Assembly: GCA_902810745.1 (NCBI GenBank)
Contig: CADDYW010000001.1
Location: 124,001-188,000 of the forward strand
Reading direction: 5' to 3'
Length of the DNA: 64,000 nt
Source of the DNA: Chloroflexota bacterium
Lineage (GTDB): Bacteria > Chloroflexota > UBA6077 > FW602-bin22 > CADDYW01
Shown here in pieces: positions 1-64,000 of the stretch. The position numbers and the translations under genes are program-made. The notes beneath the pieces are model-generated. The model saw only the letters and a list, made by a program, of their open reading frames with translations. It was not told where the DNA came from and did no database searches. The first letter of the stretch is position 1. The number at the start of each line of letters is the position of its first letter.

Positions 1-1059
1 GGGAAAAATCTCGACCTGCTCGCCCGCCAGGTATCCTTGTACCGACCGCTGTACGTCAGCGCGCCGGTGCTCCCGGTTGGCACCACGTGGAACGGTGCCC
101 AGACACTATCCCTCGTCGATCTCTGCCAGGTGCCGGAAGCTGAGCGGGTCGTGGTTTCCACGGTTGGCGCGACCGGTCTCCTGCCGACTCTGGCGGCGCT
201 GCGAAGTCGGAAGACGGTCCTTCTCGCGAACAAAGAAGTACTGGTAATGGCTGGCGACCTGGTGATGGCAGAGGCGCGCCGCGCCGGAATCCCGATCCTA
301 CCAATCGATAGCGAGCACAACGCCGTGTGGCAATGCTTTGCTGGCGATTGCTCGCTGGGCGCGGGAGCGATCGAGGGACCAGTCCGTCGGATCGTCTTGA
401 CCGCGTCCGGCGGCGCATTTCGCGACCTGCCGCTGGATCAGCTCTCGCGGGTGACGCCGCAGCAGGCGCTGGCCCACCCGAACTGGGTAATGGGTCAGAA
501 GGTGACCGTCGATTGCGCAACCCTGATGAACAAGGGGTTCGAGGTGCTGGAGGCGCGCTGGCTCTTCGGCCTTTCCTACGATCAGATCGACGTCGTCCTC
601 CACCGCGAAAGCATCGTCCACGCACTGGTGGAATTCGTCGATGGGTCGGTGAAAGCCGAGCTCAGCCAGCCGGATATGCGCATTCCAATCCAGCACGCTC
701 TAACCTATCCGGAGCGGCGGCCGAGCGCGTGGCCACGTCTCGCTATCGAACAGATCGGCCAGCTCAGCTTCGCGCCACTCGACCGACGGCGCTATCCCTG
801 CTTCGACCTCGCACTGGCCGCCGCGGCAGCCGGAGGGACTGCGGCCGCGGCACTGAGCGCCGCCGACGACGTCGCGGTGGCGCGGTTCCTCAATGGAGAG
901 ATTGCCTTCACGCAGATTCCTGAGCTCGTCGATCAGGTCCTGCAGTCCCATCGACCCATTGCGCACCCGACGATCGAGGACATCCTCGAGGTCGACCAGC
1001 AAGTTCGACGCGAGCTTGGTGCACGGCAGACTCAGGGCACACGGCGTGCGCAGGTCTAA
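1..1059 (+). CDS. dxr: 1-deoxy-D-xylulose 5-phosphate reductoisomerase (5'-truncated by window edge)
   Basis: Second enzyme of the MEP isoprenoid pathway: NADPH- and metal-dependent rearrangement and reduction of DXP to MEP in the cytosol. The frame is open from base 1, so the N-terminal NADPH-binding part lies outside the window; 352 residues remain. Visible family motifs are LLANKEVLV, the metal-binding IDSEHNAVWQ, LTASGGAFRD, HPNWVMGQKVTVDCATLMNK and AELSQPDMRIPIQHAL. It is followed after 63 bases by rseP, the common dxr-rseP order of bacterial genomes. The TTG at 37 is internal and should not be taken as the start. Confidence 0.97.
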   Translation, partial: GKNLDLLARQVSLYRPLYVSAPVLPVGTTWNGAQTLSLVDLCQVPEAERVVVSTVGATGLLPTLAALRSRKTVLLANKEVLVMAGDLVMAEARRAGIPILPIDSEHNAVWQCFAGDCSLGAGAIEGPVRRIVLTASGGAFRDLPLDQLSRVTPQQALAHPNWVMGQKVTVDCATLMNKGFEVLEARWLFGLSYDQIDVVLHRESIVHALVEFVDGSVKAELSQPDMRIPIQHALTYPERRPSAWPRLAIEQIGQLSFAPLDRRRYPCFDLALAAAAAGGTAAAALSAADDVAVARFLNGEIAFTQIPELVDQVLQSHRPIAHPTIEDILEVDQQVRRELGARQTQGTRRAQV

Positions 1060-1122
1060 TCGCGACAAACCGCCTTCCAGTGCACGACGTCGTGCAGTGG
1101 GAGCGACCGAGGGAGCAGTTGA

Positions 1123-2205
1123 GTGAACATCGTCGCCTTTCTCGTCTTCATCCTCCTGCTGAGTCTGCTGATTCTCGCGCACGAGCTAGGACACTTCGTC
1201 CTCGCCAAGCGGGCCGGGGTCAAAGTCGAAGAGTTCGCGATCGGATTTCCTCCCCGCCTCTTCTCGATTCGCCGTGGAGAGACGGACTACTCGATCAATC
1301 TGGTACCGCTCGGGGGCTACGTGAAGATGCTCGGCGAGGAAGATCCGTCGTTTCCCCGAAGCTTCGCCGCGGCGCCTCGGCGCTGGCGTGTTGCGATCCT
1401 CGTCGCCGGTGCATCGATGAACATTCTCGCCGCGATCTTTCTGTTCGCTGGTGCATACGCGGCGGGCTGGCCCCAGGCGACCGAGAGCGAGATCGTCATC
1501 ACCGAGGTGATGCCTGACTCCCCCGCCTCGGCAAGCGGACTTCGGCCCGGTGACGTGATTCTCGCGTTCAATGGCCAGCAGATCGAAAAACCGGATCAGC
1601 TACCGCGGATGAGCCAGAGCACGCTCGGCAAACGGGTCACGATCGAGATTCGGCGAGACGGACGAACGCTTGACGTGACTCTGACGCCACGAACATCGTG
1701 GCCAGAAGGAGAAGGTCCGATCGGCATCGGCATTATGAGCCATGCACTGAAGATCGAGCCCGTCTACTATCCAGTCGCGAGCGCCTTGATCAACGGCGTG
1801 AAGCAAACTATCCAGACCCTCTGGCTCACTCTGAGTATCCCGGTACTCGTCCTTCGGGGCCTGATCCCCGCCGACGTTGCCCGACCGGTTGGCCCCTTTG
1901 GTATCTACCAGATCACGAGCCAGGCGGCTACCGAAACCGTGTCGACCGGGTGGTGGTTCCCGATCTTGAGCGTCGCGGCGACGGTCAGCGCCGGCCTGGG
2001 GCTGGCAAACCTGCTGCCGATTCCCGGTCTGGACGGCGGCCGCTTGCTCTTCGTGGTCATCGAGGCCATTCGCGGCCGTCGAGTGGATCCGCAGCGCGAA
2101 GGGCAGATCCACCTCGTCGGACTGGCGCTCCTCGTCTCCCTGGTCATCATCATTACCTACTTCGACGCGCGATTTCCGATCGACGTTCAGTTTTCTCCGC
2201 ATTGA
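1123..2205 (+). CDS. rseP: Site-2 metalloprotease RseP (S2P family)
   Basis: Intramembrane zinc protease (360 aa) that in other bacteria cleaves anti-sigma factors or remnant signal peptides. The first transmembrane helix carries the zinc motif HELGH near residue 20. A PDZ domain follows around residues 115-180 (PDSPASASGLRPGDVI). The third metal ligand lies in the LDG motif of LPIPGLDGGRLLF near residue 300, and the C-terminus is hydrophobic. Starts with GTG. It sits between dxr and proS, 23 bases before the latter, as in many bacteria. The natural substrate cannot be read from the sequence. Confidence 0.95.
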   Translation: MNIVAFLVFILLLSLLILAHELGHFVLAKRAGVKVEEFAIGFPPRLFSIRRGETDYSINLVPLGGYVKMLGEEDPSFPRSFAAAPRRWRVAILVAGASMNILAAIFLFAGAYAAGWPQATESEIVITEVMPDSPASASGLRPGDVILAFNGQQIEKPDQLPRMSQSTLGKRVTIEIRRDGRTLDVTLTPRTSWPEGEGPIGIGIMSHALKIEPVYYPVASALINGVKQTIQTLWLTLSIPVLVLRGLIPADVARPVGPFGIYQITSQAATETVSTGWWFPILSVAATVSAGLGLANLLPIPGLDGGRLLFVVIEAIRGRRVDPQREGQIHLVGLALLVSLVIIITYFDARFPIDVQFSPH

Positions 2206-2228
2206 CGTGGGAGCATCGGAGCCGCCGA

Positions 2229-3941
2229 GTGCGCCTATCACAGCTATTCGGAAGGACCCTGCGCCAGGCCCCCGCCGAGGCCGAAACCGAAGCTTTTCGA
2301 CTGATCCTGCGGGCCGGCCTGGCGAGGCAGACCGCGGCAGGAATCTACAGCTTCCTTCCCCTGGGGTGGCGAGCAATTCAGAAGATCATGGCCATCGTCC
2401 GTGACGAGATGAACCGGATCGATGGCCAGGAGATGCTAATGCCGGTGATCGTCCCCGCTGAGCTCTGGAAGGAGTCGGGCCGCTGGTTTGCCATCGATGA
2501 GACGCTCTGGCGCATCCGCGACCGGAATGATCGTGACTTCGTCCTGGCCATGACTCACGAAGAGGTCGTGACGGATCTGACGCGCCGCGAAGTGCGATCG
2601 TACCGACAGCTTCCCTACATGGTGTATCAGATTCAGACGAAGGTTCGGGATGAGCCACGCCCGCGCGGCGGACTGCTTCGTATGCGCGAGTTCCTGATGA
2701 AGGATGCGTATAGCTTCCACGCCGACGCCGAGGATCTCGATCGCTACTACCCGCGGATGTACCAGGCCTACCTGAACGTGTTCCGACGCGTCGGCGTGCC
2801 GGCCGTCCCCGTGCAGGCCGATCCAGGCATGATCGGCGGGACGGGTAGTCACGAGTTCATCCTGCCGTCGCCAGTCGGCGAGGCGGTGATCATTCGCTGC
2901 ACCGCGTGCACATACGCAGCCAACCAGGAGATCGCCGTGGCACGGCGACCAACGTATTACACGGATATCGAGGCGGCGGCACCGCCGGTCGAGCCAGTCG
3001 AGACGCCGGGCGTCACGACAATCGAGGATCTCGAGCGCTTCTTCAACCTTCCTCCTGAGGCATTCCTCAAAACGGTCGTCTACCAGGGCGACGACCGTCT
3101 CATCGCGGCTGTCGTCACCGGCGGTACGACGATCAACGAGGTCAAGCTGGCCAACGTCGCCCAGGTCGGTAATCTCCAGCTGGCTTCCGAAGAGGCCCTT
3201 CGCGCTGCGGGCATCACGCCCGGCTTCGTCTCGCCAGTGGGTCTGCACGGCGCTGAGATCATCGTCGACGAAGCTGTTCTGCCGCACACGTACGTCGCGG
3301 GCGCCAATCGGAAAGATTACCACCTGCGAAACGTCCTGCCGGGGCGCGATTTCCCTCGCGATCACGTCGCCGACATCGCGCTGGTTTCCGCGGGCAGCTC
3401 CTGTATCCTCTGTGGAGGTGCCCTGGTGGAGCAGCAGGGAATCGAGCTTGGCCATACGTTCAAGCTTGGTACGAAGTACAGCGCGGCGCTTGGAGCCCGC
3501 TACCTTGGTCGCGAGGGGCGCGAGGAGCCGATCTTCATGGGGTGCTATGGAATCGGCCTGGACCGCCTGCTCACCGCGGTGGTCGAGGCAAACCACGACG
3601 ACAAGGGGATCACCTGGCCTGCCTCGGTCGCACCGTACCAGATCCATCTGCTGGGACTCAACCTCGACTCGCCCGACGTCGCGGCGGCTGCCGACGATTT
3701 GTATCGGAGTCTCCTGGCGCTGGGCGTCGAGGTTCTCTACGACGATCGATTGGAAACGCCGGGCGTGAAGCTTGCCGACGCCGACCTGATCGGCCTGCCA
3801 TTGCGCGTCACGGTGAGCGCGCGATCGCTCCGGCAGAACGCGGTCGAGCTAACACCGCGTCGCACCGGACAGCACGTCCTCGTCCCACGCGTCGATGCCA
3901 TCGCCCAGATTCAGCACCATCCGGCTCTGGCACCCGCCTGA
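2229..3941 (+). CDS. proS: Prolyl-tRNA synthetase, bacterial type with editing insertion
   Basis: Class II aminoacyl-tRNA synthetase charging tRNA-Pro (570 aa, usual for the bacterial ProS form). N-terminal catalytic core has MTHEEVVTDL and RDEPRPRGGLLRMREF (motif 2). A YbaK-like editing domain is inserted at about residues 220-390 (FLKTVVYQGDD, GLHGAEIIVDEAV). Motif 3 GCYGIGLDRLL and a C-terminal anticodon-binding domain follow. The frame runs open far upstream inside rseP, but homology begins at VRLSQLFGRT, so the GTG at 2229 is chosen. Probably cotranscribed with rseP. Confidence 0.95.
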   Translation: MRLSQLFGRTLRQAPAEAETEAFRLILRAGLARQTAAGIYSFLPLGWRAIQKIMAIVRDEMNRIDGQEMLMPVIVPAELWKESGRWFAIDETLWRIRDRNDRDFVLAMTHEEVVTDLTRREVRSYRQLPYMVYQIQTKVRDEPRPRGGLLRMREFLMKDAYSFHADAEDLDRYYPRMYQAYLNVFRRVGVPAVPVQADPGMIGGTGSHEFILPSPVGEAVIIRCTACTYAANQEIAVARRPTYYTDIEAAAPPVEPVETPGVTTIEDLERFFNLPPEAFLKTVVYQGDDRLIAAVVTGGTTINEVKLANVAQVGNLQLASEEALRAAGITPGFVSPVGLHGAEIIVDEAVLPHTYVAGANRKDYHLRNVLPGRDFPRDHVADIALVSAGSSCILCGGALVEQQGIELGHTFKLGTKYSAALGARYLGREGREEPIFMGCYGIGLDRLLTAVVEANHDDKGITWPASVAPYQIHLLGLNLDSPDVAAAADDLYRSLLALGVEVLYDDRLETPGVKLADADLIGLPLRVTVSARSLRQNAVELTPRRTGQHVLVPRVDAIAQIQHHPALAPA

Positions 3942-3969
3942 TCGCGCCCTCACCGACGGCGCTGCTTTC

Positions 3970-3998
3970 TTGCTCAGACGCCGCCGAAGTGGTATACT
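3970..3998 (+). promoter_or_regulatory. Promoter of the nusA operon
   Basis: TTGCTC (3970-3975), a 17-base spacer and TATACT (3993-3998). Transcription would start near 4005, giving an unusually long leader of about 160 bases before nusA. It separates the nusA operon from dxr-rseP-proS. Confidence 0.7.
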
Positions 3999-4027
3999 TC
4001 AGGTGCGTATAAAAGGTTCGACCTCGA

Positions 4028-4061
4028 GAAAAGTGGGCTTCAACCCACTTTTCTTGTTGTT
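4028..4061 (+). terminator. Leader hairpin/attenuator upstream of nusA
   Basis: Perfect 10-base stem GAAAAGTGGG (4028-4037) / CCCACTTTTC (4044-4053), loop of 6, followed by TTGTTGTT. It lies after the proposed start point near 4005, so it is inside the nusA leader rather than simply ending proS. A comparable hairpin occurs in leaders of rimP-nusA operons elsewhere. Could act as an attenuator, or as the proS terminator if transcripts read through. Confidence 0.6.
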
Positions 4062-4071
4062 AGGAGTTGAT

Positions 4072-4097
4072 CAGCGCCACGATTGCAAGTGGCGCTG
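4072..4097 (+). promoter_or_regulatory. Second hairpin of the nusA leader
   Basis: Perfect 9-base stem CAGCGCCAC (4072-4080) / GTGGCGCTG (4089-4097) with an 8-base loop. A third GC-rich stretch (GGCCCGGCGGGGCC) follows near 4117-4130. Together with the upstream hairpin this makes a structured 160-base leader. No rimP gene is present between proS and nusA. Confidence 0.5.
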
Positions 4098-4166
4098 GTT
4101 AGCGTCTGGTCGAGGGGCCCGGCGGGGCCGAAGCCGCAACAACAACCCTGAGGTCCGGTTCGCCGA

Positions 4167-5285
4167 ATGAGAACTGATTTCATCGCTGCCATTAATCAGG
4201 TAAGCACCGAGAAGGGCGTCAGCAAAGAGGTCGTCATCGAGGCGATCGAGGCCGCGCTCGTCTCCGCTTACAAGCGAAACTTTGGCGGTGCGCAAAACCA
4301 GGATGTGGTGGTCCGGATCAACCGTCAAACGGGAGACGTGCGGGTGTTCGTCGCCAAGCGCGTCGTCGCGGAGGTCAGCGACCCTCGGACCGAGATCGGT
4401 CTTGACGAGGCCCGAGAGATCGATCCGAATGCCCACATCGACGGCGTCGTCGAAGTAGAGACGACACCGCGAGACTTCGGTCGAATCGCCGCGCAGACGG
4501 CCAAGCAGGTCGTTTTGCAGCGCTTGCGCGAGGCTGAACGCGAGCTCGTCTACGAGGCTTTCACCGAGCGTGAAGGCGACGTGGTCACCGGCGTGGTCGA
4601 GCGCGTCGAGCCCAAGGCGGCGATACTCGATCTGGGCAAGGCAGAGGCGGCTCTGCCGACGACCGAGCAGGTTCCGACGGAGACCTATCGACATGGTCAG
4701 AGGCTGAAGGTGTACGTCGTCGAGGTGACACGAACACCGCGCGGTCCTCAGATTATCGTTTCGCGGACCCATCGTGGTCTGGTCCGTCGACTCTTCGAGC
4801 TGGAAGTGCCCGAAGTGTTCAACGGAGCGGTCGAGATCAAGGCAATCGCGCGCGAACCAGGCTCACGATCCAAGGTCGCGGTTCTTGCTCGGCAGGAAGG
4901 CGTCGATCCAGTAGGCTCGTGCGTCGGCGTTCGAGGTGTTCGCATTCAGAACATCGTCAACGAGCTGAACGGTGAAAAGATCGACGTCGTGCAGTGGAGT
5001 GCCGACCCGGCAGTCTTCGTCGCGAACGCGCTGAGTCCCGCACCCGTCATCTCGGTTGATCTGAACGAGGCCGAGAAGACGGCGACGGTTGTGGTCCCCG
5101 AAAGGCAGCTCTCACTCGCGATCGGGCGCGAGGGCCAGAACGCGAGGTTGGCGGCAAAGCTGACCGGATGGCGCATCGACATCAAGGCAACCAGCTTGCC
5201 GCGACTCGAAGGCACGGTCCCGAATCTGACGCGTGAAGAGTCGCTAGCTCGCCTGTCAGGAGGTTCTGAAGAACGTCCCGAGTAG
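4167..5285 (+). CDS. nusA: Transcription elongation/termination factor NusA
   Basis: RNA polymerase-binding factor for pausing, termination and antitermination (372 aa). N-terminal polymerase-binding domain (residues 1-120), S1 domain around 130-200 ([20 protein letters not shown]), then tandem KH domains ([21 protein letters not shown] and [18 protein letters not shown], each with the GxxG loop). No C-terminal acidic repeats, as in most non-proteobacterial NusA. First gene of the nusA-ylxR-infB-rbfA-truB-ribF group. Start ATG lies 13 bases after a weak GAGG. Confidence 0.96.
5259..5275 (+). promoter_or_regulatory. Shine-Dalgarno and putative ACG start of ylxR
   Basis: A full AGGAGG (5259-5264) lies inside the nusA 3' end. 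Eight bases later, in the ylxR frame, is ACG (5273-5275). No ATG, GTG or TTG exists between the upstream in-frame stop (5267-5269) and the conserved Cys motif of YlxR. Confidence 0.45.
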
Positions 5286-5638
5286 CCAGACCCCGCCAGC
5301 GAAAGATCCCGCAGCGAACCTGCGTCGCCTGTCGAACGATCCGGGCGAAGCGTGATCTGGTCCGCATTGTTCGCCTCGTGGATGGATCTGTGATCGTTGA
5401 CGAAACGGGCAAGAAGTCTGGGCGCGGTGCCTACCTCTGTCGGCAGCGCGTGTGCTGGGATGCGGCGCTCCAGCGCGGCACGCTCGAGCGGGCACTGAAG
5501 CAGGTCGTATCGCCGGAAAGCCGCGCGGCATTGGCGCAGTACGCCACGAGCCTGCCCGAGCACCTGGCCTCTCCTGCGGACGACGCCGGAACGGCCAGCC
5601 AAGGTCGACGCGACCAAGAGGGATCGCCGTCGCGCTGA
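5273..5638 (+). CDS. ylxR: YlxR-family RNA-binding protein (start codon unusual)
   Basis: Small RNA-binding protein always found beside nusA and infB; implicated in translation-related RNA binding. Conserved pattern RTCVACR then [15 protein letters not shown] and RALK is seen. The preceding in-frame stop is TGA at 5267-5269, and no standard start codon exists before RTCVACR. The AGGAGG at 5259 points to ACG 5273; ATC at 5306 would give I-P-Q-R-T-C-V, close to the usual MPxRTC start. A GTG at 5378 would remove the conserved first half. The last 30 residues are low complexity. Overlaps the nusA end by 13 bases. Confidence 0.8.
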
Positions 5639-5846
5639 GCTGCGCCAGGCGTCAGGTTATCGCGACGTGGATCCGTCCATCGCGTCACACGCGGGTGCTC
5701 TCGGCGACACGTCGGGCCTTTATGACGCGCACTCTGTCCAGACGGCGTGGGAAAGAGCCCATCGGCCAGTCGTTCGGGCAGAGCGAAACAGGAGATCAGC
5801 CGCTAGGTGATCTCCCAGCAGTGAAATAGCAGAAAGGAGGCACAAC
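5639..5846 (+). promoter_or_regulatory. ylxR-infB intergenic leader with hairpin and strong RBS
   Basis: No gene is seen in these 208 bases; ylxQ, common at this place, is absent. A perfect 8-base stem GGAGATCA (5791-5798) / TGATCTCC (5808-5815) lies shortly before a consensus AAAGGAGG (5833-5840), 6 bases before the infB ATG. The stem sequence itself is SD-like, so pairing could influence translation (inference). Confidence 0.4.
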
Positions 5847-7730
5847 ATGAGCACAAGAGTTGGAAGCGGTCGACCCCGTCGGCCGGGTCAGAGCCAGAGG
5901 GGACGGCCCACGCGGCCACATTCCGGACGGCCCGATACATCAGCCAGGCCTTCGCTTTCTGCTCCGGCTGCAAAGAAGCGCGAACCTGTCGTCGTCGAGC
6001 TCCCTCAGACCATGACGGTGAAAGAGCTTGCCGAGGCGCTCAACCTGGGAAGCGGTCAGGTCATTAAAGAGCTTATCAGCCGTGGACTTATGATGACGAT
6101 TAATCAGACCGTCGACTTCGCGACCGCAAGCGACATCGCAAGCGCATTCAACGTCCAGGTCCGAGCCAAGGCCCTTGATGCGAGCGAAGGCGTCATTGCC
6201 GCCGAGATCGAGGAAGAGGAGAATCTACGCCCGCGTCCACCGGTGGTGACGATTCTCGGTCACGTCGACCACGGCAAGACCAGCCTGCTCGACGCGATTC
6301 GGCAGACAAATGTCACCGCTCAGGAGGCGGGTGGTATCACGCAGCACATCGGCGCGTACCAGGTCGAGATCAACGATCAGAAGATCACGTTTCTCGACAC
6401 GCCCGGCCACGAAGCCTTTACGGCGATGCGAGCGCGTGGTGCTCAGGTCACGGACGTCGCCGTGCTTGTCGTTGCTGCCGACGACGGCGTTCAGCCTCAG
6501 ACTCTCGAGGCGATCAGCCACGCCAAGGCCGCCGGTGTTCCACTCGTCGTCGCCATCAATAAGGTGGACAAGCCTGACGCGAACGTGGAACGAGTCAAGC
6601 AGCAGCTTGCCGAGGCGGGTGTCGTCGTGCACGATTGGGGCGGTGACGTGGAAGCCGTCGAGGTGTCGGCGCGGCGAAAGACGGGCATCCAGGACCTGCT
6701 GGAGACGATTCTGCTGGTCGCCGAGCTGAAGGGGCTGAAGGCGAACCCGAATCGTCCCGCCGTCGGTACGGTGATCGAAGCACAGCTCGATAAGACACGT
6801 GGACCGACCGCGACAGTCCTGATCGAAAACGGTACGCTCAACGTTGGCGATTACGTCGCGGTTGGATCGGTCTATGGCCGGGTCCGCGCGATGTTCAACG
6901 ATCGTGGGAAGCGCCTGAAGAAGGCCGAACCGGCGATGCCGGTCGAGATCCTTGGGCTGAGCGAGGTTCCCCACGCGGGAGATCGCCTGCACGCCGCGCC
7001 GACCGAGCAGGCCGCGAGGCTGTTTGCCCAGCGGCACGCGCAGCAGATGGCCGCGGAGACGCAGACGGTCGCTCGTCCCATGTCGCTTGAAGAGATGTTC
7101 AAGACCGATGGTCACGCCAAGAATCTGAACATCATTCTCAAGGCCGACGTGCAGGGCTCACTCGAGCCAATTCAGGTTTCGCTCGAACGGCTCTCCACCG
7201 ACGAGGTCACGATCAAGGTGATCCACCAGGCAACGGGGAATGTGACCGAGTCAGACGTGCTGCTCGCGCAGGCCTCGGAAGGGATCATCGTTGGTTTCAA
7301 CGTGCGGGTCGAGCCCGGTGCCAAGCGCGCTGCCGAGCAGGCCGGAGTCGACGTGCGTCTGTACAACATTATCTATGACGCGGTCGAGGACGTCCGTAAA
7401 GCCCTCGTGGGGATGCTCGAGCCGAAGTTTGTCGAGGTCCAGGAAGGGCGCGCCGAAGTTCGCCAGACGTTCGGTCGTAACGGCGAAGTTGCCGGCTGCA
7501 TGGTGCTCGAAGGCAAGATCGTCCGCAACGCCATCGCCCGAGCAATGCGCGATGGCAAGGTCATCGCCGAGGGCCGCATCGAGAGCCTTCGCCGATTCAA
7601 GGAAGACGCTCGCGAGGTAGCGGCCGGATACGAATGTGGCATCGTACTCAGTGGCAACGTAAGGCTCCAGGTGGGTGATGTGATCAACACCTTCCGAAAG
7701 GAGAAAGTGGCCGGTGATGTGCCACTGTGA
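5847..7730 (+). CDS. infB: Translation initiation factor IF-2
   Basis: GTPase that delivers fMet-tRNA to the ribosomal P site (627 aa, a short form with a compact basic N-terminus of about 45 residues). An IF2N domain follows (TVKELAEALNLGSGQVIKEL). G-domain motifs: GHVDHGKT, DTPGHEAF, NKVDKP and a G5-like SARRKTG. The C-terminal IF2 domains are complete and end with LQVGDVINTFRKEKV. Its RBS is near-consensus AAAGGAGG. Six bases separate its stop from rbfA. Confidence 0.97.
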   Translation: MSTRVGSGRPRRPGQSQRGRPTRPHSGRPDTSARPSLSAPAAKKREPVVVELPQTMTVKELAEALNLGSGQVIKELISRGLMMTINQTVDFATASDIASAFNVQVRAKALDASEGVIAAEIEEEENLRPRPPVVTILGHVDHGKTSLLDAIRQTNVTAQEAGGITQHIGAYQVEINDQKITFLDTPGHEAFTAMRARGAQVTDVAVLVVAADDGVQPQTLEAISHAKAAGVPLVVAINKVDKPDANVERVKQQLAEAGVVVHDWGGDVEAVEVSARRKTGIQDLLETILLVAELKGLKANPNRPAVGTVIEAQLDKTRGPTATVLIENGTLNVGDYVAVGSVYGRVRAMFNDRGKRLKKAEPAMPVEILGLSEVPHAGDRLHAAPTEQAARLFAQRHAQQMAAETQTVARPMSLEEMFKTDGHAKNLNIILKADVQGSLEPIQVSLERLSTDEVTIKVIHQATGNVTESDVLLAQASEGIIVGFNVRVEPGAKRAAEQAGVDVRLYNIIYDAVEDVRKALVGMLEPKFVEVQEGRAEVRQTFGRNGEVAGCMVLEGKIVRNAIARAMRDGKVIAEGRIESLRRFKEDAREVAAGYECGIVLSGNVRLQVGDVINTFRKEKVAGDVPL

Positions 7731-7736
7731 ACGAGC

Positions 7737-8132
7737 ATGTCGACACGACGCATTGCACGCTTGAACGAGCAGCTTCGCGCGGACGTGGCGGAGCTGATCG
7801 CCCGTGAGATGAAGGATCCGCGGCTTGCCGGCCTGGTTTCGGTGACCGCCGCCGAAATGTCGCCGGACCTCCGGCATGCCCGCGTCTTCATTAGCGTCCT
7901 TGGTTCGGAGGAGGAGCGGAAGCAGACCCTCAAGGCAATCCGCAACGCGGCGGGATTCCTCCGGACACAGCTCGCGAGTCGAATGACGACCAAACGAGCC
8001 CCCGAGCTCCACTTCGCCCTGGACGCCTCCATCGAGCGCGGTCAGCGGATCATGAAGCTGCTGCACGAGATCGGCTCAAGCCAGGCGTCTTCGGAGCAAG
8101 CCGACGAGGGCGGTGTGGATGCCGCCAGGTGA
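7737..8132 (+). CDS. rbfA: Ribosome-binding factor A
   Basis: Cold-shock 30S maturation factor with a KH-like fold (131 aa). Matches the family along its length: RIARLNEQLRADVAELIARE, MKDPRLAGLVSVT, DLRHARVFISVLG, LASRMTTKRAPELHFALD. Sits in the usual position between infB and truB; its last codons overlap the truB start by about 20 bases, indicating coupled translation. The C-terminal 20 residues are unconserved and acidic/polar. Confidence 0.95.
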   Translation: MSTRRIARLNEQLRADVAELIAREMKDPRLAGLVSVTAAEMSPDLRHARVFISVLGSEEERKQTLKAIRNAAGFLRTQLASRMTTKRAPELHFALDASIERGQRIMKLLHEIGSSQASSEQADEGGVDAAR

Positions 8133-9054
8133 GGAGCCTCGGCAGGCCCTGTCTGGTATTCTTAATGTGGCGAAGCCCACGGGGATGACGTCTCACGACG
8201 TTGTCAGCCTCGTTCGCCGCCGGACCCGGATGCGCCGGGTGGGCCACGCGGGAACTCTGGACCCGGAGGCATCCGGCGTTCTCCTCGTCTGCCTCGGGCA
8301 CGCCACGCGGGTCAGCGAATTTCTCATGGAAGGTACCAAGCGCTACCGAGCAACGGTCCGCTTCGGCGCGGTGAGTACGACCGATGACGCGGCTGGCGTT
8401 ATCTCGCCTTCCGCGGCGTCTGTTGCTCACCTCACCGAACGCCAGCTGGTCGCGGTCACCCGCCGCTTCCTCGGAAGTATCGAGCAGGTTCCACCGTCCT
8501 ACGCCGCGATCAAGATTCGTGGGCAGCCGATGTACCGAAGCGCGCGCGCGGGGCGTCCGATCCAGGCACCGCCCCGGCGCGTGCGTATTGATCAGATCGA
8601 CGTTATCTCGTGGGAGTGCCCTGACCTGATCATCGACGTGGTCTGCTCCAGGGGAACCTACATTCGGGCCCTCGCGCGGGACCTGGGGATCGCGGTCGGG
8701 ACCGGCGCCTATCTCCGTTCACTGGTTCGCACGGCCAGTGGCTCATTCTCCCTCGACGACAGCCTGTCTCTGGATGAGGTCGTGCGTGCGGCCGTGCTGG
8801 GCTATCTTCCTCGGCTCGTCTATCCGCTCGACGCGGCCCTGTCCGGGCTGCCCGCGCTTTTCCTGCCGCCCGAGGACGTGGCCACTGTCCTGCGGGGCTG
8901 CACCTGGCGAGGACGTGCAGGCGTGGCCGGCCAGCTGGCACGCGCCTACGCCGTCGAGACCGGTCGGCTGATCGCCTTGATGACGTATGATGCATCAGCA
9001 GCTGGCTGGCACCCGAACAAGGTCTTTCCCGAGGAAGCAGATGACGTTGCTTGA
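8113..9054 (+). CDS. truB: tRNA pseudouridine-55 synthase
   Basis: Makes pseudouridine 55 in the T-loop of tRNAs (313 aa). Catalytic Asp is in HAGTLDPEASGVLLV near residue 45. Other motifs: GILNVAKPTGMTSHDVV at the start, KRYRATVRFGAVSTTDD, RGTYIRALARDLG, and a C-terminal PUA-like region. Start could be GTG 8113 or ATG 8119; both follow a GAGGGCGG stretch within rbfA. Its 3' end overlaps ribF. Confidence 0.95.
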   Translation: MWMPPGEEPRQALSGILNVAKPTGMTSHDVVSLVRRRTRMRRVGHAGTLDPEASGVLLVCLGHATRVSEFLMEGTKRYRATVRFGAVSTTDDAAGVISPSAASVAHLTERQLVAVTRRFLGSIEQVPPSYAAIKIRGQPMYRSARAGRPIQAPPRRVRIDQIDVISWECPDLIIDVVCSRGTYIRALARDLGIAVGTGAYLRSLVRTASGSFSLDDSLSLDEVVRAAVLGYLPRLVYPLDAALSGLPALFLPPEDVATVLRGCTWRGRAGVAGQLARAYAVETGRLIALMTYDASAAGWHPNKVFPEEADDVA

Positions 9055-9964
9055 CGCCCTGACCACGGCAGACATCAAATCTCCCAGTGTTGTGACCATT
9101 GGCACGTTTGACGGCGTGCATCTTGGCCATCAGCATCTTCTCCAGACCGTCGCGCAGCACGCGCGAGAACGGACGGTCCTCGCCGTCGTCCTGACCTTTC
9201 AGCCCCGCCCGATCGAAGTCTTGAGACCTGAAACTCCCCCGAGCTACCTGTGCTCTCTCCATTCTCGAATCCAGCTGCTCCGGCAGGCCGGAGCCGACGT
9301 CGTCGTCCCGGTAACGTTCACGCGCGAGCTATCGCTCATGAGCGCGTTTGAGTTCACCCGCCTGCTCGTCGAGCACGCGCGGATGTGCATGCTCGTCGGC
9401 GGGCCCGACCTCGCGATTGGCCACGGACGGGAAGGTACTCCCGACGTACTTCGCGACATTGGCTTGCGACTCCACTTCGAGGTCCTGACTGTTCCCGTCT
9501 GCAACATCGACGGGGAGCCAGTGCGGAGCAGTGTGATACGCCGCGCGATCAGCGATGGCGAGGTCCGACGAGCGGCGAAGCTCCTCGGGCGAAACTACAC
9601 GCTCGACGGCGAGGTTGTACACGGCGATGGGCGCGGCCGGACGATCGGCGTACCGACGGCGAACGTGGCGGTCGACGAGAAGCTGACGCTACCGGGAGAT
9701 GGTATCTACGCGGTCTATTTCCACGTTGAAGGCCGGCGCTGGCCCGGTGCCGCCAGCATCGGCGTCCGTCCGACCTTCAACGGTGTCGGCAGAACGCTGG
9801 AGGTCCACCTGCTGGACTTCGACGGCGACCTCTACGGAAGACGGTGCGAGGTAGAGTTCGTGGAACGTCTGCGTCCAGAGGAGCGCTTCGAAAGCGTCGA
9901 GGATCTGGTGCGACAGATTCAGCAGGACATCCGGCTCACGCGACAGATCCTACAAGGCAGATAG
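9041..9964 (+). CDS. ribF: Bifunctional riboflavin kinase / FAD synthetase
   Basis: Phosphorylates riboflavin to FMN and adenylates FMN to FAD (307 aa from the chosen start). N-terminal nucleotidyltransferase domain has GTFDGVHLGHQHLL; the C-terminal kinase domain has GVPTANV and GDGIYAVYF. ATG 9041 is preferred over ATG 8987 because GAGGAAG lies at 9031-9037 and the homology begins there; it overlaps truB by 14 bases. Last gene of the nusA group, followed by a terminator. The usual neighbour rpsO is not here. Confidence 0.95.
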   Translation: MTLLDALTTADIKSPSVVTIGTFDGVHLGHQHLLQTVAQHARERTVLAVVLTFQPRPIEVLRPETPPSYLCSLHSRIQLLRQAGADVVVPVTFTRELSLMSAFEFTRLLVEHARMCMLVGGPDLAIGHGREGTPDVLRDIGLRLHFEVLTVPVCNIDGEPVRSSVIRRAISDGEVRRAAKLLGRNYTLDGEVVHGDGRGRTIGVPTANVAVDEKLTLPGDGIYAVYFHVEGRRWPGAASIGVRPTFNGVGRTLEVHLLDFDGDLYGRRCEVEFVERLRPEERFESVEDLVRQIQQDIRLTRQILQGR

Positions 9965-10052
9965 CCGCCGGCGGCGCGGGCGTGACAGACGAAGAGCTAT
10001 CAGCCACCTTCTTCCAGATCGGGAGAGAAAGTTAGCCGATAACTCCCGCTCC

Positions 10053-10079
10053 GCATCGCGCGGCGCGATGCTACTTTTT
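10053..10079 (+). terminator. Rho-independent terminator after ribF
   Basis: Stem GCATCGCG (10053-10060) / CGCGATGC (10064-10071), 3-base loop, then TACTTTTT. Lies between the convergent ribF and the EF-G gene; the T-run is on the plus strand, so it serves ribF. Confidence 0.75.
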
Positions 10080-10113
10080 GATGCGTCAGCGACGATCGAC
10101 TGTCGCCGCCGTG

Positions 10114-12195
10114 CTACTCCGTCTGGTTAGCGCGCTCCTTCTTCGCCTCAGCGATAATCGCCTGTGCCACGTGCGCGGGCACTTCCTCGTACGAGGTGAC
10201 CTTCGCAGTGAACACTCCGCGGCCCTGCGTGATGGAGCGCAGGTCGGTCGCGTAACGCTGAATTTCGGCCAGCGGCGCCTGTGCCTGAATCACACTCAGC
10301 CCGTCGCTTTGCGGGTACATGCCCAGGACGCGGGCGCGCCGCGTATTGAGATCGCCCATCACATCGCCGACGTACTGCTCCGGCACCGTCACGGTGAGAT
10401 CGACAATCGGTTCGAGCAACACCGGGTGTGCCTGCTCGATCCCCTTCTTGAAGGCCTGGGCAGCGGCGATCTTGAAGGCGATTTCTGACGAGTCGACCGA
10501 GTGATAGGAGCCGTCATAGAGGGTCACCTTCACGTCCACCACGGGGTAGCCGGCCAGGTTTCCCTCGGCAAGGGCCTCGCGTACACCTTTCTCGACGGCC
10601 GGGATGAAGTTCTTGGGTACCACGCCACCGACGACTCGCTCGGCGAACTCAAATCCAGCCCCTCGGCTGAGAGGCTCGATCTCGAGGAACACGTGCCCGT
10701 ATTGTCCGTGCCCACCCGTCTGCTTCTTGTGCTTGTATTCCGCTTGAGCTTTCCCGAGCACTGTCTCCTTGAACGGGACCTTCGGCAGACTCAGCGTCAC
10801 GTCGACGCCGAACTTGCGGTGCATCCGCTCAGCCGCGATGTCGATGTGCGACTCGCCAAGACCCTCAATCAGCGTCTCCCCCGTGTCCGGGTCCTTGTGG
10901 ACGCGAATCGTCGGATCCTCTTCGACCAGCCGCGCCAGCGCCGCGCCCAGCTTATCCAGGTCGGCCTTCGTCTTCGGCTGGACCGCCATCGTGAACAGCG
11001 GCTCCGGGAAGACGATAGGATCAAGAACCACGGGGTTCTCTCGGGTGCAGAGTGTGTCGTTGATTCCCGTGTCCTGGAGCTTCGCAACTGCCCCGATCTC
11101 ACCTGGGCCGAGCTGGGTCACCGGCTCCTGTGCCTTGCCCCGAATCACGAAAAGCTGGCCAAGCCGCTCTTCGTGATTGCGGGTGGCATTCCACACGTGC
11201 GAGTCCGAGCGCAGCGTGCCACTGAAGACACGGAAGTAGCTGAGCTTTCCCACGTATGGGTCGGCAGTCGATTTGAAGACCAGAGCAGCTAACGGCGCAT
11301 CCACAGACGGCCTCAGCTCCACTGCCTGGTTGGTCTGCGGGTTCGTCGCAGAGATGGCGCCGCGTGCTTCCGGCGACGGCAGATAGCTGACGATTGCATC
11401 CAGGATCGGACGAACCGCCTTGTTGGGCAACGCCGCGGTACAGAGCACCGGGAAGACACTACCGCTCATCACGCCGAGACGCAATCCGTGGCGGATCTCT
11501 TCGTCGGATAGCGGACTTCCGTCCAGGTACTTGCTCAGCAGCTCGTCATCACCTTCCGCGGCCGCCTCGATCACCTTCTCGCGAGCTGCTTCGGCGGCGG
11601 CCCTCAGATTCTCGGGAATCTCACCTTCCTGGAGGTCGGGACCGGTTAACGCCCTCATCGAGACGAGATCGATCACGCCCTGGAACGACTCCTGAGCGCC
11701 GATCGGTAGCTGAATCGGCACGACGTGCTGGCCAAAGCGAGCAACAATCTGCTCAAGCGTCCGATTGAAGTCCGCGTTCTCGCGGTCCATCTTCCCGATG
11801 ACGATCAGACGGGGAATGTTTCGCTCACTGGCGAATTTCCACGCTCGCTCCGCGCCAACCTCGACGCCAGATACGGCCTCGAATACGATGACCGCCCCGT
11901 CGACGACCCGCATCGCCTCGAGAACTTCCCCGAGGAAATCGGCATAGCCGGGGCTGTCAATTAGGTTGATCTTGGTTTCCTGCCACTCCATGGGGAGTAG
12001 CGACAGCTGGACCGAGATGTGGCGGCGTGTCTCCTCGGGATCATAGTCGGACGTCGTCGTCCCATCGTCGACGCGCCCCAGACGGTTGATTGTTCCCGTG
12101 TTGAACAGCATTGCCTCGGCCAGGGTGGTCTTGCCATGGCCGCCGTGCGAAAAGAGGCCGACGTTTCGGATCTTTTCGACTGGAAAGCTTTTCAT
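10114..12195 (-). CDS. fusA: Elongation factor G-like GTPase (type II EF-G)
   Basis: Translational GTPase of 693 aa with all five EF-G domains. P-loop is SHGGHGKTTL rather than the AHIDAGKTT of canonical FusA, a signature of the second EF-G group. Also DSPGYADF (G3), GKMDREN (G4), and domain IV/V motifs GGHGQYGHVFLEIEP and PEQYVGDVMGDLNTRRARV. Members of this group range from true translocases to ribosome-recycling or unknown roles, so the exact function is open. Stands alone with its own promoter; start ATG has GGAGG 5 bases upstream. Confidence 0.93.
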   Translation of the reverse strand: MKSFPVEKIRNVGLFSHGGHGKTTLAEAMLFNTGTINRLGRVDDGTTTSDYDPEETRRHISVQLSLLPMEWQETKINLIDSPGYADFLGEVLEAMRVVDGAVIVFEAVSGVEVGAERAWKFASERNIPRLIVIGKMDRENADFNRTLEQIVARFGQHVVPIQLPIGAQESFQGVIDLVSMRALTGPDLQEGEIPENLRAAAEAAREKVIEAAAEGDDELLSKYLDGSPLSDEEIRHGLRLGVMSGSVFPVLCTAALPNKAVRPILDAIVSYLPSPEARGAISATNPQTNQAVELRPSVDAPLAALVFKSTADPYVGKLSYFRVFSGTLRSDSHVWNATRNHEERLGQLFVIRGKAQEPVTQLGPGEIGAVAKLQDTGINDTLCTRENPVVLDPIVFPEPLFTMAVQPKTKADLDKLGAALARLVEEDPTIRVHKDPDTGETLIEGLGESHIDIAAERMHRKFGVDVTLSLPKVPFKETVLGKAQAEYKHKKQTGGHGQYGHVFLEIEPLSRGAGFEFAERVVGGVVPKNFIPAVEKGVREALAEGNLAGYPVVDVKVTLYDGSYHSVDSSEIAFKIAAAQAFKKGIEQAHPVLLEPIVDLTVTVPEQYVGDVMGDLNTRRARVLGMYPQSDGLSVIQAQAPLAEIQRYATDLRSITQGRGVFTAKVTSYEEVPAHVAQAIIAEAKKERANQTE

Positions 12196-12217
12196 CGAGC
12201 CTCCGACTGTATTACCT

Positions 12218-12229
12218 GTAAGTACTTAC
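12218..12229. promoter_or_regulatory. Perfect 12-base palindrome GTAAGTACTTAC in the EF-G leader
   Basis: Lies between the proposed -10 element (12256-12261) and the EF-G start codon (12195), so about 20 bases into the transcript. Perfect twofold symmetry suits a dimeric repressor site; no second copy was noticed in the window. Confidence 0.4.
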
Positions 12230-12255
12230 GTCCACTTGCAATCTCGTCCGATGCA

Positions 12256-12264
12256 ATTATATCA
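12256..12264 (-). promoter_or_regulatory. Extended -10 promoter of the EF-G-like gene
   Basis: On the minus strand this reads TGATATAAT: a perfect TATAAT with the TGn extension. No good -35 at 16-18 bases, as is usual for extended -10 promoters. Predicted start near 12249. Confidence 0.65.
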
Positions 12265-12583
12265 GCAAACCCTGGAGGCTCGCAGCACTGGACGCCCGCT
12301 CCGTCGCGCCGGGCCCGTGACGTCGACCGTAGGCGCGGGCAGAATCGCATCGAAGCCCGGCAGGCCCTGGCAGTGCTCGTCGGAGAAAAGGGGAGAGCAA
12401 CTCCCGCTCTTCATCACATCGTGACGTTCCGGCACCGAGTAGGAGGCTGCTAGCTTCCTCTCCCGTGGGAAAGGGTCGGGGTGAGGAAGAGGACTCGGGG
12501 CTCAGCCCGCGACCTCCGACCCTCGCCCTCATCTTAATGAAGGGGGTGGGACGGTTACCGGGTCATTCATGCCGCCCGGTGCT
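12265..12583. other. Intergenic region with an intergenic-element-like segment
   Basis: No gene seen in 319 bases. The part 12455-12550 contains CTCCCGTGGGAAAGGGTCGG and, further on, CCGACCCTCGCCCTCAT, an inverted arrangement resembling the short GC-rich dispersed elements found between genes of many high-GC bacteria. Only one copy lies in the window, so its repetitive nature is unproven. A weak stem ACCGGG (12557-12562) / CCCGGT (12575-12580) lies just past the end of the next minus-strand gene, without a T-run. Confidence 0.35.
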
Positions 12584-13864
12584 CTAGCCCGGACCCGAGC
12601 CAATCACGTCGGTAAGCAGGTGCTCGAGCAGGATGAATCTCGCAACGGCGTAGGACGTGGGCTCGCCAAAGCCGACGTGGAGGCCGCCTGGACCAAACAC
12701 GACGCCGTCGTCGAAGCCACCGTCCGAGCGTTGCACAGAAACCCACGTCTTTTCAATGCTCAGGGCCGTCTCCACGTCGCCCGCGCTGACCGACGCGATG
12801 GCGTAGTCGAACGTCTGCGACGGAGCGATTGTTTGTGCCTGCATCCACCAGCGGAGCCAGACGAGCGGAGATGACGCCATCGTGAGCTGCCAATCCCAGT
12901 TCTTCACGCCTCCAGCCGCTACAAGCCCGGCCTGCTTCAGCTGGGCGATCTCGTTCCTCGCCTCCTCGACGCTGGCGAGGCCCCAGATTGACCGCGCGTA
13001 GAAGTCATACGCCATACCCTGACTCATGTTTCTCCCGGTGTCCAGGCTCTCCAGCCCTCGAGAAGCCGCCGCTGCAGCGCGATCAGCCGCCGCCACGTCA
13101 CCTGCTGTCCGCAGCATCCGGCTGGCGAGCTGGAGCCCCAGCGCCATGCGCGCGCATTCTTCGTTGAATGACACCCGATACACCGGCGAGTGATAGAACC
13201 GGCCGTCGTCGGCCTGCATGGATGGCCGCGTGAGATAGTCGCTCGCAAGCCGCACCAGGTCGACGATGCGAGCATCTCCGATGTGACGAGTCAGGTAGCT
13301 CTGGTCCTGGCGGTAGATCGAGTAGGTTGCAATCAGCGCCATGCCGACCGCCTCGCCACGCCCGCGTGGAGACGCCGTGACCGGAGCTCCGTCGGTCCGA
13401 AGCGCATCGTACCAGCTTCCGGAGTAATCGATGCCGTTGCTGAACGCCTCGGGGTTGTCCGGCTGAACCATCGTCCCGAACAGCCAGGTCATCGCCGACT
13501 CCGCGGCGGCAACACGATTCACGCTCACCAGAGCAATTGCCGCGTGCGCGACGTCCATGGGGACGACAACCGGTCTTTCCTGGATCGACAGGACATACGT
13601 TCCCTCGGGCTGCATCTCTGCTAGAAACTGGAGCGCGCGCGCTACGGCTCGCGGGTTGCGCAGATCCCCAGGGGAGCGTGGCGGCAGCGCGTAGATCGGG
13701 ACCGCCGGACGAGCAACACTCGCGGGCGGCCGGCTCTCGGAAGCACGTGGACCCGACAGTACGTGATACACACCCGCCAATCCGACGATGAGCGCCAGCA
13801 GTCCGAGAGTACCCACCCGCCGTCGAGTCTTCCGCCCCACGCCCTCTCCCTGTCGCCGTCCCAT
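12584..13864 (-). CDS. Exported or membrane-anchored protein with alpha/alpha-toroid-like repeats
   Basis: 426 aa, function unknown. A basic N-terminus is followed by one transmembrane/signal segment (LGLLALIVGLAGVYHVL, about residues 18-35), so the body should lie outside the membrane. The rest is helical; it ends with QRSDGGFDDG and TSYAVARFILLEHLL, which recall the QxxDGGF repeats of alpha/alpha-toroid proteins such as terpene cyclases and prenyltransferases. A glycan-active role is another possibility given the adjacent membrane glycosyltransferase-like gene, from which it is separated by 61 bases in the same direction. Confidence 0.7.
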   Translation of the reverse strand: MGRRQGEGVGRKTRRRVGTLGLLALIVGLAGVYHVLSGPRASESRPPASVARPAVPIYALPPRSPGDLRNPRAVARALQFLAEMQPEGTYVLSIQERPVVVPMDVAHAAIALVSVNRVAAAESAMTWLFGTMVQPDNPEAFSNGIDYSGSWYDALRTDGAPVTASPRGRGEAVGMALIATYSIYRQDQSYLTRHIGDARIVDLVRLASDYLTRPSMQADDGRFYHSPVYRVSFNEECARMALGLQLASRMLRTAGDVAAADRAAAAASRGLESLDTGRNMSQGMAYDFYARSIWGLASVEEARNEIAQLKQAGLVAAGGVKNWDWQLTMASSPLVWLRWWMQAQTIAPSQTFDYAIASVSAGDVETALSIEKTWVSVQRSDGGFDDGVVFGPGGLHVGFGEPTSYAVARFILLEHLLTDVIGSGPG

Positions 13865-13925
13865 TCCGCGGTCGCGGATGGCGCCTTTTGACGGGGATTC
13901 TAGCGAGGTCGAAAGATTACGTCAA

Positions 13926-16658
13926 CTAACCGGTTCGGCCACCGGGCTGGTTTTCCGGGCGCGTTAGCTGACCGAGCAGGCGAACCGCCCATTGCTGTTG
14001 CTGGACATCCCCGGACAGGACAAGGACCTTCCGGAGATCCGGGATCGTCTCGCTGGCTGACCCCAGGTACCTCAGCAGTGCAGCTCGGTTTGCGTAGGTC
14101 CGAGCGTCGGTCGGATCGAGATGAATCGCATCGTCATAAAGAACAAGTGCATCAGCCACACGGTCGTCGCTGGCCAGGACGTTTCCTAGCTCACGCGCGA
14201 TACGTGCACTCTGGGGATCCAGCGCGAGCGCGTGAGCAAGCTGCCGGCTCGCCACCTCCAGGTTCCCACGCTCGAAGTTCACGAGGCCCGCCCACTCGTA
14301 CCCGGACGGATCTTCCGGCGCCATCGCCATGACGTAGTGAAAATCCTCCAGGGCCCGGTCGCTGCGTTGCACCCGAGCGTACATGACCCCCCGTTCGAAT
14401 CGAAGCTCGACATCGTTCGGATTGCTTTCGAGGAGCGTGTTAAGGTCGGGTATCGTCTGAGCGTAGCGCGAAAGCTGGAGATTTGCCGCGATCCGAAGCT
14501 GCAGCACCGTCCGCTCACGCGGGACCTCCGCCAGGACAGTCGTCAGGCGGTCCACCGCGCCTTCGTAATCGCCGGTGGAGTAGAGACGAAGCGCCTCGTC
14601 GAAGTCGCGTTGCCAGCGAATCACCGTCGGCGACCGCGGCGATGACTGGCCCAGCGCGATACCCGGGGCTCCTACCATGCCCGCCGATCCGATCAGCACG
14701 GCCGTGACCAGCACCGCACAGGCGGCGAGTGTCAGACGCGCGCAGCGACGGCGACGATCGGCCCCAAACGGCAGAAGCCAGCGTCTGCCAACGTCGCGAG
14801 CACATCGCGCTAGGCGAGCTTGGAGTAGCATTCCCGTTCCACCGCCAAGCGCGCCCGTGTAATGTCCCCACGGTGAGATCGGTTGCACAGCGATGGCCTT
14901 CGTGCCTGCCAAGGGCAGCCTTCGCCGTGCCGAGCGTCGCCAGAGCCAGCCAACCACGATCGGAACGCCGTAGATCAGGATCACTCTGCTTCCGTATAGC
15001 CAGTCCAGGAATGGTGGGGGGTTGATGCTGGGCTGGGCGTTCAGCAGACCGGTTGTCAGCGTCATCGCAATGCCAATCGTGGCGAGCGTACTCTCCGGAA
15101 CGATCGCGGCGAAGGGCAGAACCCAGATCATGTACCACGGCCAGAACCAGCTCTGAACAGCAAGAAGGTAGACAACGAGCACCGACGCCGAGATCCGTGC
15201 AAGGGCCAGACGGCTCCGAGCCTGGCGCGTGATCCGGCGCAGAGATACGCAATACCACGGACAGAAGATCGCGAGTGACCCCACCCGCACGAGTGCGTTC
15301 GCCTTCTGAGCGATTGGATCCTGACTTACCCCGGCTAAGACGGCCGCAGTGGTTCCCGGAACGACCGACGACGACGGGACCGGGATCGGATGAACGAGGT
15401 TTGCCCGGATGAACCCAAAACGCCCGAGCTTGGGCTCGTACACGTGAACCCACGACGACGCCTCCGGCTCGACTACGAGCAAGGGGCTATTCGGCGGAAG
15501 AACTATCCCCATCCCGTGCTGCTCATCCGGCACGGTCCAGAGGATCGCGGACGGCAGCGAGCCGATCCAGTGGCCGTCATAGTGCATCGGGAGATCGGTG
15601 AGGGCTGGGGATTCGCCAAGCAGGAGGCGAACCTCGCGGAAGACCAGCTCGCCAGGTGAGTTCGTGTAGGCAAGCGAGTTCGAGCCGAACTCGACGACGC
15701 TGAAGGTCGATGGGCCAGCGTAGATGGGCGCGAAGGCGATGGTGGACAGCAGCACACCCGTTGCCGCCGAACGCAACAGGATTCTCCACGGCGACTCGCC
15801 AGTCTCTTTCCACCACGCGATCATGAACAGTGGAACCAGAATGATCGCAACGTACTTGACCAGAGCTGCCATGACCAGGGAAGCTATCGACGCGGTTCGA
15901 CACCTTCGGCACCAGAGCCAGAGGCTCGCGATGAGGAAGAAGGCCATGAGAATGTCATTATGCCCGGCCTCTGCCGTCTCGATCAGGAGAAGCGGGTTCC
16001 ACGCGTAGAGAACGGTCGCCAGAACGCGGCGTTCGCGATTGAGCTCTCCAAGCGTCGCCCACATCAGCATGGTCCCGACGTGGGCTGGCACGATGACAAA
16101 GGTTTTCAGGATCAGGAGAGTGATCCCGACGCGAGAACCGGCGATTAGCGGCGCGAGCGAGCTGAGGTAGGTCCAGAGTGGTCCGTAATTGGATGGCTGA
16201 TCCTTCCAGAAGATTGCCGAGAACAACGGATCGTAGGGGTAATCGCGGGGAACGGCGATGTACGGGTTATCGTGGTACCAGGCAAAGATGTGGGTGTAGA
16301 ACGAGTAGCTGAAGATATCCTGCGACGACAGATAGGGCTGGACCACGAGCCAGGCACTGATAGCCGCCTGGACTGCCAGGATCACGGCAAGGTCGCGCCG
16401 TCGGCCACTTCTCCGCGTGATCGCCCAGCGGGCCCCAACCGCGTAACCGCAGAAGCTGAGGAGGAGAGCAGCCGTAAAGGTGAATCCTGCCAGTGCGAGC
16501 CAGTTGGATCGTGGGGTGAGAAGCGCCAGGACGGGCTGGTACAGGTGATCATCGAGCCAGTAGGCCGGACCGCCGATTCGGGACGGGTACCAATCAAGCG
16601 CGGCGCCAGCGATCACCGTGAGGACGATGCCAAGACCGAGAAGTAGAGCACCTATCAC
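13926..16658 (-). CDS. Membrane glycosyltransferase-like protein fused to SH3-like and TPR regions
   Basis: 910 aa. Residues 1 to about 590 hold a dozen hydrophobic helices with loops typical of polyprenyl-phosphate-dependent GT-C mannosyltransferases (SSQDIFSYSFYTHIFAWYHD, NPLLLIETAEAGHNDILMAF, WFWPWYMIWVLPF). Inside a loop near residues 385-430 is an SH3b-like stretch (SSWVHVYEPKLGRFGFIRA). A further helix at about 655-675 precedes a C-terminal domain of four to six TPR-like repeats (YSTGDYEGAVDRLTTVLAEV, VADALVLYDDAIHLDPTDAR). Likely transfers a sugar to a surface glycan or lipid. It follows thrB by 43 bases. Confidence 0.75.
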   Translation of the reverse strand: MIGALLLGLGIVLTVIAGAALDWYPSRIGGPAYWLDDHLYQPVLALLTPRSNWLALAGFTFTAALLLSFCGYAVGARWAITRRSGRRRDLAVILAVQAAISAWLVVQPYLSSQDIFSYSFYTHIFAWYHDNPYIAVPRDYPYDPLFSAIFWKDQPSNYGPLWTYLSSLAPLIAGSRVGITLLILKTFVIVPAHVGTMLMWATLGELNRERRVLATVLYAWNPLLLIETAEAGHNDILMAFFLIASLWLWCRRCRTASIASLVMAALVKYVAIILVPLFMIAWWKETGESPWRILLRSAATGVLLSTIAFAPIYAGPSTFSVVEFGSNSLAYTNSPGELVFREVRLLLGESPALTDLPMHYDGHWIGSLPSAILWTVPDEQHGMGIVLPPNSPLLVVEPEASSWVHVYEPKLGRFGFIRANLVHPIPVPSSSVVPGTTAAVLAGVSQDPIAQKANALVRVGSLAIFCPWYCVSLRRITRQARSRLALARISASVLVVYLLAVQSWFWPWYMIWVLPFAAIVPESTLATIGIAMTLTTGLLNAQPSINPPPFLDWLYGSRVILIYGVPIVVGWLWRRSARRRLPLAGTKAIAVQPISPWGHYTGALGGGTGMLLQARLARCARDVGRRWLLPFGADRRRRCARLTLAACAVLVTAVLIGSAGMVGAPGIALGQSSPRSPTVIRWQRDFDEALRLYSTGDYEGAVDRLTTVLAEVPRERTVLQLRIAANLQLSRYAQTIPDLNTLLESNPNDVELRFERGVMYARVQRSDRALEDFHYVMAMAPEDPSGYEWAGLVNFERGNLEVASRQLAHALALDPQSARIARELGNVLASDDRVADALVLYDDAIHLDPTDARTYANRAALLRYLGSASETIPDLRKVLVLSGDVQQQQWAVRLLGQLTRPENQPGGRTG

Positions 16659-16701
16659 GCCTCTCGGACTGGCAACTCGCGTTCCAGCTCAAGCTCAAGC
16701 T

Positions 16702-17604
16702 TCAGTCGCTGACCTCGACCACCGTCGCACCCTCGTCCACGAGATCAACGACTCTCGCTCGGCCGGCGACGCCGTTCGCCTCCGCTGCTCGGTTAAAGGC
16801 GGAGGCCACCGCGTCGCCATCACCCTGGACCAACGCCATCAACGCCGAGCCGGCGCCAGAGAGCCAGACGCCAAGAGCTCCGGCGTTCAGCGCGGCTTCG
16901 AATAGCCGCGGCATCGCGGGAAAGAGCACCTGCCGGTACGGCTGGTGGAGACGATCCTGGGTTGCCGTGCGTAGAAGGTCCAATCGGCCGGTCGTTATCG
17001 CCGCGACGAAGAGCGCCGACCGTCCCACGTTGAAGACCGCATCCTGGAAAGACACCTTCGCGGGCAGGCGGCGACGTGCCTCACGTGTCGAGATGGTGAA
17101 GCCGGGCAGAAACAGAACGCCCCGTACATCGCGTGGAGTGGGGAGCTTTACCGTCGACAGCACACCATCCCCCACGACTGAGAGGACGAGCCCACCGAGC
17201 ATGGCAGGCGCGACGTTATCCGGGTGCCCCTCGAGCGAGTACGCCAGCCGCAGTAGCTCGTCGCGGCTCAAGGGCTCGCCCGCGAGAAGATTCGCCGTGA
17301 GGAGACCGCCGACGATCGCCGTCGACGAGCTGCCAAGCCCGCCGGTCATCGGGATGCGGTTCGTCAGGCGGAGGGAGAAGGGCGGGGTCGTCCGCCCGAT
17401 CACCTCGAAAAACCGGGAGATCGTTCGGGCCACGAGATTCGCCCGATCACGGGGAAGGATATCCGCTCCCTCGCCAACGATCTCGATGCGAAATGGCCCG
17501 CCCGGAATGAGTGCCACGTCGTTGTACAGATCGATCGCCAGCCCCAGGCAATCGAATCCAGCGCCGAGGTTAGCTGACGTGGCAGGGACGCGCGCCAGAA
17601 TCAT
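16702..17604 (-). CDS. thrB: Homoserine kinase
   Basis: GHMP-family kinase that phosphorylates L-homoserine in threonine synthesis (300 aa, normal length). Starts MILARVPATSANLGAGFDCLG. The ATP-binding GHMP motif is PMTGGLGSSSTAIVGG near residue 90, and a C-terminal GAGSALMAL motif is present. Its start overlaps the hom stop by 4 bases, so the two are translationally coupled. No thrC is in the window. Confidence 0.96.
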   Translation of the reverse strand: MILARVPATSANLGAGFDCLGLAIDLYNDVALIPGGPFRIEIVGEGADILPRDRANLVARTISRFFEVIGRTTPPFSLRLTNRIPMTGGLGSSSTAIVGGLLTANLLAGEPLSRDELLRLAYSLEGHPDNVAPAMLGGLVLSVVGDGVLSTVKLPTPRDVRGVLFLPGFTISTREARRRLPAKVSFQDAVFNVGRSALFVAAITTGRLDLLRTATQDRLHQPYRQVLFPAMPRLFEAALNAGALGVWLSGAGSALMALVQGDGDAVASAFNRAAEANGVAGRARVVDLVDEGATVVEVSD

Positions 17605-18923
17605 CGCTCTACGCGAATGAAGGCCGATGTTTCGCGAACCACGTCGAGGGTTCCGATCTCCGTCAGTGCAGTGGCCATGCGGCGCTCGGCGGCGAGGTGC
17701 GTCATGATGACGATCTCCGCGACGCCCGCAGTCTCGTCGGTCTCGTGCTGCATGACCGAGGCAATACTGATCTCGTTGTCGCCCAGGACCCGCGCGATCG
17801 CCGCCAGCACGCCCGGTCGATCCGCGACCTGGAGACGGATGTAGAACCGCGATTGCGTGTCGCCGAAGTCGACGACGGGCAGGCGATGCTGGACGATATC
17901 CACCCGGTCGATCACGTTTCGCTGGAGGTTATGCGCCACCGCGCAGAGGTCCGCGACCACCGCGGAAGCAGTCGGGCGGGCACCGGCTCCGCGCCCGTAC
18001 AGCATGAACTTGTCGACCTGATCGCCATCGATCAGAACCGCGTTGAAGACGCCCTTGACGCTCGCCAGGTGGTGCGTCGTCGGGATTAACGTCGGGCGAA
18101 CTGACGCTGCGATACCATTCGGACCGGCGTCCGCCGCGGCCAGCAGCTTGATCACGTATCCCATTCCAGCCGCGTACTGGAAGTCCTTCTGCGATAGCCG
18201 CTGGATTCCAAAGTGCTCGATCTGGCTGGGCCGTACGTTTGTCCGGAAGGCAAGCGTGCTCAGGATCGCCAGCTTATACGTCGCGTCGGTCCCATCCACG
18301 TCATTGGTGGGATCGGCCTCGGCATACCCGAGACGCTGTGCTTCGCGGAGTGCGTCCTCGTAGCCGTGGCCTTGCTCCATCGCCGTCAGAATGAAGTTGG
18401 TCGTACCGTTGATGATGGCCCGCAGACTCGTGATCTCATTTGCGATCAGGTCATGTCGCAGAACCGCGATCACCGGGATGCCCCCGCCGACGCTCGCTTC
18501 GAAGAACAGGTTGACGTTCGAGCGGTTGGCCAGATCGAGCAGCTCCGAGCCGTGCTTGGCGACGACCTCTTTATTCGCCGTCACGACGTGCTTGCCCCGT
18601 CGGAGAGCCCCGGCGATATATTCGACGGCGGGAGTTTCTCCGCCGATGAGCTCGACGACGATGTCGATCGACGGGTCGTCGAGGATGGAAGCGGCATCCG
18701 TTGTCAGAAGCGACCGGTCGATCGGGACCGGTCGGGGGCGCAGGGGATCGCGAACCAGAATGCGACGAATCGCGAAGCGAGCTCCGACTGATCGTGCGAT
18801 CTGATCGCCGCGCCGAGCCAGCAGGTCGATCGTGCCCGATCCGACGACTCCCGCGCCAAGCAATCCAATATTGATCTCTTTGATCTCCTCACCCTCGTGC
18901 AAGCACTCGCACGCGTACCGCAT
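17601..18923 (-). CDS. hom: Homoserine dehydrogenase with ACT domain
   Basis: Reduces aspartate semialdehyde to homoserine (440 aa from ATG 18923). NAD(P)-binding motif GLLGAGVVGSGT, catalytic region GGGIPVIAVLRHDL and GTTNFIL, and DGTDATYKLAILSTLAF are clear. A C-terminal ACT domain (RPGVLAAIARVLGDNEISI) implies feedback control, usually by threonine. Start is uncertain: ATG 18923 lacks a close RBS, while GAGGAG (18885-18890) sits 9 bases before an in-frame ATC (18875) that is exactly where family members begin. First gene of hom-thrB. Confidence 0.93.
   Translation of the reverse strand: MRYACECLHEGEEIKEINIGLLGAGVVGSGTIDLLARRGDQIARSVGARFAIRRILVRDPLRPRPVPIDRSLLTTDAASILDDPSIDIVVELIGGETPAVEYIAGALRRGKHVVTANKEVVAKHGSELLDLANRSNVNLFFEASVGGGIPVIAVLRHDLIANEITSLRAIINGTTNFILTAMEQGHGYEDALREAQRLGYAEADPTNDVDGTDATYKLAILSTLAFRTNVRPSQIEHFGIQRLSQKDFQYAAGMGYVIKLLAAADAGPNGIAASVRPTLIPTTHHLASVKGVFNAVLIDGDQVDKFMLYGRGAGARPTASAVVADLCAVAHNLQRNVIDRVDIVQHRLPVVDFGDTQSRFYIRLQVADRPGVLAAIARVLGDNEISIASVMQHETDETAGVAEIVIMTHLAAERRMATALTEIGTLDVVRETSAFIRVER
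18873..18890 (-). promoter_or_regulatory. Shine-Dalgarno GAGGAG and possible ATC start of hom
   Basis: Minus strand: GAGGAG at 18890-18885, a 9-base spacer, then ATC at 18875-18873 in the hom frame, followed by N-I-G-L-L-G. It would give a protein beginning at the normal family N-terminus. It may equally be chance inside a longer reading frame. Confidence 0.3.
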
Positions 18924-19021
18924 CCGCGCCCGACGGAGAGGCCTCCGGACCAATCGCCCGGACGCGGATCCGGATCGCTTGGCGAGCGACGCCTTTTATG
19001 TCCGTGGTGGTGAACCGACGC

Positions 19022-20116
19022 TCAACGCGTGATCGGTGCGCGACGGGCACGTGGGAGTGCCCGCGATAGGGCGGCGAGGATTTCATCCACGTCGCTCTCG
19101 TTGATCCAGCCAAGATGCCCGATTCGGAACATCTTTCCGGCAAGCGGACCCTGCCCGCCGGCCAGCACGACGCCCTCGGAGCGCAGCACCTGCAAAAGCT
19201 GCGATACGTCGAGATCATCCGGAATCTTGACCGCCGTCACCGTATCGGAGGCGTGCGCCTCGTCGGCAAACAGATCGAGTCCCAGATCCTTGACGCCGCG
19301 ACGTGTCCTTTCGGCACACCGGTGGTGACGGGCGAAGATGTTGCTCATTCCCTCGCGTTCCATCAGTCCCAGCGCCACGTCGAGCGCAAAAAGTATAGAC
19401 ACAGCCGGTGTCGCGGGCGTCTGACCTCGCTCCAGCGATGCTCGTGCCTTGCCAAGATCCCAGTAGAAACGCGGCATGCGCGCTAGCTTGTAGGCATCCC
19501 ACGCGCGTGGACTGATGCTCACCATCGCCAGCCCTGGAGGAACCATCCAGCCCTTCTGCGACCCGGCCAGGACCAGATCGCACCCCCACGCGTCTGTCTT
19601 GAGATCGATCGAGCCGACCGAGCTGATTCCGTCCACGATCAGCAAAGACTCCGTCTCACGGACGACTCGGGCGATTGCCTCGAGATCGTTTGTCACTCCC
19701 GTGGACGTTTCATTGTGCGTGACCAGAACGGCTCTGAACGGTCCGCTCGTCTTCAGCATTCGCAAGACCGCCTCGGGGTCGGCCGCCTTCCCCGGGGTGA
19801 ACGACAGGGGCACCACCTCCGCCCCGTATGCACGCGCAATCTCGGCAAATCTGTCGCCAAAGACGCCAACGGAGACGGCAAGGATACGGTCGCCCGGAGA
19901 TAGTGTATTCACAATCGCCGCTTCGAGGGCCCCGGTCCCGCTCGCGGTGAGCAGAATCAGATCATTCGTCGTTTGAAAGAACGTTTTCAGGCGGGCCGTG
20001 ACACGGCCAATCAGCTCGGCGAACTCTGGCCCGCGATGATTGATCATCTGACGGCCCAGCGCCTCTCGCACGGCATCGGGGAGAGGTGTTGGGCCAGGAA
20101 TGCGAAGCTGCACCAT
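19022..20116 (-). CDS. Class V aminotransferase (serine/alanine-glyoxylate type)
   Basis: PLP enzyme of the serine-pyruvate/alanine-glyoxylate aminotransferase group (364 aa). Starts MVQLRIPGPTPLPDAV; NHRGPEF, the aspartate of LIVDGISSVGS, and the PLP lysine in GSQKGW are visible. Family members serve photorespiration-like glyoxylate use, or phosphoserine or serine metabolism; serA lies 4 kb away, divergently, which would suit the latter (inference). ATG 20116 is chosen over ATG 20167 because GGAGGAA precedes it and the promoter -10 lies at 20166-20171, over the longer start. Confidence 0.9.
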   Translation of the reverse strand: MVQLRIPGPTPLPDAVREALGRQMINHRGPEFAELIGRVTARLKTFFQTTNDLILLTASGTGALEAAIVNTLSPGDRILAVSVGVFGDRFAEIARAYGAEVVPLSFTPGKAADPEAVLRMLKTSGPFRAVLVTHNETSTGVTNDLEAIARVVRETESLLIVDGISSVGSIDLKTDAWGCDLVLAGSQKGWMVPPGLAMVSISPRAWDAYKLARMPRFYWDLGKARASLERGQTPATPAVSILFALDVALGLMEREGMSNIFARHHRCAERTRRGVKDLGLDLFADEAHASDTVTAVKIPDDLDVSQLLQVLRSEGVVLAGGQGPLAGKMFRIGHLGWINESDVDEILAALSRALPRARRAPITR

Positions 20117-20165
20117 TTCCTCCAATGGGTCCGGCCACCAGATCAACCGATCAGCGACCGCCGTC

Positions 20166-20174
20166 ATTGTACCA
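20166..20174 (-). promoter_or_regulatory. Extended -10 promoter of the aminotransferase gene
   Basis: Minus strand reads TGGTACAAT, a TGn plus TACAAT. Transcription would begin near 20159, downstream of the ATG at 20167, which supports the start at 20116. Confidence 0.5.
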
Positions 20175-20272
20175 TGCCCACGCGGACGTCAGGTGCAGCC
20201 TCCACTCCCGTGTACCGCTCGGGGCGCGCAGTGGACACGGCTCCTCCTCACCGATGGTGAACCGCCTGCACG

Positions 20273-22021
20273 CTACGGCCCCGCGTTTCGCGTTCCTCGC
20301 CCAAGCCGCGCGCGGCGTAGCTTTACCTTCAGGACCTGCCACTGCTCGCGAATCGATTGGACCTCGGTACGCGTTGGCGGACGTGGACCGTACCGCGCTT
20401 CTACGAACGCATCGGTCAGGCGGTCGAGCTCCGGATCCACGATCGGGAGGCTCTCGCGAAGCACGGAGCGGTATTCCAGTGGTGTAACCCCCGGCCGTCG
20501 CGGATGGCCGAGTTGGCCCGCGCGCTCGCAGACCGATAGGTAGAAGTATTCGACGAGCTCGCGCGGGCCGAGCTTCGACAGCGAGACGAACGAGAACGCC
20601 CGTGGCGCCACGGCTGGAGCCTGCCGGAACATCCGGGGCACCGCGCTGGCCACTGCTCGTCCAACCTCTTTTCCCATCCGCCCGACAAGCCTCAGCAGCC
20701 CCAGGATCAATCGGAATGGTAAGCGGGCGAGCCCCAGAGCCAGCAGAAGGGGGAGGCGTAAAAACCGCGGCTGCCGCTTTCCCCACATCACACGCAGTGA
20801 GTACCCCACGATTCCCAACGCGATGAGCCAGAATACGAGAGAGCGCAGCGTATCCAGCGACGAGGACCCGGTCGGCGTCGGGGTGACCTGTGGGAGGCGC
20901 GGGGGCAGCGCCGGCGCCGCCTGCTCGGCGGCGCCTCCGGTGCGCGGTAGAAGGTGGGCGAGCAGATACATCAGATAAAAGAGCGCCGCAGCCGTGTAGG
21001 TCAGCACGTCCAGGACAAGGGACAGAAGATAGCTGGCGATCTGTCCGAGCGTGACACTGTAGCTTGTCGGAAGAACCACCGCGATAATCGACGCGAGCAC
21101 GACGAGACCAAGGACCGAGGCGACCCAGCGGGTGGCCAGCTCTCCGGGGATGGTGAGACGATCTAGCAGCCAGATCGTTCGTTGCCGAACGAAGTGCGCC
21201 TCGCCAATGAGCAGGAGACCGAGGATAAAGTAGAGCAGGACGTTGGCAAGCACCAGATGTAGCGAGGGACGCTGGAACGCGAAAAGCTGCCCCAGCGCGT
21301 CGAAGCTGAGAAACTGCGCGGTGCCGATCGACGCGAGCGCCGACAGCAAGACCAGAATCACGCCTCCCCAGGTATAGAACTGCCCGAGCTTGCGAAGCGG
21401 TTCGGAGTGATCGTACGAGCGCCAGTTATCTTCGTAGAGATCCTGGAACCGGCCGTCGGTCCGCTCCACGATCTCGCCTTCCTGGACGCGAAGCTGGTTC
21501 AGGCACTGGGTGCAACTGAAGACAATCGACCAGATAGCCAGGAGGATGATCGCGTCAAACACGAACGCTGTCGAGAAGAACGTTCCCGGATCGCTCCACC
21601 AGTCGGCGATGTCGCGGGAGAGGGAGGCCGTGGGATCGTCGATGTAGGGAAGGAACCTGAGGAGCACGATTGGCGGGACCAGGAGCACCAGCCATTCTTT
21701 GAAGAGGAACACCGACCGTGTGAGCCGCCTCGAGTAGAGGAATGCCTCGACGCCGACGAGCACCGATAGCGCGACGAGGAACCTCGTCTGCCAGGAGGGA
21801 ACGATCGCCTGCCCGAACGATACGATGCCGATAACAAAGCAGGTCGTCGCCCCGATCAGCGCCGCCGGTTCGAAGACCGCCTCGGCCCAGGTCCCTGTAT
21901 CCACCTGACGTTCCGGATAGAAATCAGGCGGCAGGAGCAGATCCCCGAGTGATCGCTTTCGCGATGCGCGGGGGGCAGGATCAGATTGCAGCCTGGATGT
22001 GACGTCGCCAGATGTCGACAT
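20273..22021 (-). CDS. Multi-pass membrane protein with C-terminal DUF4129-like domain
   Basis: 582 aa with about nine predicted transmembrane segments between residues 50 and 430. The soluble C-terminus (about 480-570: EYFYLSVCERAGQLG, GVTPLEYRSVL, LDRLTDAFVEARYGPRP) matches the DUF4129 pattern, found next to DUF58 and transglutaminase-like proteins. No catalytic transglutaminase triad is present. Third gene of MoxR-DUF58-DUF4129; its start overlaps the DUF58 gene by 41 bases. Probably part of a membrane complex assembled or remodelled by the MoxR ATPase (inference). Confidence 0.8.
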   Translation of the reverse strand: MSTSGDVTSRLQSDPAPRASRKRSLGDLLLPPDFYPERQVDTGTWAEAVFEPAALIGATTCFVIGIVSFGQAIVPSWQTRFLVALSVLVGVEAFLYSRRLTRSVFLFKEWLVLLVPPIVLLRFLPYIDDPTASLSRDIADWWSDPGTFFSTAFVFDAIILLAIWSIVFSCTQCLNQLRVQEGEIVERTDGRFQDLYEDNWRSYDHSEPLRKLGQFYTWGGVILVLLSALASIGTAQFLSFDALGQLFAFQRPSLHLVLANVLLYFILGLLLIGEAHFVRQRTIWLLDRLTIPGELATRWVASVLGLVVLASIIAVVLPTSYSVTLGQIASYLLSLVLDVLTYTAAALFYLMYLLAHLLPRTGGAAEQAAPALPPRLPQVTPTPTGSSSLDTLRSLVFWLIALGIVGYSLRVMWGKRQPRFLRLPLLLALGLARLPFRLILGLLRLVGRMGKEVGRAVASAVPRMFRQAPAVAPRAFSFVSLSKLGPRELVEYFYLSVCERAGQLGHPRRPGVTPLEYRSVLRESLPIVDPELDRLTDAFVEARYGPRPPTRTEVQSIREQWQVLKVKLRRARLGRGTRNAGP

Positions 22022-23192
22022 CTTCCTCTCGCCACACGCGATATGCCTGAAACCCGAGCTTCAGTGCGCGCTGGTGCGCCACCTCGTACACCTCGGGACT
22101 AGGATAATCGACGTACACGAAGACCACGTTGAAACCGGACCGCTGCAGGATGAGCGCACTGTCGAGGAGCTCTTCGGTCTCCCGCGGAGTAATGACGATC
22201 AGCGTTGCACCCCAGGGTAGGCGCTTGATTTCTTCGCGTACGAGGGCCCAGAATGGCCGATCGCTGACGATTGTCAGGCGTCCGAGCAGCTCCAGGATCG
22301 ACGTGAGCTGGGCGCGCCCCTTCCGAGGCAGGTAGCCGGTGAGGCCAGCACCTCCCGTTTCGGCGGGATCGACACCATTGGTGAGCAGCCCGACCTCCTG
22401 GCGAAGGCCGGCCAGATGGTTGGCGAGGCTCGCTGCCACCACGATAGCCATCTCGGTTGCACCGTACGCGTACTGGCGCGTGTACTCGGCCGAGTTGACG
22501 TTCAGGAGAATGACAGTCTCAAGAGTCATCGCGGGCTCGAGCTTTTTGACCTGGAGGCGGCCGGCGCTCGCTGATACTTTCCAGTTGATCTTCCGCAGGC
22601 TGTCTCCCGACAGGTAATCGCGTACACCCACCACCCGTGCGGGATCCTCGTAGAGCATCTGTTTCGTCCGGAGGTGGCCGAACGGCGACTTCGACGGTAA
22701 GCCGAGCTCGTCGATCGGGAGAATCTTGGGGTAAACGGTAAGGTGGGCCCCTTCGGAAAAGTCCTGCTGGCGATGGCTCAGCCCGAAGACGTCGCCGAGC
22801 TGGACGGTAAGCGGGCCCACCTCGTACCATCCCCGCTGGCGGCAGTACAGCTCATACGAGAATCGGCGGGTCTCCCGTGGCTGAAGCGATACGAGCGCTC
22901 GATAGAATGGCGGAGTTACCAGGGCCAGCGGAAGCCGGTCGTGAAGCTGCAGCCAGGGAATCGGTAGCCATCCACGGTTCTCGATCTCGAGCGTAACCTC
23001 CACGACGTCCCCGAAAAGCGCTCGCTCCTGACAGCGGCGGCGAAAGCGCAGGTCATTCAGGCTCCGCTGGCTCCACAGAGTCGCCAGCACGTAGAGGCCG
23101 AAGAGAACGTACGAAACGTTGTAGATGAAGCTGATCTTGAACAGCGACGCGAGCACGAACAGGATCAGCGCCGCCGCGATGACGCTGAACAC
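21981..23192 (-). CDS. DUF58 (VWA-like) membrane protein
   Basis: 403 aa. Two N-terminal transmembrane helices (residues 3-20 and 25-42) precede a Ig-like stretch (VVEVTLEIENRGWLPIPWLQ) and a DUF58 core with RDYLSGDSLRKINWKVSA, the family signature, followed by a VWA-like fold (TVILLNVNSAEYTRQ). DUF58 proteins almost always pair with MoxR ATPases; its gene starts 3 bases after the moxR stop. The role is unknown beyond that association. A second DUF58 gene lies at 57132-58139. Confidence 0.88.
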   Translation of the reverse strand: MFSVIAAALILFVLASLFKISFIYNVSYVLFGLYVLATLWSQRSLNDLRFRRRCQERALFGDVVEVTLEIENRGWLPIPWLQLHDRLPLALVTPPFYRALVSLQPRETRRFSYELYCRQRGWYEVGPLTVQLGDVFGLSHRQQDFSEGAHLTVYPKILPIDELGLPSKSPFGHLRTKQMLYEDPARVVGVRDYLSGDSLRKINWKVSASAGRLQVKKLEPAMTLETVILLNVNSAEYTRQYAYGATEMAIVVAASLANHLAGLRQEVGLLTNGVDPAETGGAGLTGYLPRKGRAQLTSILELLGRLTIVSDRPFWALVREEIKRLPWGATLIVITPRETEELLDSALILQRSGFNVVFVYVDYPSPEVYEVAHQRALKLGFQAYRVWREEDVDIWRRHIQAAI

Positions 23193-23195
23193 GGC

Positions 23196-24149
23196 TTACC
23201 GTCGAACCGATGCCACCGGCACCGGTGCCGCCTCTAGGATACTCGACAATATCTCCGTGGCGGATCTCCCCCGCAGCTGACTCTCTGGCTTGACGATGAG
23301 ACGATGGGCGAGTGCGAAGGGCGCGAGATACTTCACGTCGTCTGGAACCACAAAGTCGCGGCCGCGGATGGCCGCCAGCGCCTGAGCGGCGCGGAAGAGC
23401 GCCAGCGACCCTCGAGGACTTGCTCCGAGCGCGATGTCCGGGTGGGAACGGGTCGCGCGCACGAGATGGAGTACGTAGTCGTAGATAGAGTCGTCGACGT
23501 GGACGTCCGCGATCGCGCCCTGCAGTGCGAGGAGGTCGGACGCGTCGACAACCTGCTCGAGTCGGTCGATGGGATGGCCGTGCCTGAGGTTCACGATAAT
23601 GCGTCGTTCATCGTCCCACTCAGGATAACCGATGCTCAGCCGAAGCAAGAAGCGGTCGAGCTGGGCCTCCGGCAGGGGGAACGTCCCTTCGAACTCGACC
23701 GGGTTCTGCGTCGCGAGCACCAGAAACGGCCGCGGCAGCGGGCGAGCGACGCCGTCGACCGAGATCTGCCGTTCTCCCATGCACTCGAGCAAGCTCGACT
23801 GGGTGCGCGGGGTCGCTCGGTTCACCTCATCCGCGAGCAGGATGTTGGCGAACGCCGGGCCCGGCCGAAACTCGAAATCTTGGGACTTCTGGTTGAACAC
23901 GGAGACACCGGTCACGTCGTTCGGAAGCAGATCGGGCGTAAACTGGATACGACGGAATACGCAGCCGAGAGACGCCGCGAGTGATCGGGCAAGCATCGTC
24001 TTTCCGACGCCGGGAACGTCCTCCAGCAGGATATGCCCTTCGCAGAGGAGTGCGACGACGGTCAGCTCAATCACCGCCCGCTTGCCCACGATGACCTTTT
24101 CGACATTCTCGATGATAGTCTCTGCCAGGTTCCGGACTGATGCGACCAC
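23196..24149 (-). CDS. MoxR-family AAA+ ATPase
   Basis: 317 aa chaperone-like ATPase. Walker [17 protein letters not shown] near residue 45, Walker [11 protein letters not shown], sensor [22 protein letters not shown], and arginine-finger region [13 protein letters not shown]. MoxR proteins remodel or activate VWA-domain partners; here the DUF58 and DUF4129 membrane proteins follow directly. It is the only MoxR gene in the window, so it might also serve the VWA operon at 52581-59949. Starts with GTG after a GGGAGGGGG stretch. Confidence 0.93.
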
Positions 24150-24312
24150 CTTGACCCCCTCCCCAGCCTTGTCCTATCATGTAGGCGACATGCGCGGCGT
24201 CACGACAAGAGAGATGTTCGGCTCACTCGCCGGGAAAACTACCCGGCCAGCAGGCAGGTATGGTCGTCCTGAGCTGCTCTCCTAATCTCACCAAGGGCAA
24301 GTGTACTGACTT

Positions 24313-25920
24313 TTGAGGACCAACACAATCGCCTCTTCACCTCGGATCCTTGTCGCCGATCCAATCGCCGCAGACGGGCTTCACGCTCTCCAGGAGTACG
24401 GCGACGTCGTTTTACGCCAGGATCTGTCCGCGGAACAGATCGACGACGTTCTGGCTGATTGTGTCGCGCTGATCGTTCGCAGTCAGACGCGCGTCACGCG
24501 CGACATGATCGACGCTGCGCCGAAGCTGCGGGTCATCGGGCGGGCTGGGATCGGAACCGACAACATCGACGTCGAGGCGGCGAGTCGGCGGGGAATTGTC
24601 GTCGTCAACGCTCCGACGGCGGTGGTGGTAGCGGCCGCCGAGCACACGATGGCCCTGATTCTCGCTCTGTTCCGCCGCATCCCCCAGGCCCACCAGTCCG
24701 TCGCTCAGGGCCTCTGGGAGCGCAATAAGTTTGTTGGGACCGAGCTTCGAGGCAAGACCGTTGGCATCGTCGGATTGGGGAACATCGGGACCGAGGTTGC
24801 GCGGCGCCTGGCCGCGTTTGACGTGAGGCTGGTTGGCAGCGACCCTTACGTCACCGCCGAGTACGCCTCACGCCTTGGCATCGAGCTGATGACGCTCGAC
24901 GAGCTTCTCGCCGTCGCTGATCTGATCTCGATTCACGTGCCTTTGACCCCGTCGACCAGAAATCTGCTGGGGATGGCGCAGCTTCGCCGGGTGAAACCGG
25001 GGGCATACCTCGTCAACTGCGCGCGCGGCGGAGTCGTGGACGAACGAGCCCTGCTCCAGGCTCTCGACGAGGGGCGGGTTGCGGGCGCGGCGCTGGACGT
25101 CTTCGCCGAGGAGCCTCCGACGAATCGTGCGCTCCTCGAGCACAGCCGCGTGGTTCTCACGCCACATCTTGGAGCCTCGACCCAGGAGGCACAGGTAGCG
25201 GCATCGCTTGAGGTGGCGCAGCAGGTCATCGCGGTCATGGAGGGACGACCGGTCCGCTACGCAGTCAACGCGCCCGCGATCTTGCCTGAAAGTCTGGCCG
25301 CGCTCGGTCCGTACGTCACGCTAGGCGAAAAGCTCGGCTTCCTGATGGCGCAGCTGCTCGACCACCCGGTGCGCTCGCTGGAGATTACCTACGCGGGGCA
25401 GGTCGCCGAGCTGGACACGACGGCCGTCAAGTCCGCAGTCGTGAAAGGCCTCCTCCAGACCGCGATCCCGGATCACGTCAATCTCGTGAATGCGCTGCTC
25501 CTCGCCCAGAGCCGAGGGCTCCAGATCGTCGAATCGCGCTGCTCCAGCTCACAGGAGAACTTCGCAAACCTCATCTCGCTGCGCGTCGACGGCCAGGGCG
25601 GCTTCGTCCAGGAGCTCGCGGGGGCCGCAGTCAACCAGGAGCCGCACCTGGTTCGCGTCGACCGCTACCGCGTCGACGTTATCCTCAACGGCGGCTACTA
25701 CTTCTTTGCCCACCACACTGACCGCCCCGGGGTTGTCGGAAAGATCGGCACACTTCTTGGCGCTGGCGACGTCAACATCTCGTCCATGCAGGTCGGGCGT
25801 TTGGAGCGCCGTGGCGAAGCCATGATGATTCTCGTCGTGGACGATCCAATTGACGAGCAGCTCTATCAGCGCCTGCTGAATGAGACACCGATCCGGGCAG
25901 CCAGGCTCGTTCAGCTTTGA
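24313..25920 (+). CDS. serA: D-3-phosphoglycerate dehydrogenase
   Basis: First step of serine synthesis; NAD-dependent oxidation of 3-phosphoglycerate (535 aa, long form). Substrate-binding [20 protein letters not shown], Rossmann motif [16 protein letters not shown], and catalytic His in TPHLGAST. A substrate/serine-binding ASB region (about 315-450) and C-terminal ACT domain ([20 protein letters not shown]) allow serine feedback. The first standard start is TTG 24313, which has no RBS; GAGGA (24315-24319) lies 8 bases before an in-frame ATC at 24328 that fits the family N-terminus. Confidence 0.96.
24315..24330 (+). promoter_or_regulatory. Shine-Dalgarno and possible ATC start of serA
   Basis: GAGGA at 24315-24319, 8-base spacer, ATC at 24328-24330 in frame. 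There is no ATG or GTG near the expected N-terminus. The alternative TTG (24313) overlaps this SD and has none of its own. Confidence 0.35.
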
Positions 25921-26657
25921 GGCGATTGTCCTACTGGCTGCGGGAATTCTGGGCGCGACCGACGGCAACCCGGGCCATCGTCATCGTCCTGTTCCTTGGA
26001 ATCTCCGGCCTGTACTGCATGGGCATCGCCACTCTGCTGGCGACCGGGCGCCCGCGGCTCGACCCGACTCCGACGGCGACACCGGGTATCGCACCGTCCG
26101 AGACGCCGACCGAAGCTCCAGGCAGCGTTCCAACAGAAGTGGAGTCGCCGACGCCATTTCCTGTCGTCGAGGACACGTCGCCCACGCCACTCCCGACCGT
26201 GACCGACACCCCGACGATCGAACCATCCGATACCCCTTCGCCGCTGCCAACGCGAACTCCGACCCGTCGGCCAACTCCCCGCCCTTCTCCAACTGCGACC
26301 GCGCGGCGCACCGCCACGCCGTCTCCCACGGCCACGTCCAGCGCGACGCCACGCGCAACTGCGAGCGTAACTCCGACGAGGAGCACGTCGACCGCCACGC
26401 CAACCGCAACCAGGACCGCGACCCAGACCCCCACGGCGACGCCAGCGCCCGTCACGGCGACCGCCACGTCCACGCCCACGATCAGCCATACCCCGACGCA
26501 AACGCCCACGGCGTCGCCCACCCTGTCTCCACGCGCGACCAGTTCGGTGGAATCGACGCCGACCGTGACCCCGATCCCGGCATCTGCCACGGCCACGCTT
26601 TCCGCGGTCGGAACTGCTGCTGGGACGCCCGTGGCTGGTTTGCGGAACAACGGTTAA
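25917..26657 (+). CDS. Single-pass membrane protein with long Thr/Pro/Ser-rich tail
   Basis: 246 aa, no recognised catalytic domain. A short basic N-terminus and one transmembrane helix ([20 protein letters not shown], residues 20-40) are followed by about 190 residues made almost wholly of Thr, Pro, Ser and Ala in short TPTAT- and SPTP-like units, ending in a brief uncharged tail. Such stretches are usually extended, often O-glycosylated, surface stalks. The TTG start overlaps the serA stop (TTGA), implying coupling. The DNA is imperfectly repetitive (ACGCC/GACC units). Confidence 0.65.
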
Positions 26658-26668
26658 CTGTGTATACT
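26640..26668 (+). promoter_or_regulatory. Promoter of the HD-domain gene, giving a leaderless mRNA
   Basis: TTGCGG (26640-26645), 17-base spacer, TATACT (26663-26668). The predicted start point (26675-26677) coincides with the GTG start at 26676, and no Shine-Dalgarno precedes it. Confidence 0.6.
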
Positions 26669-26675
26669 CTCCAGC

Positions 26676-27347
26676 GTGGATAAGCCATTGCTATCGGTTG
26701 ACGACGTTCGTGCGAATCCCGTCGTTCACAAGCTGGTCAAAGTCGCCGACGAGCACTTGAGCGCCCAGGGGTACACCGAGCATGGACAGCGGCACGCCAA
26801 CCTGGTATCGCACATCGCGGGCAATATTCTCGCTCGGCTTGGGTACGCTCCGAGAACCGTCGAGCTGGCACAGATTGCCGGCTACCTTCACGACATCGGA
26901 AATGTCGCGAATCGTCAGGACCACGCGACCGCGGGCGCGACCATCGCCTTGAACGTGCTTCTGCAGATGGGCATGGATCCGGAGGAGGCGGCCATCGTGG
27001 CTGGAGCCGTCGGAAACCACGAGGAAAGGCTGGGAGAGCCCATCAGTCCGGTATCGGCTGCCGTGATCATCGCGGATAAGTCCGACGTCCACCGAACACG
27101 CGTGCGCAACCCGAACCCCGCGTTGTTCGACATCCACGACCGTGTCAATGACGCGGCACAGCACAGCTTCGTCCGAATCGATCCGGAGCGACGGCTGGTC
27201 ATCCTGGAGCTGACCATCGATCAGGCGAAGGCTTCGGTCGTCGACTATTTCGAGATTTTCCTGTCGCGAATGCTCTTCATCCGCAAGTCGGCGCAGTTTC
27301 TGGGCTGCGGTTTTCAGCTGTTCATCAACCGAACCCAGATGCTCTAG
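26676..27347 (+). CDS. HD-domain metal-dependent phosphohydrolase
   Basis: 223 aa. HD-superfamily ligands are visible: H in EHGQRHANLV, HD in GYLHDIGNVANRQDHATAGA, and a following H in VGNHEERLGEPIS and D in ADKSDVHR. Substrate unknown (phosphoesters or nucleotides in the family). The C-terminal 40 residues (YFEIFLSRMLFIRKSAQFLG) may form a ligand or dimer region. GTG start directly follows the promoter, so translation is probably leaderless. FAH-family gene begins 17 bases after its stop. Confidence 0.85.
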   Translation: MDKPLLSVDDVRANPVVHKLVKVADEHLSAQGYTEHGQRHANLVSHIAGNILARLGYAPRTVELAQIAGYLHDIGNVANRQDHATAGATIALNVLLQMGMDPEEAAIVAGAVGNHEERLGEPISPVSAAVIIADKSDVHRTRVRNPNPALFDIHDRVNDAAQHSFVRIDPERRLVILELTIDQAKASVVDYFEIFLSRMLFIRKSAQFLGCGFQLFINRTQML

Positions 27348-27364
27348 AAGCACGGAATCCACCG

Positions 27365-28171
27365 GTGAAACTGCTCAGGTACCTCGCCGTCGATGGGCCG
27401 CGCTATGGCGTGCTCGAGGGTTCATCGATCTACGCGCTCGAGGGGGACCCATTCGCATCCCACGGCGTCGGAGGCGTGGTTGGAACGCTTCGTGACATTC
27501 GCCTGCTCCCACCCTGCATCCCAACGAAGGTTATCGCCGTCGGGCTCAATTATGCTCATCCTGCTGAGGACGGACTTCCCGCTCTGCCTGAAGAGCCGAT
27601 CCTCTCGTTCAAGCCTCCATCGTCTCTGATCGGCTCGGGCTCGCCGATCATCTGGCCACGCGCCTCCACCCGTATCGACTTCGAGGGCGAGCTGGCGATC
27701 GTCATCGGCAAGACCGCGCGAAAGATTGCGCCGCAGGATGCCCCGCAGTACATCTTCGGCGTAACCTGCGCAAACGATGTAACGGCTCGCGATATCCAGC
27801 GCCGCGAGGGCCAGTGGGCGAAAGCGAAAGGTTTCGATACATTCTGTCCGCTCGGCCCGTGGATCGACACGACCGCGGATCCGTCGTCGTGCCATCTGAT
27901 CGTGCGAATCAATCAGGAGGTTCGTCAGTCGGCTTCGACATCGCTCCTCCACTTCGGTCCGTCGCGTCTCGTGAGCTATCTGTCGCGGATCATGACCCTG
28001 AATCCCGGCGACGTGATCCTCACGGGAACTCCGACGGGAGCGGGGCCGCTCAAGGTCGGCGACGTGGTCGAAGTCGAGATCGAAGGCGTTGGCGTCCTGT
28101 GGAACCCTGTCGTAGCGGAAGATTGCGGCGAGAAGGACTCGAGCCGCGCCGCGGAGACGTCACCGTCGTGA
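27365..28171 (+). CDS. Fumarylacetoacetate hydrolase-family protein
   Basis: 268 aa, FAH superfamily (hydrolysis or decarboxylation of oxo-acid C-C bonds; e.g. 2-hydroxyhepta-2,4-diene-1,7-dioate isomerase, acylpyruvase, oxaloacetate decarboxylase). Contains GLNYAHPAEDG, the metal-binding FEGELAIVIGK, TCANDVTARDIQR, KGFDTFCPLGPWI and PGDVILTGTPTGAGPLKVGD. The first 60 residues form the usual small N-terminal domain. The exact substrate cannot be assigned; no aromatic catabolic genes adjoin. GTG start. Confidence 0.92.
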   Translation: MKLLRYLAVDGPRYGVLEGSSIYALEGDPFASHGVGGVVGTLRDIRLLPPCIPTKVIAVGLNYAHPAEDGLPALPEEPILSFKPPSSLIGSGSPIIWPRASTRIDFEGELAIVIGKTARKIAPQDAPQYIFGVTCANDVTARDIQRREGQWAKAKGFDTFCPLGPWIDTTADPSSCHLIVRINQEVRQSASTSLLHFGPSRLVSYLSRIMTLNPGDVILTGTPTGAGPLKVGDVVEVEIEGVGVLWNPVVAEDCGEKDSSRAAETSPS

Positions 28172-28271
28172 CTGCCTGCTGGATGCCTGGATTCTGTGCC
28201 CACACCGGGCCGGACCGATGACCGACTGGCGCTGCCGGTGTGCGCCGATGACCGGGGCAGCGTGCCCCGCC

Positions 28272-29960
28272 TCACGGTAGCTCCGGCGACGCGGCTGCGG
28301 GCGGGATCAACCCCGCCTGCTTGGCGAGATCGCCGCCCAGGATCCCGACGACGCTGCCCTTCGGAGGCATGCCGGGGACGTCCTCCACCCAGAGTTGTAG
28401 CGAGATCCGCTGGAACCGCTGGACGATGAAGGGTCCGCTCTTGCGGGGTAGGGACGAGGGAAGTCCGTACAGCTGAATCGACCGTCCGGCGTCCCAGGAG
28501 CTGATCGCCGCCGGGTTTGGATTGGCATAGAACGCCGCGGCGATGGCGGGATTGATCAGCCAACCGAGGCGGATCTGCCGTGCGCGGTTCCAGTCGCCTC
28601 CCGATCCATCATCTCTGATGGGCAGCGGTATGCCCATCGCATCGAGCCGTGAATCCCAGCCGATGTCGCTGAGCTGCTCAAAGGTGTTTGCCAGGACTGC
28701 CACCCCGAGTTCCGGGCGCCACTGGAGAATGCCTCGCTGGAATGCCTGGTAGGTGAATCCATCCCCCCCGACGTAGCGCCGGCTGGAGGGATAGCCCAGT
28801 GTTGCCACGCCCCCGAGCCGCCGAAACTCCGTCCAGAAGCGTGCTTCGGCGTCGTCAGTCACCCGATAGCCCAGACCACTACCGCCGCCGGTCTCGGAAA
28901 AGAACCAGCCCCCCGGAATGGCAAAATCTGCCTTGGTTGTACCGCGGAGTGCGTCCCAGATGCCTGGAGGCTCCTGGCCGAGCCGCCAGAAGGCAACCCC
29001 GACATCCCCCTCTTCCTCGGCCAGCGCGATCTTCTGACGGATCGTGGCCACGTTCTCGAACCAGATCTGATGATCCTGGTCATTGAGTCGATAGCGATAG
29101 GAGACGCTCGCGTTCGCCGTATCGACGTCGACGCTACCACCGTTCTGATCGATCATCCGGGATGTCTGAGAGTATCGAAGCGTACTGGCGCGGCCAGGCC
29201 GCGTGAGGTTCCAATCGTATCCCCACACCCCGATGCCGAGCACCAGGTGATCCGACGGAATCCGAGTGTGCGCGTACTCGCTGACCTGGCGGATCCACGG
29301 CAGCGGCGAGATTGGCCCCGGCTGGGTACTCGAGGCCGTCCGGTAGCCGTATGCCATCAAGATGACCCGGTCGGCCACGACAGCGACCGCGCGATAATCG
29401 AATGCGCCGGCCCAGCCGGTCGTCAGGTCGCCGGACGTCGCGGGAACAGCAACGGCGAGCATCTTCGCCTGCTGGTGAAGAGCAGCAGCCAGATCCTGCA
29501 CGAAGGACGTCAGAGCCTGACGATCGGCTGGGAGAACCCCTTCTAGATCGAGGGTAATTCCATCATAGCCGTGACGAGCCGTCGCCGTGACGATGCGACC
29601 GACCACCTGCTTCCGGATATCGGCGTTGGAGAGCACCGGCGAAAGATCGGCATAGCGCACGCGGTTCTGTACCAGAGGGAGCAGACGCTTCTTATCCTTC
29701 ACGATCAGCGCATCGATCGCCGGATCGTCGCTGTCGACGAGTGTGCCATCCCCTTCGATCCCAAAGTAATTCGGGACCACGACGTCGATCTGACTCAGGT
29801 GCTGGATGAGCGACGTACGCGACTCGGGGTCGTAGCTCACGTAGAATGCCCAGTACTCGTGCGCCGTCGCGCCCTCGGCAACCGCGGGCTGATCTGCTGA
29901 CTGGTAAAACAAAAGGAGAACAGAAGCAGTCGCAATCAGCAAGCGCAGACGCCGGCCCAC
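28272..29960 (-). CDS. Secreted GH18-like glycosidase with C-terminal LGYP-type module
   Basis: 562 aa. Signal peptide (residues 1-28, cleaved near AVAEG). Residues 35-340 form a GH18 barrel of the spore-germination YaaH/SleL kind, with the catalytic DxxDxDxE-type motif as DGITLDLE (133-140) and LMAYGYR. Residues about 345-550 are a separate module (TLGYPSSRRY, FQRGILQWRPE, PAAISSWDAG, FIVQRFQRISLQLWVED) that recurs in the protease at 35775-37178. Likely binds or cleaves cell-wall or other beta-1,4 GlcNAc-type glycans outside the cell. GTG start 9 bases after GGGAGG. Confidence 0.85.
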   Translation of the reverse strand: MGRRLRLLIATASVLLLFYQSADQPAVAEGATAHEYWAFYVSYDPESRTSLIQHLSQIDVVVPNYFGIEGDGTLVDSDDPAIDALIVKDKKRLLPLVQNRVRYADLSPVLSNADIRKQVVGRIVTATARHGYDGITLDLEGVLPADRQALTSFVQDLAAALHQQAKMLAVAVPATSGDLTTGWAGAFDYRAVAVVADRVILMAYGYRTASSTQPGPISPLPWIRQVSEYAHTRIPSDHLVLGIGVWGYDWNLTRPGRASTLRYSQTSRMIDQNGGSVDVDTANASVSYRYRLNDQDHQIWFENVATIRQKIALAEEEGDVGVAFWRLGQEPPGIWDALRGTTKADFAIPGGWFFSETGGGSGLGYRVTDDAEARFWTEFRRLGGVATLGYPSSRRYVGGDGFTYQAFQRGILQWRPELGVAVLANTFEQLSDIGWDSRLDAMGIPLPIRDDGSGGDWNRARQIRLGWLINPAIAAAFYANPNPAAISSWDAGRSIQLYGLPSSLPRKSGPFIVQRFQRISLQLWVEDVPGMPPKGSVVGILGGDLAKQAGLIPPAAASPELP

Positions 29961-29991
29961 GGTCTCCGACCTCCCTGATCATTACCGGACC

Positions 29992-29997
29992 AGTATA
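29992..29997 (-). promoter_or_regulatory. -10 element of the GH18-like gene
   Basis: Minus strand TATACT, about 32 bases upstream of the GTG start. No clear -35. Confidence 0.4.
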
Positions 29998-30537
29998 GTC
30001 GAGTACCGGGACTGGGCACATTTTGAGGGAATAAAAAAACCAAGGGATCGAGGCCATTCACCAAACCTCGCCCCTCGGCGCCAGAGTGAGATAAGTAATG
30101 AACCCGACCGCGCGACGTAATCGTCGAGGATCAGGCGTTGAAAGTATCGCTCCCGAGCGTATGATCGGGAAGGCTGTGTGGACGAACTCTCGCGGTCGTC
30201 AGTAAGAGGTGGACAGAGGGCGCGGTCACTGCCCACCTCAAACCGCTGGATTGTTCATCCGTCTTAGATATTAGGAGGTCGAGGAGAGAAAGTATGTCAG
30301 GGAACCCATGCAACTTTTGTAGGGCTTTACCTGACGCGGCAAGCGACTATGCTAAACTAGCTCCGAGGTGAGACGTGCCCACCGTGGACTCACCGCAGAG
30401 CCGCGGGCACGATCGAGGGAGGCACGAGACGCTGCCCCAACGCCTGCGCGTCGCGAGCGAGCCGGCCGAGTTTATCGCTTGACGGTCCACGCGCGACAAT
30501 CGCGGTCCACCGCCGACATCAGGAGGTCGTTCACTCG
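29998..30537. other. Divergent intergenic region, 540 bases
   Basis: No long gene. Contains an A7 tract (about 30033-30039), an inverted pair GAGGTGG/CCACCTC around 30207-30239, a 25-codon reading frame with a good RBS (30294-30371), a promoter-like AT-rich stretch near 30325-30356, a stem GTGCCC (30375-30380) / GGGCAC (30405-30410), and AGGAGG (30521-30526) serving the HD gene at 30538. Base composition is less GC-rich than its flanks at 30240-30360. Confidence 0.4.
30294..30371 (+). CDS. Possible 25-residue small protein with CxxC
   Basis: ATG at 30294 is preceded by GAGGAG (30281-30286) at an ideal 7-base spacing. The product, MSGNPCNFCRALPD followed by 11 more residues, has one CNFC pair and ends before the HD gene leader. 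Could be a genuine small protein, a leader peptide for the downstream gene, or chance. No homologue is recalled. Confidence 0.3.
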   Translation: MSGNPCNFCRALPDAASDYAKLAPR

Positions 30538-31545
30538 ATGGCAATCGGTCAATCAGTTCTCACGTCGCGAGATCGGGCGGTCCTGGCCGAGCTGGAAGCA
30601 CTCGTGCGAGAGACCTACCAGCTATGGGACCAGGTTTGGGTTGGGTTCTCGTGGCGCAACTATACATTCGATCACGTTATGCGCGTTCGAAACCTCGCCC
30701 GAACGATCGCGGGGCACGAAGGTGGCGATCTACGAGTTCTTGAATTCGCAGCGACCCTGCACGACATCACCAAGTCGTACGATGGCGAGATCTTGATGCG
30801 TGACGGAAAGCGCGTCCTCGACGCCGACGGCTTCTGGATCAACGAGAAGATACCCCCGGCGCGCCAGAATCGGGTCACCATACTTTATGAGCAGCTTGGA
30901 CTCTCGGAAACGGTCCACCATTACTCCGGCAGTCAGATTGCCCGTGCACTTCTGCAAGAGTACGGTTACGACGAGAACTTCTGCGCCGCGACCCGCGAGA
31001 TCATTCTCGCGCACCTGAAGCCGCTTCCGACGTCGACACCGGCCGCCCTCGCACTGTACGATGCCGACACGATCGACGCGAATATCGGCCTACCCGCGTT
31101 TTACCGCAATGTGCGCATCACACTGCACCGAATGGAGCAGGATTTCGCTCGACGCGGCGAGAGTTTGGACGAACACCTGGCTCATCACCTGCGCGAGTTT
31201 CTCAGCTCCTACCTGCAGGAAAGGATCGTGCCGTGGATCGACGGGAAACGCACTGACTTCCTCGGACGGCTCACCACGGGATCAGGTCGCGCGATCGCCG
31301 AAGATCGGCTTCGAAGCCTCGTCGAGGATGTCCAGGCGATCATCGACGAGCTGACAGACTACGATTCACAGATCGAGCGCGGTCGCCTCGCGATCGTTCG
31401 GCGATTTGTCGAGCAGCGCGTGAATCCGTCGCTCACGGAAGAGATCGACTACCTGGCGACTGAGTGGGCGCAGCAGGTGTCTCCGACGCCGGGCGCGCTC
31501 GCCCTGATCGATCGGTACCGAGAGGAGATCGCAGGCGAGCGATAG
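30538..31545 (+). CDS. HD-domain phosphohydrolase
   Basis: 335 aa. HD motif ligands: H in YTFDHVMRVRNLA, HD in AATLHDITKSYDGE, H in VHHYSGSQIA and D in LYDADTIDANIG. The middle insertion (VLDADGFWINEKIPPARQNR) is unusual for the simplest HD proteins. The C-terminal 130 residues are charged, helical and possibly coiled (HRMEQDFARRGESLDEHLAH). Substrate unknown; possibly nucleotide or oligonucleotide. RBS AGGAGG lies 11 bases before ATG. Monocistronic, convergent with the molybdenum hydroxylase operon. Confidence 0.82.
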   Translation: MAIGQSVLTSRDRAVLAELEALVRETYQLWDQVWVGFSWRNYTFDHVMRVRNLARTIAGHEGGDLRVLEFAATLHDITKSYDGEILMRDGKRVLDADGFWINEKIPPARQNRVTILYEQLGLSETVHHYSGSQIARALLQEYGYDENFCAATREIILAHLKPLPTSTPAALALYDADTIDANIGLPAFYRNVRITLHRMEQDFARRGESLDEHLAHHLREFLSSYLQERIVPWIDGKRTDFLGRLTTGSGRAIAEDRLRSLVEDVQAIIDELTDYDSQIERGRLAIVRRFVEQRVNPSLTEEIDYLATEWAQQVSPTPGALALIDRYREEIAGER

Positions 31546-31570
31546 TCCACCATGAAGGGCCCGCGGGGAA

Positions 31571-32551
31571 TTACCCGGCCAGGGACGCGACCTGTTCGAG
31601 TGCTCGTTTGACCAGCGCCTGCGAAAGACGGACCTTGTACCCGTTCATCGACAATGGCCGAGCGCCGTCAGTAGCCGCGGCACTTGCTCGCGCGATAGTC
31701 TGCCGATCGAGCGGCCGCCCGAGCAGCTCTCGCTGCGCAGCCGGGGCCCGCCAGGGCACCGGTGCCACGCCTCCGAGTACGATGCTCGCCGACCCGACGC
31801 GTCCACTGTGCACCGAGATGACGCACGCGACGCTGGCGAGGGCAAACGCGAAGTCCGCCCGATCCATTGCCTTGAGGAAGACACCGCGTTCCTCGGCAGT
31901 GGGCAACGGGATCTCGACAAGACTCAGGATCTCATCTTGTCTCAGGCAGGTGAGCGAGCGATGTCCATCCACGGGACGCGTGAAGAACTGGTCGATTGAG
32001 ATTGTCCTTTCGCCGTCGGGGCCGACGATCGCCGCTCGGGCGTTCAATGCCACCAGCGACGTGGCGGGATCCGACGGGTGGACGGAAAAGCAGGGCCCGC
32101 CCCCCAGAATCGCGTGCTGCCGGTTGTCGCCGCTCTCGGCAGGGCAGTGCTCACCACCCTTGAGCCAGCAACGAAATGGTCCGCGAAAGTACCAGCAGCG
32201 CGACTCCTGGCACAGACTTCCTCCCAGGGTCGCGGCGCTGCGAATCTGAGGCGACGCGGATTGCTCGATCGCCTCGGCAAGAACCGACGCGTTGCTCCGG
32301 ACGAGGGGATGTGCCGCGACGTCCTCGAGGCGCGCGAGTGCCCCGATCCGCAGAAAATTATCCTGGACGCTAATCCGGTCGCATCCCGGGACCGTCTTGA
32401 GATTGATTAGCCGATCAGGAGCACGTATACCAAGGCGCATCTCTGGAATCAGATCTGTCCCGCCCGCGATCAAACGGGCTTCGGGATCAAAGCCGAGCAG
32501 CTCAACTGCTTCGGCCAGGGTGAAAACGTCGACGTGCTCAAACGCGCGCAC
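31571..32551 (-). CDS. FAD subunit of molybdenum hydroxylase, with extra four-Cys cluster site
   Basis: 326 aa CO-dehydrogenase-flavoprotein-like subunit passing electrons from the Mo/Fe-S subunits to an acceptor. FAD-binding ARLIAGGTDLIPEMRLG near residue 25 and TLGGSLCQ. Cys114, 119, 128 and 136 (GSLCQESRCWYFRGPFRC then GEHCPAESGDNRQHAI) match the [4Fe-4S]-binding insertion of the YagS/PaoB and 4-hydroxybenzoyl-CoA reductase beta subunits, absent from ordinary CoxM. The frame extends upstream but homology starts at the GTG 32551 (RBS AGGAGA), overlapping the Mo-subunit gene by 14 bases. Confidence 0.9.
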   Translation of the reverse strand: MRAFEHVDVFTLAEAVELLGFDPEARLIAGGTDLIPEMRLGIRAPDRLINLKTVPGCDRISVQDNFLRIGALARLEDVAAHPLVRSNASVLAEAIEQSASPQIRSAATLGGSLCQESRCWYFRGPFRCWLKGGEHCPAESGDNRQHAILGGGPCFSVHPSDPATSLVALNARAAIVGPDGERTISIDQFFTRPVDGHRSLTCLRQDEILSLVEIPLPTAEERGVFLKAMDRADFAFALASVACVISVHSGRVGSASIVLGGVAPVPWRAPAAQRELLGRPLDRQTIARASAAATDGARPLSMNGYKVRLSQALVKRALEQVASLAG

Positions 32552-34859
32552 GGGCCTTCTCCTGTCCGCGTTCTCGACCGAGGGCGTCGAGGATCTTCGC
32601 GCGGGTGATTGGCAAGGTCGTGATGCGAACGCCAATTGCATCCGCGACAGCGTTCGCGATCGCCGCGGCACACGGAATGATCGGTGGCTCGCCGAGCCCC
32701 TTCACGCCCAGCGTGTTGTCGATCATGTCGATATCTCCGAGGAAGCGTCCATCGATGCGCGGAACGTCGGCGATGGTGGGAATGAGGTAGGTTTCCAGGT
32801 TCGGGTTCAGAACCACACCGGTCTGAGGGTCTATCACCAGCTCCTCCGTCAAGCCATAGCCGATCCCTTGCGTCACGCCACCCGCCACCTGGCTCGATGC
32901 CTGAAGCGGGCTGATCAGGCGTCCGCAGTCGTGGACGGCAACGTAGCTCACCAGAAATACCGCGCCGGTCTCGAGATCGACCTCCACCTCGACAAAATGG
33001 GCGCCGAAGGTCCGAATCGACACGTCTCTGGGATTGGGTGCACGATCGCCCTGTCCGACAATCGAGAACGGGCTTACCCGACCCAGGATCTCCGCGAGAG
33101 CGATACGCTGCTCCCCGGCCGGCCCGATGCAGATGTCGCTTTCACGAATCGCGAGCATCTCGACCGGCTGCTTGAGCTCCAGCGCGGCGACCTCCAGCAC
33201 TGTCTTCTTGACTGACTCTGCCGCGCGCTGGACCGCTGGTCCAACGGACGCGACCGTCTGCGAGCCGGCGCTGGTTGGCGCGTAGGGCCCCGCGGCCGAG
33301 TCGCCCTCGCTGACCCGCACGTCAGAGAGGCGGAGTCCGAGCTCCTCCGCGGCAATCTGAGCCAGGGCGGTCTTCGTGCCAGTCCCGATATCCTGCGAGC
33401 CAAGGACGACGTCGACGGTTCCATCGGAGCTCATCTTGATCCAGGCGTAGGCTGGCGGTCCGCCACCCCCTCCCCAGATCTGCGTCGCCATCCCCCGCCC
33501 GCGGCGTCGGTTCGGATGGCTGGGCGGGGGTTTCGGACGATCCCAGCCGATCACCGCGGCGCCAAGACGATAGGCCTCGTCGAGAGGCTTGGACGAATAC
33601 TGCTCATTGCGCGCCTGATCGTAATCCACGTAGTTCCGCTCGCGTAGGGTCAGGGGATCGAGATTCAGCTTTCGCGCAAGGAGATCCATCGCCGACTCGA
33701 GTGCGAATGAGCCTTCGGTGTAGCCCGGGCCGCGAAAGGCACGGGCCGGCGCGAGGTTCGTGTAGACAGACGTCTCCTCCGTCCTCACGTTGGGACAGCG
33801 ATAGAGGTCGCGAGACGGCCCGGTCACGCTCATCGCGTGATCGCCGTAGCTCCCGATACCCGCGACAGCGGTGTGCTCGATGAAAGTCAGCGTCCCATCC
33901 CGTCGCGCGCCCAGGCGCAGGTGCTGGACCGTGGCCTCACGGTGGCCGGTCGCAGTACTCTCGGAATAGCGATCGAGCGTGAGCTTTACCGGGCGCCCCG
34001 TCTCGCGAGCCAGCAGAGCCGGGATCACGACTTCTTCGCCCGCGAACTGCTTACTACCGAATCCTCCTCCGACGGTCGTCGAGATCACACGGATACGATT
34101 GCGCGGAATCCGCAGCAGCCTCGAAAGGTCATCCGCGACCGCCGAGATTCCCTGCGTCGACGTCCAGACGGTGAGCTCGTCGTCATCCCATCGGCAGACG
34201 GCGCAATGAGGCTCGAAGCACTGATGCAGGACCTCCTGGGTGCGAAACTCGGCCTCCACCACTACCTCTGCCTCGACCTCGCCCTGTCGAAAACTCCCGC
34301 GTTGATAGATCCGCGGGTTATGTGGCGCCGAGCGATTCCCACACGGCTGCACAAGGGGAGCACCATTCTGCACGGCAAGCGCCGGGTCCACGGCGAAGGG
34401 TAGCTCCTCATAGCTCACGCTGATCTGAGCGAGAGCCTCCGCTGCCACCTCTTCGGACTCGGCTGCCACGGCGGCGACGGCCTGCCCGTAATAGCGCAGG
34501 GTGCGATCGAAGAGAGGCTGTCCGTTGGCAAGAATAATCTCAGGTGTACAGCGGTAGCAGATGACCGATCGAGCACCTGGCACCGCCGCGGCACGGCTGG
34601 TATCGATCCGCTTGATTCGCGCGTGAGCGTGGGGACTCCGCATCACCCGCGTGAACAGCATCCCCGGCAGAAAGATGTCCTCCGTGTACACCGCGCGACC
34701 GGTCACCTTGCCGACCGCGTCGACCCGCGGGACCGCTCGGCCCACCACGGCGAGCTCGGCATTCGACCCCCACGGTGTCGCCTCCTCGCCCGACCAGATC
34801 GTGTGGCGCTCATAAACGTGACCTTCGATCTCGACCTGATTTGTCACAACCCGCGTCAC
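32538..34859 (-). CDS. Molybdopterin-binding large subunit, xanthine dehydrogenase/aldehyde oxidase family
   Basis: 773 aa catalytic subunit of a Mo hydroxylase. Starts with about 35 residues then RVDAVGKVTGRAVYTEDI. Mo-cofactor motifs TVGGGFGSKQ and ARAFRGPGYTEGSFALES; the catalytic glutamate is in GVKGLGEPPIIP near the C-terminus. The loop reads ARAFRGPG and not the AYRCSFR of form-I CO dehydrogenase, so this is not a CODH. No Tat signal is present, so a cytoplasmic enzyme is likely. The substrate (purine, aldehyde or N-heterocycle) is undetermined. Confidence 0.92.
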   Translation of the reverse strand: MTRVVTNQVEIEGHVYERHTIWSGEEATPWGSNAELAVVGRAVPRVDAVGKVTGRAVYTEDIFLPGMLFTRVMRSPHAHARIKRIDTSRAAAVPGARSVICYRCTPEIILANGQPLFDRTLRYYGQAVAAVAAESEEVAAEALAQISVSYEELPFAVDPALAVQNGAPLVQPCGNRSAPHNPRIYQRGSFRQGEVEAEVVVEAEFRTQEVLHQCFEPHCAVCRWDDDELTVWTSTQGISAVADDLSRLLRIPRNRIRVISTTVGGGFGSKQFAGEEVVIPALLARETGRPVKLTLDRYSESTATGHREATVQHLRLGARRDGTLTFIEHTAVAGIGSYGDHAMSVTGPSRDLYRCPNVRTEETSVYTNLAPARAFRGPGYTEGSFALESAMDLLARKLNLDPLTLRERNYVDYDQARNEQYSSKPLDEAYRLGAAVIGWDRPKPPPSHPNRRRGRGMATQIWGGGGGPPAYAWIKMSSDGTVDVVLGSQDIGTGTKTALAQIAAEELGLRLSDVRVSEGDSAAGPYAPTSAGSQTVASVGPAVQRAAESVKKTVLEVAALELKQPVEMLAIRESDICIGPAGEQRIALAEILGRVSPFSIVGQGDRAPNPRDVSIRTFGAHFVEVEVDLETGAVFLVSYVAVHDCGRLISPLQASSQVAGGVTQGIGYGLTEELVIDPQTGVVLNPNLETYLIPTIADVPRIDGRFLGDIDMIDNTLGVKGLGEPPIIPCAAAIANAVADAIGVRITTLPITRAKILDALGRERGQEKARARV

Positions 34860-34938
34860 TATACGCCTCCAGGTAAATGCCTCGCCAACGACTCTCCTTC
34901 TGGCTCATCGTTGCCGACCATTTCCCGTACCCCGATGC

Positions 34939-35577
34939 TCAGCCAGGTCGCGGAGTGTCTTTCGGTGGCCGCCAGCGACCGCGGGGGCGGCGCGACGTCT
35001 GCCCCGGCTGGTCCGGAGCGCCTGACGGACGCGCCGCCAGCGGGCGCGTGTCGGGGGCAGCGGGATCCAGCGATCGGGATGGGTTTGGATCGTGGGTGGA
35101 CGCGAGGCTCCGAATCGCCTGGACAATATTGGTGTACGTCCCGCACCGACAGAGATTGCCGGCCATCGCGTGGCGAATCTCCTCATCGCTGGGCCGAGGA
35201 TTGCGGGCGAGCAGCGCCTTTGCCGCCAGCACCTGTCCGGGCGTGCAGAAGCCGCACTGGACCGCATCGAAGCGAATGAATGCCTCCTGGACCGGATCCA
35301 GTCGACCATCAGCCGCGAGCCCTTCGATCGTGGTGATCTCGTGCCCCTCGCACTCGAGTGCGAGCGTGATGCACGCGTCGATCGGCCGGCCGTCCAGGAG
35401 AACAGTACACGCGCCACACTCTCCAAGATTGCAGACCCGTTTGGTACCGGTCAGGCCGAGGTCGAGTCGAAGAGCGTCAAGCAACGACCGACGCGGATCA
35501 AGGCTGAGGTGGTAGACGGACCGATTGATCTGCAGCCGAACCGGGACCGGACCTGGACCGGCCACCGTCACCATCAT
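34939..35577 (-). CDS. [2Fe-2S] subunit of molybdenum hydroxylase
   Basis: 212 aa from ATG 35577. N-terminal plant-type ferredoxin Cys set CNLGECGACTVLLDG, then the helical second cluster domain with CGFCTPG and LCRCGTYTNIVQAI. After residue ~165 is a 45-residue Pro/Arg-rich tail unusual for the family. The open frame runs further upstream; ATG 35577 or 35574 follows AGGTGG and fits the family N-terminus. First gene of the operon Fe-S, Mo, FAD, 79 bases before the Mo subunit. Confidence 0.9.
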   Translation of the reverse strand: MMVTVAGPGPVPVRLQINRSVYHLSLDPRRSLLDALRLDLGLTGTKRVCNLGECGACTVLLDGRPIDACITLALECEGHEITTIEGLAADGRLDPVQEAFIRFDAVQCGFCTPGQVLAAKALLARNPRPSDEEIRHAMAGNLCRCGTYTNIVQAIRSLASTHDPNPSRSLDPAAPDTRPLAARPSGAPDQPGQTSRRPRGRWRPPKDTPRPG

Positions 35578-35735
35578 GGCGCCACCTGCACGTGCTTTAT
35601 CCATCGCTTCCGCCACCGGTTCATCCTCCATCTGGCGGGGGACCATGCGTACCGACACACGCTTCCGGTCAGGCAATTTAAAGACCACGAGATCCGAAGC
35701 CATCGCGAGCATCAGCCAGTCCCTCGGCATCGCGG

Positions 35736-35741
35736 TATAAT
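35736..35741 (+). promoter_or_regulatory. -10 element of the secreted protease gene
   Basis: Consensus TATAAT about 34 bases upstream of ATG 35775; the -35 is poor. AGGAGG (35765-35770) is the RBS. Confidence 0.5.
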
Positions 35742-35774
35742 CGGTCGTGACGGGCGCTGCCGCGAGGAGGAGCG

Positions 35775-37178
35775 ATGGGATGGCTGAGGACGGCACCAAT
35801 GTCTCGCATCTTCTTTCGACTACTTGGTGCCCTCGGTGGCCTCGCAATACTCCTATCGCTCGCGTCTCCTGCCCTTGCGCAGGACGAGCCGATCACCCTG
35901 CCGGACTTCCCCATTCCGAACGGACACTTCTATACCCAGGCCAGTGGGCGCGGCAGCACGTTCGGCTTTCCGATCACGGACGGCGGCGGCGCCAACTTCA
36001 ACAGCGAGTTCGTGCGCCTGGGCGGCGTGGCGCATCTTGGCTATCCCGCCTCCGAGCGATTCATCTTCGACGGATTCGTCACCCAGGCCACGCAGAAGAC
36101 CCTCCTTCAGTGGCGTCCAGAATCGGGCCGGGTAGCGTTTGTCAACGTCTTCGACGTCTTCACCGATCGCGGCCTCGACTCGGCGCTCGCCAAAACGCGT
36201 CTGATCCCCCCGACGGCCGACAATCGTGCCGACAGCGGCTTGACGTGGCCCGAGGTGCAGGCGCGCCACCTCGCGATTCTGAACCAAAATTCCGCGATCA
36301 AAGCTCGCTATTTCGCCGACCCCGATCCGATCGACGACTTTGGCCTGCCCCAGGGGAGCGAAGACTTCGGCGGCGTCTTCGTGATTCGCTGCCAGCGAGC
36401 CGCGTTCCAGCAGTGGCGCATCAACACGTCGTTTGCCCGCGCGGGCGACGTCACGCAGGTCAACGCGGGCGACCTGGCCAAGGAGTTTGGGCTCGTCCCG
36501 GAAACGGCGACCACGCCAGTGCCAGCACCGGACCAGGTTGTCGCGCCACTCGGACAGGAGATTCGAGCTGATTCGACCACCGTAGCCGCGGTGAAGCGAG
36601 CGGCCGCCGTGGCACGCCCATCGCTTGTCCGGATCGACGTCGTGCTGCCAGATAGCACGGGGGTCGCCTCTGGGATCGTGATTGATCGTCGCGGAGTGAT
36701 TCTGACGAACGCCCACGTCGTAGCGAATGCCATGCTCATCCGGGTCACGTTCGTCAACGGAACCGCGCTCGCGGCAACGGTCGCGGGGATCGATCCGGAT
36801 AACGACATCGCGGTTCTGCGCGTGGACTCTACGGCGATCGGAAGTGGCGTCACTCCGGCGTCGATTACAGCCGGATCGAAGCTGCAGCCCGGGCAGCGGG
36901 TCGCGGCTCTCGGCTTCACCCCATTCTTTCCCGGGCAGCCGTCCGTCCGATTGGGTGTCTTCCAGACCGTACTCGCGGGTAGTCCATCCGTGCTCCGTTC
37001 GGACACGTACATCCTGCCCGGCGATAGCGGTGGGATGCTGCTGGACCTGAGCGGCCACGTCGTCGGAGTAAATGACGAGATCCGCTTCACCCGTCAGCCA
37101 CAGCAGCCGCTGATCTCCTTTTCGATCGATGCCGCCGACGCGCTTCAGATTGCGCAGCGACTCCTGCAAGGTAGGTAG
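35775..37178 (+). CDS. Secreted trypsin-like serine protease with N-terminal LGYP-type module
   Basis: 467 aa. Signal peptide cleaved after ALA near residue 35. Residues about 60-245 form a module (LGYPASERF, TQKTLLQWRPE, FADPDPIDDFGLPQGSE, RCQRAAFQQW, GDLAKEFGLVP) homologous to the C-terminus of the GH18-like protein at 28272-29960. Residues 265-467 are a chymotrypsin-fold protease with His314 (TNAHVV), Asp344 (NDIAVL) and Ser418 (PGDSGG). No PDZ domain, unlike DegP/HtrA. Acts outside the membrane. Directly upstream of the division genes sbp-ftsA-ftsZ. Confidence 0.88.
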   Translation: MGWLRTAPMSRIFFRLLGALGGLAILLSLASPALAQDEPITLPDFPIPNGHFYTQASGRGSTFGFPITDGGGANFNSEFVRLGGVAHLGYPASERFIFDGFVTQATQKTLLQWRPESGRVAFVNVFDVFTDRGLDSALAKTRLIPPTADNRADSGLTWPEVQARHLAILNQNSAIKARYFADPDPIDDFGLPQGSEDFGGVFVIRCQRAAFQQWRINTSFARAGDVTQVNAGDLAKEFGLVPETATTPVPAPDQVVAPLGQEIRADSTTVAAVKRAAAVARPSLVRIDVVLPDSTGVASGIVIDRRGVILTNAHVVANAMLIRVTFVNGTALAATVAGIDPDNDIAVLRVDSTAIGSGVTPASITAGSKLQPGQRVAALGFTPFFPGQPSVRLGVFQTVLAGSPSVLRSDTYILPGDSGGMLLDLSGHVVGVNDEIRFTRQPQQPLISFSIDAADALQIAQRLLQGR

Positions 37179-37181
37179 CCC

Positions 37182-37550
37182 ATGTGGTTTCCGGCACTCG
37201 GCCTTCTTCTTGGTGTCTTGATCGGTCTGATGTTTTCTGTCTCGATCCCGGCGACGTTCGCGCGTTATACGGCCATTGCCATCCTCGCGGCTCTCGACTC
37301 GATCCTCGGGGCAGCCCGCGCCGAGCTCGAACACGAGTACGATAGCCAGATCTTCCTATCTGGGCTGATCTCGAACATGTTGCTGGCGGGGCTTTTGACC
37401 TACGTGGGAGACCGCCTCGGCGTTCAGCTCAACCTGGCGGCCGTGGTCGGATTCGGGGTGCGCGTCTTTACGAATCTCGCCCGGATTCGGCGTCTCATCT
37501 TCTTTCACGCTCGCCAGTCGCGCCAGCAGACGAGCACAGAAAGTTCGTAA
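37182..37550 (+). CDS. sbp: Small basic membrane protein (DUF1290, Sbp)
   Basis: 122 aa with three hydrophobic segments: 2-24, 30-45 and 60-80. Contains the family stretch YTAIAILAALDSILGAARA and FLSGLISNMLLAG, and GVRVFTNLARIRRLIF at the end. In Gram-positive bacteria the sbp gene lies beside ftsA/ftsZ or divIB, as here; its function is unknown, though location hints at division. Starts 3 bases after the protease stop, and so may be cotranscribed with it. Confidence 0.88.
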   Translation: MWFPALGLLLGVLIGLMFSVSIPATFARYTAIAILAALDSILGAARAELEHEYDSQIFLSGLISNMLLAGLLTYVGDRLGVQLNLAAVVGFGVRVFTNLARIRRLIFFHARQSRQQTSTESS

Positions 37551-37567
37551 AAGCGGAGGCGTACCTA

Positions 37568-37596
37568 TTGCCGGTCCCGGGTCGCCGTCGTATAAT
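37568..37596 (+). promoter_or_regulatory. Promoter of ftsA
   Basis: TTGCCG (37568-37573), 17-base spacer, TATAAT (37591-37596). Predicted start near 37603, giving a leader of about 167 bases. Confidence 0.75.
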
Positions 37597-37602
37597 GGGC
37601 GC

Positions 37603-37769
37603 TGCCTGTGGGACGAGCGGTAGGCACCCGGGACCCCTGCGGGTTGGGAGGTGGGACGATAGCCGCCTTTCCCCAATCACGTCGGAACGACCGCAGCACC
37701 CTCCGGCGAGTCCCTCTTGCTTTTGTACCGGTGGTTGTCCAGCCGCGCGAGGCCAAAGGTGGGGCGTAG
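37603..37769 (+). promoter_or_regulatory. Long structured ftsA leader
   Basis: No gene is seen. Stem TGCCT (37603-37607) / AGGCA (37622-37626), followed by GC-rich CCCGGGACCCCTGCGGG and a GGGAGGTGGG stretch. Two in-frame choices for initiation were considered; GTG 37770 fits the FtsA N-terminus, with AAAGG as a weak RBS. Confidence 0.35.
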
Positions 37770-39026
37770 GTGGCAAAGGATCGAATAGTCGTCGGGATCG
37801 ACGCCGGTTCGACGAAAGTTACGACCCTCATTGCCGAGGTCAGCCGACACAACAACGTTCATATCATCGGCGTAGGGGTCGCCCCATCGCGAGGACTGCG
37901 CAAAGGCGTCGTGATCAACATCGACGAAACCGTCGAGTCGATCGCGACCTCGGTCGAGAAGGCCGAACGTATCTCGGGCCACAAGGTCTCGAGAGCGTAC
38001 GTCGGCATTGCCGGAACTCACGTGACCTCGCTCAACAACCGGGGCGTGGTCGCCGTTGCGCACCCCGATCGAACCATCACGGCAGAGGACGTCGCGCGGG
38101 CAATCGACGCGGCGCAGGTCATCAACGTTCCGAGCAACCGCGAGATTCTGCACACGATTCCTCGCCACTTTATCGTTGATGGCCAGGAGGGTGTCCGTAA
38201 TCCAGTCGCGATGCTGGGCTATCGGCTCGACGTCGAGACGCATATCGTGACCGGAGCGGTGACCGCGATTCAGAATCTGACAAAATGCTTTCACCGCGTC
38301 GGAATCGAGGTCGAGCAGATCGTCCTCCAGTCGCTCGCCGCGAGTGAGGCTGTCCTCACGGACGAGGAAAAGGAGATGGGGGTCGCTCTGGTCGACATCG
38401 GCGGGGGCACAACCGAGATTGCGATTTTCGTCGACGGGAGCGTCTGGCACACTGGTGTCCTTTCGGTCGGGGGCAACCACATCACCAACGACATTGCCGT
38501 TCGCCTGCGCACCCCGTTCGCGGAGGCGGACGAGATCAAGATCAAATACGCGCATGCTCTGGTCAGCGAGATCGATCCCGAGGAGATGGTCGAGGTCCAG
38601 ACGTTTGGAAACGGCCGCGTCCAGACGGTACCACGCAGGGATATCTGCGAGGTTGCCGAGGCTCGGCTCGAAGAAACGTTACAGCTGGTTCGTGGCGAGA
38701 TCAGACGCTCGGGCTACGACGGCCTGCTGCCGGCTGGCGTGGTACTTGTCGGTGGAACCGCGCAGCTGCAGGGCATCGTAGATCTGGCTACCGAGCTACT
38801 CCAGCTACCCGCTCGGCAGGGAATCCCACGAGGAGTCCACGGATTGGTCGACACCGTCGATGGACCGGCCTACGCGACGAGCGTCGGCCTGATCCTGTGG
38901 GGAGCCCGAAGTCGAGACCGAGCGATCGACCGACGAGTGGTCGCCAACCGCGATGATCGCTTTGCTGCTGACTCGCATCGTGTCGGTGGCTGGGTGAAAG
39001 GTTGGCTTCGCGCGATTCTTCCGTAA
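37770..39026 (+). CDS. ftsA: Cell division protein FtsA
   Basis: Actin-like ATPase that tethers FtsZ to the membrane (418 aa). Phosphate-1 motif VVGIDAGSTKVTTLIAEV at the start, SHS2/1C insertion around 85-165 (YVGIAGTHVTSLNNRGVVAV), phosphate-2 LVDIGGGTTEIAIF, adenosine motif VLVGGTAQLQG. The C-terminal GGWVKGWLRAILP is the amphipathic membrane-targeting helix. Next to sbp and ftsZ in the standard order. GTG start. Confidence 0.96.
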   Translation: MAKDRIVVGIDAGSTKVTTLIAEVSRHNNVHIIGVGVAPSRGLRKGVVINIDETVESIATSVEKAERISGHKVSRAYVGIAGTHVTSLNNRGVVAVAHPDRTITAEDVARAIDAAQVINVPSNREILHTIPRHFIVDGQEGVRNPVAMLGYRLDVETHIVTGAVTAIQNLTKCFHRVGIEVEQIVLQSLAASEAVLTDEEKEMGVALVDIGGGTTEIAIFVDGSVWHTGVLSVGGNHITNDIAVRLRTPFAEADEIKIKYAHALVSEIDPEEMVEVQTFGNGRVQTVPRRDICEVAEARLEETLQLVRGEIRRSGYDGLLPAGVVLVGGTAQLQGIVDLATELLQLPARQGIPRGVHGLVDTVDGPAYATSVGLILWGARSRDRAIDRRVVANRDDRFAADSHRVGGWVKGWLRAILP

Positions 39027-39037
39027 ACCTCATCTCG

Positions 39038-39083
39038 GATTGACCCAGTACCGCGCGGTCAATCGATCCGGCCGCAGCCGGAT
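39038..39083 (+). promoter_or_regulatory. Tandem hairpins between ftsA and ftsZ
   Basis: First stem GATTGACC (39038-39045) / GGTCAATC (39057-39064), loop 11. Second stem ATCCGGC (39066-39072) / GCCGGAT (39077-39083) with a CGCA tetraloop. No T-run follows. They may mark RNA processing, tune the FtsA:FtsZ ratio, or act as a partial terminator. Confidence 0.5.
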
Positions 39084-39136
39084 GCCGGAATCTAAGCGCC
39101 CGTTCTTCGAGCGCAACACGTAGAGGGAATGACGCC

Positions 39137-40213
39137 ATGATGCCCATGCCCGAAATCGTATCTTTCGCAAACATCAAGGTAGTCGGGGTTGGCGGAGGCG
39201 GAAGCAACGCGGTCAACCGCATGATCCAGGCCGAGGTCCGGGGTATCGAGTTCATCGCGATCAATACTGATGCCCAGGCGCTCGCTCGGACGGATGCCGA
39301 CCGCAAGATACATATTGGCGATAAGCTCACGAAAGGGCTGGGGGCCGGGGGAAAGCCAGAGGTGGGGACGAAGGCCGCGGAGGAGACGAGCGACCAGATC
39401 TACGAGGCGCTCAAAGATGCAGATATGGTCTTCATCACCGCGGGCATGGGCGGAGGAACGGGAACTGGCGCCGCGCCGGTCGTCGCGCAGATCGCGCAGG
39501 AGGTCGGAGCCCTGACCGTGGCCGTGGTCACCAAGCCGTTCACGTTCGAGGGAGCACGCCGTCGGACCAATGCCGAGGAAGGCATCAACAATCTCAAGGA
39601 CCGCGTCGATACTCTCATCGTCATCCCAAATGATCGTCTGCTCCAGGTCGTCGACAAGAAGATGTCAGTCGAAGCCGCATTCCGGGTCGTCGACGAGGTG
39701 CTCCAGCACGGAATTCAGGGCATCGCCGAGCTGATTACCGTCCCCGGACTCATCAACCTGGACTTCGCCGACGTGAAGACGATCATGGCGCGCGCGGGCT
39801 CGGCTCTCATGGCGATCGGGCGCGCCGAGGGCGAAGAGCGAGCTGCAGAGGCCGCACGGATGGCCGTCTCGAGCCCTCTGCTAGAAGTTTCGATCGATGG
39901 GGCGAAGGGTGTGCTGTTCAATGTTACCGGAGGCCCTGACCTGACGCTCTTCGAAGTCAATCAGGCGGCCGATATCATTACGAAGGCGGCCGATGCGGAG
40001 GCGAACGTCATCTTCGGCGCGGTCATCGATCCGCATATGCAGGGAGAGGTCAAAATTACCGTGATCGCCACCGGATTCGACGGGAAGGCGGCCTCGGGGT
40101 CCGCGCAACGTGCTCCCCAGGCCACGACGATCAAAGCTGCCCGCGAGCCGATCCCGCAGCACACGTTCCAGAACGACGATCTCGATATTCCGGCGTTTCT
40201 GCGTCGCCGATAG
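39137..40213 (+). CDS. ftsZ: Cell division protein FtsZ
   Basis: Tubulin-like GTPase that forms the Z ring (358 aa). N-terminal [12 protein letters not shown], tubulin signature [17 protein letters not shown]7 loop [11 protein letters not shown], and short linker ending in the conserved C-terminal peptide [10 protein letters not shown] that binds FtsA. GAGGGA lies upstream of ATG. The disordered linker is only about 35 residues, shorter than in many bacteria. Confidence 0.98.
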
Positions 40214-40222
40214 CCTGTACGT

Positions 40223-40260
40223 CCGGTAGCGGGCGTCGATCGTCTCGCACCCGCTACCGG
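40223..40260. terminator. Bidirectional terminator-like hairpin after ftsZ
   Basis: Perfect 11-base stem CCGGTAGCGGG (40223-40233) / CCCGCTACCGG (40250-40260), 16-base loop, between the convergent ftsZ and oxidoreductase genes. No T-run on either side, so it may act with Rho or as a 3'-end stabiliser. Confidence 0.55.
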
Positions 40261-40271
40261 TCAGTGCTTGG

Positions 40272-40958
40272 TCAGACGTCGCTACTGACCGCCGTTCGTA
40301 CCGCCTCGACGAATCGCGCCTCGCGCTGCGCCCCTAGAAGCTCGACTTTATCGTTGATCACGATCTTGGGGACACCAGACACCTGGTAACGATCCGATAG
40401 CTCCGGAAACTCGCTCGCTTCGATCACGTCGGCGGTCACCCGCTCGCTCTCGATCGCCATCTCGTGGGCCATCCTGGCCACACCGGGGCAGTACGGTCAG
40501 GTGGGAGTTACGAACACGCGAATGTGGACGTCTTCAGTCAGGTTGTCGAGGTTTGCCCGCGTCGTCTCGGACAGGGACGTCGTTCCTTTCGACAGATCAA
40601 CAATGTCTTGAATGAGTGTCGAGAACTCATTTCCCGCGGGAATCCCCATGAAACGGACTTTCCCCCGTCCCTGTCCGTGAAGCACAATCGTGGGAACAAG
40701 ATCCGCTGTGACGCCCTCGTCCGCGCCAGCCTGCGGCTCCGTTCTAAGATCGTGGACGGTCACTGATAGCTTGGGTGACAGTTCGGCCACCTCGTTGAGA
40801 AGCTGCTCGGTTTCCTCGCAGTAGGGGCACTCGGTCTGGCCGGGAATGGTCAGAAGCGACCGCTTCCGCGTGAACAGCTCCATTGTGACCGGTTCTTGCA
40901 GATTGTCTGAAAAGAAAGCGCGGACCTGATCGGCCACGTTTGCCGACAAGAGCGCCAT
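40272..40958 (-). CDS. Glutaredoxin-like protein disulfide oxidoreductase, probable selenoprotein (in-frame UGA)
   Basis: 228 residues if UGA (40499-40497) is read through; two thioredoxin folds as in archaeal/thermophile PDO, of near-identical length. N-terminal unit has CPYC (44-47, TECPYCEETEQL). The C-terminal unit reads VFVTPT, UGA, PYCPGVARMAHEMA, ending with cis-Pro GVPKIVIN. UGA occupies residue 154, the nucleophilic Cys of CPYC. Homology is uninterrupted and in frame on both sides, and a SECIS-like hairpin follows. Start ATG 40958 is chosen (GGAGG 6 bases upstream; ATG 40982 overlaps the -10). Otherwise it would be a pseudogene or sequencing error. Confidence 0.8.
40464..40481 (-). 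promoter_or_regulatory. SECIS-like hairpin downstream of the UGA
   Basis: Minus strand: stem GTGGCC (40481-40476), loop AGGAT (40475-40471), stem GGCCCAC (40470-40464) with one bulged C. The apical loop begins 22 bases past the UGA and contains the GG of bacterial SECIS loops (E. coli fdhF loop AGGUCU, stem also with one bulge). Confidence 0.55.
40497..40499 (-). other. Candidate selenocysteine codon (UGA)
   Basis: Reads TGA on the minus strand between the Thr of VFVTPT and PYCPG. The conserved family residue here is the first Cys of CPYC. A single-base change from TGC or TGT would give it. Confidence 0.7.
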
Positions 40959-40980
40959 AAAGCACCTCCATCCATGGGAC

Positions 40981-40986
40981 ATTGTA
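40981..40986 (-). promoter_or_regulatory. -10 element of the oxidoreductase gene
   Basis: Minus strand TACAAT; predicted start near 40974, which excludes the ATG at 40982 and supports 40958. Confidence 0.45.
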
Positions 40987-41027
40987 GCGCAAAATCGTCG
41001 CCACGGGCGGAAAAGGGACAGGAGTAG

Positions 41028-41558
41028 ATGTCCGCTCAGCTGTTCAGCCCGTTCGACCGTGTCTTACCGGGGAAGCCGATACCGGAGTTTTCACTGCGCT
41101 CGACGACCAACCAGCGGATCCGCTCTGCCGATCTCATTGGACACCGCCTGGTCATCGTCTTCACCGGGAAACCGGGTGATCGCCGATCCCGTGTCCTGCT
41201 CAGTCGAGTGCGCAGTGCCATCCCGGCGATCGAACAGGAGGGTGGACTGATCCTGGCAGTTGCTCCGGTCGCCGCCGATACCGGATTCATTGCCGAGCCC
41301 GGTACGTCGGTCCCGTTTCCGCTCTTACGTGACGTCGCGTCGCTCGCTCACCGACAATTTGGAGCCGTCGATTGGAGTGGGGAACCGGCTTCCGCGCTCT
41401 TCGTCACGGATCCGTGCCAGCGAGTTATCTTTCGCGCGTTGACCGGGCTGGACGAACCGCTCCCGACAGCAGCGGATATTCTCACCTTCCTGAGAATGGA
41501 TCAGCTCACCTGCCCCACGTGCGGAGCCCTGATCGTCCCGCGCCGAGAAGCCTGGTGA
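41028..41558 (+). CDS. Peroxiredoxin-like thioredoxin-fold protein lacking the peroxidatic Cys
   Basis: 176 aa with AhpC/TSA fold features: KPIPEFSLRSTTNQRIRSAD at the start, LVIVFTGKPGDRRSR where the TPxC peroxidatic Cys should lie, FPLLRDVASLAHRQFGAVDW, and SALFVTDPCQRVIFRAL. No Cys is present in the active-site loop. The C-terminal tail carries LTCPTCGALIVP, a two-Cys knuckle possibly redox- or zinc-active. Divergent from the selenoprotein-like oxidoreductase, 69 bases between starts, suggesting a shared redox context. Function unknown. Confidence 0.75.
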   Translation: MSAQLFSPFDRVLPGKPIPEFSLRSTTNQRIRSADLIGHRLVIVFTGKPGDRRSRVLLSRVRSAIPAIEQEGGLILAVAPVAADTGFIAEPGTSVPFPLLRDVASLAHRQFGAVDWSGEPASALFVTDPCQRVIFRALTGLDEPLPTAADILTFLRMDQLTCPTCGALIVPRREAW

Positions 41559-41565
41559 GCTCGGC

Positions 41566-42474
41566 TCAGTTCTCCTCGTCCTGCCGGCGCTGGCGAAGAA
41601 ACTCTTCTAGCTGCTGGACGATCGTCTCGGCACTGGGGAGGTCGCTCGGCACGGTTGGCGGAGATTCCGACGACTCCGTCTCGGCCGAGGGCAAGGGGAG
41701 ACGCTGCTCGAGCTGCCGCACGTAGTTCGCCACGTCAGGATCGGCGGCGATGGCCTGTGCGATCTGGGCGTTGAACCGCTCTGCCGCGTGATTCAGCTCG
41801 CTCAGGTCAACCGTAAGATCGAAGAGGCTTGCAACTGTCTGGGCGATTGCCCGTGCGACGACGGGGTTAGCGGTCGAGGCAATGTAATGCGGAACGTTTC
41901 CCCAGACGCTCCCGCTGATGAGCCCACGATCACGCGAGGCCGCGCCAAGGACACCGAGAATTCCGGTCGGCCCTTCGTAATGCGAGCGCCGAAGACCAAG
42001 GCTGGCTAGGCGCCGCGCGAGAGTAGCCTCGCTGATCGACCCGGTGAGAACCGGCGGGCGGGAGTGGAGAACGTCGGCGAGCAGGCCCCCGAGAGCCAGG
42101 ACTGTGCCAGCGCCGCACGCGACCGCGTAATCAAGAATCACCCGGACGAACGTCTTCCAGCGCAGCTGTGGCTCGACGCCGAGGAGAATCAGGAAATCTC
42201 GGGAAGCCTCCGGAACGTGCGCGGCGAAGAACCTGATCTGGGGCCAGACAATCTGACGACGCGCCGCGTCGGCACCACGGACGTGTGGGCGCGTCTCGGT
42301 AAACACAAAGAACTCTTCTGGATCGATCTCCGCGCAGACCTCGGCATTCCATTGCCGAATGAATAGGCGCGCCGCCGTGGTGGCGGTCTCTGCGGCGTCA
42401 TTCCAGCCGGCACAGGCAATTAGCAACACCGGGTCACGAAGCTCCGGATGCTGAAACTCGACCAGGTAATCCAT
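41566..42474 (-). CDS. PAC2 family protein
   Basis: 302 aa. Proteasome-assembly-chaperone-2-like fold found in archaea and many actinobacteria/Chloroflexota; role in bacteria unknown. Begins MDYLVEFQHPELRDPVLLIACAG, then GWNDAAETATTAARLF, FFAAHVPEASRDFLILLGVE, GAGTVLALGGLLADVLHSRPP, ending in a Pro/Ser-rich acidic stretch and a predicted helix (TIVQQLEEFLRQRRQDEEN). Start ATG 42474 fits family and promoter. Stop is only 7 bases from the convergent plus-strand gene. Confidence 0.88.
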   Translation of the reverse strand: MDYLVEFQHPELRDPVLLIACAGWNDAAETATTAARLFIRQWNAEVCAEIDPEEFFVFTETRPHVRGADAARRQIVWPQIRFFAAHVPEASRDFLILLGVEPQLRWKTFVRVILDYAVACGAGTVLALGGLLADVLHSRPPVLTGSISEATLARRLASLGLRRSHYEGPTGILGVLGAASRDRGLISGSVWGNVPHYIASTANPVVARAIAQTVASLFDLTVDLSELNHAAERFNAQIAQAIAADPDVANYVRQLEQRLPLPSAETESSESPPTVPSDLPSAETIVQQLEEFLRQRRQDEEN

Positions 42475-42513
42475 CGGGTTCGACCCCTCTCGTTCTCGTC
42501 GCCTCGCGTCTTG

Positions 42514-42522
42514 AGTATAGCA
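42514..42522 (-). promoter_or_regulatory. Extended -10 promoter of the PAC2 gene
   Basis: Minus strand TGCTATACT, TGn extension plus TATACT; predicted start near 42507, 33 bases before ATG 42474. Identical 9-mer occurs at 45207-45215. Confidence 0.6.
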
Positions 42523-42566
42523 TATCGAGCAGTTTTGGAATCGCCCAGTTTTCCGCAGATTAACTC

Positions 42567-42594
42567 TTGACAACCCAAACAGACGTTCTATAAT
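42567..42594 (+). promoter_or_regulatory. Near-consensus sigma-70-type promoter
   Basis: TTGACA (42567-42572), 16-base spacer, TATAAT (42589-42594): both hexamers perfect, the strongest such pair noted in the window. Drives the small QRSLF protein and the radical SAM gene after a 133-base leader. Confidence 0.8.
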
Positions 42595-42733
42595 GGCAGC
42601 AGTACGAACAGTTGCACGGCCCGCCGTCGCGCGAGGTCGCTGCCCGGCGAGCCTCCAGCGCTCACGTCTTCGACGGGGAGTCTGAGAAGGGCTCGATCAA
42701 CCGCTGTCCGAAGCCGAACACGAGGGAAAAATC

Positions 42734-43021
42734 ATGGAAGTCTGGGTGCAACGCTCCTTATTCGACGAGCCCGCCTTTGCTCGTCCGACGACGATAACAC
42801 TCTCGCGCCAGACTCCAGGCGCCGGGCGACGGCGCTCTCCACGTCTCGATCGATCGCGCGTGACACGCGATCCTGCCGTGGCCCTCAGCTACGCGAATGG
42901 CGCGGCGGCTGCCAGTGATTTCCGCTTGGGGCTCGCCCGCGCCTTTACTCAGCTGTCGCCGGAGCAGCGCGATGCGCTGCGCGCCGTCTTCCGCCGCGAG
43001 CGTTCGACGTCGGCGGCGTGA
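42734..43021 (+). CDS. Small basic protein with putative sliding-clamp-binding motif
   Basis: 95 aa, no recognised family. Residues 6-10 are QRSLF, followed by DEPAF, close to the beta-clamp-binding consensus QLSLF. The middle is Arg-rich (GRRRSPRLDRSRVTRD) and the end helical (FRLGLARAFTQLSPEQRDALRAVFR). GAGGGA precedes ATG, and the stop overlaps the radical SAM gene start by 4 bases (GTGA), so both are translated together. A DNA-repair accessory role is inferred only from these features. Confidence 0.6.
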   Translation: MEVWVQRSLFDEPAFARPTTITLSRQTPGAGRRRSPRLDRSRVTRDPAVALSYANGAAAASDFRLGLARAFTQLSPEQRDALRAVFRRERSTSAA

Positions 43022-43860
43022 GCTCGCGTCTTGACGTCCGTCTGGTCGAGTGTAAGTCGATTCTCACGAAGACGGGCGGCTTTCTCAAGAATTTCACTCA
43101 CACTCTCAATCCCTACGCTGGATGCAGCTTTGGCGCCGACGGCTGCGGGATCTACTGCTACGTTGCCGAGTCCCCGATTGGCCGATTCGCCCGCCGCCCG
43201 TGGGGCGAATGGCTTGACGCGAAGATCAACGCCGCCGACTGTCTCGAGAAGGAGCTCACCCAGACCGAGGATCGCGGACGTCTGCGGATCTTCATGTCCT
43301 CGGCGACCGATCCGTACCAGCCAGTGGAATCGCGGCTGTGCATCACCCGTCAGGTTCTCTCGGTCCTGCACGCCCTTCCAGTCGGTCTGCTGGTCATCCA
43401 GACACGCTCACCCCTCGTGACGCGCGACTTCGATCTACTCGCCCAGATGCCTTTTGCCTGGCTGTCGATGACGGTGGAAACGGACGATGATCGCGTTCGC
43501 CGAGCTCTGACGCCGATCTGCCCGAGCATCGCGCGCCGGATCGACGCCATGCGCCGTGCCCGCGCGCGTGGTATCCGGGTACAGGCCGCGATCAGCCCGG
43601 TTCTTCCGCACGATCCGCTTCGATTCGCCGAGCTTCTGGCTGGCGCGGTCGACCGGGTTGTCGTCGATACCCTCGTCGCGGGTGACGGCGCGCACGGCTC
43701 GCGATCGGCCCGACGACCGCTCCCACGGCGGTACGCTGAGCTGGGATGGGGAGACTGGCGCGACGAGTCCCACGCGCGGAATCTGGTCAGCGTCCTCGAA
43801 GACCGCCTCGGTCCAGAGGTCGCCGTCAGCTGGTCGTGTGCTGGCTTCAACAGCCTGTGA
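43018..43860 (+). CDS. Radical SAM protein related to spore photoproduct lyase group
   Basis: 280 aa. The N-terminus LNPYAGCSFGADGCGIYCYV aligns with the NPYxGCxHxCxYC region of SPL-like radical SAM proteins, but the three Cys are spaced C-x6-C-x3-C instead of CxxxCxxC. Downstream SSATDPYQPVE, VIQTRSPLVTRD, SMTVETDDD (family S.T.E motif) and AISPVLP are kept, so the TIM-barrel core looks intact. Substrate unknown; SPL repairs thymine dimers in DNA. Coupled to the QRSLF protein and driven by the consensus promoter. Confidence 0.85.
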   Translation: MSSRLDVRLVECKSILTKTGGFLKNFTHTLNPYAGCSFGADGCGIYCYVAESPIGRFARRPWGEWLDAKINAADCLEKELTQTEDRGRLRIFMSSATDPYQPVESRLCITRQVLSVLHALPVGLLVIQTRSPLVTRDFDLLAQMPFAWLSMTVETDDDRVRRALTPICPSIARRIDAMRRARARGIRVQAAISPVLPHDPLRFAELLAGAVDRVVVDTLVAGDGAHGSRSARRPLPRRYAELGWGDWRDESHARNLVSVLEDRLGPEVAVSWSCAGFNSL

Positions 43861-43930
43861 CGAATTGTCGTTGGCCACCCGTCCGAAACGCCGTGCCCAC
43901 CAAGGGTCGCTTGTGAGGTCGCAGATCGTA

Positions 43931-45019
43931 TCAGAACACGATGAGCCCTCGCGCGACCTCGCCCGCGGCGAGCGCCCGGAAGGCCTCGTTGACCTCGGAG
44001 AGGTCGTAGCGACGGGTAATCAGCTCGTCGAGCTTCAGCTTGCCAGCGAGGTACAGGTCGACGAGTCGTGGAAAATCGACGAAAGTACGGGCGGAGCCAT
44101 AAGACGAGCCGCGCAGCACCCGCTGAGGACCGACCAGCCGGCCTGGATCAATGGAGATCCGCGAGCCTGTTGGAGGCAAGCCAATCACGACGCAGGTTCC
44201 ACCGGGTTCGGTCGACTCGAAAGCCTGCTCGGCGACGCGAGCGTCACCAACCGCGACGAACGCATAAGCCACACCCGCGCCCGTTAGCTTCCGAATCGCC
44301 TCGACGGCATCTTCACGCGATGCGTTGACAAGGTGAGTCGCGCCCAGGTTTCTGGCGTACTCGAGCTTGGCGTCGTTCACGTCGACCGCGATGACCGGAT
44401 ATGCGCCGACGATCTGTCCGCCCTGAATCGCGTTGAGTCCAATGCCGCCCGTACCGAAGACGGCCATGCTTGCGCCGGCCGGGACCTGCGCCACGTTCAG
44501 GACCGAGCACACGCCCGTTGTTACCGAGCAGCCAATCAGAGCCGCGCGGTCGAGGGGCATATCCTTCCGGATTGGGATGGCGCAGTTTTCCGGCACGACC
44601 GTCATCGAGCCAAAGGTTGCGACCGTTCCGTAGTGGTAGACCGGTTGACCGCGCAAGGTCATCCGGGTCGTCCCGTCGTACATGCAGCCAGCGGGGGGGC
44701 GTCGCTCACAGAGGACGGGCCGGCCACTTACACAGTAGCGACATCGGCCACAGGTCGGGGCCCAGGAAAGAATGACGTGGTCGCCGACTGCCAGGGTCTT
44801 CACACCGGGACCTACCTTCTCTACCACCCCGGCGCCCTCGTCGCCCAGGACCATCGGCACTTTCACGTTCGCCCAGGAACCATCGGCAGCGTGCAGGCAG
44901 CTATGGCATACCCCACTCGCCGCCATGCGAACGAGCACCTCGCCTTCGCGTGGATCGGCGATTTCGACATCCTCGACCCCCAGTGGCTTTTTCTGCTCGT
45001 ACAAGACCGCAGCACGCAT
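43931..45019 (-). CDS. Zinc-dependent alcohol dehydrogenase (MDR family)
   Basis: 362 aa NAD-dependent dehydrogenase. Catalytic zinc region GVCHSCLHAADG (Cys38), then VLGDEGAGVVEKVG, where the usual His of GHE is Asp60; the third ligand is in GCSVTTGVCSV. Structural zinc Cys set CGRCRYC and VLC. Rossmann motif VFGTGGIGLNAIQGG. Also D49 of CHSD is Cys here. Broad family; alcohol/aldehyde substrate unknown. ATG 45019 follows GGAGG. Convergent with the radical SAM gene. Confidence 0.92.
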   Translation of the reverse strand: MRAAVLYEQKKPLGVEDVEIADPREGEVLVRMAASGVCHSCLHAADGSWANVKVPMVLGDEGAGVVEKVGPGVKTLAVGDHVILSWAPTCGRCRYCVSGRPVLCERRPPAGCMYDGTTRMTLRGQPVYHYGTVATFGSMTVVPENCAIPIRKDMPLDRAALIGCSVTTGVCSVLNVAQVPAGASMAVFGTGGIGLNAIQGGQIVGAYPVIAVDVNDAKLEYARNLGATHLVNASREDAVEAIRKLTGAGVAYAFVAVGDARVAEQAFESTEPGGTCVVIGLPPTGSRISIDPGRLVGPQRVLRGSSYGSARTFVDFPRLVDLYLAGKLKLDELITRRYDLSEVNEAFRALAAGEVARGLIVF

Positions 45020-45206
45020 ATTTCCTCCAACTCCACGTTGGTGATCTCTTCTGATCCAGGGAGAGAGCGAGCCCGCCGACCCGCCCCGCACAGGATCATC
45101 TCCCGGTGCTCGAGCCCTCCACGCTCCACGAACCCCGGAGTACTATCCCGGTCTGGCACCAGGATGCCGGGCCAAGGGTCCGTGGTAGGCGTGATGGGCG
45201 TCGGCA

Positions 45207-45215
45207 AGTATAGCA
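45207..45215 (-). promoter_or_regulatory. Extended -10 promoter of the alcohol dehydrogenase gene
   Basis: Minus strand TGCTATACT; predicted start near 45200 and a leader of about 180 bases. The stretch 45020-45206 holds no gene. Confidence 0.5.
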
Positions 45216-45289
45216 TGGCTCGGCTGCGCACGACGCGACGGAAACTTCTTCGCGCCATCCACTCATAGCGGCGCAAAGTCGATTCTGGC

Positions 45290-45316
45290 TGGACACCCTC
45301 GCCGAAGCCGTATAAT
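45290..45316 (+). promoter_or_regulatory. Promoter of the S9 peptidase gene
   Basis: TGGACA (45290-45295), 15-base spacer, perfect TATAAT (45311-45316). Start near 45323; AGGAGG at 45326-45331 is the RBS. Confidence 0.55.
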
Positions 45317-45340
45317 ACGTGCCACAGGAGGTCAATCGTC

Positions 45341-47185
45341 ATGGCATCGGAGTTCTCCTCTCCCACTACCTACACGTTCGATCGATTTTTGAATGCTCGA
45401 CGCTGCTACGGTCCGAGCTTTTCCCCTGACAGCAGTCGTGTCGCCTTTATCTCGGACATCAGCGGCATCCCACAGGCCTGGGTCATCCCGGCGCGCGGAG
45501 GATGGCCCGATCAGGTGACTTTTACTGGCGACCGGGTTGGCCTCGTGGCCTTCTCACCTCGATCTTCGCGGATGATCGTCGGCACCGACGTCGGTGGAGA
45601 CGAGAATATCCAGCTCTGGCTCGTCGAGCGCGACGGGGCCACGCTGCGTCCGTTGACTGAGAACCTCTCAGCAATGCATCCCTTTGGCGGCTGGTCGCCG
45701 GATGGGCGCTTCATTGCCTACGCGTCCAACGAGCGCGATCGAGCCTGTCTCGACATTGTCGTGCAGGACGTCGAGACCGGCCAGGAACGGGTCGTTCTTC
45801 AGACCGACGGCATGTATCACGCGGAATGCTGGTCGCCCGACGGCAGCCGCCTCGTCGTCGGGCGGTACGATAGCTCGGCAAACAACGACCTGTTCGAGCT
45901 AGACATTGCGACGAGCGCCGCCCGCCACCTGACGCCACACGAGGACGCCGCGAGGTTTCTGCAGCCGACCTACCGTCACGACGGACGAGCACTGTTCGTC
46001 CTGACCGACCTGGGTCGAGACTACCTGGCGCTGAAGGAGCTCGATCTCGAAGCCGGACACTGGCGGACGGTGCTCGAAGAGGAGTGGGATATCGAAGCAT
46101 TCGCCGTCGCGCCCAATGCTCGGACGATCGCAACGGTGACCAATCTGGAAGGGTATTCCGACCTGCGCATCCTCGACCTCGGCACCGGTAGCCGTCGAAT
46201 GGTGGACCTGCCGCGCGGACAGATCGCGCGGTCCTTCGTTGGCAACTGGCGCGACGGTGTTGTCTGGTCGCCTGATAGCCGGAGAATCGCTTTCAGCCTT
46301 ACGACACCACGAATGACCCAGAACGTCTGGCTCGCGGACCCGTCCGATGGTAGCGCGTGGCCGCTCACGCACGCCACGATCGGGGCACTCCCCACCGACG
46401 CGCTGGTTGAGCCCGAGGTGATCCACTATCCGACCTTTGACGGTCGATCCATCCCCGCGTTCCTCTACCGCCCGCTGGGATCGACCTCTACCGGCGACGG
46501 TGCGGCCGTCGTCTACATCCACGGTGGGCCAGAGTCGCAGACGCGGCCAGCGTTCGACGCGACGATTCAGTATCTTGTTCATCGTGGTTATGTCGTGCTG
46601 GCGCCGAACGTTCGTGGTTCGACAGGCTACGGCAATGCTTTCTCCCACCTCGACGACGTCGAACGGCGAATGGACGCGGTCGCGGACGCGAAGGCAGCAG
46701 CCGAATGGCTGGTCTACCGGGGGTATGCGCGTCGCGACAAGATCGCGGCGATGGGCGGCAGCTACGGAGGATTCATGGTCCTGGCGTCTCTCGCTACCTA
46801 CCCGGAAGTCTGGGCGGCCGGGGTCGACCTGTATGGCGTCGCAAACTTTGTGACCCTGCTCGAGCACACTCATCCGTTCCGGCGAAAGCACCGCTCGGCG
46901 GAATATGGCTCGCTCGAGCATCACCGCGACGTCCTCGAGCGGATCTCCCCGATCACCCATCTCCATCGCGTGACCGCCCCGCTGTTTGTCGTTCACGGCG
47001 AAAACGACATCCGCGTGCCGATCGAGGAGACCGAGCAGGTCGTCGCGTCGCTTCGGACGAGAGGCATCACCGTGGATTTCATCCGGCTTTCCAACGAGGG
47101 TCACGGGATTGTGCGGCTGGAAAACAAGCTCCAGGTGTACCCCGCGATCGCCGCATTCCTCGACCGGTACGTCAAATCAAGATAG
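45341..47185 (+). CDS. S9 family (prolyl oligopeptidase-like) serine peptidase
   Basis: 614 aa. N-terminal beta-propeller of WD/TolB-like blades (SFSPDSSRVAFIS, WSPDGRFIAYASNERD, WSPDGSRLVVGRYD), then an alpha/beta hydrolase domain from about 370: HGGPESQTRPAF, nucleophile GGSYGGFMV, acid in VHGENDIRVP, His in NEGHGI. Oligopeptidase or acylaminoacyl-peptidase; some relatives hydrolyse esters. No signal peptide, so cytoplasmic. Ten bases before the TIM-barrel gene, so probably one operon. Confidence 0.93.
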   Translation: MASEFSSPTTYTFDRFLNARRCYGPSFSPDSSRVAFISDISGIPQAWVIPARGGWPDQVTFTGDRVGLVAFSPRSSRMIVGTDVGGDENIQLWLVERDGATLRPLTENLSAMHPFGGWSPDGRFIAYASNERDRACLDIVVQDVETGQERVVLQTDGMYHAECWSPDGSRLVVGRYDSSANNDLFELDIATSAARHLTPHEDAARFLQPTYRHDGRALFVLTDLGRDYLALKELDLEAGHWRTVLEEEWDIEAFAVAPNARTIATVTNLEGYSDLRILDLGTGSRRMVDLPRGQIARSFVGNWRDGVVWSPDSRRIAFSLTTPRMTQNVWLADPSDGSAWPLTHATIGALPTDALVEPEVIHYPTFDGRSIPAFLYRPLGSTSTGDGAAVVYIHGGPESQTRPAFDATIQYLVHRGYVVLAPNVRGSTGYGNAFSHLDDVERRMDAVADAKAAAEWLVYRGYARRDKIAAMGGSYGGFMVLASLATYPEVWAAGVDLYGVANFVTLLEHTHPFRRKHRSAEYGSLEHHRDVLERISPITHLHRVTAPLFVVHGENDIRVPIEETEQVVASLRTRGITVDFIRLSNEGHGIVRLENKLQVYPAIAAFLDRYVKSR

Positions 47186-47194
47186 GAGGAGCTG

Positions 47195-48052
47195 ATGAGG
47201 TCTGGGGTCGTCGGCCTGATGCCCGCCCATCCACGGGATATCACTCCCGAGACCGCGGCTCGATTGCGCGCCCACGGATTCACCGGCGTCACCGTTCTCG
47301 TGCCTGATCCACTCGAGGCCAGGCGCGACGAGTACGAGCGCGCTGGTACGATCCTGCGCGACGGGGGAGTCGCGGTCGCCCAGGCGAACGCGCGCTATGA
47401 GATCCTTGTTCACCCGGACGAGGGGAGAAGGGCTCTTGGCATCCGCGGTCTCCAGGCCGCCTGTCAATGCGCAGCATGGCTAGGAGCCGGGACGATCTAC
47501 GTGCGCCCCGGCAGCCTCAATCCCGCTGGCCCTTGGACGCCGCATCCCGAGAACACGAGCCTGAAGACTCTCGTGCGCCTGGTCGACTCGCTCAGACAGG
47601 TAGCCTCGGCATCCGAGGCGGTTGGGATTCCGCTCGCGATCGAGGGAGGCGCAGTCAGTCCACTTAACACCCCGGAGCGTGTTCGTGACCTCATCGAAGC
47701 GGTTGGCTCACCTGCGCTTCGATTCAACGCAGATCCGGTGAACTTCGTTCATTCGCTCGACGATCTGTACAACACGACGTCGCTCATTCATCGGCTGTTC
47801 GATCTCTGCGGTCCCTACACCGTGAGTGCCCACGCCAAGGATCTCACGGTCGAAGACGCGCTCCTCCCGCGAATGCGCGAGTGCCTCCTGGGCGAAGGCT
47901 ACTGCGATCAGGTGACCTTCTTGCAGCGCTTCGAAGCGTCCTGCCCGAGTGGATTCGTGCTGATCGAGCACCTTCCCGACGACCAGATTCCCGCCGCCAA
48001 GCGAAATCTCGATTCGGCGGTCCAGCGCGCCGGGCTGCGCTGGGTCGAGTAG
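47195..48052 (+). CDS. Sugar phosphate isomerase/epimerase-like TIM-barrel protein (AP endonuclease 2 fold)
   Basis: 285 aa. Metal-site stretches of the xylose-isomerase-like TIM-barrel family: IPLAIEGGAV, LRFNADPVNFVHSL, YTVSAHAKDLTVED, LLGEGYCDQVTF and GFVLIEHLPDD. Substrate unknown; relatives isomerise keto-sugars or hydroxypyruvate. RBS AGGAGG 5 bases before ATG. Follows the S9 peptidase. Confidence 0.85.
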   Translation: MRSGVVGLMPAHPRDITPETAARLRAHGFTGVTVLVPDPLEARRDEYERAGTILRDGGVAVAQANARYEILVHPDEGRRALGIRGLQAACQCAAWLGAGTIYVRPGSLNPAGPWTPHPENTSLKTLVRLVDSLRQVASASEAVGIPLAIEGGAVSPLNTPERVRDLIEAVGSPALRFNADPVNFVHSLDDLYNTTSLIHRLFDLCGPYTVSAHAKDLTVEDALLPRMRECLLGEGYCDQVTFLQRFEASCPSGFVLIEHLPDDQIPAAKRNLDSAVQRAGLRWVE

Positions 48053-48055
48053 GAA

Positions 48056-49129
48056 CTATCGGGCACCTTCCGGCCTCCGCCAGATTCCGCGTTCCACCAT
48101 GAGATCGATCTGCCTGTCGATGACCTGCTTCCGATACTCGGCGTGGGTGAGTGGGGCCCGATCGGCGTAAAGATTCCTGGGGTAGATCGGCTTCTCGTAG
48201 ATGAGCTGGTAGATCTCGGTCCGCAGGTCCTTCATCCAGTTATCCCATTGCACGCTCGTGCGGAACTCGCGCAGAGCGTCGATGTCGATGGTTCCAGCAA
48301 CGTAGGATGACCCCGCGCCGTAGAGGTGCTGACCGACGACTCGCCCCCGATAGTCGACGATCATCGATCGGCCGCCGAACGTGTCGATCGGCACATCCGC
48401 GTTAGAATCGAGGTAATATGTGCCCATGTTCGGCGCAACGATGTAGAAGTTATTGTCAAGGGCTCGGGCGCGGTTCTGAATCTCGAAGAACTCGTTTCCC
48501 GTGTGTGGGTGCGGATACGCGGCGCGGTAGACCACCTCTGCGCCATTCATGGCGAGACCCCGTGCGTTCTCCGGATACGAGCCCTCGTTCGCCATGAGTA
48601 CGCCGAGGCGACCAATCTCGGTATCGGCGACCGGATAGAACGCATCCAGCGAGCGGCCATAGAGCTCGATCCACCGGTCCCAGACGTCGTGCGGCGTGAC
48701 CGAGTGCTCGACCGGGTACAGTGTTGCGAGCTTGTAGTGCTTCAGGATCAGCTCGCCTTTCGGATCAATCGCAAATCCGACATTGAAGAACCGATCCGGA
48801 AACGCCTCGTGACGCGCCTTCGCCTGCGCCATGATGTAGACATTCCAGTGCTTGGCAAGGTCGCCAAGAAACCGCGTCTCCGGGCCCGGCAGATCGATCG
48901 CCGTCTCGCGGGCATAGGTAACGTGATCGAGATCAAACACCTCGTCGGTGAATCCCTGGAGTGCTCCCTCGGGGATCACGACCAGGCGCACCGGCAGGTC
49001 GAGGCTTGAAAGCCACGACGCCGCGGCCATGAGGTGACTGAGGTGATCGAGGTTCCGTTGAATCTCGGAGCGCTTGCGAACTCCCCACACCGTGGGGATC
49101 AGACCAACAGCGGTATACGCACCAGGCAT
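48056..49129 (-). CDS. Nitrilase-superfamily protein without catalytic cysteine
   Basis: 357 aa carbon-nitrogen hydrolase fold. Catalytic Glu region VVIPEGALQGF and Lys region LKHYKLATLYP are present. At the nucleophile elbow, where other members have ICxE/ICxD then FPE, the sequence is LMANEGSYPENARGLAMNGA. The whole protein contains no Cys. So amide or nitrile hydrolysis by the normal thioimidate route is not possible; binding, scaffold or altered chemistry remain. GAGGAG 6 bases before ATG. Downstream of the Ldh-family gene on the same strand. Confidence 0.85.
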   Translation of the reverse strand: MPGAYTAVGLIPTVWGVRKRSEIQRNLDHLSHLMAAASWLSSLDLPVRLVVIPEGALQGFTDEVFDLDHVTYARETAIDLPGPETRFLGDLAKHWNVYIMAQAKARHEAFPDRFFNVGFAIDPKGELILKHYKLATLYPVEHSVTPHDVWDRWIELYGRSLDAFYPVADTEIGRLGVLMANEGSYPENARGLAMNGAEVVYRAAYPHPHTGNEFFEIQNRARALDNNFYIVAPNMGTYYLDSNADVPIDTFGGRSMIVDYRGRVVGQHLYGAGSSYVAGTIDIDALREFRTSVQWDNWMKDLRTEIYQLIYEKPIYPRNLYADRAPLTHAEYRKQVIDRQIDLMVERGIWRRPEGAR

Positions 49130-49287
49130 TTCCGTCTCCTCGATAAGCAGAATGCAGGTCGTCCGATCAGTACGAGAGCCGATAACACCGTGCCCGTGAG
49201 TCCGCGGCGCGCTTCAGGCGCGGCCAGCCTGCTCGAGCTCACCGATCTGACAAAGTGAGCATTGGGCTTCGGACCATCCAATCGCTG

Positions 49288-50367
49288 CTAACAGAGTGGC
49301 TCGGGAAGAGGCACGCCAAGCTCGGTCGCCAGGCCGCGCAGCGAATCCACGACGACGGGGTGTAGCGGAATGCCGTTCTGCAGGCGGTCGCTTTCAGCAT
49401 CAAGCTCCTTTTCGCCGTGAACGTACACGCGCTCGTATCCCGGCGCGGGGTCAGCTCTTTTCAGCGTACGAATCATCTCGTCCATCATCGCTCGGAAGGA
49501 CGACAGAGGACGAAATGCCTCGATCTGCAGTGCCAGGAAAAAGTGGCCAGCGGTCCAGCCGATTTGATCCAGGATGCTGCTGAAGCCGGCCCCGGACAGG
49601 ACACCGCAGAGGATATCGACCACCACGGCCAAACCGTACCCCTTGTGGCTCGAAAGATCCGGCTGGCTGCCGAGTGGGAGGAGCGCGCCGCCGGTCCAGA
49701 GAGCCGATGGATCCGTCGTCGACACGCCGTTCGCGTCGACCAGCCAGCCAACGGGAATCGGTTTCTCGGTGCGCTGGGCAATCTCGACCTTGCCGGCTGC
49801 GACCACGCTCGTCGCCATGTCGAGGATAAACGGCCTTTCGTCGCCCGCCGGCACCGCCACGCTGATCGGGTTGGTGCCGAGCAGCGCGTGCTTCCCATAC
49901 GTCGGCACGGTCTGCGGCGCGGCGTTGGTCATCGCCACGCCAATCATGTTGTGTTGCAGGGCAAGCATCGAATAATGGCAGCAGATCCCAAAGTGGTGGC
50001 TGTTGGTGACAGTCACGATCCCGACACCGGACTCCGCGGCCTTCGCGATCGCCAGCTCCATCGCGCGCGTGGAGACGACCCCACCTAGTCCCGCATCGCC
50101 ATCTAGCAACGCCGTCGATGCCGTCTCCTTGATGATCCGAGGACGCGCGGCCGGTCGAATGATCCCTCTCCGCAAGCCGGGGACGTAGCCGGGATGACCG
50201 GCCAGGCGCGCGACGCCGTGCGAGTCGATCCCGAGCAGATCGGCGTGGATGAGCACCCCGGCCGCCGTATCGGCATCATCGGCTGGCACACCGAAACGGA
50301 TGAAGACATCACGGGTGAAGGCTCTCAGAGCTTGGTGGTCGAAGCGGATCGGCGCTGCGCTCGGCAT
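49288..50367 (-). CDS. Ldh-family (malate/L-lactate/ureidoglycolate) dehydrogenase
   Basis: 359 aa NAD(P)-dependent dehydrogenase of the non-Rossmann YlbC/AllD group. Motifs: DLLGIDSHGVARL, NSHHFGICCHYSMLAL, GTNPISVAVPAG, LDMATSVVAAGKVEIAQR, and SHKGYGLAVVVDILCGVLSGA. Substrate could be ureidoglycolate, malate, sulfolactate or similar; it cannot be told apart here. The nitrilase-like gene follows on the same strand after 158 bases, in which no gene is seen. Confidence 0.9.
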   Translation of the reverse strand: MPSAAPIRFDHQALRAFTRDVFIRFGVPADDADTAAGVLIHADLLGIDSHGVARLAGHPGYVPGLRRGIIRPAARPRIIKETASTALLDGDAGLGGVVSTRAMELAIAKAAESGVGIVTVTNSHHFGICCHYSMLALQHNMIGVAMTNAAPQTVPTYGKHALLGTNPISVAVPAGDERPFILDMATSVVAAGKVEIAQRTEKPIPVGWLVDANGVSTTDPSALWTGGALLPLGSQPDLSSHKGYGLAVVVDILCGVLSGAGFSSILDQIGWTAGHFFLALQIEAFRPLSSFRAMMDEMIRTLKRADPAPGYERVYVHGEKELDAESDRLQNGIPLHPVVVDSLRGLATELGVPLPEPLC

Positions 50368-50448
50368 GGCATTTCCCTTGTCTGAACGATTCGGTCGAGC
50401 CGGACTGTGCAGTAGTCTACGTGAAACCTCAGATCAGCGCAACGCGCG

Positions 50449-50478
50449 TTGACGCGGACGCGGCCGGACCAGTAGAAT
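50449..50478 (+). promoter_or_regulatory. Promoter of guaA with nearly leaderless start
   Basis: TTGACG (50449-50454), 18-base spacer, TAGAAT (50473-50478). Predicted start near 50485, only about 3 bases before ATG 50488; no Shine-Dalgarno precedes it. Confidence 0.5.
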
Positions 50479-50487
50479 GTTCACACA

Positions 50488-52056
50488 ATGAACCTTTTCC
50501 GGCGCCAGGACGGTCAGGAATCGATCGTCATCCTCGACTTCGGTTCGCAGTTTACCCAGCTTATCGCTCGACGCATCCGTGAGCTAGGCGTCTACAGCGA
50601 GATTGTCCCGTATGACGCGTCCTGGTCAGACGTCGAACCGCTCAAGCCGCGCGGCCTGATCCTCTCGGGCGGACCAGCGAGCGTCTACGATGCGGGCGCA
50701 CCGGCTCTCCCCGATTACGTCGTGGACAGTGGCCTGCCAGTCCTTGGCATCTGCTACGGCATGCATCTGCTCGGGCTCACGCTTGGCGGCAAGGTCCAGG
50801 CGACCCATGTTCGCGAATACGGGCCACAAGTCGTCCGGCGCCAGTCCTCGGACCGTGACGACGCGCTGCTACGCGGACTCCCGTCGAGCTTCGACGTGTG
50901 GATGTCGCACGGCGACATCGTGGTCGAGCCGCCGCCGGGGTTTACTGTTCTGGGGCGCAGCGATACCGGTCAGATCGCGGTCATGGCGTCCGAGCGGTTC
51001 CTGGCGGTCCAGTTCCATCCGGAGGTTAAGCACACGCCGCTCGGCGTTCGTATTCTCGAGAATTTCGTTCGGCACATCTGTGGCTGCTCCGCCACCTGGG
51101 TGCCGACGTCGCTCATCCCCACGGCAATCGAACGCATCCGGGAGACGGTCGGCGATGGACACGCGGTTTGCGCACTCAGCGGGGGCGTGGACTCGGCCGT
51201 CGCCGCTACGCTTGTCCATCGAGCGATCGGCGACCGCCTGACGTCGGTATTCGTCGACAACGGCCTTCTCCGCAAGCGCGAAGCAGAGGACGTGATCGAC
51301 GTGTTCCGCGATCGGCTCCAGATGAACGTCGTGCACGTCGACGCGAGCGCCCGCTTCCTGTCGCGGCTAGCCGGGGTTGAAGATCCGGAGGAGAAGCGAC
51401 GTCGAATCGGCCACGAGTTCATCGCGGTTTTCGAGGAAGAAGCCGCGCGCCTCGGCCAGGTGGACTTTCTCGTCCAGGGTACGCTGTACCCCGACGTGAT
51501 CGAGAGCGCAACGCCGGCCGCGAGCAAGACAGCAGCCCGGATCAAGACCCACCACAACGTCGGCGGCTTACCGTCGAATCTTCGTTTCACCCTGGTCGAA
51601 CCGCTTCGCTACCTCTTCAAAGACGAGGTTCGGCAGATCGGACTCGAGCTGGGACTACCGGAGAGCGTCGTGTTCCGACACCCGTTCCCGGGCCCCGGAC
51701 TGGCAGTGCGCGTGATCGGAGAAGTCACGCGTGAAAAGCTAGACCGGCTACGCGAGGCAGATGCGATCGTTCGCGAAGAGATCGAGCGAGCAGGTCTGTC
51801 GCGGTCGATCTGGCAGGTCCTCGCCGTGCTCACGCCATTGAAGAGCGTGGGCGTCATGGGCGACGGTCGAACCTATCAGAATATGGTCGCGGTCCGCGCG
51901 GTCACCAGTGACGATGCGATGACCGCGGACTGGGCGCGCATTCCCCACGATGTGCTTGCGCGAATCAGCTCGCGTATCGTCAACGAGGTCGCGGGCGTCA
52001 ACCGCGTCGTCTACGACATCACGAGCAAGCCACCCGCAACGATCGAGTGGGAATAA
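50488..52056 (+). CDS. guaA: GMP synthase (glutamine-hydrolysing)
   Basis: Aminates XMP to GMP (522 aa, full length). Class I amidotransferase domain: [18 protein letters not shown], nucleophile in [11 protein letters not shown], His/Glu in [11 protein letters not shown] pyrophosphatase domain with P-loop [14 protein letters not shown]. Dimerisation domain ends with the conserved KPPATIEWE. Its own promoter stands directly before the ATG. No riboswitch-like leader is possible with so short a 5' region. Confidence 0.98.
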
Positions 52057-52131
52057 CGCCGCGATCTGCCCCTTGATCCCACCGACCCGATACACTACCC
52101 GACTCTCGGTCGGTACCGCGATGGATCGCAC

Positions 52132-52287
52132 GTGATCTGCCGCGGTTGGCGCGACGCACTCCCGTCATCACCGGTTAAGGTTGCAGTCATCGGCTTCTCC
52201 AGCTGGCTGCAGCTACTCTACTTCGTTATCGTCGTCCTGATGATTGTCCTGGCACTGCGGCTGCCAGCCGGGGAGCAGGCGACCTGA
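52132..52287 (+). CDS. Possible 51-residue single-pass membrane protein
   Basis: GTG start at 52132; the product has an Arg-rich N-terminus and one strong transmembrane helix (LQLLYFVIVVLMIVLALRLP, residues 26-45), ending GEQAT. No RBS is evident. The strongly hydrophobic, well-bounded helix argues for a real small protein, but homology is not recognised. It lies between guaA and the tRNA/terminator region. Confidence 0.35.
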   Translation: MICRGWRDALPSSPVKVAVIGFSSWLQLLYFVIVVLMIVLALRLPAGEQAT

Positions 52288-52331
52288 GAGCCGTGGCGAA
52301 CGATTCCCAGGAAAACCAGCTTCTCACGAAA

Positions 52332-52368
52332 AAAGGCCGCTCAATGACGAGCGGCCTTTGTGTTTTTC
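52332..52368. terminator. Bidirectional rho-independent terminator
   Basis: Perfect 11-base stem AAAGGCCGCTC (52332-52342) / GAGCGGCCTTT (52349-52359), 6-base loop. Plus strand continues GTGTTTTTCC; minus strand continues TTT after the stem. Serves the guaA side and the tRNA-Phe side. Confidence 0.85.
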
Positions 52369-52389
52369 CTACTCTCCGTAGGCGTTTCG

Positions 52390-52465
52390 TGGTGCCGAGG
52401 GCCAGAATCGAACTGGCGACACCTACATTTTCAGTGTAGTGCTCTACCGACTGAGCTACCTCGGC
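52390..52465 (-). tRNA. tRNA-Phe (GAA)
   Basis: 76 bases with encoded CCA. Acceptor stem GCCGAGG/CCTCGGC with A73; D-loop GTAGCTCAGTCGGTAGAGC; anticodon arm CTACA, loop CTGAAAA (GAA), TGTAG; T-arm with GTTCGATTC. Last element of the minus-strand VWA region, closed by the terminator at 52332-52368. Confidence 0.97.
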
Positions 52466-52580
52466 ACGCCCAGATATTATACCGGGTTTGCTGCTTCCAT
52501 GCAAATCCCCCCGCGCGGCCAGCCTTCCCCGGCCTTGTCGTGCGCCGGGAGCCTCGCGGGAGACGGGATCCGAGCCACGC

Positions 52581-55286
52581 TCAGTTCAGCAGGTGCGCAA
52601 ACCCGAGTGACCGACGTACCCGCTGCCCGATTCGTTGACGCTGATCGCCGAGCCAGGACTTTGCCCGGCCAATCCCGCCGCGCCAGCCGTGCCATCCGCG
52701 CCGAGCGAGGTCGAGCGGATCGACACGTAGCCGACGGATGGCGACGTCCAGCGGAAAGAGGATCGCCGCGAGCAGCAGCAGCCACGGCCACAGTGGGATT
52801 GAATCCTGACCTTCGAACTCGAGGCCGGTCCGATCATACGCCTCGGCTGGGGAGTGCAGCACACGTCCGCCGGTCATGGCCGCAATCGCAGCGAGGTTCG
52901 AGCCGTTGATGCCAAAGTCGCGGTATTCAGGCGGATAGGAGACGACGACGCCAGTCGACTCGCTCCGGCTGACGTTCGTCCCGTCGTATTGGACGATATC
53001 CACGGGGTAGGCGCCGGGCTTCTGGACACTGAACTGCGTCTCGTACCGTCCAGGCCGCGTCTGAGTCAGGCGCACCTCGGCGGTTCGTCCGTCAGACGTC
53101 GGCACTCGCGCGCGGAGATCGAGCCCGTCCTGGAACACGCCCAGGTCGTTGACCACGTCCACCTTGAAGTTCACGATGCTTCCGTTGACGGTATAGGAAA
53201 ACTGCAGATCGGGATCACTCGGCGAGCGCAGGCTCCAGTCGACCGTCTGAGACCAGAACTTGGACAGCTGCGGCCACGCGAGCCAGTCACTGGCCCAGTG
53301 ACTGGTCAGGTCGGATGTCCACGCCACGACGCGGCCCAGCCCGTAATTCCAGTGCACCAGGATCGGGTCGCGCCGATCCGACTGCAGAGCAACCTGCGCA
53401 TTGTTGCGGGGCGTCGTCACCACGTAGCCGCTGAGATTGGGTAGCTCGCTTGCCACGACCGAATCCAGCAGCGGACTCGGGGACGCGACCTTGGGCTGAA
53501 ACGTCGCTTCCACGGTCGATGATCCGCTGACGATTCGCGTCTCGCGCGTCGTGATCTCTGGAATCCTGGCTGCCTGGTCGGTGTAGTAATATTTCCCTTT
53601 CCCGCGCTGAGCCAGCATCTGCATCAGCTTGGTGTCGGCGTCGCTACCGATCGCGATCGTCGAAAGCGTGATCCGGTCCTGCTCGATCTTGGCAAGGAGT
53701 GGGTTGTAGTCCGACTCGACCAGCGAATTCCCGTCACTCATCAGAATAATGTGCTTGTATCTCGCGGTGCTCTTATGAACTGCCTGGTAGGCCGCCTGGA
53801 GGGCAGTGAAGATATCGGTCCCACCCGAGGCGCTGATTTGACCGACCAGGTTCTCGAGCTGAGTCCGGTGCGCGGCATCGCCCACCTGCTGGAGCGGCAC
53901 GACCGGCGTCACGTCCGTGTCAAAGGCAATGACGGCGATCTCGTCGGTCGGCGCCAAGAGGCCAATTGCGAGCTGCGCGGCCTTGTCTGCCATCGCCATC
54001 TTCCGTACACCGCCCTCGGACTCGTCCATGCTGCCGGATTTGTCAATCACCAGCGCAAGCGCGACATTCCCGTTCTGAACGTTGCCCGGCACGTCGGACT
54101 GGACCGGCAGGATATTTCCAAGCGGCGTTCCCTCGTATTTTCCAAGGCCGTAGCTCTTGTCGCCGCCGATGACCACGAGTCCGCGACCCAGGTCGTGGAC
54201 AAACCCGGCAATCGTATTCATCTGGTCGAGGGTAAAGGCGCTCGCGGGAGTGTTGACCAGGACCATCCCGTCGTAGACCTTCATCGGCGGAAGAGACGGC
54301 GGTATTGCCGAGGGCGACAGGAGATCTGCCGTGGCTCCGGTCCCCTTCAAGACCGAGACGATCGCACTCGCGGCAGTTGGATCCGTAGACACGACCGCAA
54401 CGCGGCCAGGCGGCTTCACAACGGTAAAAGCGTCGACCTCGTTGTTCTGAGGGTAGGTATCGTTCGACGACTGAACGACAACCTTGAAGGTATGAAAGCC
54501 GTTGCTCTTGGCATCGAGCGTGATCGAGAAGTGGTTTGCCCCGGGCTGCAGATGCTTCGTTCCCTGGGTGATCTCGGCATCATCCATGAAGAAGCGGATA
54601 TTGGCATCGGTAGAGACCGTACTGTAGATGACCGCGCTCACGTCGAACTGCTGCCCAAGCCGAAGGTACGACGGAACACTCAACGAGTCAGCGACGACCT
54701 CCTTGAGGCCTGGTGGTGGGCCGATCGGCGCCACGTCTACGTGAACGCGCTGAACCGAGTCCTGTCGAGCTTCCGCGGCTGCGTCGCCGAGGTTCGTCTG
54801 CCCATCGGAGAGAACAACGATCCGTCGAGCTCCCGTCGGCGGGAACAAGGAGGAGGCAAGATGCAGCGCACTCGCCAGATCGGTTCCACCGGGATCGGGA
54901 GCGGGAACTGATGGATCGCTCTGGTCGACACCGAGCGGCCGCCGAACCACCGCGTTTCCGCCGAATTCGACGATCGCGGTTCGGTCGTCGGCTCCCGCCT
55001 GCTTGAGTGCGTCGGCGAGCCAGGGGTCGGCTGCGCTCGTGCCATTGAACGAAACGCTCGCCGAGCGATCTACGACAAAGACCACCGAGAGAAGGTCGCT
55101 CGTGCGGTGCAGGATTGGCTGGGCGATGGCCAGTGCGAGGGCCGCCACGAGGAGGAGGCGCACGACGACCGCGGCGTTTCGCACGCGACGTGGCAGATAG
55201 GTGATGCCCAGTCGGGCGACGACGTAGAAGGCGGGCAGCAGGAGCAACAGCCACAACGCGTACGGAAAGTCGAAGGTCAAGCCCAT
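52581..55286 (-). CDS. Membrane protein with two von Willebrand factor A domains
   Basis: 901 aa. N-terminal hydrophobic helices (residues 8-28, 40-57), VWA 1 with MIDAS VVDRSASVSFNG near 70, a beta-rich middle, VWA 2 with LVIDKSGSMDESEG near 430 and GGTDIFTAL, then YPVDIVQYDGTNVSRSE-type beta region and a helix at about 835-855 with a basic tail. DxSxS MIDAS in both. Last of four tightly packed genes; VWA pairs suggest a protein-interaction platform at the cell surface. Reported relatives are MoxR partners. Confidence 0.88.
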   Translation of the reverse strand: MGLTFDFPYALWLLLLLPAFYVVARLGITYLPRRVRNAAVVVRLLLVAALALAIAQPILHRTSDLLSVVFVVDRSASVSFNGTSAADPWLADALKQAGADDRTAIVEFGGNAVVRRPLGVDQSDPSVPAPDPGGTDLASALHLASSLFPPTGARRIVVLSDGQTNLGDAAAEARQDSVQRVHVDVAPIGPPPGLKEVVADSLSVPSYLRLGQQFDVSAVIYSTVSTDANIRFFMDDAEITQGTKHLQPGANHFSITLDAKSNGFHTFKVVVQSSNDTYPQNNEVDAFTVVKPPGRVAVVSTDPTAASAIVSVLKGTGATADLLSPSAIPPSLPPMKVYDGMVLVNTPASAFTLDQMNTIAGFVHDLGRGLVVIGGDKSYGLGKYEGTPLGNILPVQSDVPGNVQNGNVALALVIDKSGSMDESEGGVRKMAMADKAAQLAIGLLAPTDEIAVIAFDTDVTPVVPLQQVGDAAHRTQLENLVGQISASGGTDIFTALQAAYQAVHKSTARYKHIILMSDGNSLVESDYNPLLAKIEQDRITLSTIAIGSDADTKLMQMLAQRGKGKYYYTDQAARIPEITTRETRIVSGSSTVEATFQPKVASPSPLLDSVVASELPNLSGYVVTTPRNNAQVALQSDRRDPILVHWNYGLGRVVAWTSDLTSHWASDWLAWPQLSKFWSQTVDWSLRSPSDPDLQFSYTVNGSIVNFKVDVVNDLGVFQDGLDLRARVPTSDGRTAEVRLTQTRPGRYETQFSVQKPGAYPVDIVQYDGTNVSRSESTGVVVSYPPEYRDFGINGSNLAAIAAMTGGRVLHSPAEAYDRTGLEFEGQDSIPLWPWLLLLAAILFPLDVAIRRLRVDPLDLARRGWHGWRGGIGRAKSWLGDQRQRIGQRVRRSLGFAHLLN

Positions 55287-55299
55287 GGATCCCCTCGGC

Positions 55300-57135
55300 T
55301 CAGCCCACCAGACGGCGGAAGTAGATCAGCCATTCCGAGGCCAGCAGGACGAGAACGCCGCCCGCCACCCAGGGCCAGACCTCGTGCTGCGTCGGTTTTC
55401 CGGGCGGGCTACCGTTCCGGGTGAGCACCTGCGGGTCGACGCGCGGCGCGATATCACTTTCCGACACGCCAAGGCGGTTGACGACGAACTCGCGAGACGT
55501 GACTGGCGTGGCACCATTCATATCGGTCACCACGTAGGGGCCGCGCTGGCTCGTGTCCGCGAAGCGAACCGGCCGATCCCCGTTGCTGAAGACGTCCACC
55601 TGTCCATTGGGCAGACGAATGAGCATCGACGTCGCGTGAGGAGCGGGCGGGAGGTCGACAGCGGCCCCCGGACTCACGAGCGAAGGGAGCGACTGCGGTG
55701 CTAGCGTGTCGACGAGATTGGCGATGAAGATCGGGAAAGCGATCCGTTGCGGCCAGTCTGTCGCCGCTGGTTCGAAACCGATCACGACGGTCCGGTGCCC
55801 ATTGAGCTCGCCGTCGAGGATGAGCGGTCCAGAACCACCCTGGGCAATCGGGCGCGCCCACGCCATCGTTCCAAGACGCTCCGGCTGCTGAACGTACAGG
55901 CCAGCCAGGTCGACGGAGTCGAAGAGCGAGTTACTGTCATCGACCTGCACGATAGTCGTCGAGGGCTGATTCCCGGCGACGGGAAAGAGCGCACTACCGG
56001 GCGGGGGCGCAACCATCACGATACTACCCATCGGCAATGACGCGGGAATGAATCCGTCGAAGATCGTGACCGCGGCGTCATCTGGCTTGTAGCTGGCAGG
56101 ATCGACGACCTTGAGCTGAACCGTTGGGAGGGTTTTCAGCGCGCGCTGCCAGATCGTCGGGTCAGACGCCACGAGCGTGACCGGGATCGCGCGTGCCCCC
56201 GGCACCAGAGCCTCGGCGTGATTATCCAGACTGTACTTGTCTGGCGTGTCGATCGTGACCCCGAAAAGGTGCGTGCCCTGGGGAAGCGAGAGCGAAATCT
56301 CGACCGGCTGGCGCGCCGGAATGGTGACCTTGCGGTTGTAGATCGTCAGTCCGTCGGCGGTCGCCTGAACTCCGACCTGCACGTCACGGCGGGCGAAGTT
56401 CGCGATCTGGACAAAACCGAGATATCGGTTGAGCGAGCCGATCATCGGACGCACGCTCAGGGCAGTGATTCCCTGGTTGTCGTCACTCCCACCAACCTGC
56501 TGGAATGCCAGGTCCGCCGGAATCGCCCCGATACTCTTCAGCGAGACCTGGTCAAAGGTCCCATCCGACAGGATGACAATGCGATTGTGCGTGTCGGGCG
56601 ATAGGTCGGCAGTCTGAGCTGCCAGCGCCAGCGCGCTTTGAACGTCACCCCTGGCGGGCGACACTTTGACAGCGTCGAGGGCCGCGTCGAGCGCGTGCGG
56701 CCCCTTACCACTCGCAAGAATTCGCGGTATCGGCTCGATACTGATGAGAGTCGCGCGATCCTCGTTATTCAGCGACGCCACCATCTGGCGCGCATCCTCA
56801 ACCGCAAGGGCGAGCCGATTCGGCGAGACGTCTGTCGACAGCATCGTGGGCGACGTATCGACCAGCAGAATGAGATGCTGCCCGATGCTACCTGGCAGCG
56901 ACGGGCGTGCGAGTGTTGCCGCTATCGCCGCGGCGATGACGAGCTGCGTAAAGAGCAGCAGAGTGGCCGCGGGGAGACGCCAGCGCGGCCGCCCTTCCAG
57001 GTCGCTCGAGAGATGCTGCCAGAGTCGTACGCTCGGGACGACCACCCGCTGGTGGCGCGGGCGCAGGATGTAGAGCAGCACAATCAACGGCAGTGCGGCG
57101 AGCGCCCACAACGCAGTCGGCTGGACGAACGTCAT
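55300..57135 (-). CDS. BatA-like VWA-domain membrane protein
   Basis: 611 aa from ATG 57135. Starts MTFVQPTALWALAALPLIVL (membrane helix), a second helix (LLLFTQLVIAAAIAATL), VWA with LILLVDTSPTM (DxSxT variant), a long beta-rich domain, and a C-terminal helix (VAGGVLVLLASEWLIYF). Family of BatA/aerotolerance-like proteins with N-terminal BatA signature. The start overlaps the DUF58 gene stop by 4 bases (ATGA). The longer frame upstream lacks support. Confidence 0.88.
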   Translation of the reverse strand: MTFVQPTALWALAALPLIVLLYILRPRHQRVVVPSVRLWQHLSSDLEGRPRWRLPAATLLLFTQLVIAAAIAATLARPSLPGSIGQHLILLVDTSPTMLSTDVSPNRLALAVEDARQMVASLNNEDRATLISIEPIPRILASGKGPHALDAALDAVKVSPARGDVQSALALAAQTADLSPDTHNRIVILSDGTFDQVSLKSIGAIPADLAFQQVGGSDDNQGITALSVRPMIGSLNRYLGFVQIANFARRDVQVGVQATADGLTIYNRKVTIPARQPVEISLSLPQGTHLFGVTIDTPDKYSLDNHAEALVPGARAIPVTLVASDPTIWQRALKTLPTVQLKVVDPASYKPDDAAVTIFDGFIPASLPMGSIVMVAPPPGSALFPVAGNQPSTTIVQVDDSNSLFDSVDLAGLYVQQPERLGTMAWARPIAQGGSGPLILDGELNGHRTVVIGFEPAATDWPQRIAFPIFIANLVDTLAPQSLPSLVSPGAAVDLPPAPHATSMLIRLPNGQVDVFSNGDRPVRFADTSQRGPYVVTDMNGATPVTSREFVVNRLGVSESDIAPRVDPQVLTRNGSPPGKPTQHEVWPWVAGGVLVLLASEWLIYFRRLVG

Positions 57136-58139
57136 CGAACAATCCTTCTGAGCCGCAACCGATTCAGGAAGACTTCCTCGAGCGACACCGTCGTATCCAG
57201 GGCGAGATACCCGACCTCGGACCGATGGCAGAATGAGGCGACGCTGGCGCACCAGTCCTGGACACGCTGCTCGTAGGCGCGGCGAGCCTGGTCGCCCACG
57301 ACAATTTCGACGACATCCCCGGTCTCGGAATCAAGCAGCTCGAGGTCTCCCTCGACCGTTGGCTGCAGCTCCTGCGGAGCGAGGACGTGGAGAACCACCA
57401 CCTCGAGGCCTTCACGCAGGAGACTCACAATGCCGGCCTCCCAGTCATCCTCGGACAGGAGATCGGTGATCACGAAGGCGATCCCACCGCCCAGGGCGCC
57501 GTTGCAATACTCATCCACGGCGCGCTGCATCCGCGTCGCTCCGCCCACCGGCGCCTGATCGAGATAAGACAACAGTCGCAGGATCTGAGCGCGTCCACGG
57601 ACCAGCGGGAAACGATCGTACAGCCTATCGGCAAAGCAGACCGCGGTCACGGCGTCAAAGCGTGCCAGGGCAAGAAATCCCAGCGCGGCCGCCAGGCGAC
57701 GGGCAAACGCGAGTTTGTTCGGCACGCCCCAGTTCATCGACTGGCTGCTATCGACCAGCAGATGGACGGTGACGTCCTCCTTCGCCTCGGTCTGCTTGAG
57801 GAAAAGCCCGTCGAGACGTGCAAAGGCGTTCCAATCGATCCGACGAAAGTCGTCGCCAGGAACGTACTTCCGGAAATCCGCGAACTCGGTGGAGCTCGCG
57901 TGACGTCGGCTTCGGTGCTCCCCGGTCAGGCCTTGAATGACCAGTCCGCGGGTCAGCAGATTCAGCCGCTCGAGGCGATGGAGGAAAGAAGCACTCAGCA
58001 GCTCTCCGGTTGGCCGAATCTGATCGTCGTCTGGAGACGCGTGGACTGCGGTCCGAACGAGAGTGCGCGCCCGCCCGCTTCCAAGCAATAGCGCGCGACG
58101 AACGATCTGAAGCGGCGAAGAGCGACTAGGATCCGCCAT
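57132..58139 (-). CDS. DUF58 protein (soluble type)
   Basis: 335 aa with no transmembrane segment, unlike the DUF58 gene at 21981-23192. Core: HRSRRHASSTEFADFRKYVP, GDDFRRIDWNAFARLDGLFLKQ (family signature), VHLLVDSSQSMNWG (VWA-like MIDAS), GGGIAFVITDLLSED. Second gene of the operon; it overlaps its upstream neighbour by 14 bases and the next by 4. Expected to be targeted by a MoxR ATPase, none of which is adjacent. Confidence 0.9.
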   Translation of the reverse strand: MADPSRSSPLQIVRRALLLGSGRARTLVRTAVHASPDDDQIRPTGELLSASFLHRLERLNLLTRGLVIQGLTGEHRSRRHASSTEFADFRKYVPGDDFRRIDWNAFARLDGLFLKQTEAKEDVTVHLLVDSSQSMNWGVPNKLAFARRLAAALGFLALARFDAVTAVCFADRLYDRFPLVRGRAQILRLLSYLDQAPVGGATRMQRAVDEYCNGALGGGIAFVITDLLSEDDWEAGIVSLLREGLEVVVLHVLAPQELQPTVEGDLELLDSETGDVVEIVVGDQARRAYEQRVQDWCASVASFCHRSEVGYLALDTTVSLEEVFLNRLRLRRIVR

Positions 58140-59949
58140 TACTGAAGTACTCGCGTACGACCGGCTTCATTTCGAGAGGAACCACGTTGCTTTCCTGGTG
58201 GACATTGATCGGAACATTCGACGAGCTCGTGACGCCGCTGCTCCCGCCCGAGATCGAGCTACCGTCCGCGCCGGTCAACGGGGTCGAGCGATCCCCGGCT
58301 TGCGTCTGGTCGTTTCCGTCCCCGCTCGCCTGACCGGTGATAGTGAGCTTGACGCCGCTCACGTCCAGGGGAGTCGGCTTGGAATCCAGGAGGTTTGATC
58401 CTGGTCCTGCCCCCGCGCCACCGGAGTTGCTGGATTGTCCCTGTTGGATCTGCTGGCTGCTAGACGGCTGGCCCGACCCGGGCGATGTCGCGCTATCCGG
58501 TGAACCCGAGCCGTCGCTCGACGCGGCCTCGCGATCCAGCGAGGACTGTGCGTCTCCAGACGCACTCGCCTGATCGAGCGATTGCGTCGACGAGGCCTGG
58601 CTGAGGGTATCGTTGGAGCTTTGAGCTTGACCCGCCTGCTGCGATCCAGTGTCCTGCTGCTGGTTGGCGAGCCCGCGCTGGACCTCCTGTAATGCCTGAC
58701 CAAGCTGAGCCTGGGTAGCAATCTTGCTGCTCGCCTGCTGCACGGCCGACGAAAGCGACTGCAGCGACTGCGATGCCTGGGCATTGTCATTCTGCTTCAG
58801 AGCATCGGACGCCTGCTGGGCGCTCTGGGAGATCGCGCTGTCGAGCGATCGAGTCTGCGCCGCGGCCTGCCCGAGCCGCGATGCGAGCTCCGACCGCGCT
58901 TCCGGCGATAGCTGGTCCAGCTGACGACTCAGATCGTTGAGCTGCGACGACGCCTGCTGGTACTCGCCCCGTGCGAGGCTATCGCTGATCGAGTGCGTCG
59001 CTGACGAATCCTTGAGCGCCGCGGCCAGCGCGTTCAGCGCCTGCTGCGCGGCAATCGATTGGCTCGCCTGATCCTGGAGCTGCTTCTGAAGATCGGCCAG
59101 CTGTGCCTGATACTGCTCCGGGGTGATCGACTGCGATGCCAGCTCTTGCTGCAGCACCTTGAGCTGCGGGACAAGCTGATCGCTGGTCGAGACTGTCGTT
59201 GGGAACTGGACCTGGGATGGGTCCATGGTCACGAAGGACGTTGGCGCCTGAGGATCCTGACTGGCGAGTCGGGCCAGCTCCGCATCGATTGCCTGACGTG
59301 GACGTGGAACGGTCAGCCCCATCGAACCGGCGACAGTGATCGCACCATACAGGATGGCCACAACCGCCAGCAGCTGCAAATCACGGCTCGGCCAGACCAG
59401 CGGAACCACCTCGCTTGGCTCGAGCTCACGAATGCGACCCGTCGCGACGCGAATCTGCGTTTTGACCAGGGGCTCATCCAGGCGACGCGCGAGAGTGTAC
59501 TCGACTGCCGTCGCCAGCTGAGCGTGCAGACCGGCGCGTCGATCGACGAGGCGTGCTACCTCGAATGACGGAATCTCGTGGTGCATCGCCAGGTGGAACG
59601 CCCAGCCCAGCACGACGAAGAGCACAACCGGTAGCCAGGACGACATCGGGTGGAGGCTGATCACCTGCAAGACTTTCGCGAGCAGCAGGATCACCGCACA
59701 GAGGACGAGACCACGTGGCAGAATGAGGAGCGACCGAGCAAAGCGAACACGATTCCGAAAGGCCCACAGCCGGCCCAGCAGCTCGGTCACCGGGTACTGA
59801 TCCGCCTGCCCACCAAGGTGAAGCGGACGGTTCGTCGGTGCCCCAAGGGCGGCCAGGTTGTTTCCGGTGCAGAACGGCCCAACCGTCACCCACCAGGTGA
59901 CGTCTCGGATCGCTCGCTCGACTTTGTCGGTCAGTCGACGCCACGCCAT
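58126..59949 (-). CDS. Membrane protein with long Gln/Ser/Ala-rich coiled region (DUF4175-like)
   Basis: 607 aa. Two hydrophobic helices at about 90-125 and one at 195-215. Residues 225-550 are very rich in Gln, Ser and Ala with heptad-like repeats (LQQELASQSITPEQYQAQLA), followed by a Gly/Ser-rich stretch and a conserved end EMKPVVREYFSNGG, whose pattern resembles the C-terminus of DUF4175/TIGR-type VWA-operon proteins. No enzyme motif. First gene of the operon, promoter at 59991-59996. Function unknown; likely a periplasmic strut or spacer. Confidence 0.75.
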   Translation of the reverse strand: MAWRRLTDKVERAIRDVTWWVTVGPFCTGNNLAALGAPTNRPLHLGGQADQYPVTELLGRLWAFRNRVRFARSLLILPRGLVLCAVILLLAKVLQVISLHPMSSWLPVVLFVVLGWAFHLAMHHEIPSFEVARLVDRRAGLHAQLATAVEYTLARRLDEPLVKTQIRVATGRIRELEPSEVVPLVWPSRDLQLLAVVAILYGAITVAGSMGLTVPRPRQAIDAELARLASQDPQAPTSFVTMDPSQVQFPTTVSTSDQLVPQLKVLQQELASQSITPEQYQAQLADLQKQLQDQASQSIAAQQALNALAAALKDSSATHSISDSLARGEYQQASSQLNDLSRQLDQLSPEARSELASRLGQAAAQTRSLDSAISQSAQQASDALKQNDNAQASQSLQSLSSAVQQASSKIATQAQLGQALQEVQRGLANQQQDTGSQQAGQAQSSNDTLSQASSTQSLDQASASGDAQSSLDREAASSDGSGSPDSATSPGSGQPSSSQQIQQGQSSNSGGAGAGPGSNLLDSKPTPLDVSGVKLTITGQASGDGNDQTQAGDRSTPLTGADGSSISGGSSGVTSSSNVPINVHQESNVVPLEMKPVVREYFSNGGS

Positions 59950-59956
59950 CGTGCTG

Positions 59957-59986
59957 CCCTCCTAACGGGAGGCCCGGATCCCGTTG
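59957..59986 (-). promoter_or_regulatory. Leader hairpin and RBS of the VWA operon
   Basis: Minus strand: 7-base stem AACGGGA/TCCCGTT (59985-59979 with 59970-59964) lies immediately before AGGAGGG (59963-59957), the RBS of the gene starting at 59949. Pairing could help or hinder ribosome access. Confidence 0.35.
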
Positions 59987-59990
59987 GACT

Positions 59991-59996
59991 ATTGTA
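59991..59996 (-). promoter_or_regulatory. -10 element of the second VWA operon
   Basis: Minus strand TACAAT, about 42 bases from the start codon; the -35 is poor. Confidence 0.4.
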
Positions 59997-60052
59997 CCTG
60001 ACCTCAGCGACTGCCCCGACGCGAAGGACAAGCGCAAGTTCTATGCCGACAC

Positions 60053-61228
60053 TCAGGCGAGCGCTGTCGAGAGCCTCGAGATCGCTTCTCGAAGACGCTT
60101 CGTCTCGGCTGTCAGCGCAAAACGAACGTATCCTTCGCCCTGTTTGCCGAAACCATTTCCTGGCGTGCAGACGATACCGGCTCGTTCGATCAGTGTCGAC
60201 ACGAAACCCGCCGAGTCGTAGCCGGCCGGTACCCGCGGCCAGACGTAGAACGTCGCACGGGGCACGTCTACGGTCAGCCCGATGGCGCGCAGTCCGCGCA
60301 CCAGCACGTCGCGACGACGCTGGTAGACGTTGCTGTTACGGGCACTGATCTGCTCGGCCATCGAGAGGGCCGTGATACCGGCCTCCTGCACCGCCTGGAA
60401 GGCGCCGGAGTCAAGGTTCGACTTGATCTTTCGCAAGGCCTCGATGACCTCGGCGCGACCGACCGCGAAAGCGATCCGCCAGCCAGTCATGTTGAAGGTC
60501 TTGGAAAGCGAATGAAACTCGATTCCGACTTCCTTGGCGCCGGGTGCTTCGAGGAAGCTTGGGGGATGGTAGCCGTCAAAGGAGATTTCGGAGTAGGTAT
60601 TGTCCTGGGCGACGATGATGTTGTGGCGCCGCGCGAAGTCGACCACCTCACGATAGAACTCGATCGGAGCAACCGCCCCGGTCGGATTATTCGGATAGTT
60701 GATGAACATCAGGCGAGCGCGCTGCCTGACCGACTCGGGAATGGCCTCGAGGTCAGGCAAAAACTGATTCTCGCGCAGCAGCGGCATCTCGTAAGGCTGT
60801 CCGCCCGCGAAGATTGTTCCGGCGCGGTAGACGGGATAGGCCGGGTCGGGAATCAGCACGACGTCCCCGGGATCGACCAGTGCCAGCGGCAGGTGGCCAA
60901 TCCCTTCCTTGGCGCCGATCAGTGTCAGGACTTCGCGCTGAGGATCCAGGTCGACGCCGAAGCGGCGCCGATACCAGTCGGCCACCGCCTGTCGGAAGCG
61001 GTCAAGCCCCTCCGATTCCGGGTAACGATGGTTTACCGGATCACGCGCTGCCCTCGCGAGCGCACGGATGATCGGCGCGGGCGTCGGGATGTCGGGATCA
61101 CCAATACTCAGACTGATGATGTCGATCCCGCGTGCCGCGGCTTCGCGTCGCTTCCGGTCGATCTCGACGAAGAGGTAAGGGGGTAGCTCGGCCAGCCGCC
61201 GAGCGACGGAAAACTCCTCGGTAATCAC
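60053..61228 (-). CDS. dapL: LL-diaminopimelate aminotransferase (DapL type)
   Basis: Class I PLP aminotransferase (391 aa) that converts tetrahydrodipicolinate to LL-DAP in one step, bypassing succinylase/acetylase routes. Motifs: SLSIGDPDIPTPAPIIRALA, FINYPNNPTGAVAP, and the PLP lysine in HSLSKTFNMTGWR. The 4-base overlap with lysA and the dapB and dapA genes upstream support the lysine-pathway assignment; the family also contains other aminotransferases. Last gene of the run. Confidence 0.88.
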   Translation of the reverse strand: MITEEFSVARRLAELPPYLFVEIDRKRREAAARGIDIISLSIGDPDIPTPAPIIRALARAARDPVNHRYPESEGLDRFRQAVADWYRRRFGVDLDPQREVLTLIGAKEGIGHLPLALVDPGDVVLIPDPAYPVYRAGTIFAGGQPYEMPLLRENQFLPDLEAIPESVRQRARLMFINYPNNPTGAVAPIEFYREVVDFARRHNIIVAQDNTYSEISFDGYHPPSFLEAPGAKEVGIEFHSLSKTFNMTGWRIAFAVGRAEVIEALRKIKSNLDSGAFQAVQEAGITALSMAEQISARNSNVYQRRRDVLVRGLRAIGLTVDVPRATFYVWPRVPAGYDSAGFVSTLIERAGIVCTPGNGFGKQGEGYVRFALTAETKRLREAISRLSTALA

Positions 61229-62466
61229 AGCCCTTCCTCCGCGCGAAGCAGGTCCTGATAGGTCTCTCGGCGCCGAATCAGACGGTGCTGGGTTCCACTC
61301 ACCATGACCTCGGCCGGGCGTGGCCGAGCATTATAGTTCGACGCCATCGCGAACCCGTACGCCCCCGCGCTCATGATCGCGAGCAGATCGCCGGGCTGGA
61401 CGCCCGGAAGCAGACGATCGTGCGCAAAGAAGTCTCCCGACTCGCAGATCGGGCCGACGACGTCGACGATCTCCTCGCCATCACATTGCCTTACCGATCG
61501 GATCTCGTGATAGGCATCATAGAGCGAGGGACGGATCAAATCGTTCATCGCGGCGTCGACGACGACAAACTTCTTGGCGCCGTTCTCCTTGCGGTAGAGG
61601 ACGCGCGTCAGCAAAGCTCCCGATGCCCCGACGATATAGCGTCCAGGCTCACAGAGCAGCGTGACGCCGAGCTCTCGAATTGCTGGAAGGATTTTCGCAG
61701 CCAGGTCGGTTGGTCCCTCCGGCTCCTCGTCACGATAGCGGATGCCCAGCCCGCCTCCGACGTCGACGTAGTGCAGGTCGACGCCCTCCACACGCAGCCG
61801 GTGAACCAGCTCGACCAGCCGCTCGACCGCATCGGCAATTGGCTGGACGTGCACCAGCTGCGATCCGATATGCATCTGAATGCCAAGCGGATGAAGGTAT
61901 TGATCGTCGCGTGCCCGACGATAGACCTCGATCACTCGGTCGGCCGGCACACCAAACTTATTCTTCCTCAAGCCAGTCGAGATGTACGGATGCGTGTGCG
62001 GGTCGACGTCTGGATTCACTCGCGCGGCGACGCGCGCAACCCGGCCCTTTTGCCTCGCTACCTCAGAGATCGCATCGAGCTCATCCATGGACTCGACATT
62101 GAGGAGCAGGACGTCCTCGTCGATCGCCTGCGCAATCTCGGCGCGCGACTTTCCGACCCCGGCAAAGACGATACGATCGGCTGGCACTCCGGCGCGTCGT
62201 GCTCGGAACAGCTCACCACCGGAAACAATATCGGCTCCGGCACCCAGCCCGGCCAGCAACCGCACGATCGATAGATTATCGTTCGCCTTCATCGCGTAGC
62301 ACACCAGGTGCGGAACGCTCGCGTACGCCTGCTCTAACGCCTCGAAGCGCTCACGAATCGAGCGCTCGCTGTAGACGTAGACCGGGGTACCGTAGGTCGC
62401 GGCGATCTCGGAAAGAGCCACGCCTTCACAGGCGAGGCTGCCCTGCTGATACTGGAACTGCTCCAC
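61225..62466 (-). CDS. lysA: Diaminopimelate decarboxylase
   Basis: PLP enzyme (413 aa) making L-lysine from meso-DAP. N-terminal alanine-racemase-like barrel with CYAMKAND (PLP lysine), VNPDVDPHTHPYISTGLRKN and HIGSQ; C-terminal domain EPGRYIVGASG and GPICESGDFFAHDR with the substrate-binding CESGD. The 5' end is 21 bases after the dapB stop. An epimerase (dapF) is not seen in the window. Confidence 0.95.
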   Translation of the reverse strand: MEQFQYQQGSLACEGVALSEIAATYGTPVYVYSERSIRERFEALEQAYASVPHLVCYAMKANDNLSIVRLLAGLGAGADIVSGGELFRARRAGVPADRIVFAGVGKSRAEIAQAIDEDVLLLNVESMDELDAISEVARQKGRVARVAARVNPDVDPHTHPYISTGLRKNKFGVPADRVIEVYRRARDDQYLHPLGIQMHIGSQLVHVQPIADAVERLVELVHRLRVEGVDLHYVDVGGGLGIRYRDEEPEGPTDLAAKILPAIRELGVTLLCEPGRYIVGASGALLTRVLYRKENGAKKFVVVDAAMNDLIRPSLYDAYHEIRSVRQCDGEEIVDVVGPICESGDFFAHDRLLPGVQPGDLLAIMSAGAYGFAMASNYNARPRPAEVMVSGTQHRLIRRRETYQDLLRAEEGL

Positions 62467-62487
62467 CGCGGCCGAATCTCCTCGTCC

Positions 62488-63285
62488 TTACTTCAAGACA
62501 TCCTGCATAGTATAGAGTCCTGGAGGCTGCTGCGCGATGAACCGCGCTGCCCGGAGTGCGCCGAGCGCGAACGTGCGTCGGCTGAACGCTTGGTGCGACA
62601 GCTCGACCTGCTCCCCCTCGCCGATGAACAGGACCGTGTGCTCACCCGCGATTCCTCCACCGCGAATCGCGTGGACGCCGATCTCGCCCGGCTGGCGCGG
62701 GCTAATGCCATGACGTCCGTGGCGCTCGACCTCGGTCAGCGAGCGGCCCAGCGCCGACGCGACGGCATCTCCGAGAAGAATCGCGGTTCCGGACGGCGCA
62801 TCTTTCTTATGTCGATGATGCGCCTCGATCAGCTCGACGTCGTACTCATCACCGAGTGCCCGCGCCACCTCGGGAAGGATGCGTGCCAGCAGGTTAATGC
62901 CCGGGCTGAGATTGGCGGCGATCAGCACGGGCGAACGGGCAGCACCTTCTCGGATAGCCCCGAGCTGCTCCGGCGACAGGCCGGTCGTCCCGATAACGTG
63001 TGGCAGGCCCACCGCCGCCGCCCGTGTCGCGAGCTCTACCGCTGCCGTCGGATTGCTGAAATCGAGCGCGACGTCGCCCGCCTTGAGCGCAGCCTCCAGA
63101 TCGTCCGTGATCGGTACCCCCAGGGGACCGACACCGGCGATCACGCCGGCGTCAAGGCCAAGGCTCGGCGAGCCGGGCCGCGTCACCGCCCCGACAATCT
63201 GAAAGTCAGGCGAGGAAGCCGCCGCGTTGACGACCTCACGTCCCATCCGTCCGGCCGCGCCATGGATAATCAGCTTCAGCGGCAT
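62488..63285 (-). CDS. dapB: 4-hydroxy-tetrahydrodipicolinate reductase
   Basis: NAD(P)H reductase of the DAP pathway (265 aa from ATG 63285). Rossmann motif HGAAGRMGREV, GTTGLSPEQ, and substrate motif EAHHRHKKDAPSGTA. An extended open frame upstream to 63357 lacks homology; the chosen ATG begins MPLKLIIHGAAGRMG. Upstream gene on the same strand is dapA, 233 bases away, with a structured spacer. Confidence 0.95.
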   Translation of the reverse strand: MPLKLIIHGAAGRMGREVVNAAASSPDFQIVGAVTRPGSPSLGLDAGVIAGVGPLGVPITDDLEAALKAGDVALDFSNPTAAVELATRAAAVGLPHVIGTTGLSPEQLGAIREGAARSPVLIAANLSPGINLLARILPEVARALGDEYDVELIEAHHRHKKDAPSGTAILLGDAVASALGRSLTEVERHGRHGISPRQPGEIGVHAIRGGGIAGEHTVLFIGEGEQVELSHQAFSRRTFALGALRAARFIAQQPPGLYTMQDVLK

Positions 63286-63518
63286 CGTATCAGTGTCTCT
63301 TCCCGACGACGTATGCGATTCGTAGCGTCTGGTGCACCCCGAATCGACACCGGTCACCCCGTGCCACGCGGCAAGAGTGACCGGTGACGATGACCCGACC
63401 TCCAGACCACCGCTTCCCCGTCATTCGTGGCTCGTCCTCCTGGCGTCGCCACGATGGCGCATTCTTCAGCATCGTGCCCCGAGATCCCTCGCGTTTCGCG
63501 CCACCTGTCGTGACGGAT
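63286..63518 (-). promoter_or_regulatory. dapA-dapB spacer with 10-base inverted repeat
   Basis: Perfect 10-base inverted repeat CACCGGTCAC (63348-63357) / GTGACCGGTG (63377-63386) with a 19-base loop containing a small inner stem TGCC/GGCA. No T-run, no recognisable lysine riboswitch, no gene. Could be a regulator site or an RNA structure separating dapA from dapB. Confidence 0.4.
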
Positions 63519-64000
63519 CTAGCCGGCCGCGACGGGCTGGAGAACCGGCGACGATCGCAGCACCTGCTCCAGCTTCTGTCGATTCGCCTCACCCATCGGG
63601 CACATCGGCAGGCGCAGCTCAGGCAAGCAAAGCCCGAGGATTCCGGCTGCTGTCTTCACCGGGATCGGGTTCGTCTCGATGAACATCGCCCGGCACAGAT
63701 CGAACAGCTGGTAGTGCAGCTCGCGTGCACGCGCGACGTTTCCGGCGCGATACGCGCGCACCATCTCGCTCATCGGACCGGGCGCGATGTTCCCCACGAC
63801 CGAGATTACCCCGGTCGCCCCGAGCGAGAGCATCGGCAGTGTCAGGGAATCGTCGCCCGAAAGCACCGCGAAGTCGGAGCGACAGCTCTGAACGATCTGG
63901 CTCACCTGATCCATACTGCCGCTCGCCTCTTTGACCGCGACGATCGTCGGGATCTTTGCCAGGCGCGCGACCGTCTCGGGAAGCATGTTCACACTGGTGC
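63519..64000 (-). CDS. dapA: 4-hydroxy-tetrahydrodipicolinate synthase (5' part cut by window edge)
   Basis: First committed DAP-pathway enzyme, condensing pyruvate with aspartate semialdehyde. The visible 160 C-terminal residues include TSVNMLPETVARLA at the window edge, the Schiff-base lysine in IVAVKEASGSMDQVSQI, LSGDDSLTLPMLSLGATGVISV and NPIPVKTAA. The frame continues beyond base 64000. The GTG at 63992 is internal. Confidence 0.94.
   Translation of the reverse strand, partial: TSVNMLPETVARLAKIPTIVAVKEASGSMDQVSQIVQSCRSDFAVLSGDDSLTLPMLSLGATGVISVVGNIAPGPMSEMVRAYRAGNVARARELHYQLFDLCRAMFIETNPIPVKTAAGILGLCLPELRLPMCPMGEANRQKLEQVLRSSPVLQPVAAG

Follow-up and report, generated by a model that had tools for sequence, protein, structure and literature searches.

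A very probable selenocysteine at the C-terminal active site of a two-domain protein disulfide oxidoreductase from a Chloroflexota bacterium

A single in-frame TGA splits the C-terminal active site encoded by a protein disulfide oxidoreductase (PDO) gene of a Chloroflexota bacterium, raising the question of whether this codon is a lesion, a true stop or a site of selenocysteine (Sec) insertion. The gene lies in a window of 64,000 nucleotides (assembly GCA_902810745.1, contig CADDYW010000001.1), where its reading frame runs on the minus strand from an ATG at 40958 to a terminator TGA at 40274-40272, with one internal TGA (Table 1). The preliminary description had placed this codon, at 40499-40497 on the minus strand, on the first Cys of the C-terminal CPYC, and had given an intact N-terminal CPYC and a length of 228 residues with read-through. 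All of these statements held on re-examination, codons 44-47 being undamaged, but the 53 residues that it had counted 3' of the TGA are in fact 74, following 153 residues before it. The C-terminal motif reads TPT-U-PYCP, with UPYC spanning residues 154-157. The gene's own terminator is likewise TGA, and the cell must therefore distinguish the two TGAs by context. Taken together, the results below make it very nearly certain that this is a genuine selenoprotein gene, encoding a two-domain PDO of the TIGR02187 or AhpF-N-terminal-like family with Sec at codon 154 (Sec-PDO), and sequence data by themselves could hardly provide stronger evidence for Sec. Ordinary annotation would truncate the protein at residue 153, inside the active site.

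Table 1. Positions of the Sec-PDO gene, its sequence elements and its divergent neighbour in the window.
Feature	Position	Strand	Description and basis
Sec-PDO coding sequence	40272..40958	-	228 aa when UGA is decoded as Sec; TIGR02187, 249.5 bits, cut-off 185
Ribosome-binding site GGAGGT	40964..40969	-	5 nt upstream of ATG 40958; direct sequence reading
N-terminal CPYC	40818..40829	-	Codons 44-47, both Cys intact; translation and alignment
In-frame TGA	40497..40499	-	Codon 154, predicted Sec at the nucleophilic position of C-terminal UPYC; column carries TGA in 29 genes and a Cys codon in the other 74
Predicted bacterial SECIS hairpin GUG-U-GGCCA-GGA-UGGCC-CAC	40464..40483	-	Fold, conservation beyond synonymous constraint, and covariation
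AhpC/TSA (peroxiredoxin-fold) protein	41028..41558	+	Divergent neighbour; PF00578 match; synteny

With Cys substituted for Sec, the product scored 249.5 bits over residues 7-222 against the NCBIfam model TIGR02187, above the NCBI curated cut-off (185 bits) by which we defined membership; the model carries the name PDO_seleno_TRX, 'protein disulfide oxidoreductase'. Pfam Thioredoxin_3 matched in two stretches, and each of the two thioredoxin folds has a site of its own (CPYC at 44-47 and UPYC at 154-157), as is characteristic of PDOs. The nearest solved structures were the two-domain PDOs 1j08 and 1a8l, followed by 2ywm, 2ayt and 2hls. The Cys-type PDOs among these (1a8l, 1j08, 2ayt and 2hls) have two thioredoxin folds, two CxxC motifs and a length equal to that of Sec-PDO, which differs from them in having Sec for the first Cys of the C-terminal site. 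Structures of the AhpF N-terminal domain ranked behind those of PDOs, at a distance. This domain (1zyn, 1hyu) shows weak similarity to Sec-PDO and shares its two-fold thioredoxin arrangement but, unlike Sec-PDO, has Cys and is joined to a flavin reductase. An identity as AhpF itself was rejected, as the score of 68 bits lay far below the AhpF cut-off of 502.9 and the chain stops after the thioredoxin folds. Bacterial Sec-thioredoxin and Sec-glutaredoxin (UxxC; PMC13188914) resemble Sec-PDO in that the nucleophilic residue of a thioredoxin-fold site is Sec, but they are single-domain proteins and belong to other families.

A nonsense mutation or a sequencing error could account for an in-frame TGA seen in one assembly, making the gene a pseudogene or the true codon TGC or TGT, and the loss of the gene could be made good by a Cys paralogue in this genome (G000:C42). 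We examined homologues at the Sec column. In the bacterium's phylum, 66 of the 201 genomes had a match to the PDO; the 103 sequences that cover the column were the gene itself, its counterparts in the phylum and 60 homologues taken from named genomes. Every one of them had either TGA (29 genes) or a Cys codon (74 genes; TGC in 41 and TGT in 33). The 29 TGA genes, all from this phylum, occur one each in 29 separate genomes, including this one, and each has a single in-frame TGA, always at this column. The nearest relatives with TGA share 67% (G105), 62% (G153) and 56% (G113) identity with Sec-PDO, and TGA forms extend down to 34%. The UGA thus aligns with the catalytic Cys of homologues and recurs as TGA in other species, as is expected of a bacterial selenoprotein. 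That a nonsense mutation would strike precisely this codon by chance had been called unlikely at the outset; with the same column carrying TGA in 29 genomes, we count mutation or error as refuted and give it next to no probability. A TAG flagged in the PDO gene of another genome (G094) proved to be that gene's normal stop. No TGA form was found among homologues in the named collection, which was searched with few peptide patterns and without close relatives; so narrow a search is therefore no proof of absence outside the phylum.

The sequence 3' of the TGA argues further against a lesion. In comparisons with the three nearest relatives, dN over this part was 0.18-0.29 with dS of about 1, changes fell mostly at third codon positions, and conservation after the TGA was at least as high as before it. 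The frame decay downstream that would mark a pseudogene was absent, and the stretch behaves like translated sequence under purifying selection. The same data bear on a programmed truncation, in which UGA would act as a real stop to give a 153-residue product and the C-terminal part, if produced at all, would arise from an internal start. The N-terminal thioredoxin fold has a CPYC to itself and could indeed fold independently. However, conservation in one frame crosses a TGA that splits an active site, the TGA alternates with Cys codons only, and the hairpin described below would have no cause to track it. Truncation is consequently most improbable.

The predicted hairpin lies about 20 nt 3' of the UGA and has a bulged U and the apical loop GGA, and both the fold and the comparative test agree with a bacterial SECIS element, a stem-loop just 3' of the UGA whose small apical loop contains a G. 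The hairpin in the window's own sequence was not extra stable when compared with dinucleotide shuffles (z -0.36), and support for it is therefore comparative. Over the 36 nt after the TGA, the mean folding-energy z was -0.84 in Sec genes and -0.17 in Cys genes overall, but Sec genes did not differ from Cys genes of the same phylum. Because plain folding energy discriminates weakly, we adopted a register-specific helix count, with the register taken from the window's own fold and the expectation from synonymous codon redraws. The 5-bp helix 21-25/29-33 was complete in 20 of the 29 TGA genes against 1.7 expected, a count inflated by shared ancestry; in Cys genes it was near chance (2 of 14, 0.7 expected; 4 of 60, 2.2 expected). 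With the register left free, a SECIS-like hairpin with 5 bp or more was found in 28 of the 29 TGA genes (10.8 expected), and Cys genes again stood at expectation (5 of 14 against 4.9; 17 of 60 against 16.2). The core GCCAGnnTGGC occurred in none of the 74 Cys PDO genes.

Position pair 21-33 of the helix joins two third codon positions. It was paired in 20 of 20 genes, as G-C, G-U, A-U, U-G or C-G, and shuffling gave a mean of 14.3 paired of 20 (p 0.00035, relatedness ignored), showing that the one variable pair of the helix has undergone compensatory changes. The register itself is shifted in some Sec-PDO lineages (L112-L118, L043 and L044), where the helix lies about four bases closer to the UGA. 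Across genes the hairpin tracks the TGA, in agreement with the Sec reading and against a mutated or misread codon; this check went beyond those named in the preliminary description.

Insertion of Sec would require the corresponding machinery, and all four of the genes named for a check in the preliminary description were present in the genome, as is typical of bacteria that make selenoproteins: selA (558 bits), selB (368.7 bits), a tRNA-Sec (selC) with anticodon UCA (69.5 bits, called by ARAGORN as well, as tRNA-SeC(tca)) and selD (389 bits). A single 176-kb contig carries selA, selB and tRNA-Sec, and selD lies on another. The estimated contamination of the assembly is 7.9%; GC content is 63.3% both in the window and in the stretch with selB, and 61.8-66.6% in other pieces. 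The selD gene contains one in-frame TGA, in the context HGAG-U-ACKLGP (G000:C18:56046-56972; L125 about 1531-1533), the usual place of Sec in SelD, and selD therefore looks like another selenoprotein gene of this genome. Both other genomes sampled from the same family (G105 and G153) have selB and tRNA-Sec above cut-off. All 29 genomes with the TGA form have one or the other above cut-off (selB in 27, tRNA-Sec in 25), and the missing cases may be due to incomplete assemblies and a stricter search filter. This co-occurrence is weakly informative, because selB is above cut-off in 158 of the 201 genomes of the phylum.

In principle the UGA could be decoded as Cys or Trp instead of Sec, by a near-cognate or suppressor tRNA, and Cys insertion would preserve function, the column being Cys in all other homologues. 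Such decoding is nevertheless extremely unlikely in a genome with the full sel machinery and a UCA-anticodon tRNA-Sec, in which selD too has an in-frame TGA, the SECIS-type hairpin is present, and UGA doubles as an ordinary stop, that of the Sec-PDO gene included.

We mapped the Sec label on a tree of 100 PDOs, where six changes were needed. Three Cys groups are nested in the main Sec clade, namely G182, six genomes of family f30, and G185; on this midpoint-rooted tree, apparent Sec-to-Cys reversion is the simplest account of them. The Cys gene of G182 (L021) groups as sister to three Sec genes (L022, L024 and L025) from the same genus. It encodes the same ARLA as they do, but by GCT-CGT-CTC versus GCC-AGG-TTG, and these synonymous codons abolish the helix; this gene looks like a recent reversion. 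On balance we favour a history in which Sec was the ancestral and main state of a single PDO clade in this phylum, which saw three or more separate reversions to Cys, with independent gains elsewhere, and in which the hairpin varied in register and was lost synonymously once Cys had returned. The paralogue in the genome under study, on another contig (G000:C42, L120 3470-4150), has Cys (TGT) at the Sec column and 47% identity to Sec-PDO. It adjoins genes for an OsmC-like protein and a response regulator.

The gene order ftsZ, Sec-PDO, AhpC/TSA and PAC2 is kept in both other genomes of the family and was not kept in the order-level relatives that we checked. The AhpC/TSA neighbour lacks Cys where the peroxidatic residue usually lies (FTGKPGDRRSR) and has a C-terminal CPTC; without that Cys, it can be regarded as a possible partner of Sec-PDO only.

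For the insertion step, we infer that SelB with Sec-tRNA(Sec) would bind the predicted hairpin about 20 nt 3' of the UGA, and that Sec would be inserted at codon 154, as the complete machinery and the hairpin suggest, substituting for the nucleophilic Cys in the C-terminal CPYC. In an archaeal PDO that has been studied, thiol transfer takes place mainly at the C-terminal site, and NADPH and thioredoxin reductase reduce peroxiredoxins via this PDO (PMC7465337). By analogy, the likely role of Sec-PDO would be thiol-disulfide exchange, with electrons passing from NADPH through a thioredoxin-reductase-type enzyme and the PDO to peroxiredoxins and other disulfides. Since the C-terminal site is dominant in the archaeal enzyme, Sec at this site should alter the speed and redox behaviour of the enzyme. 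A selenolate would speed the attack on the substrate disulfide, and we infer that Sec-PDO may be a faster disulfide reductase of the archaeal-PDO kind.

The preliminary description had regarded Sec-containing proteins of this type as little described, which is only partly right. A 'Homolog of AhpF, amino-terminal domain' has been listed among bacterial selenoproteins since 2006, from Carboxydothermus and Symbiobacterium (PMC1794560); reviews of 2022 and 2026 link this entry to TIGR02187 with the motif UxxC (PMC9312934, PMC13188914), and Asgard archaea have been added to the holders of the Sec form (PMC13188914). The catalogued family, 'Homolog of AhpF N-terminal domain (Grx-like domain protein)', for example ABB15282.1, shares both TIGR02187 and UxxC with Sec-PDO, and differs from it only in organism and lineage, the exact Sec column presumably matching, to judge from the motif. 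The Sec form of the family is thus on record, as the model name PDO_seleno_TRX also indicates, and the kind of protein is known from 2006 onwards, the Chloroflexota gene being one more member. Our literature searches found no specific report of Sec-PDO in Chloroflexota. The new points are modest and comprise the spread of Sec-PDO in the phylum, the apparent Sec-to-Cys reversions and the loss of the hairpin after one of them. If this history is true, the PDO family would be a clean natural experiment on the swapping of Sec and Cys and on the benefit of Sec in a thioredoxin-fold enzyme, and its paired Sec and Cys relatives, including both types of PDO in this very genome, would allow a direct test of what Sec contributes.
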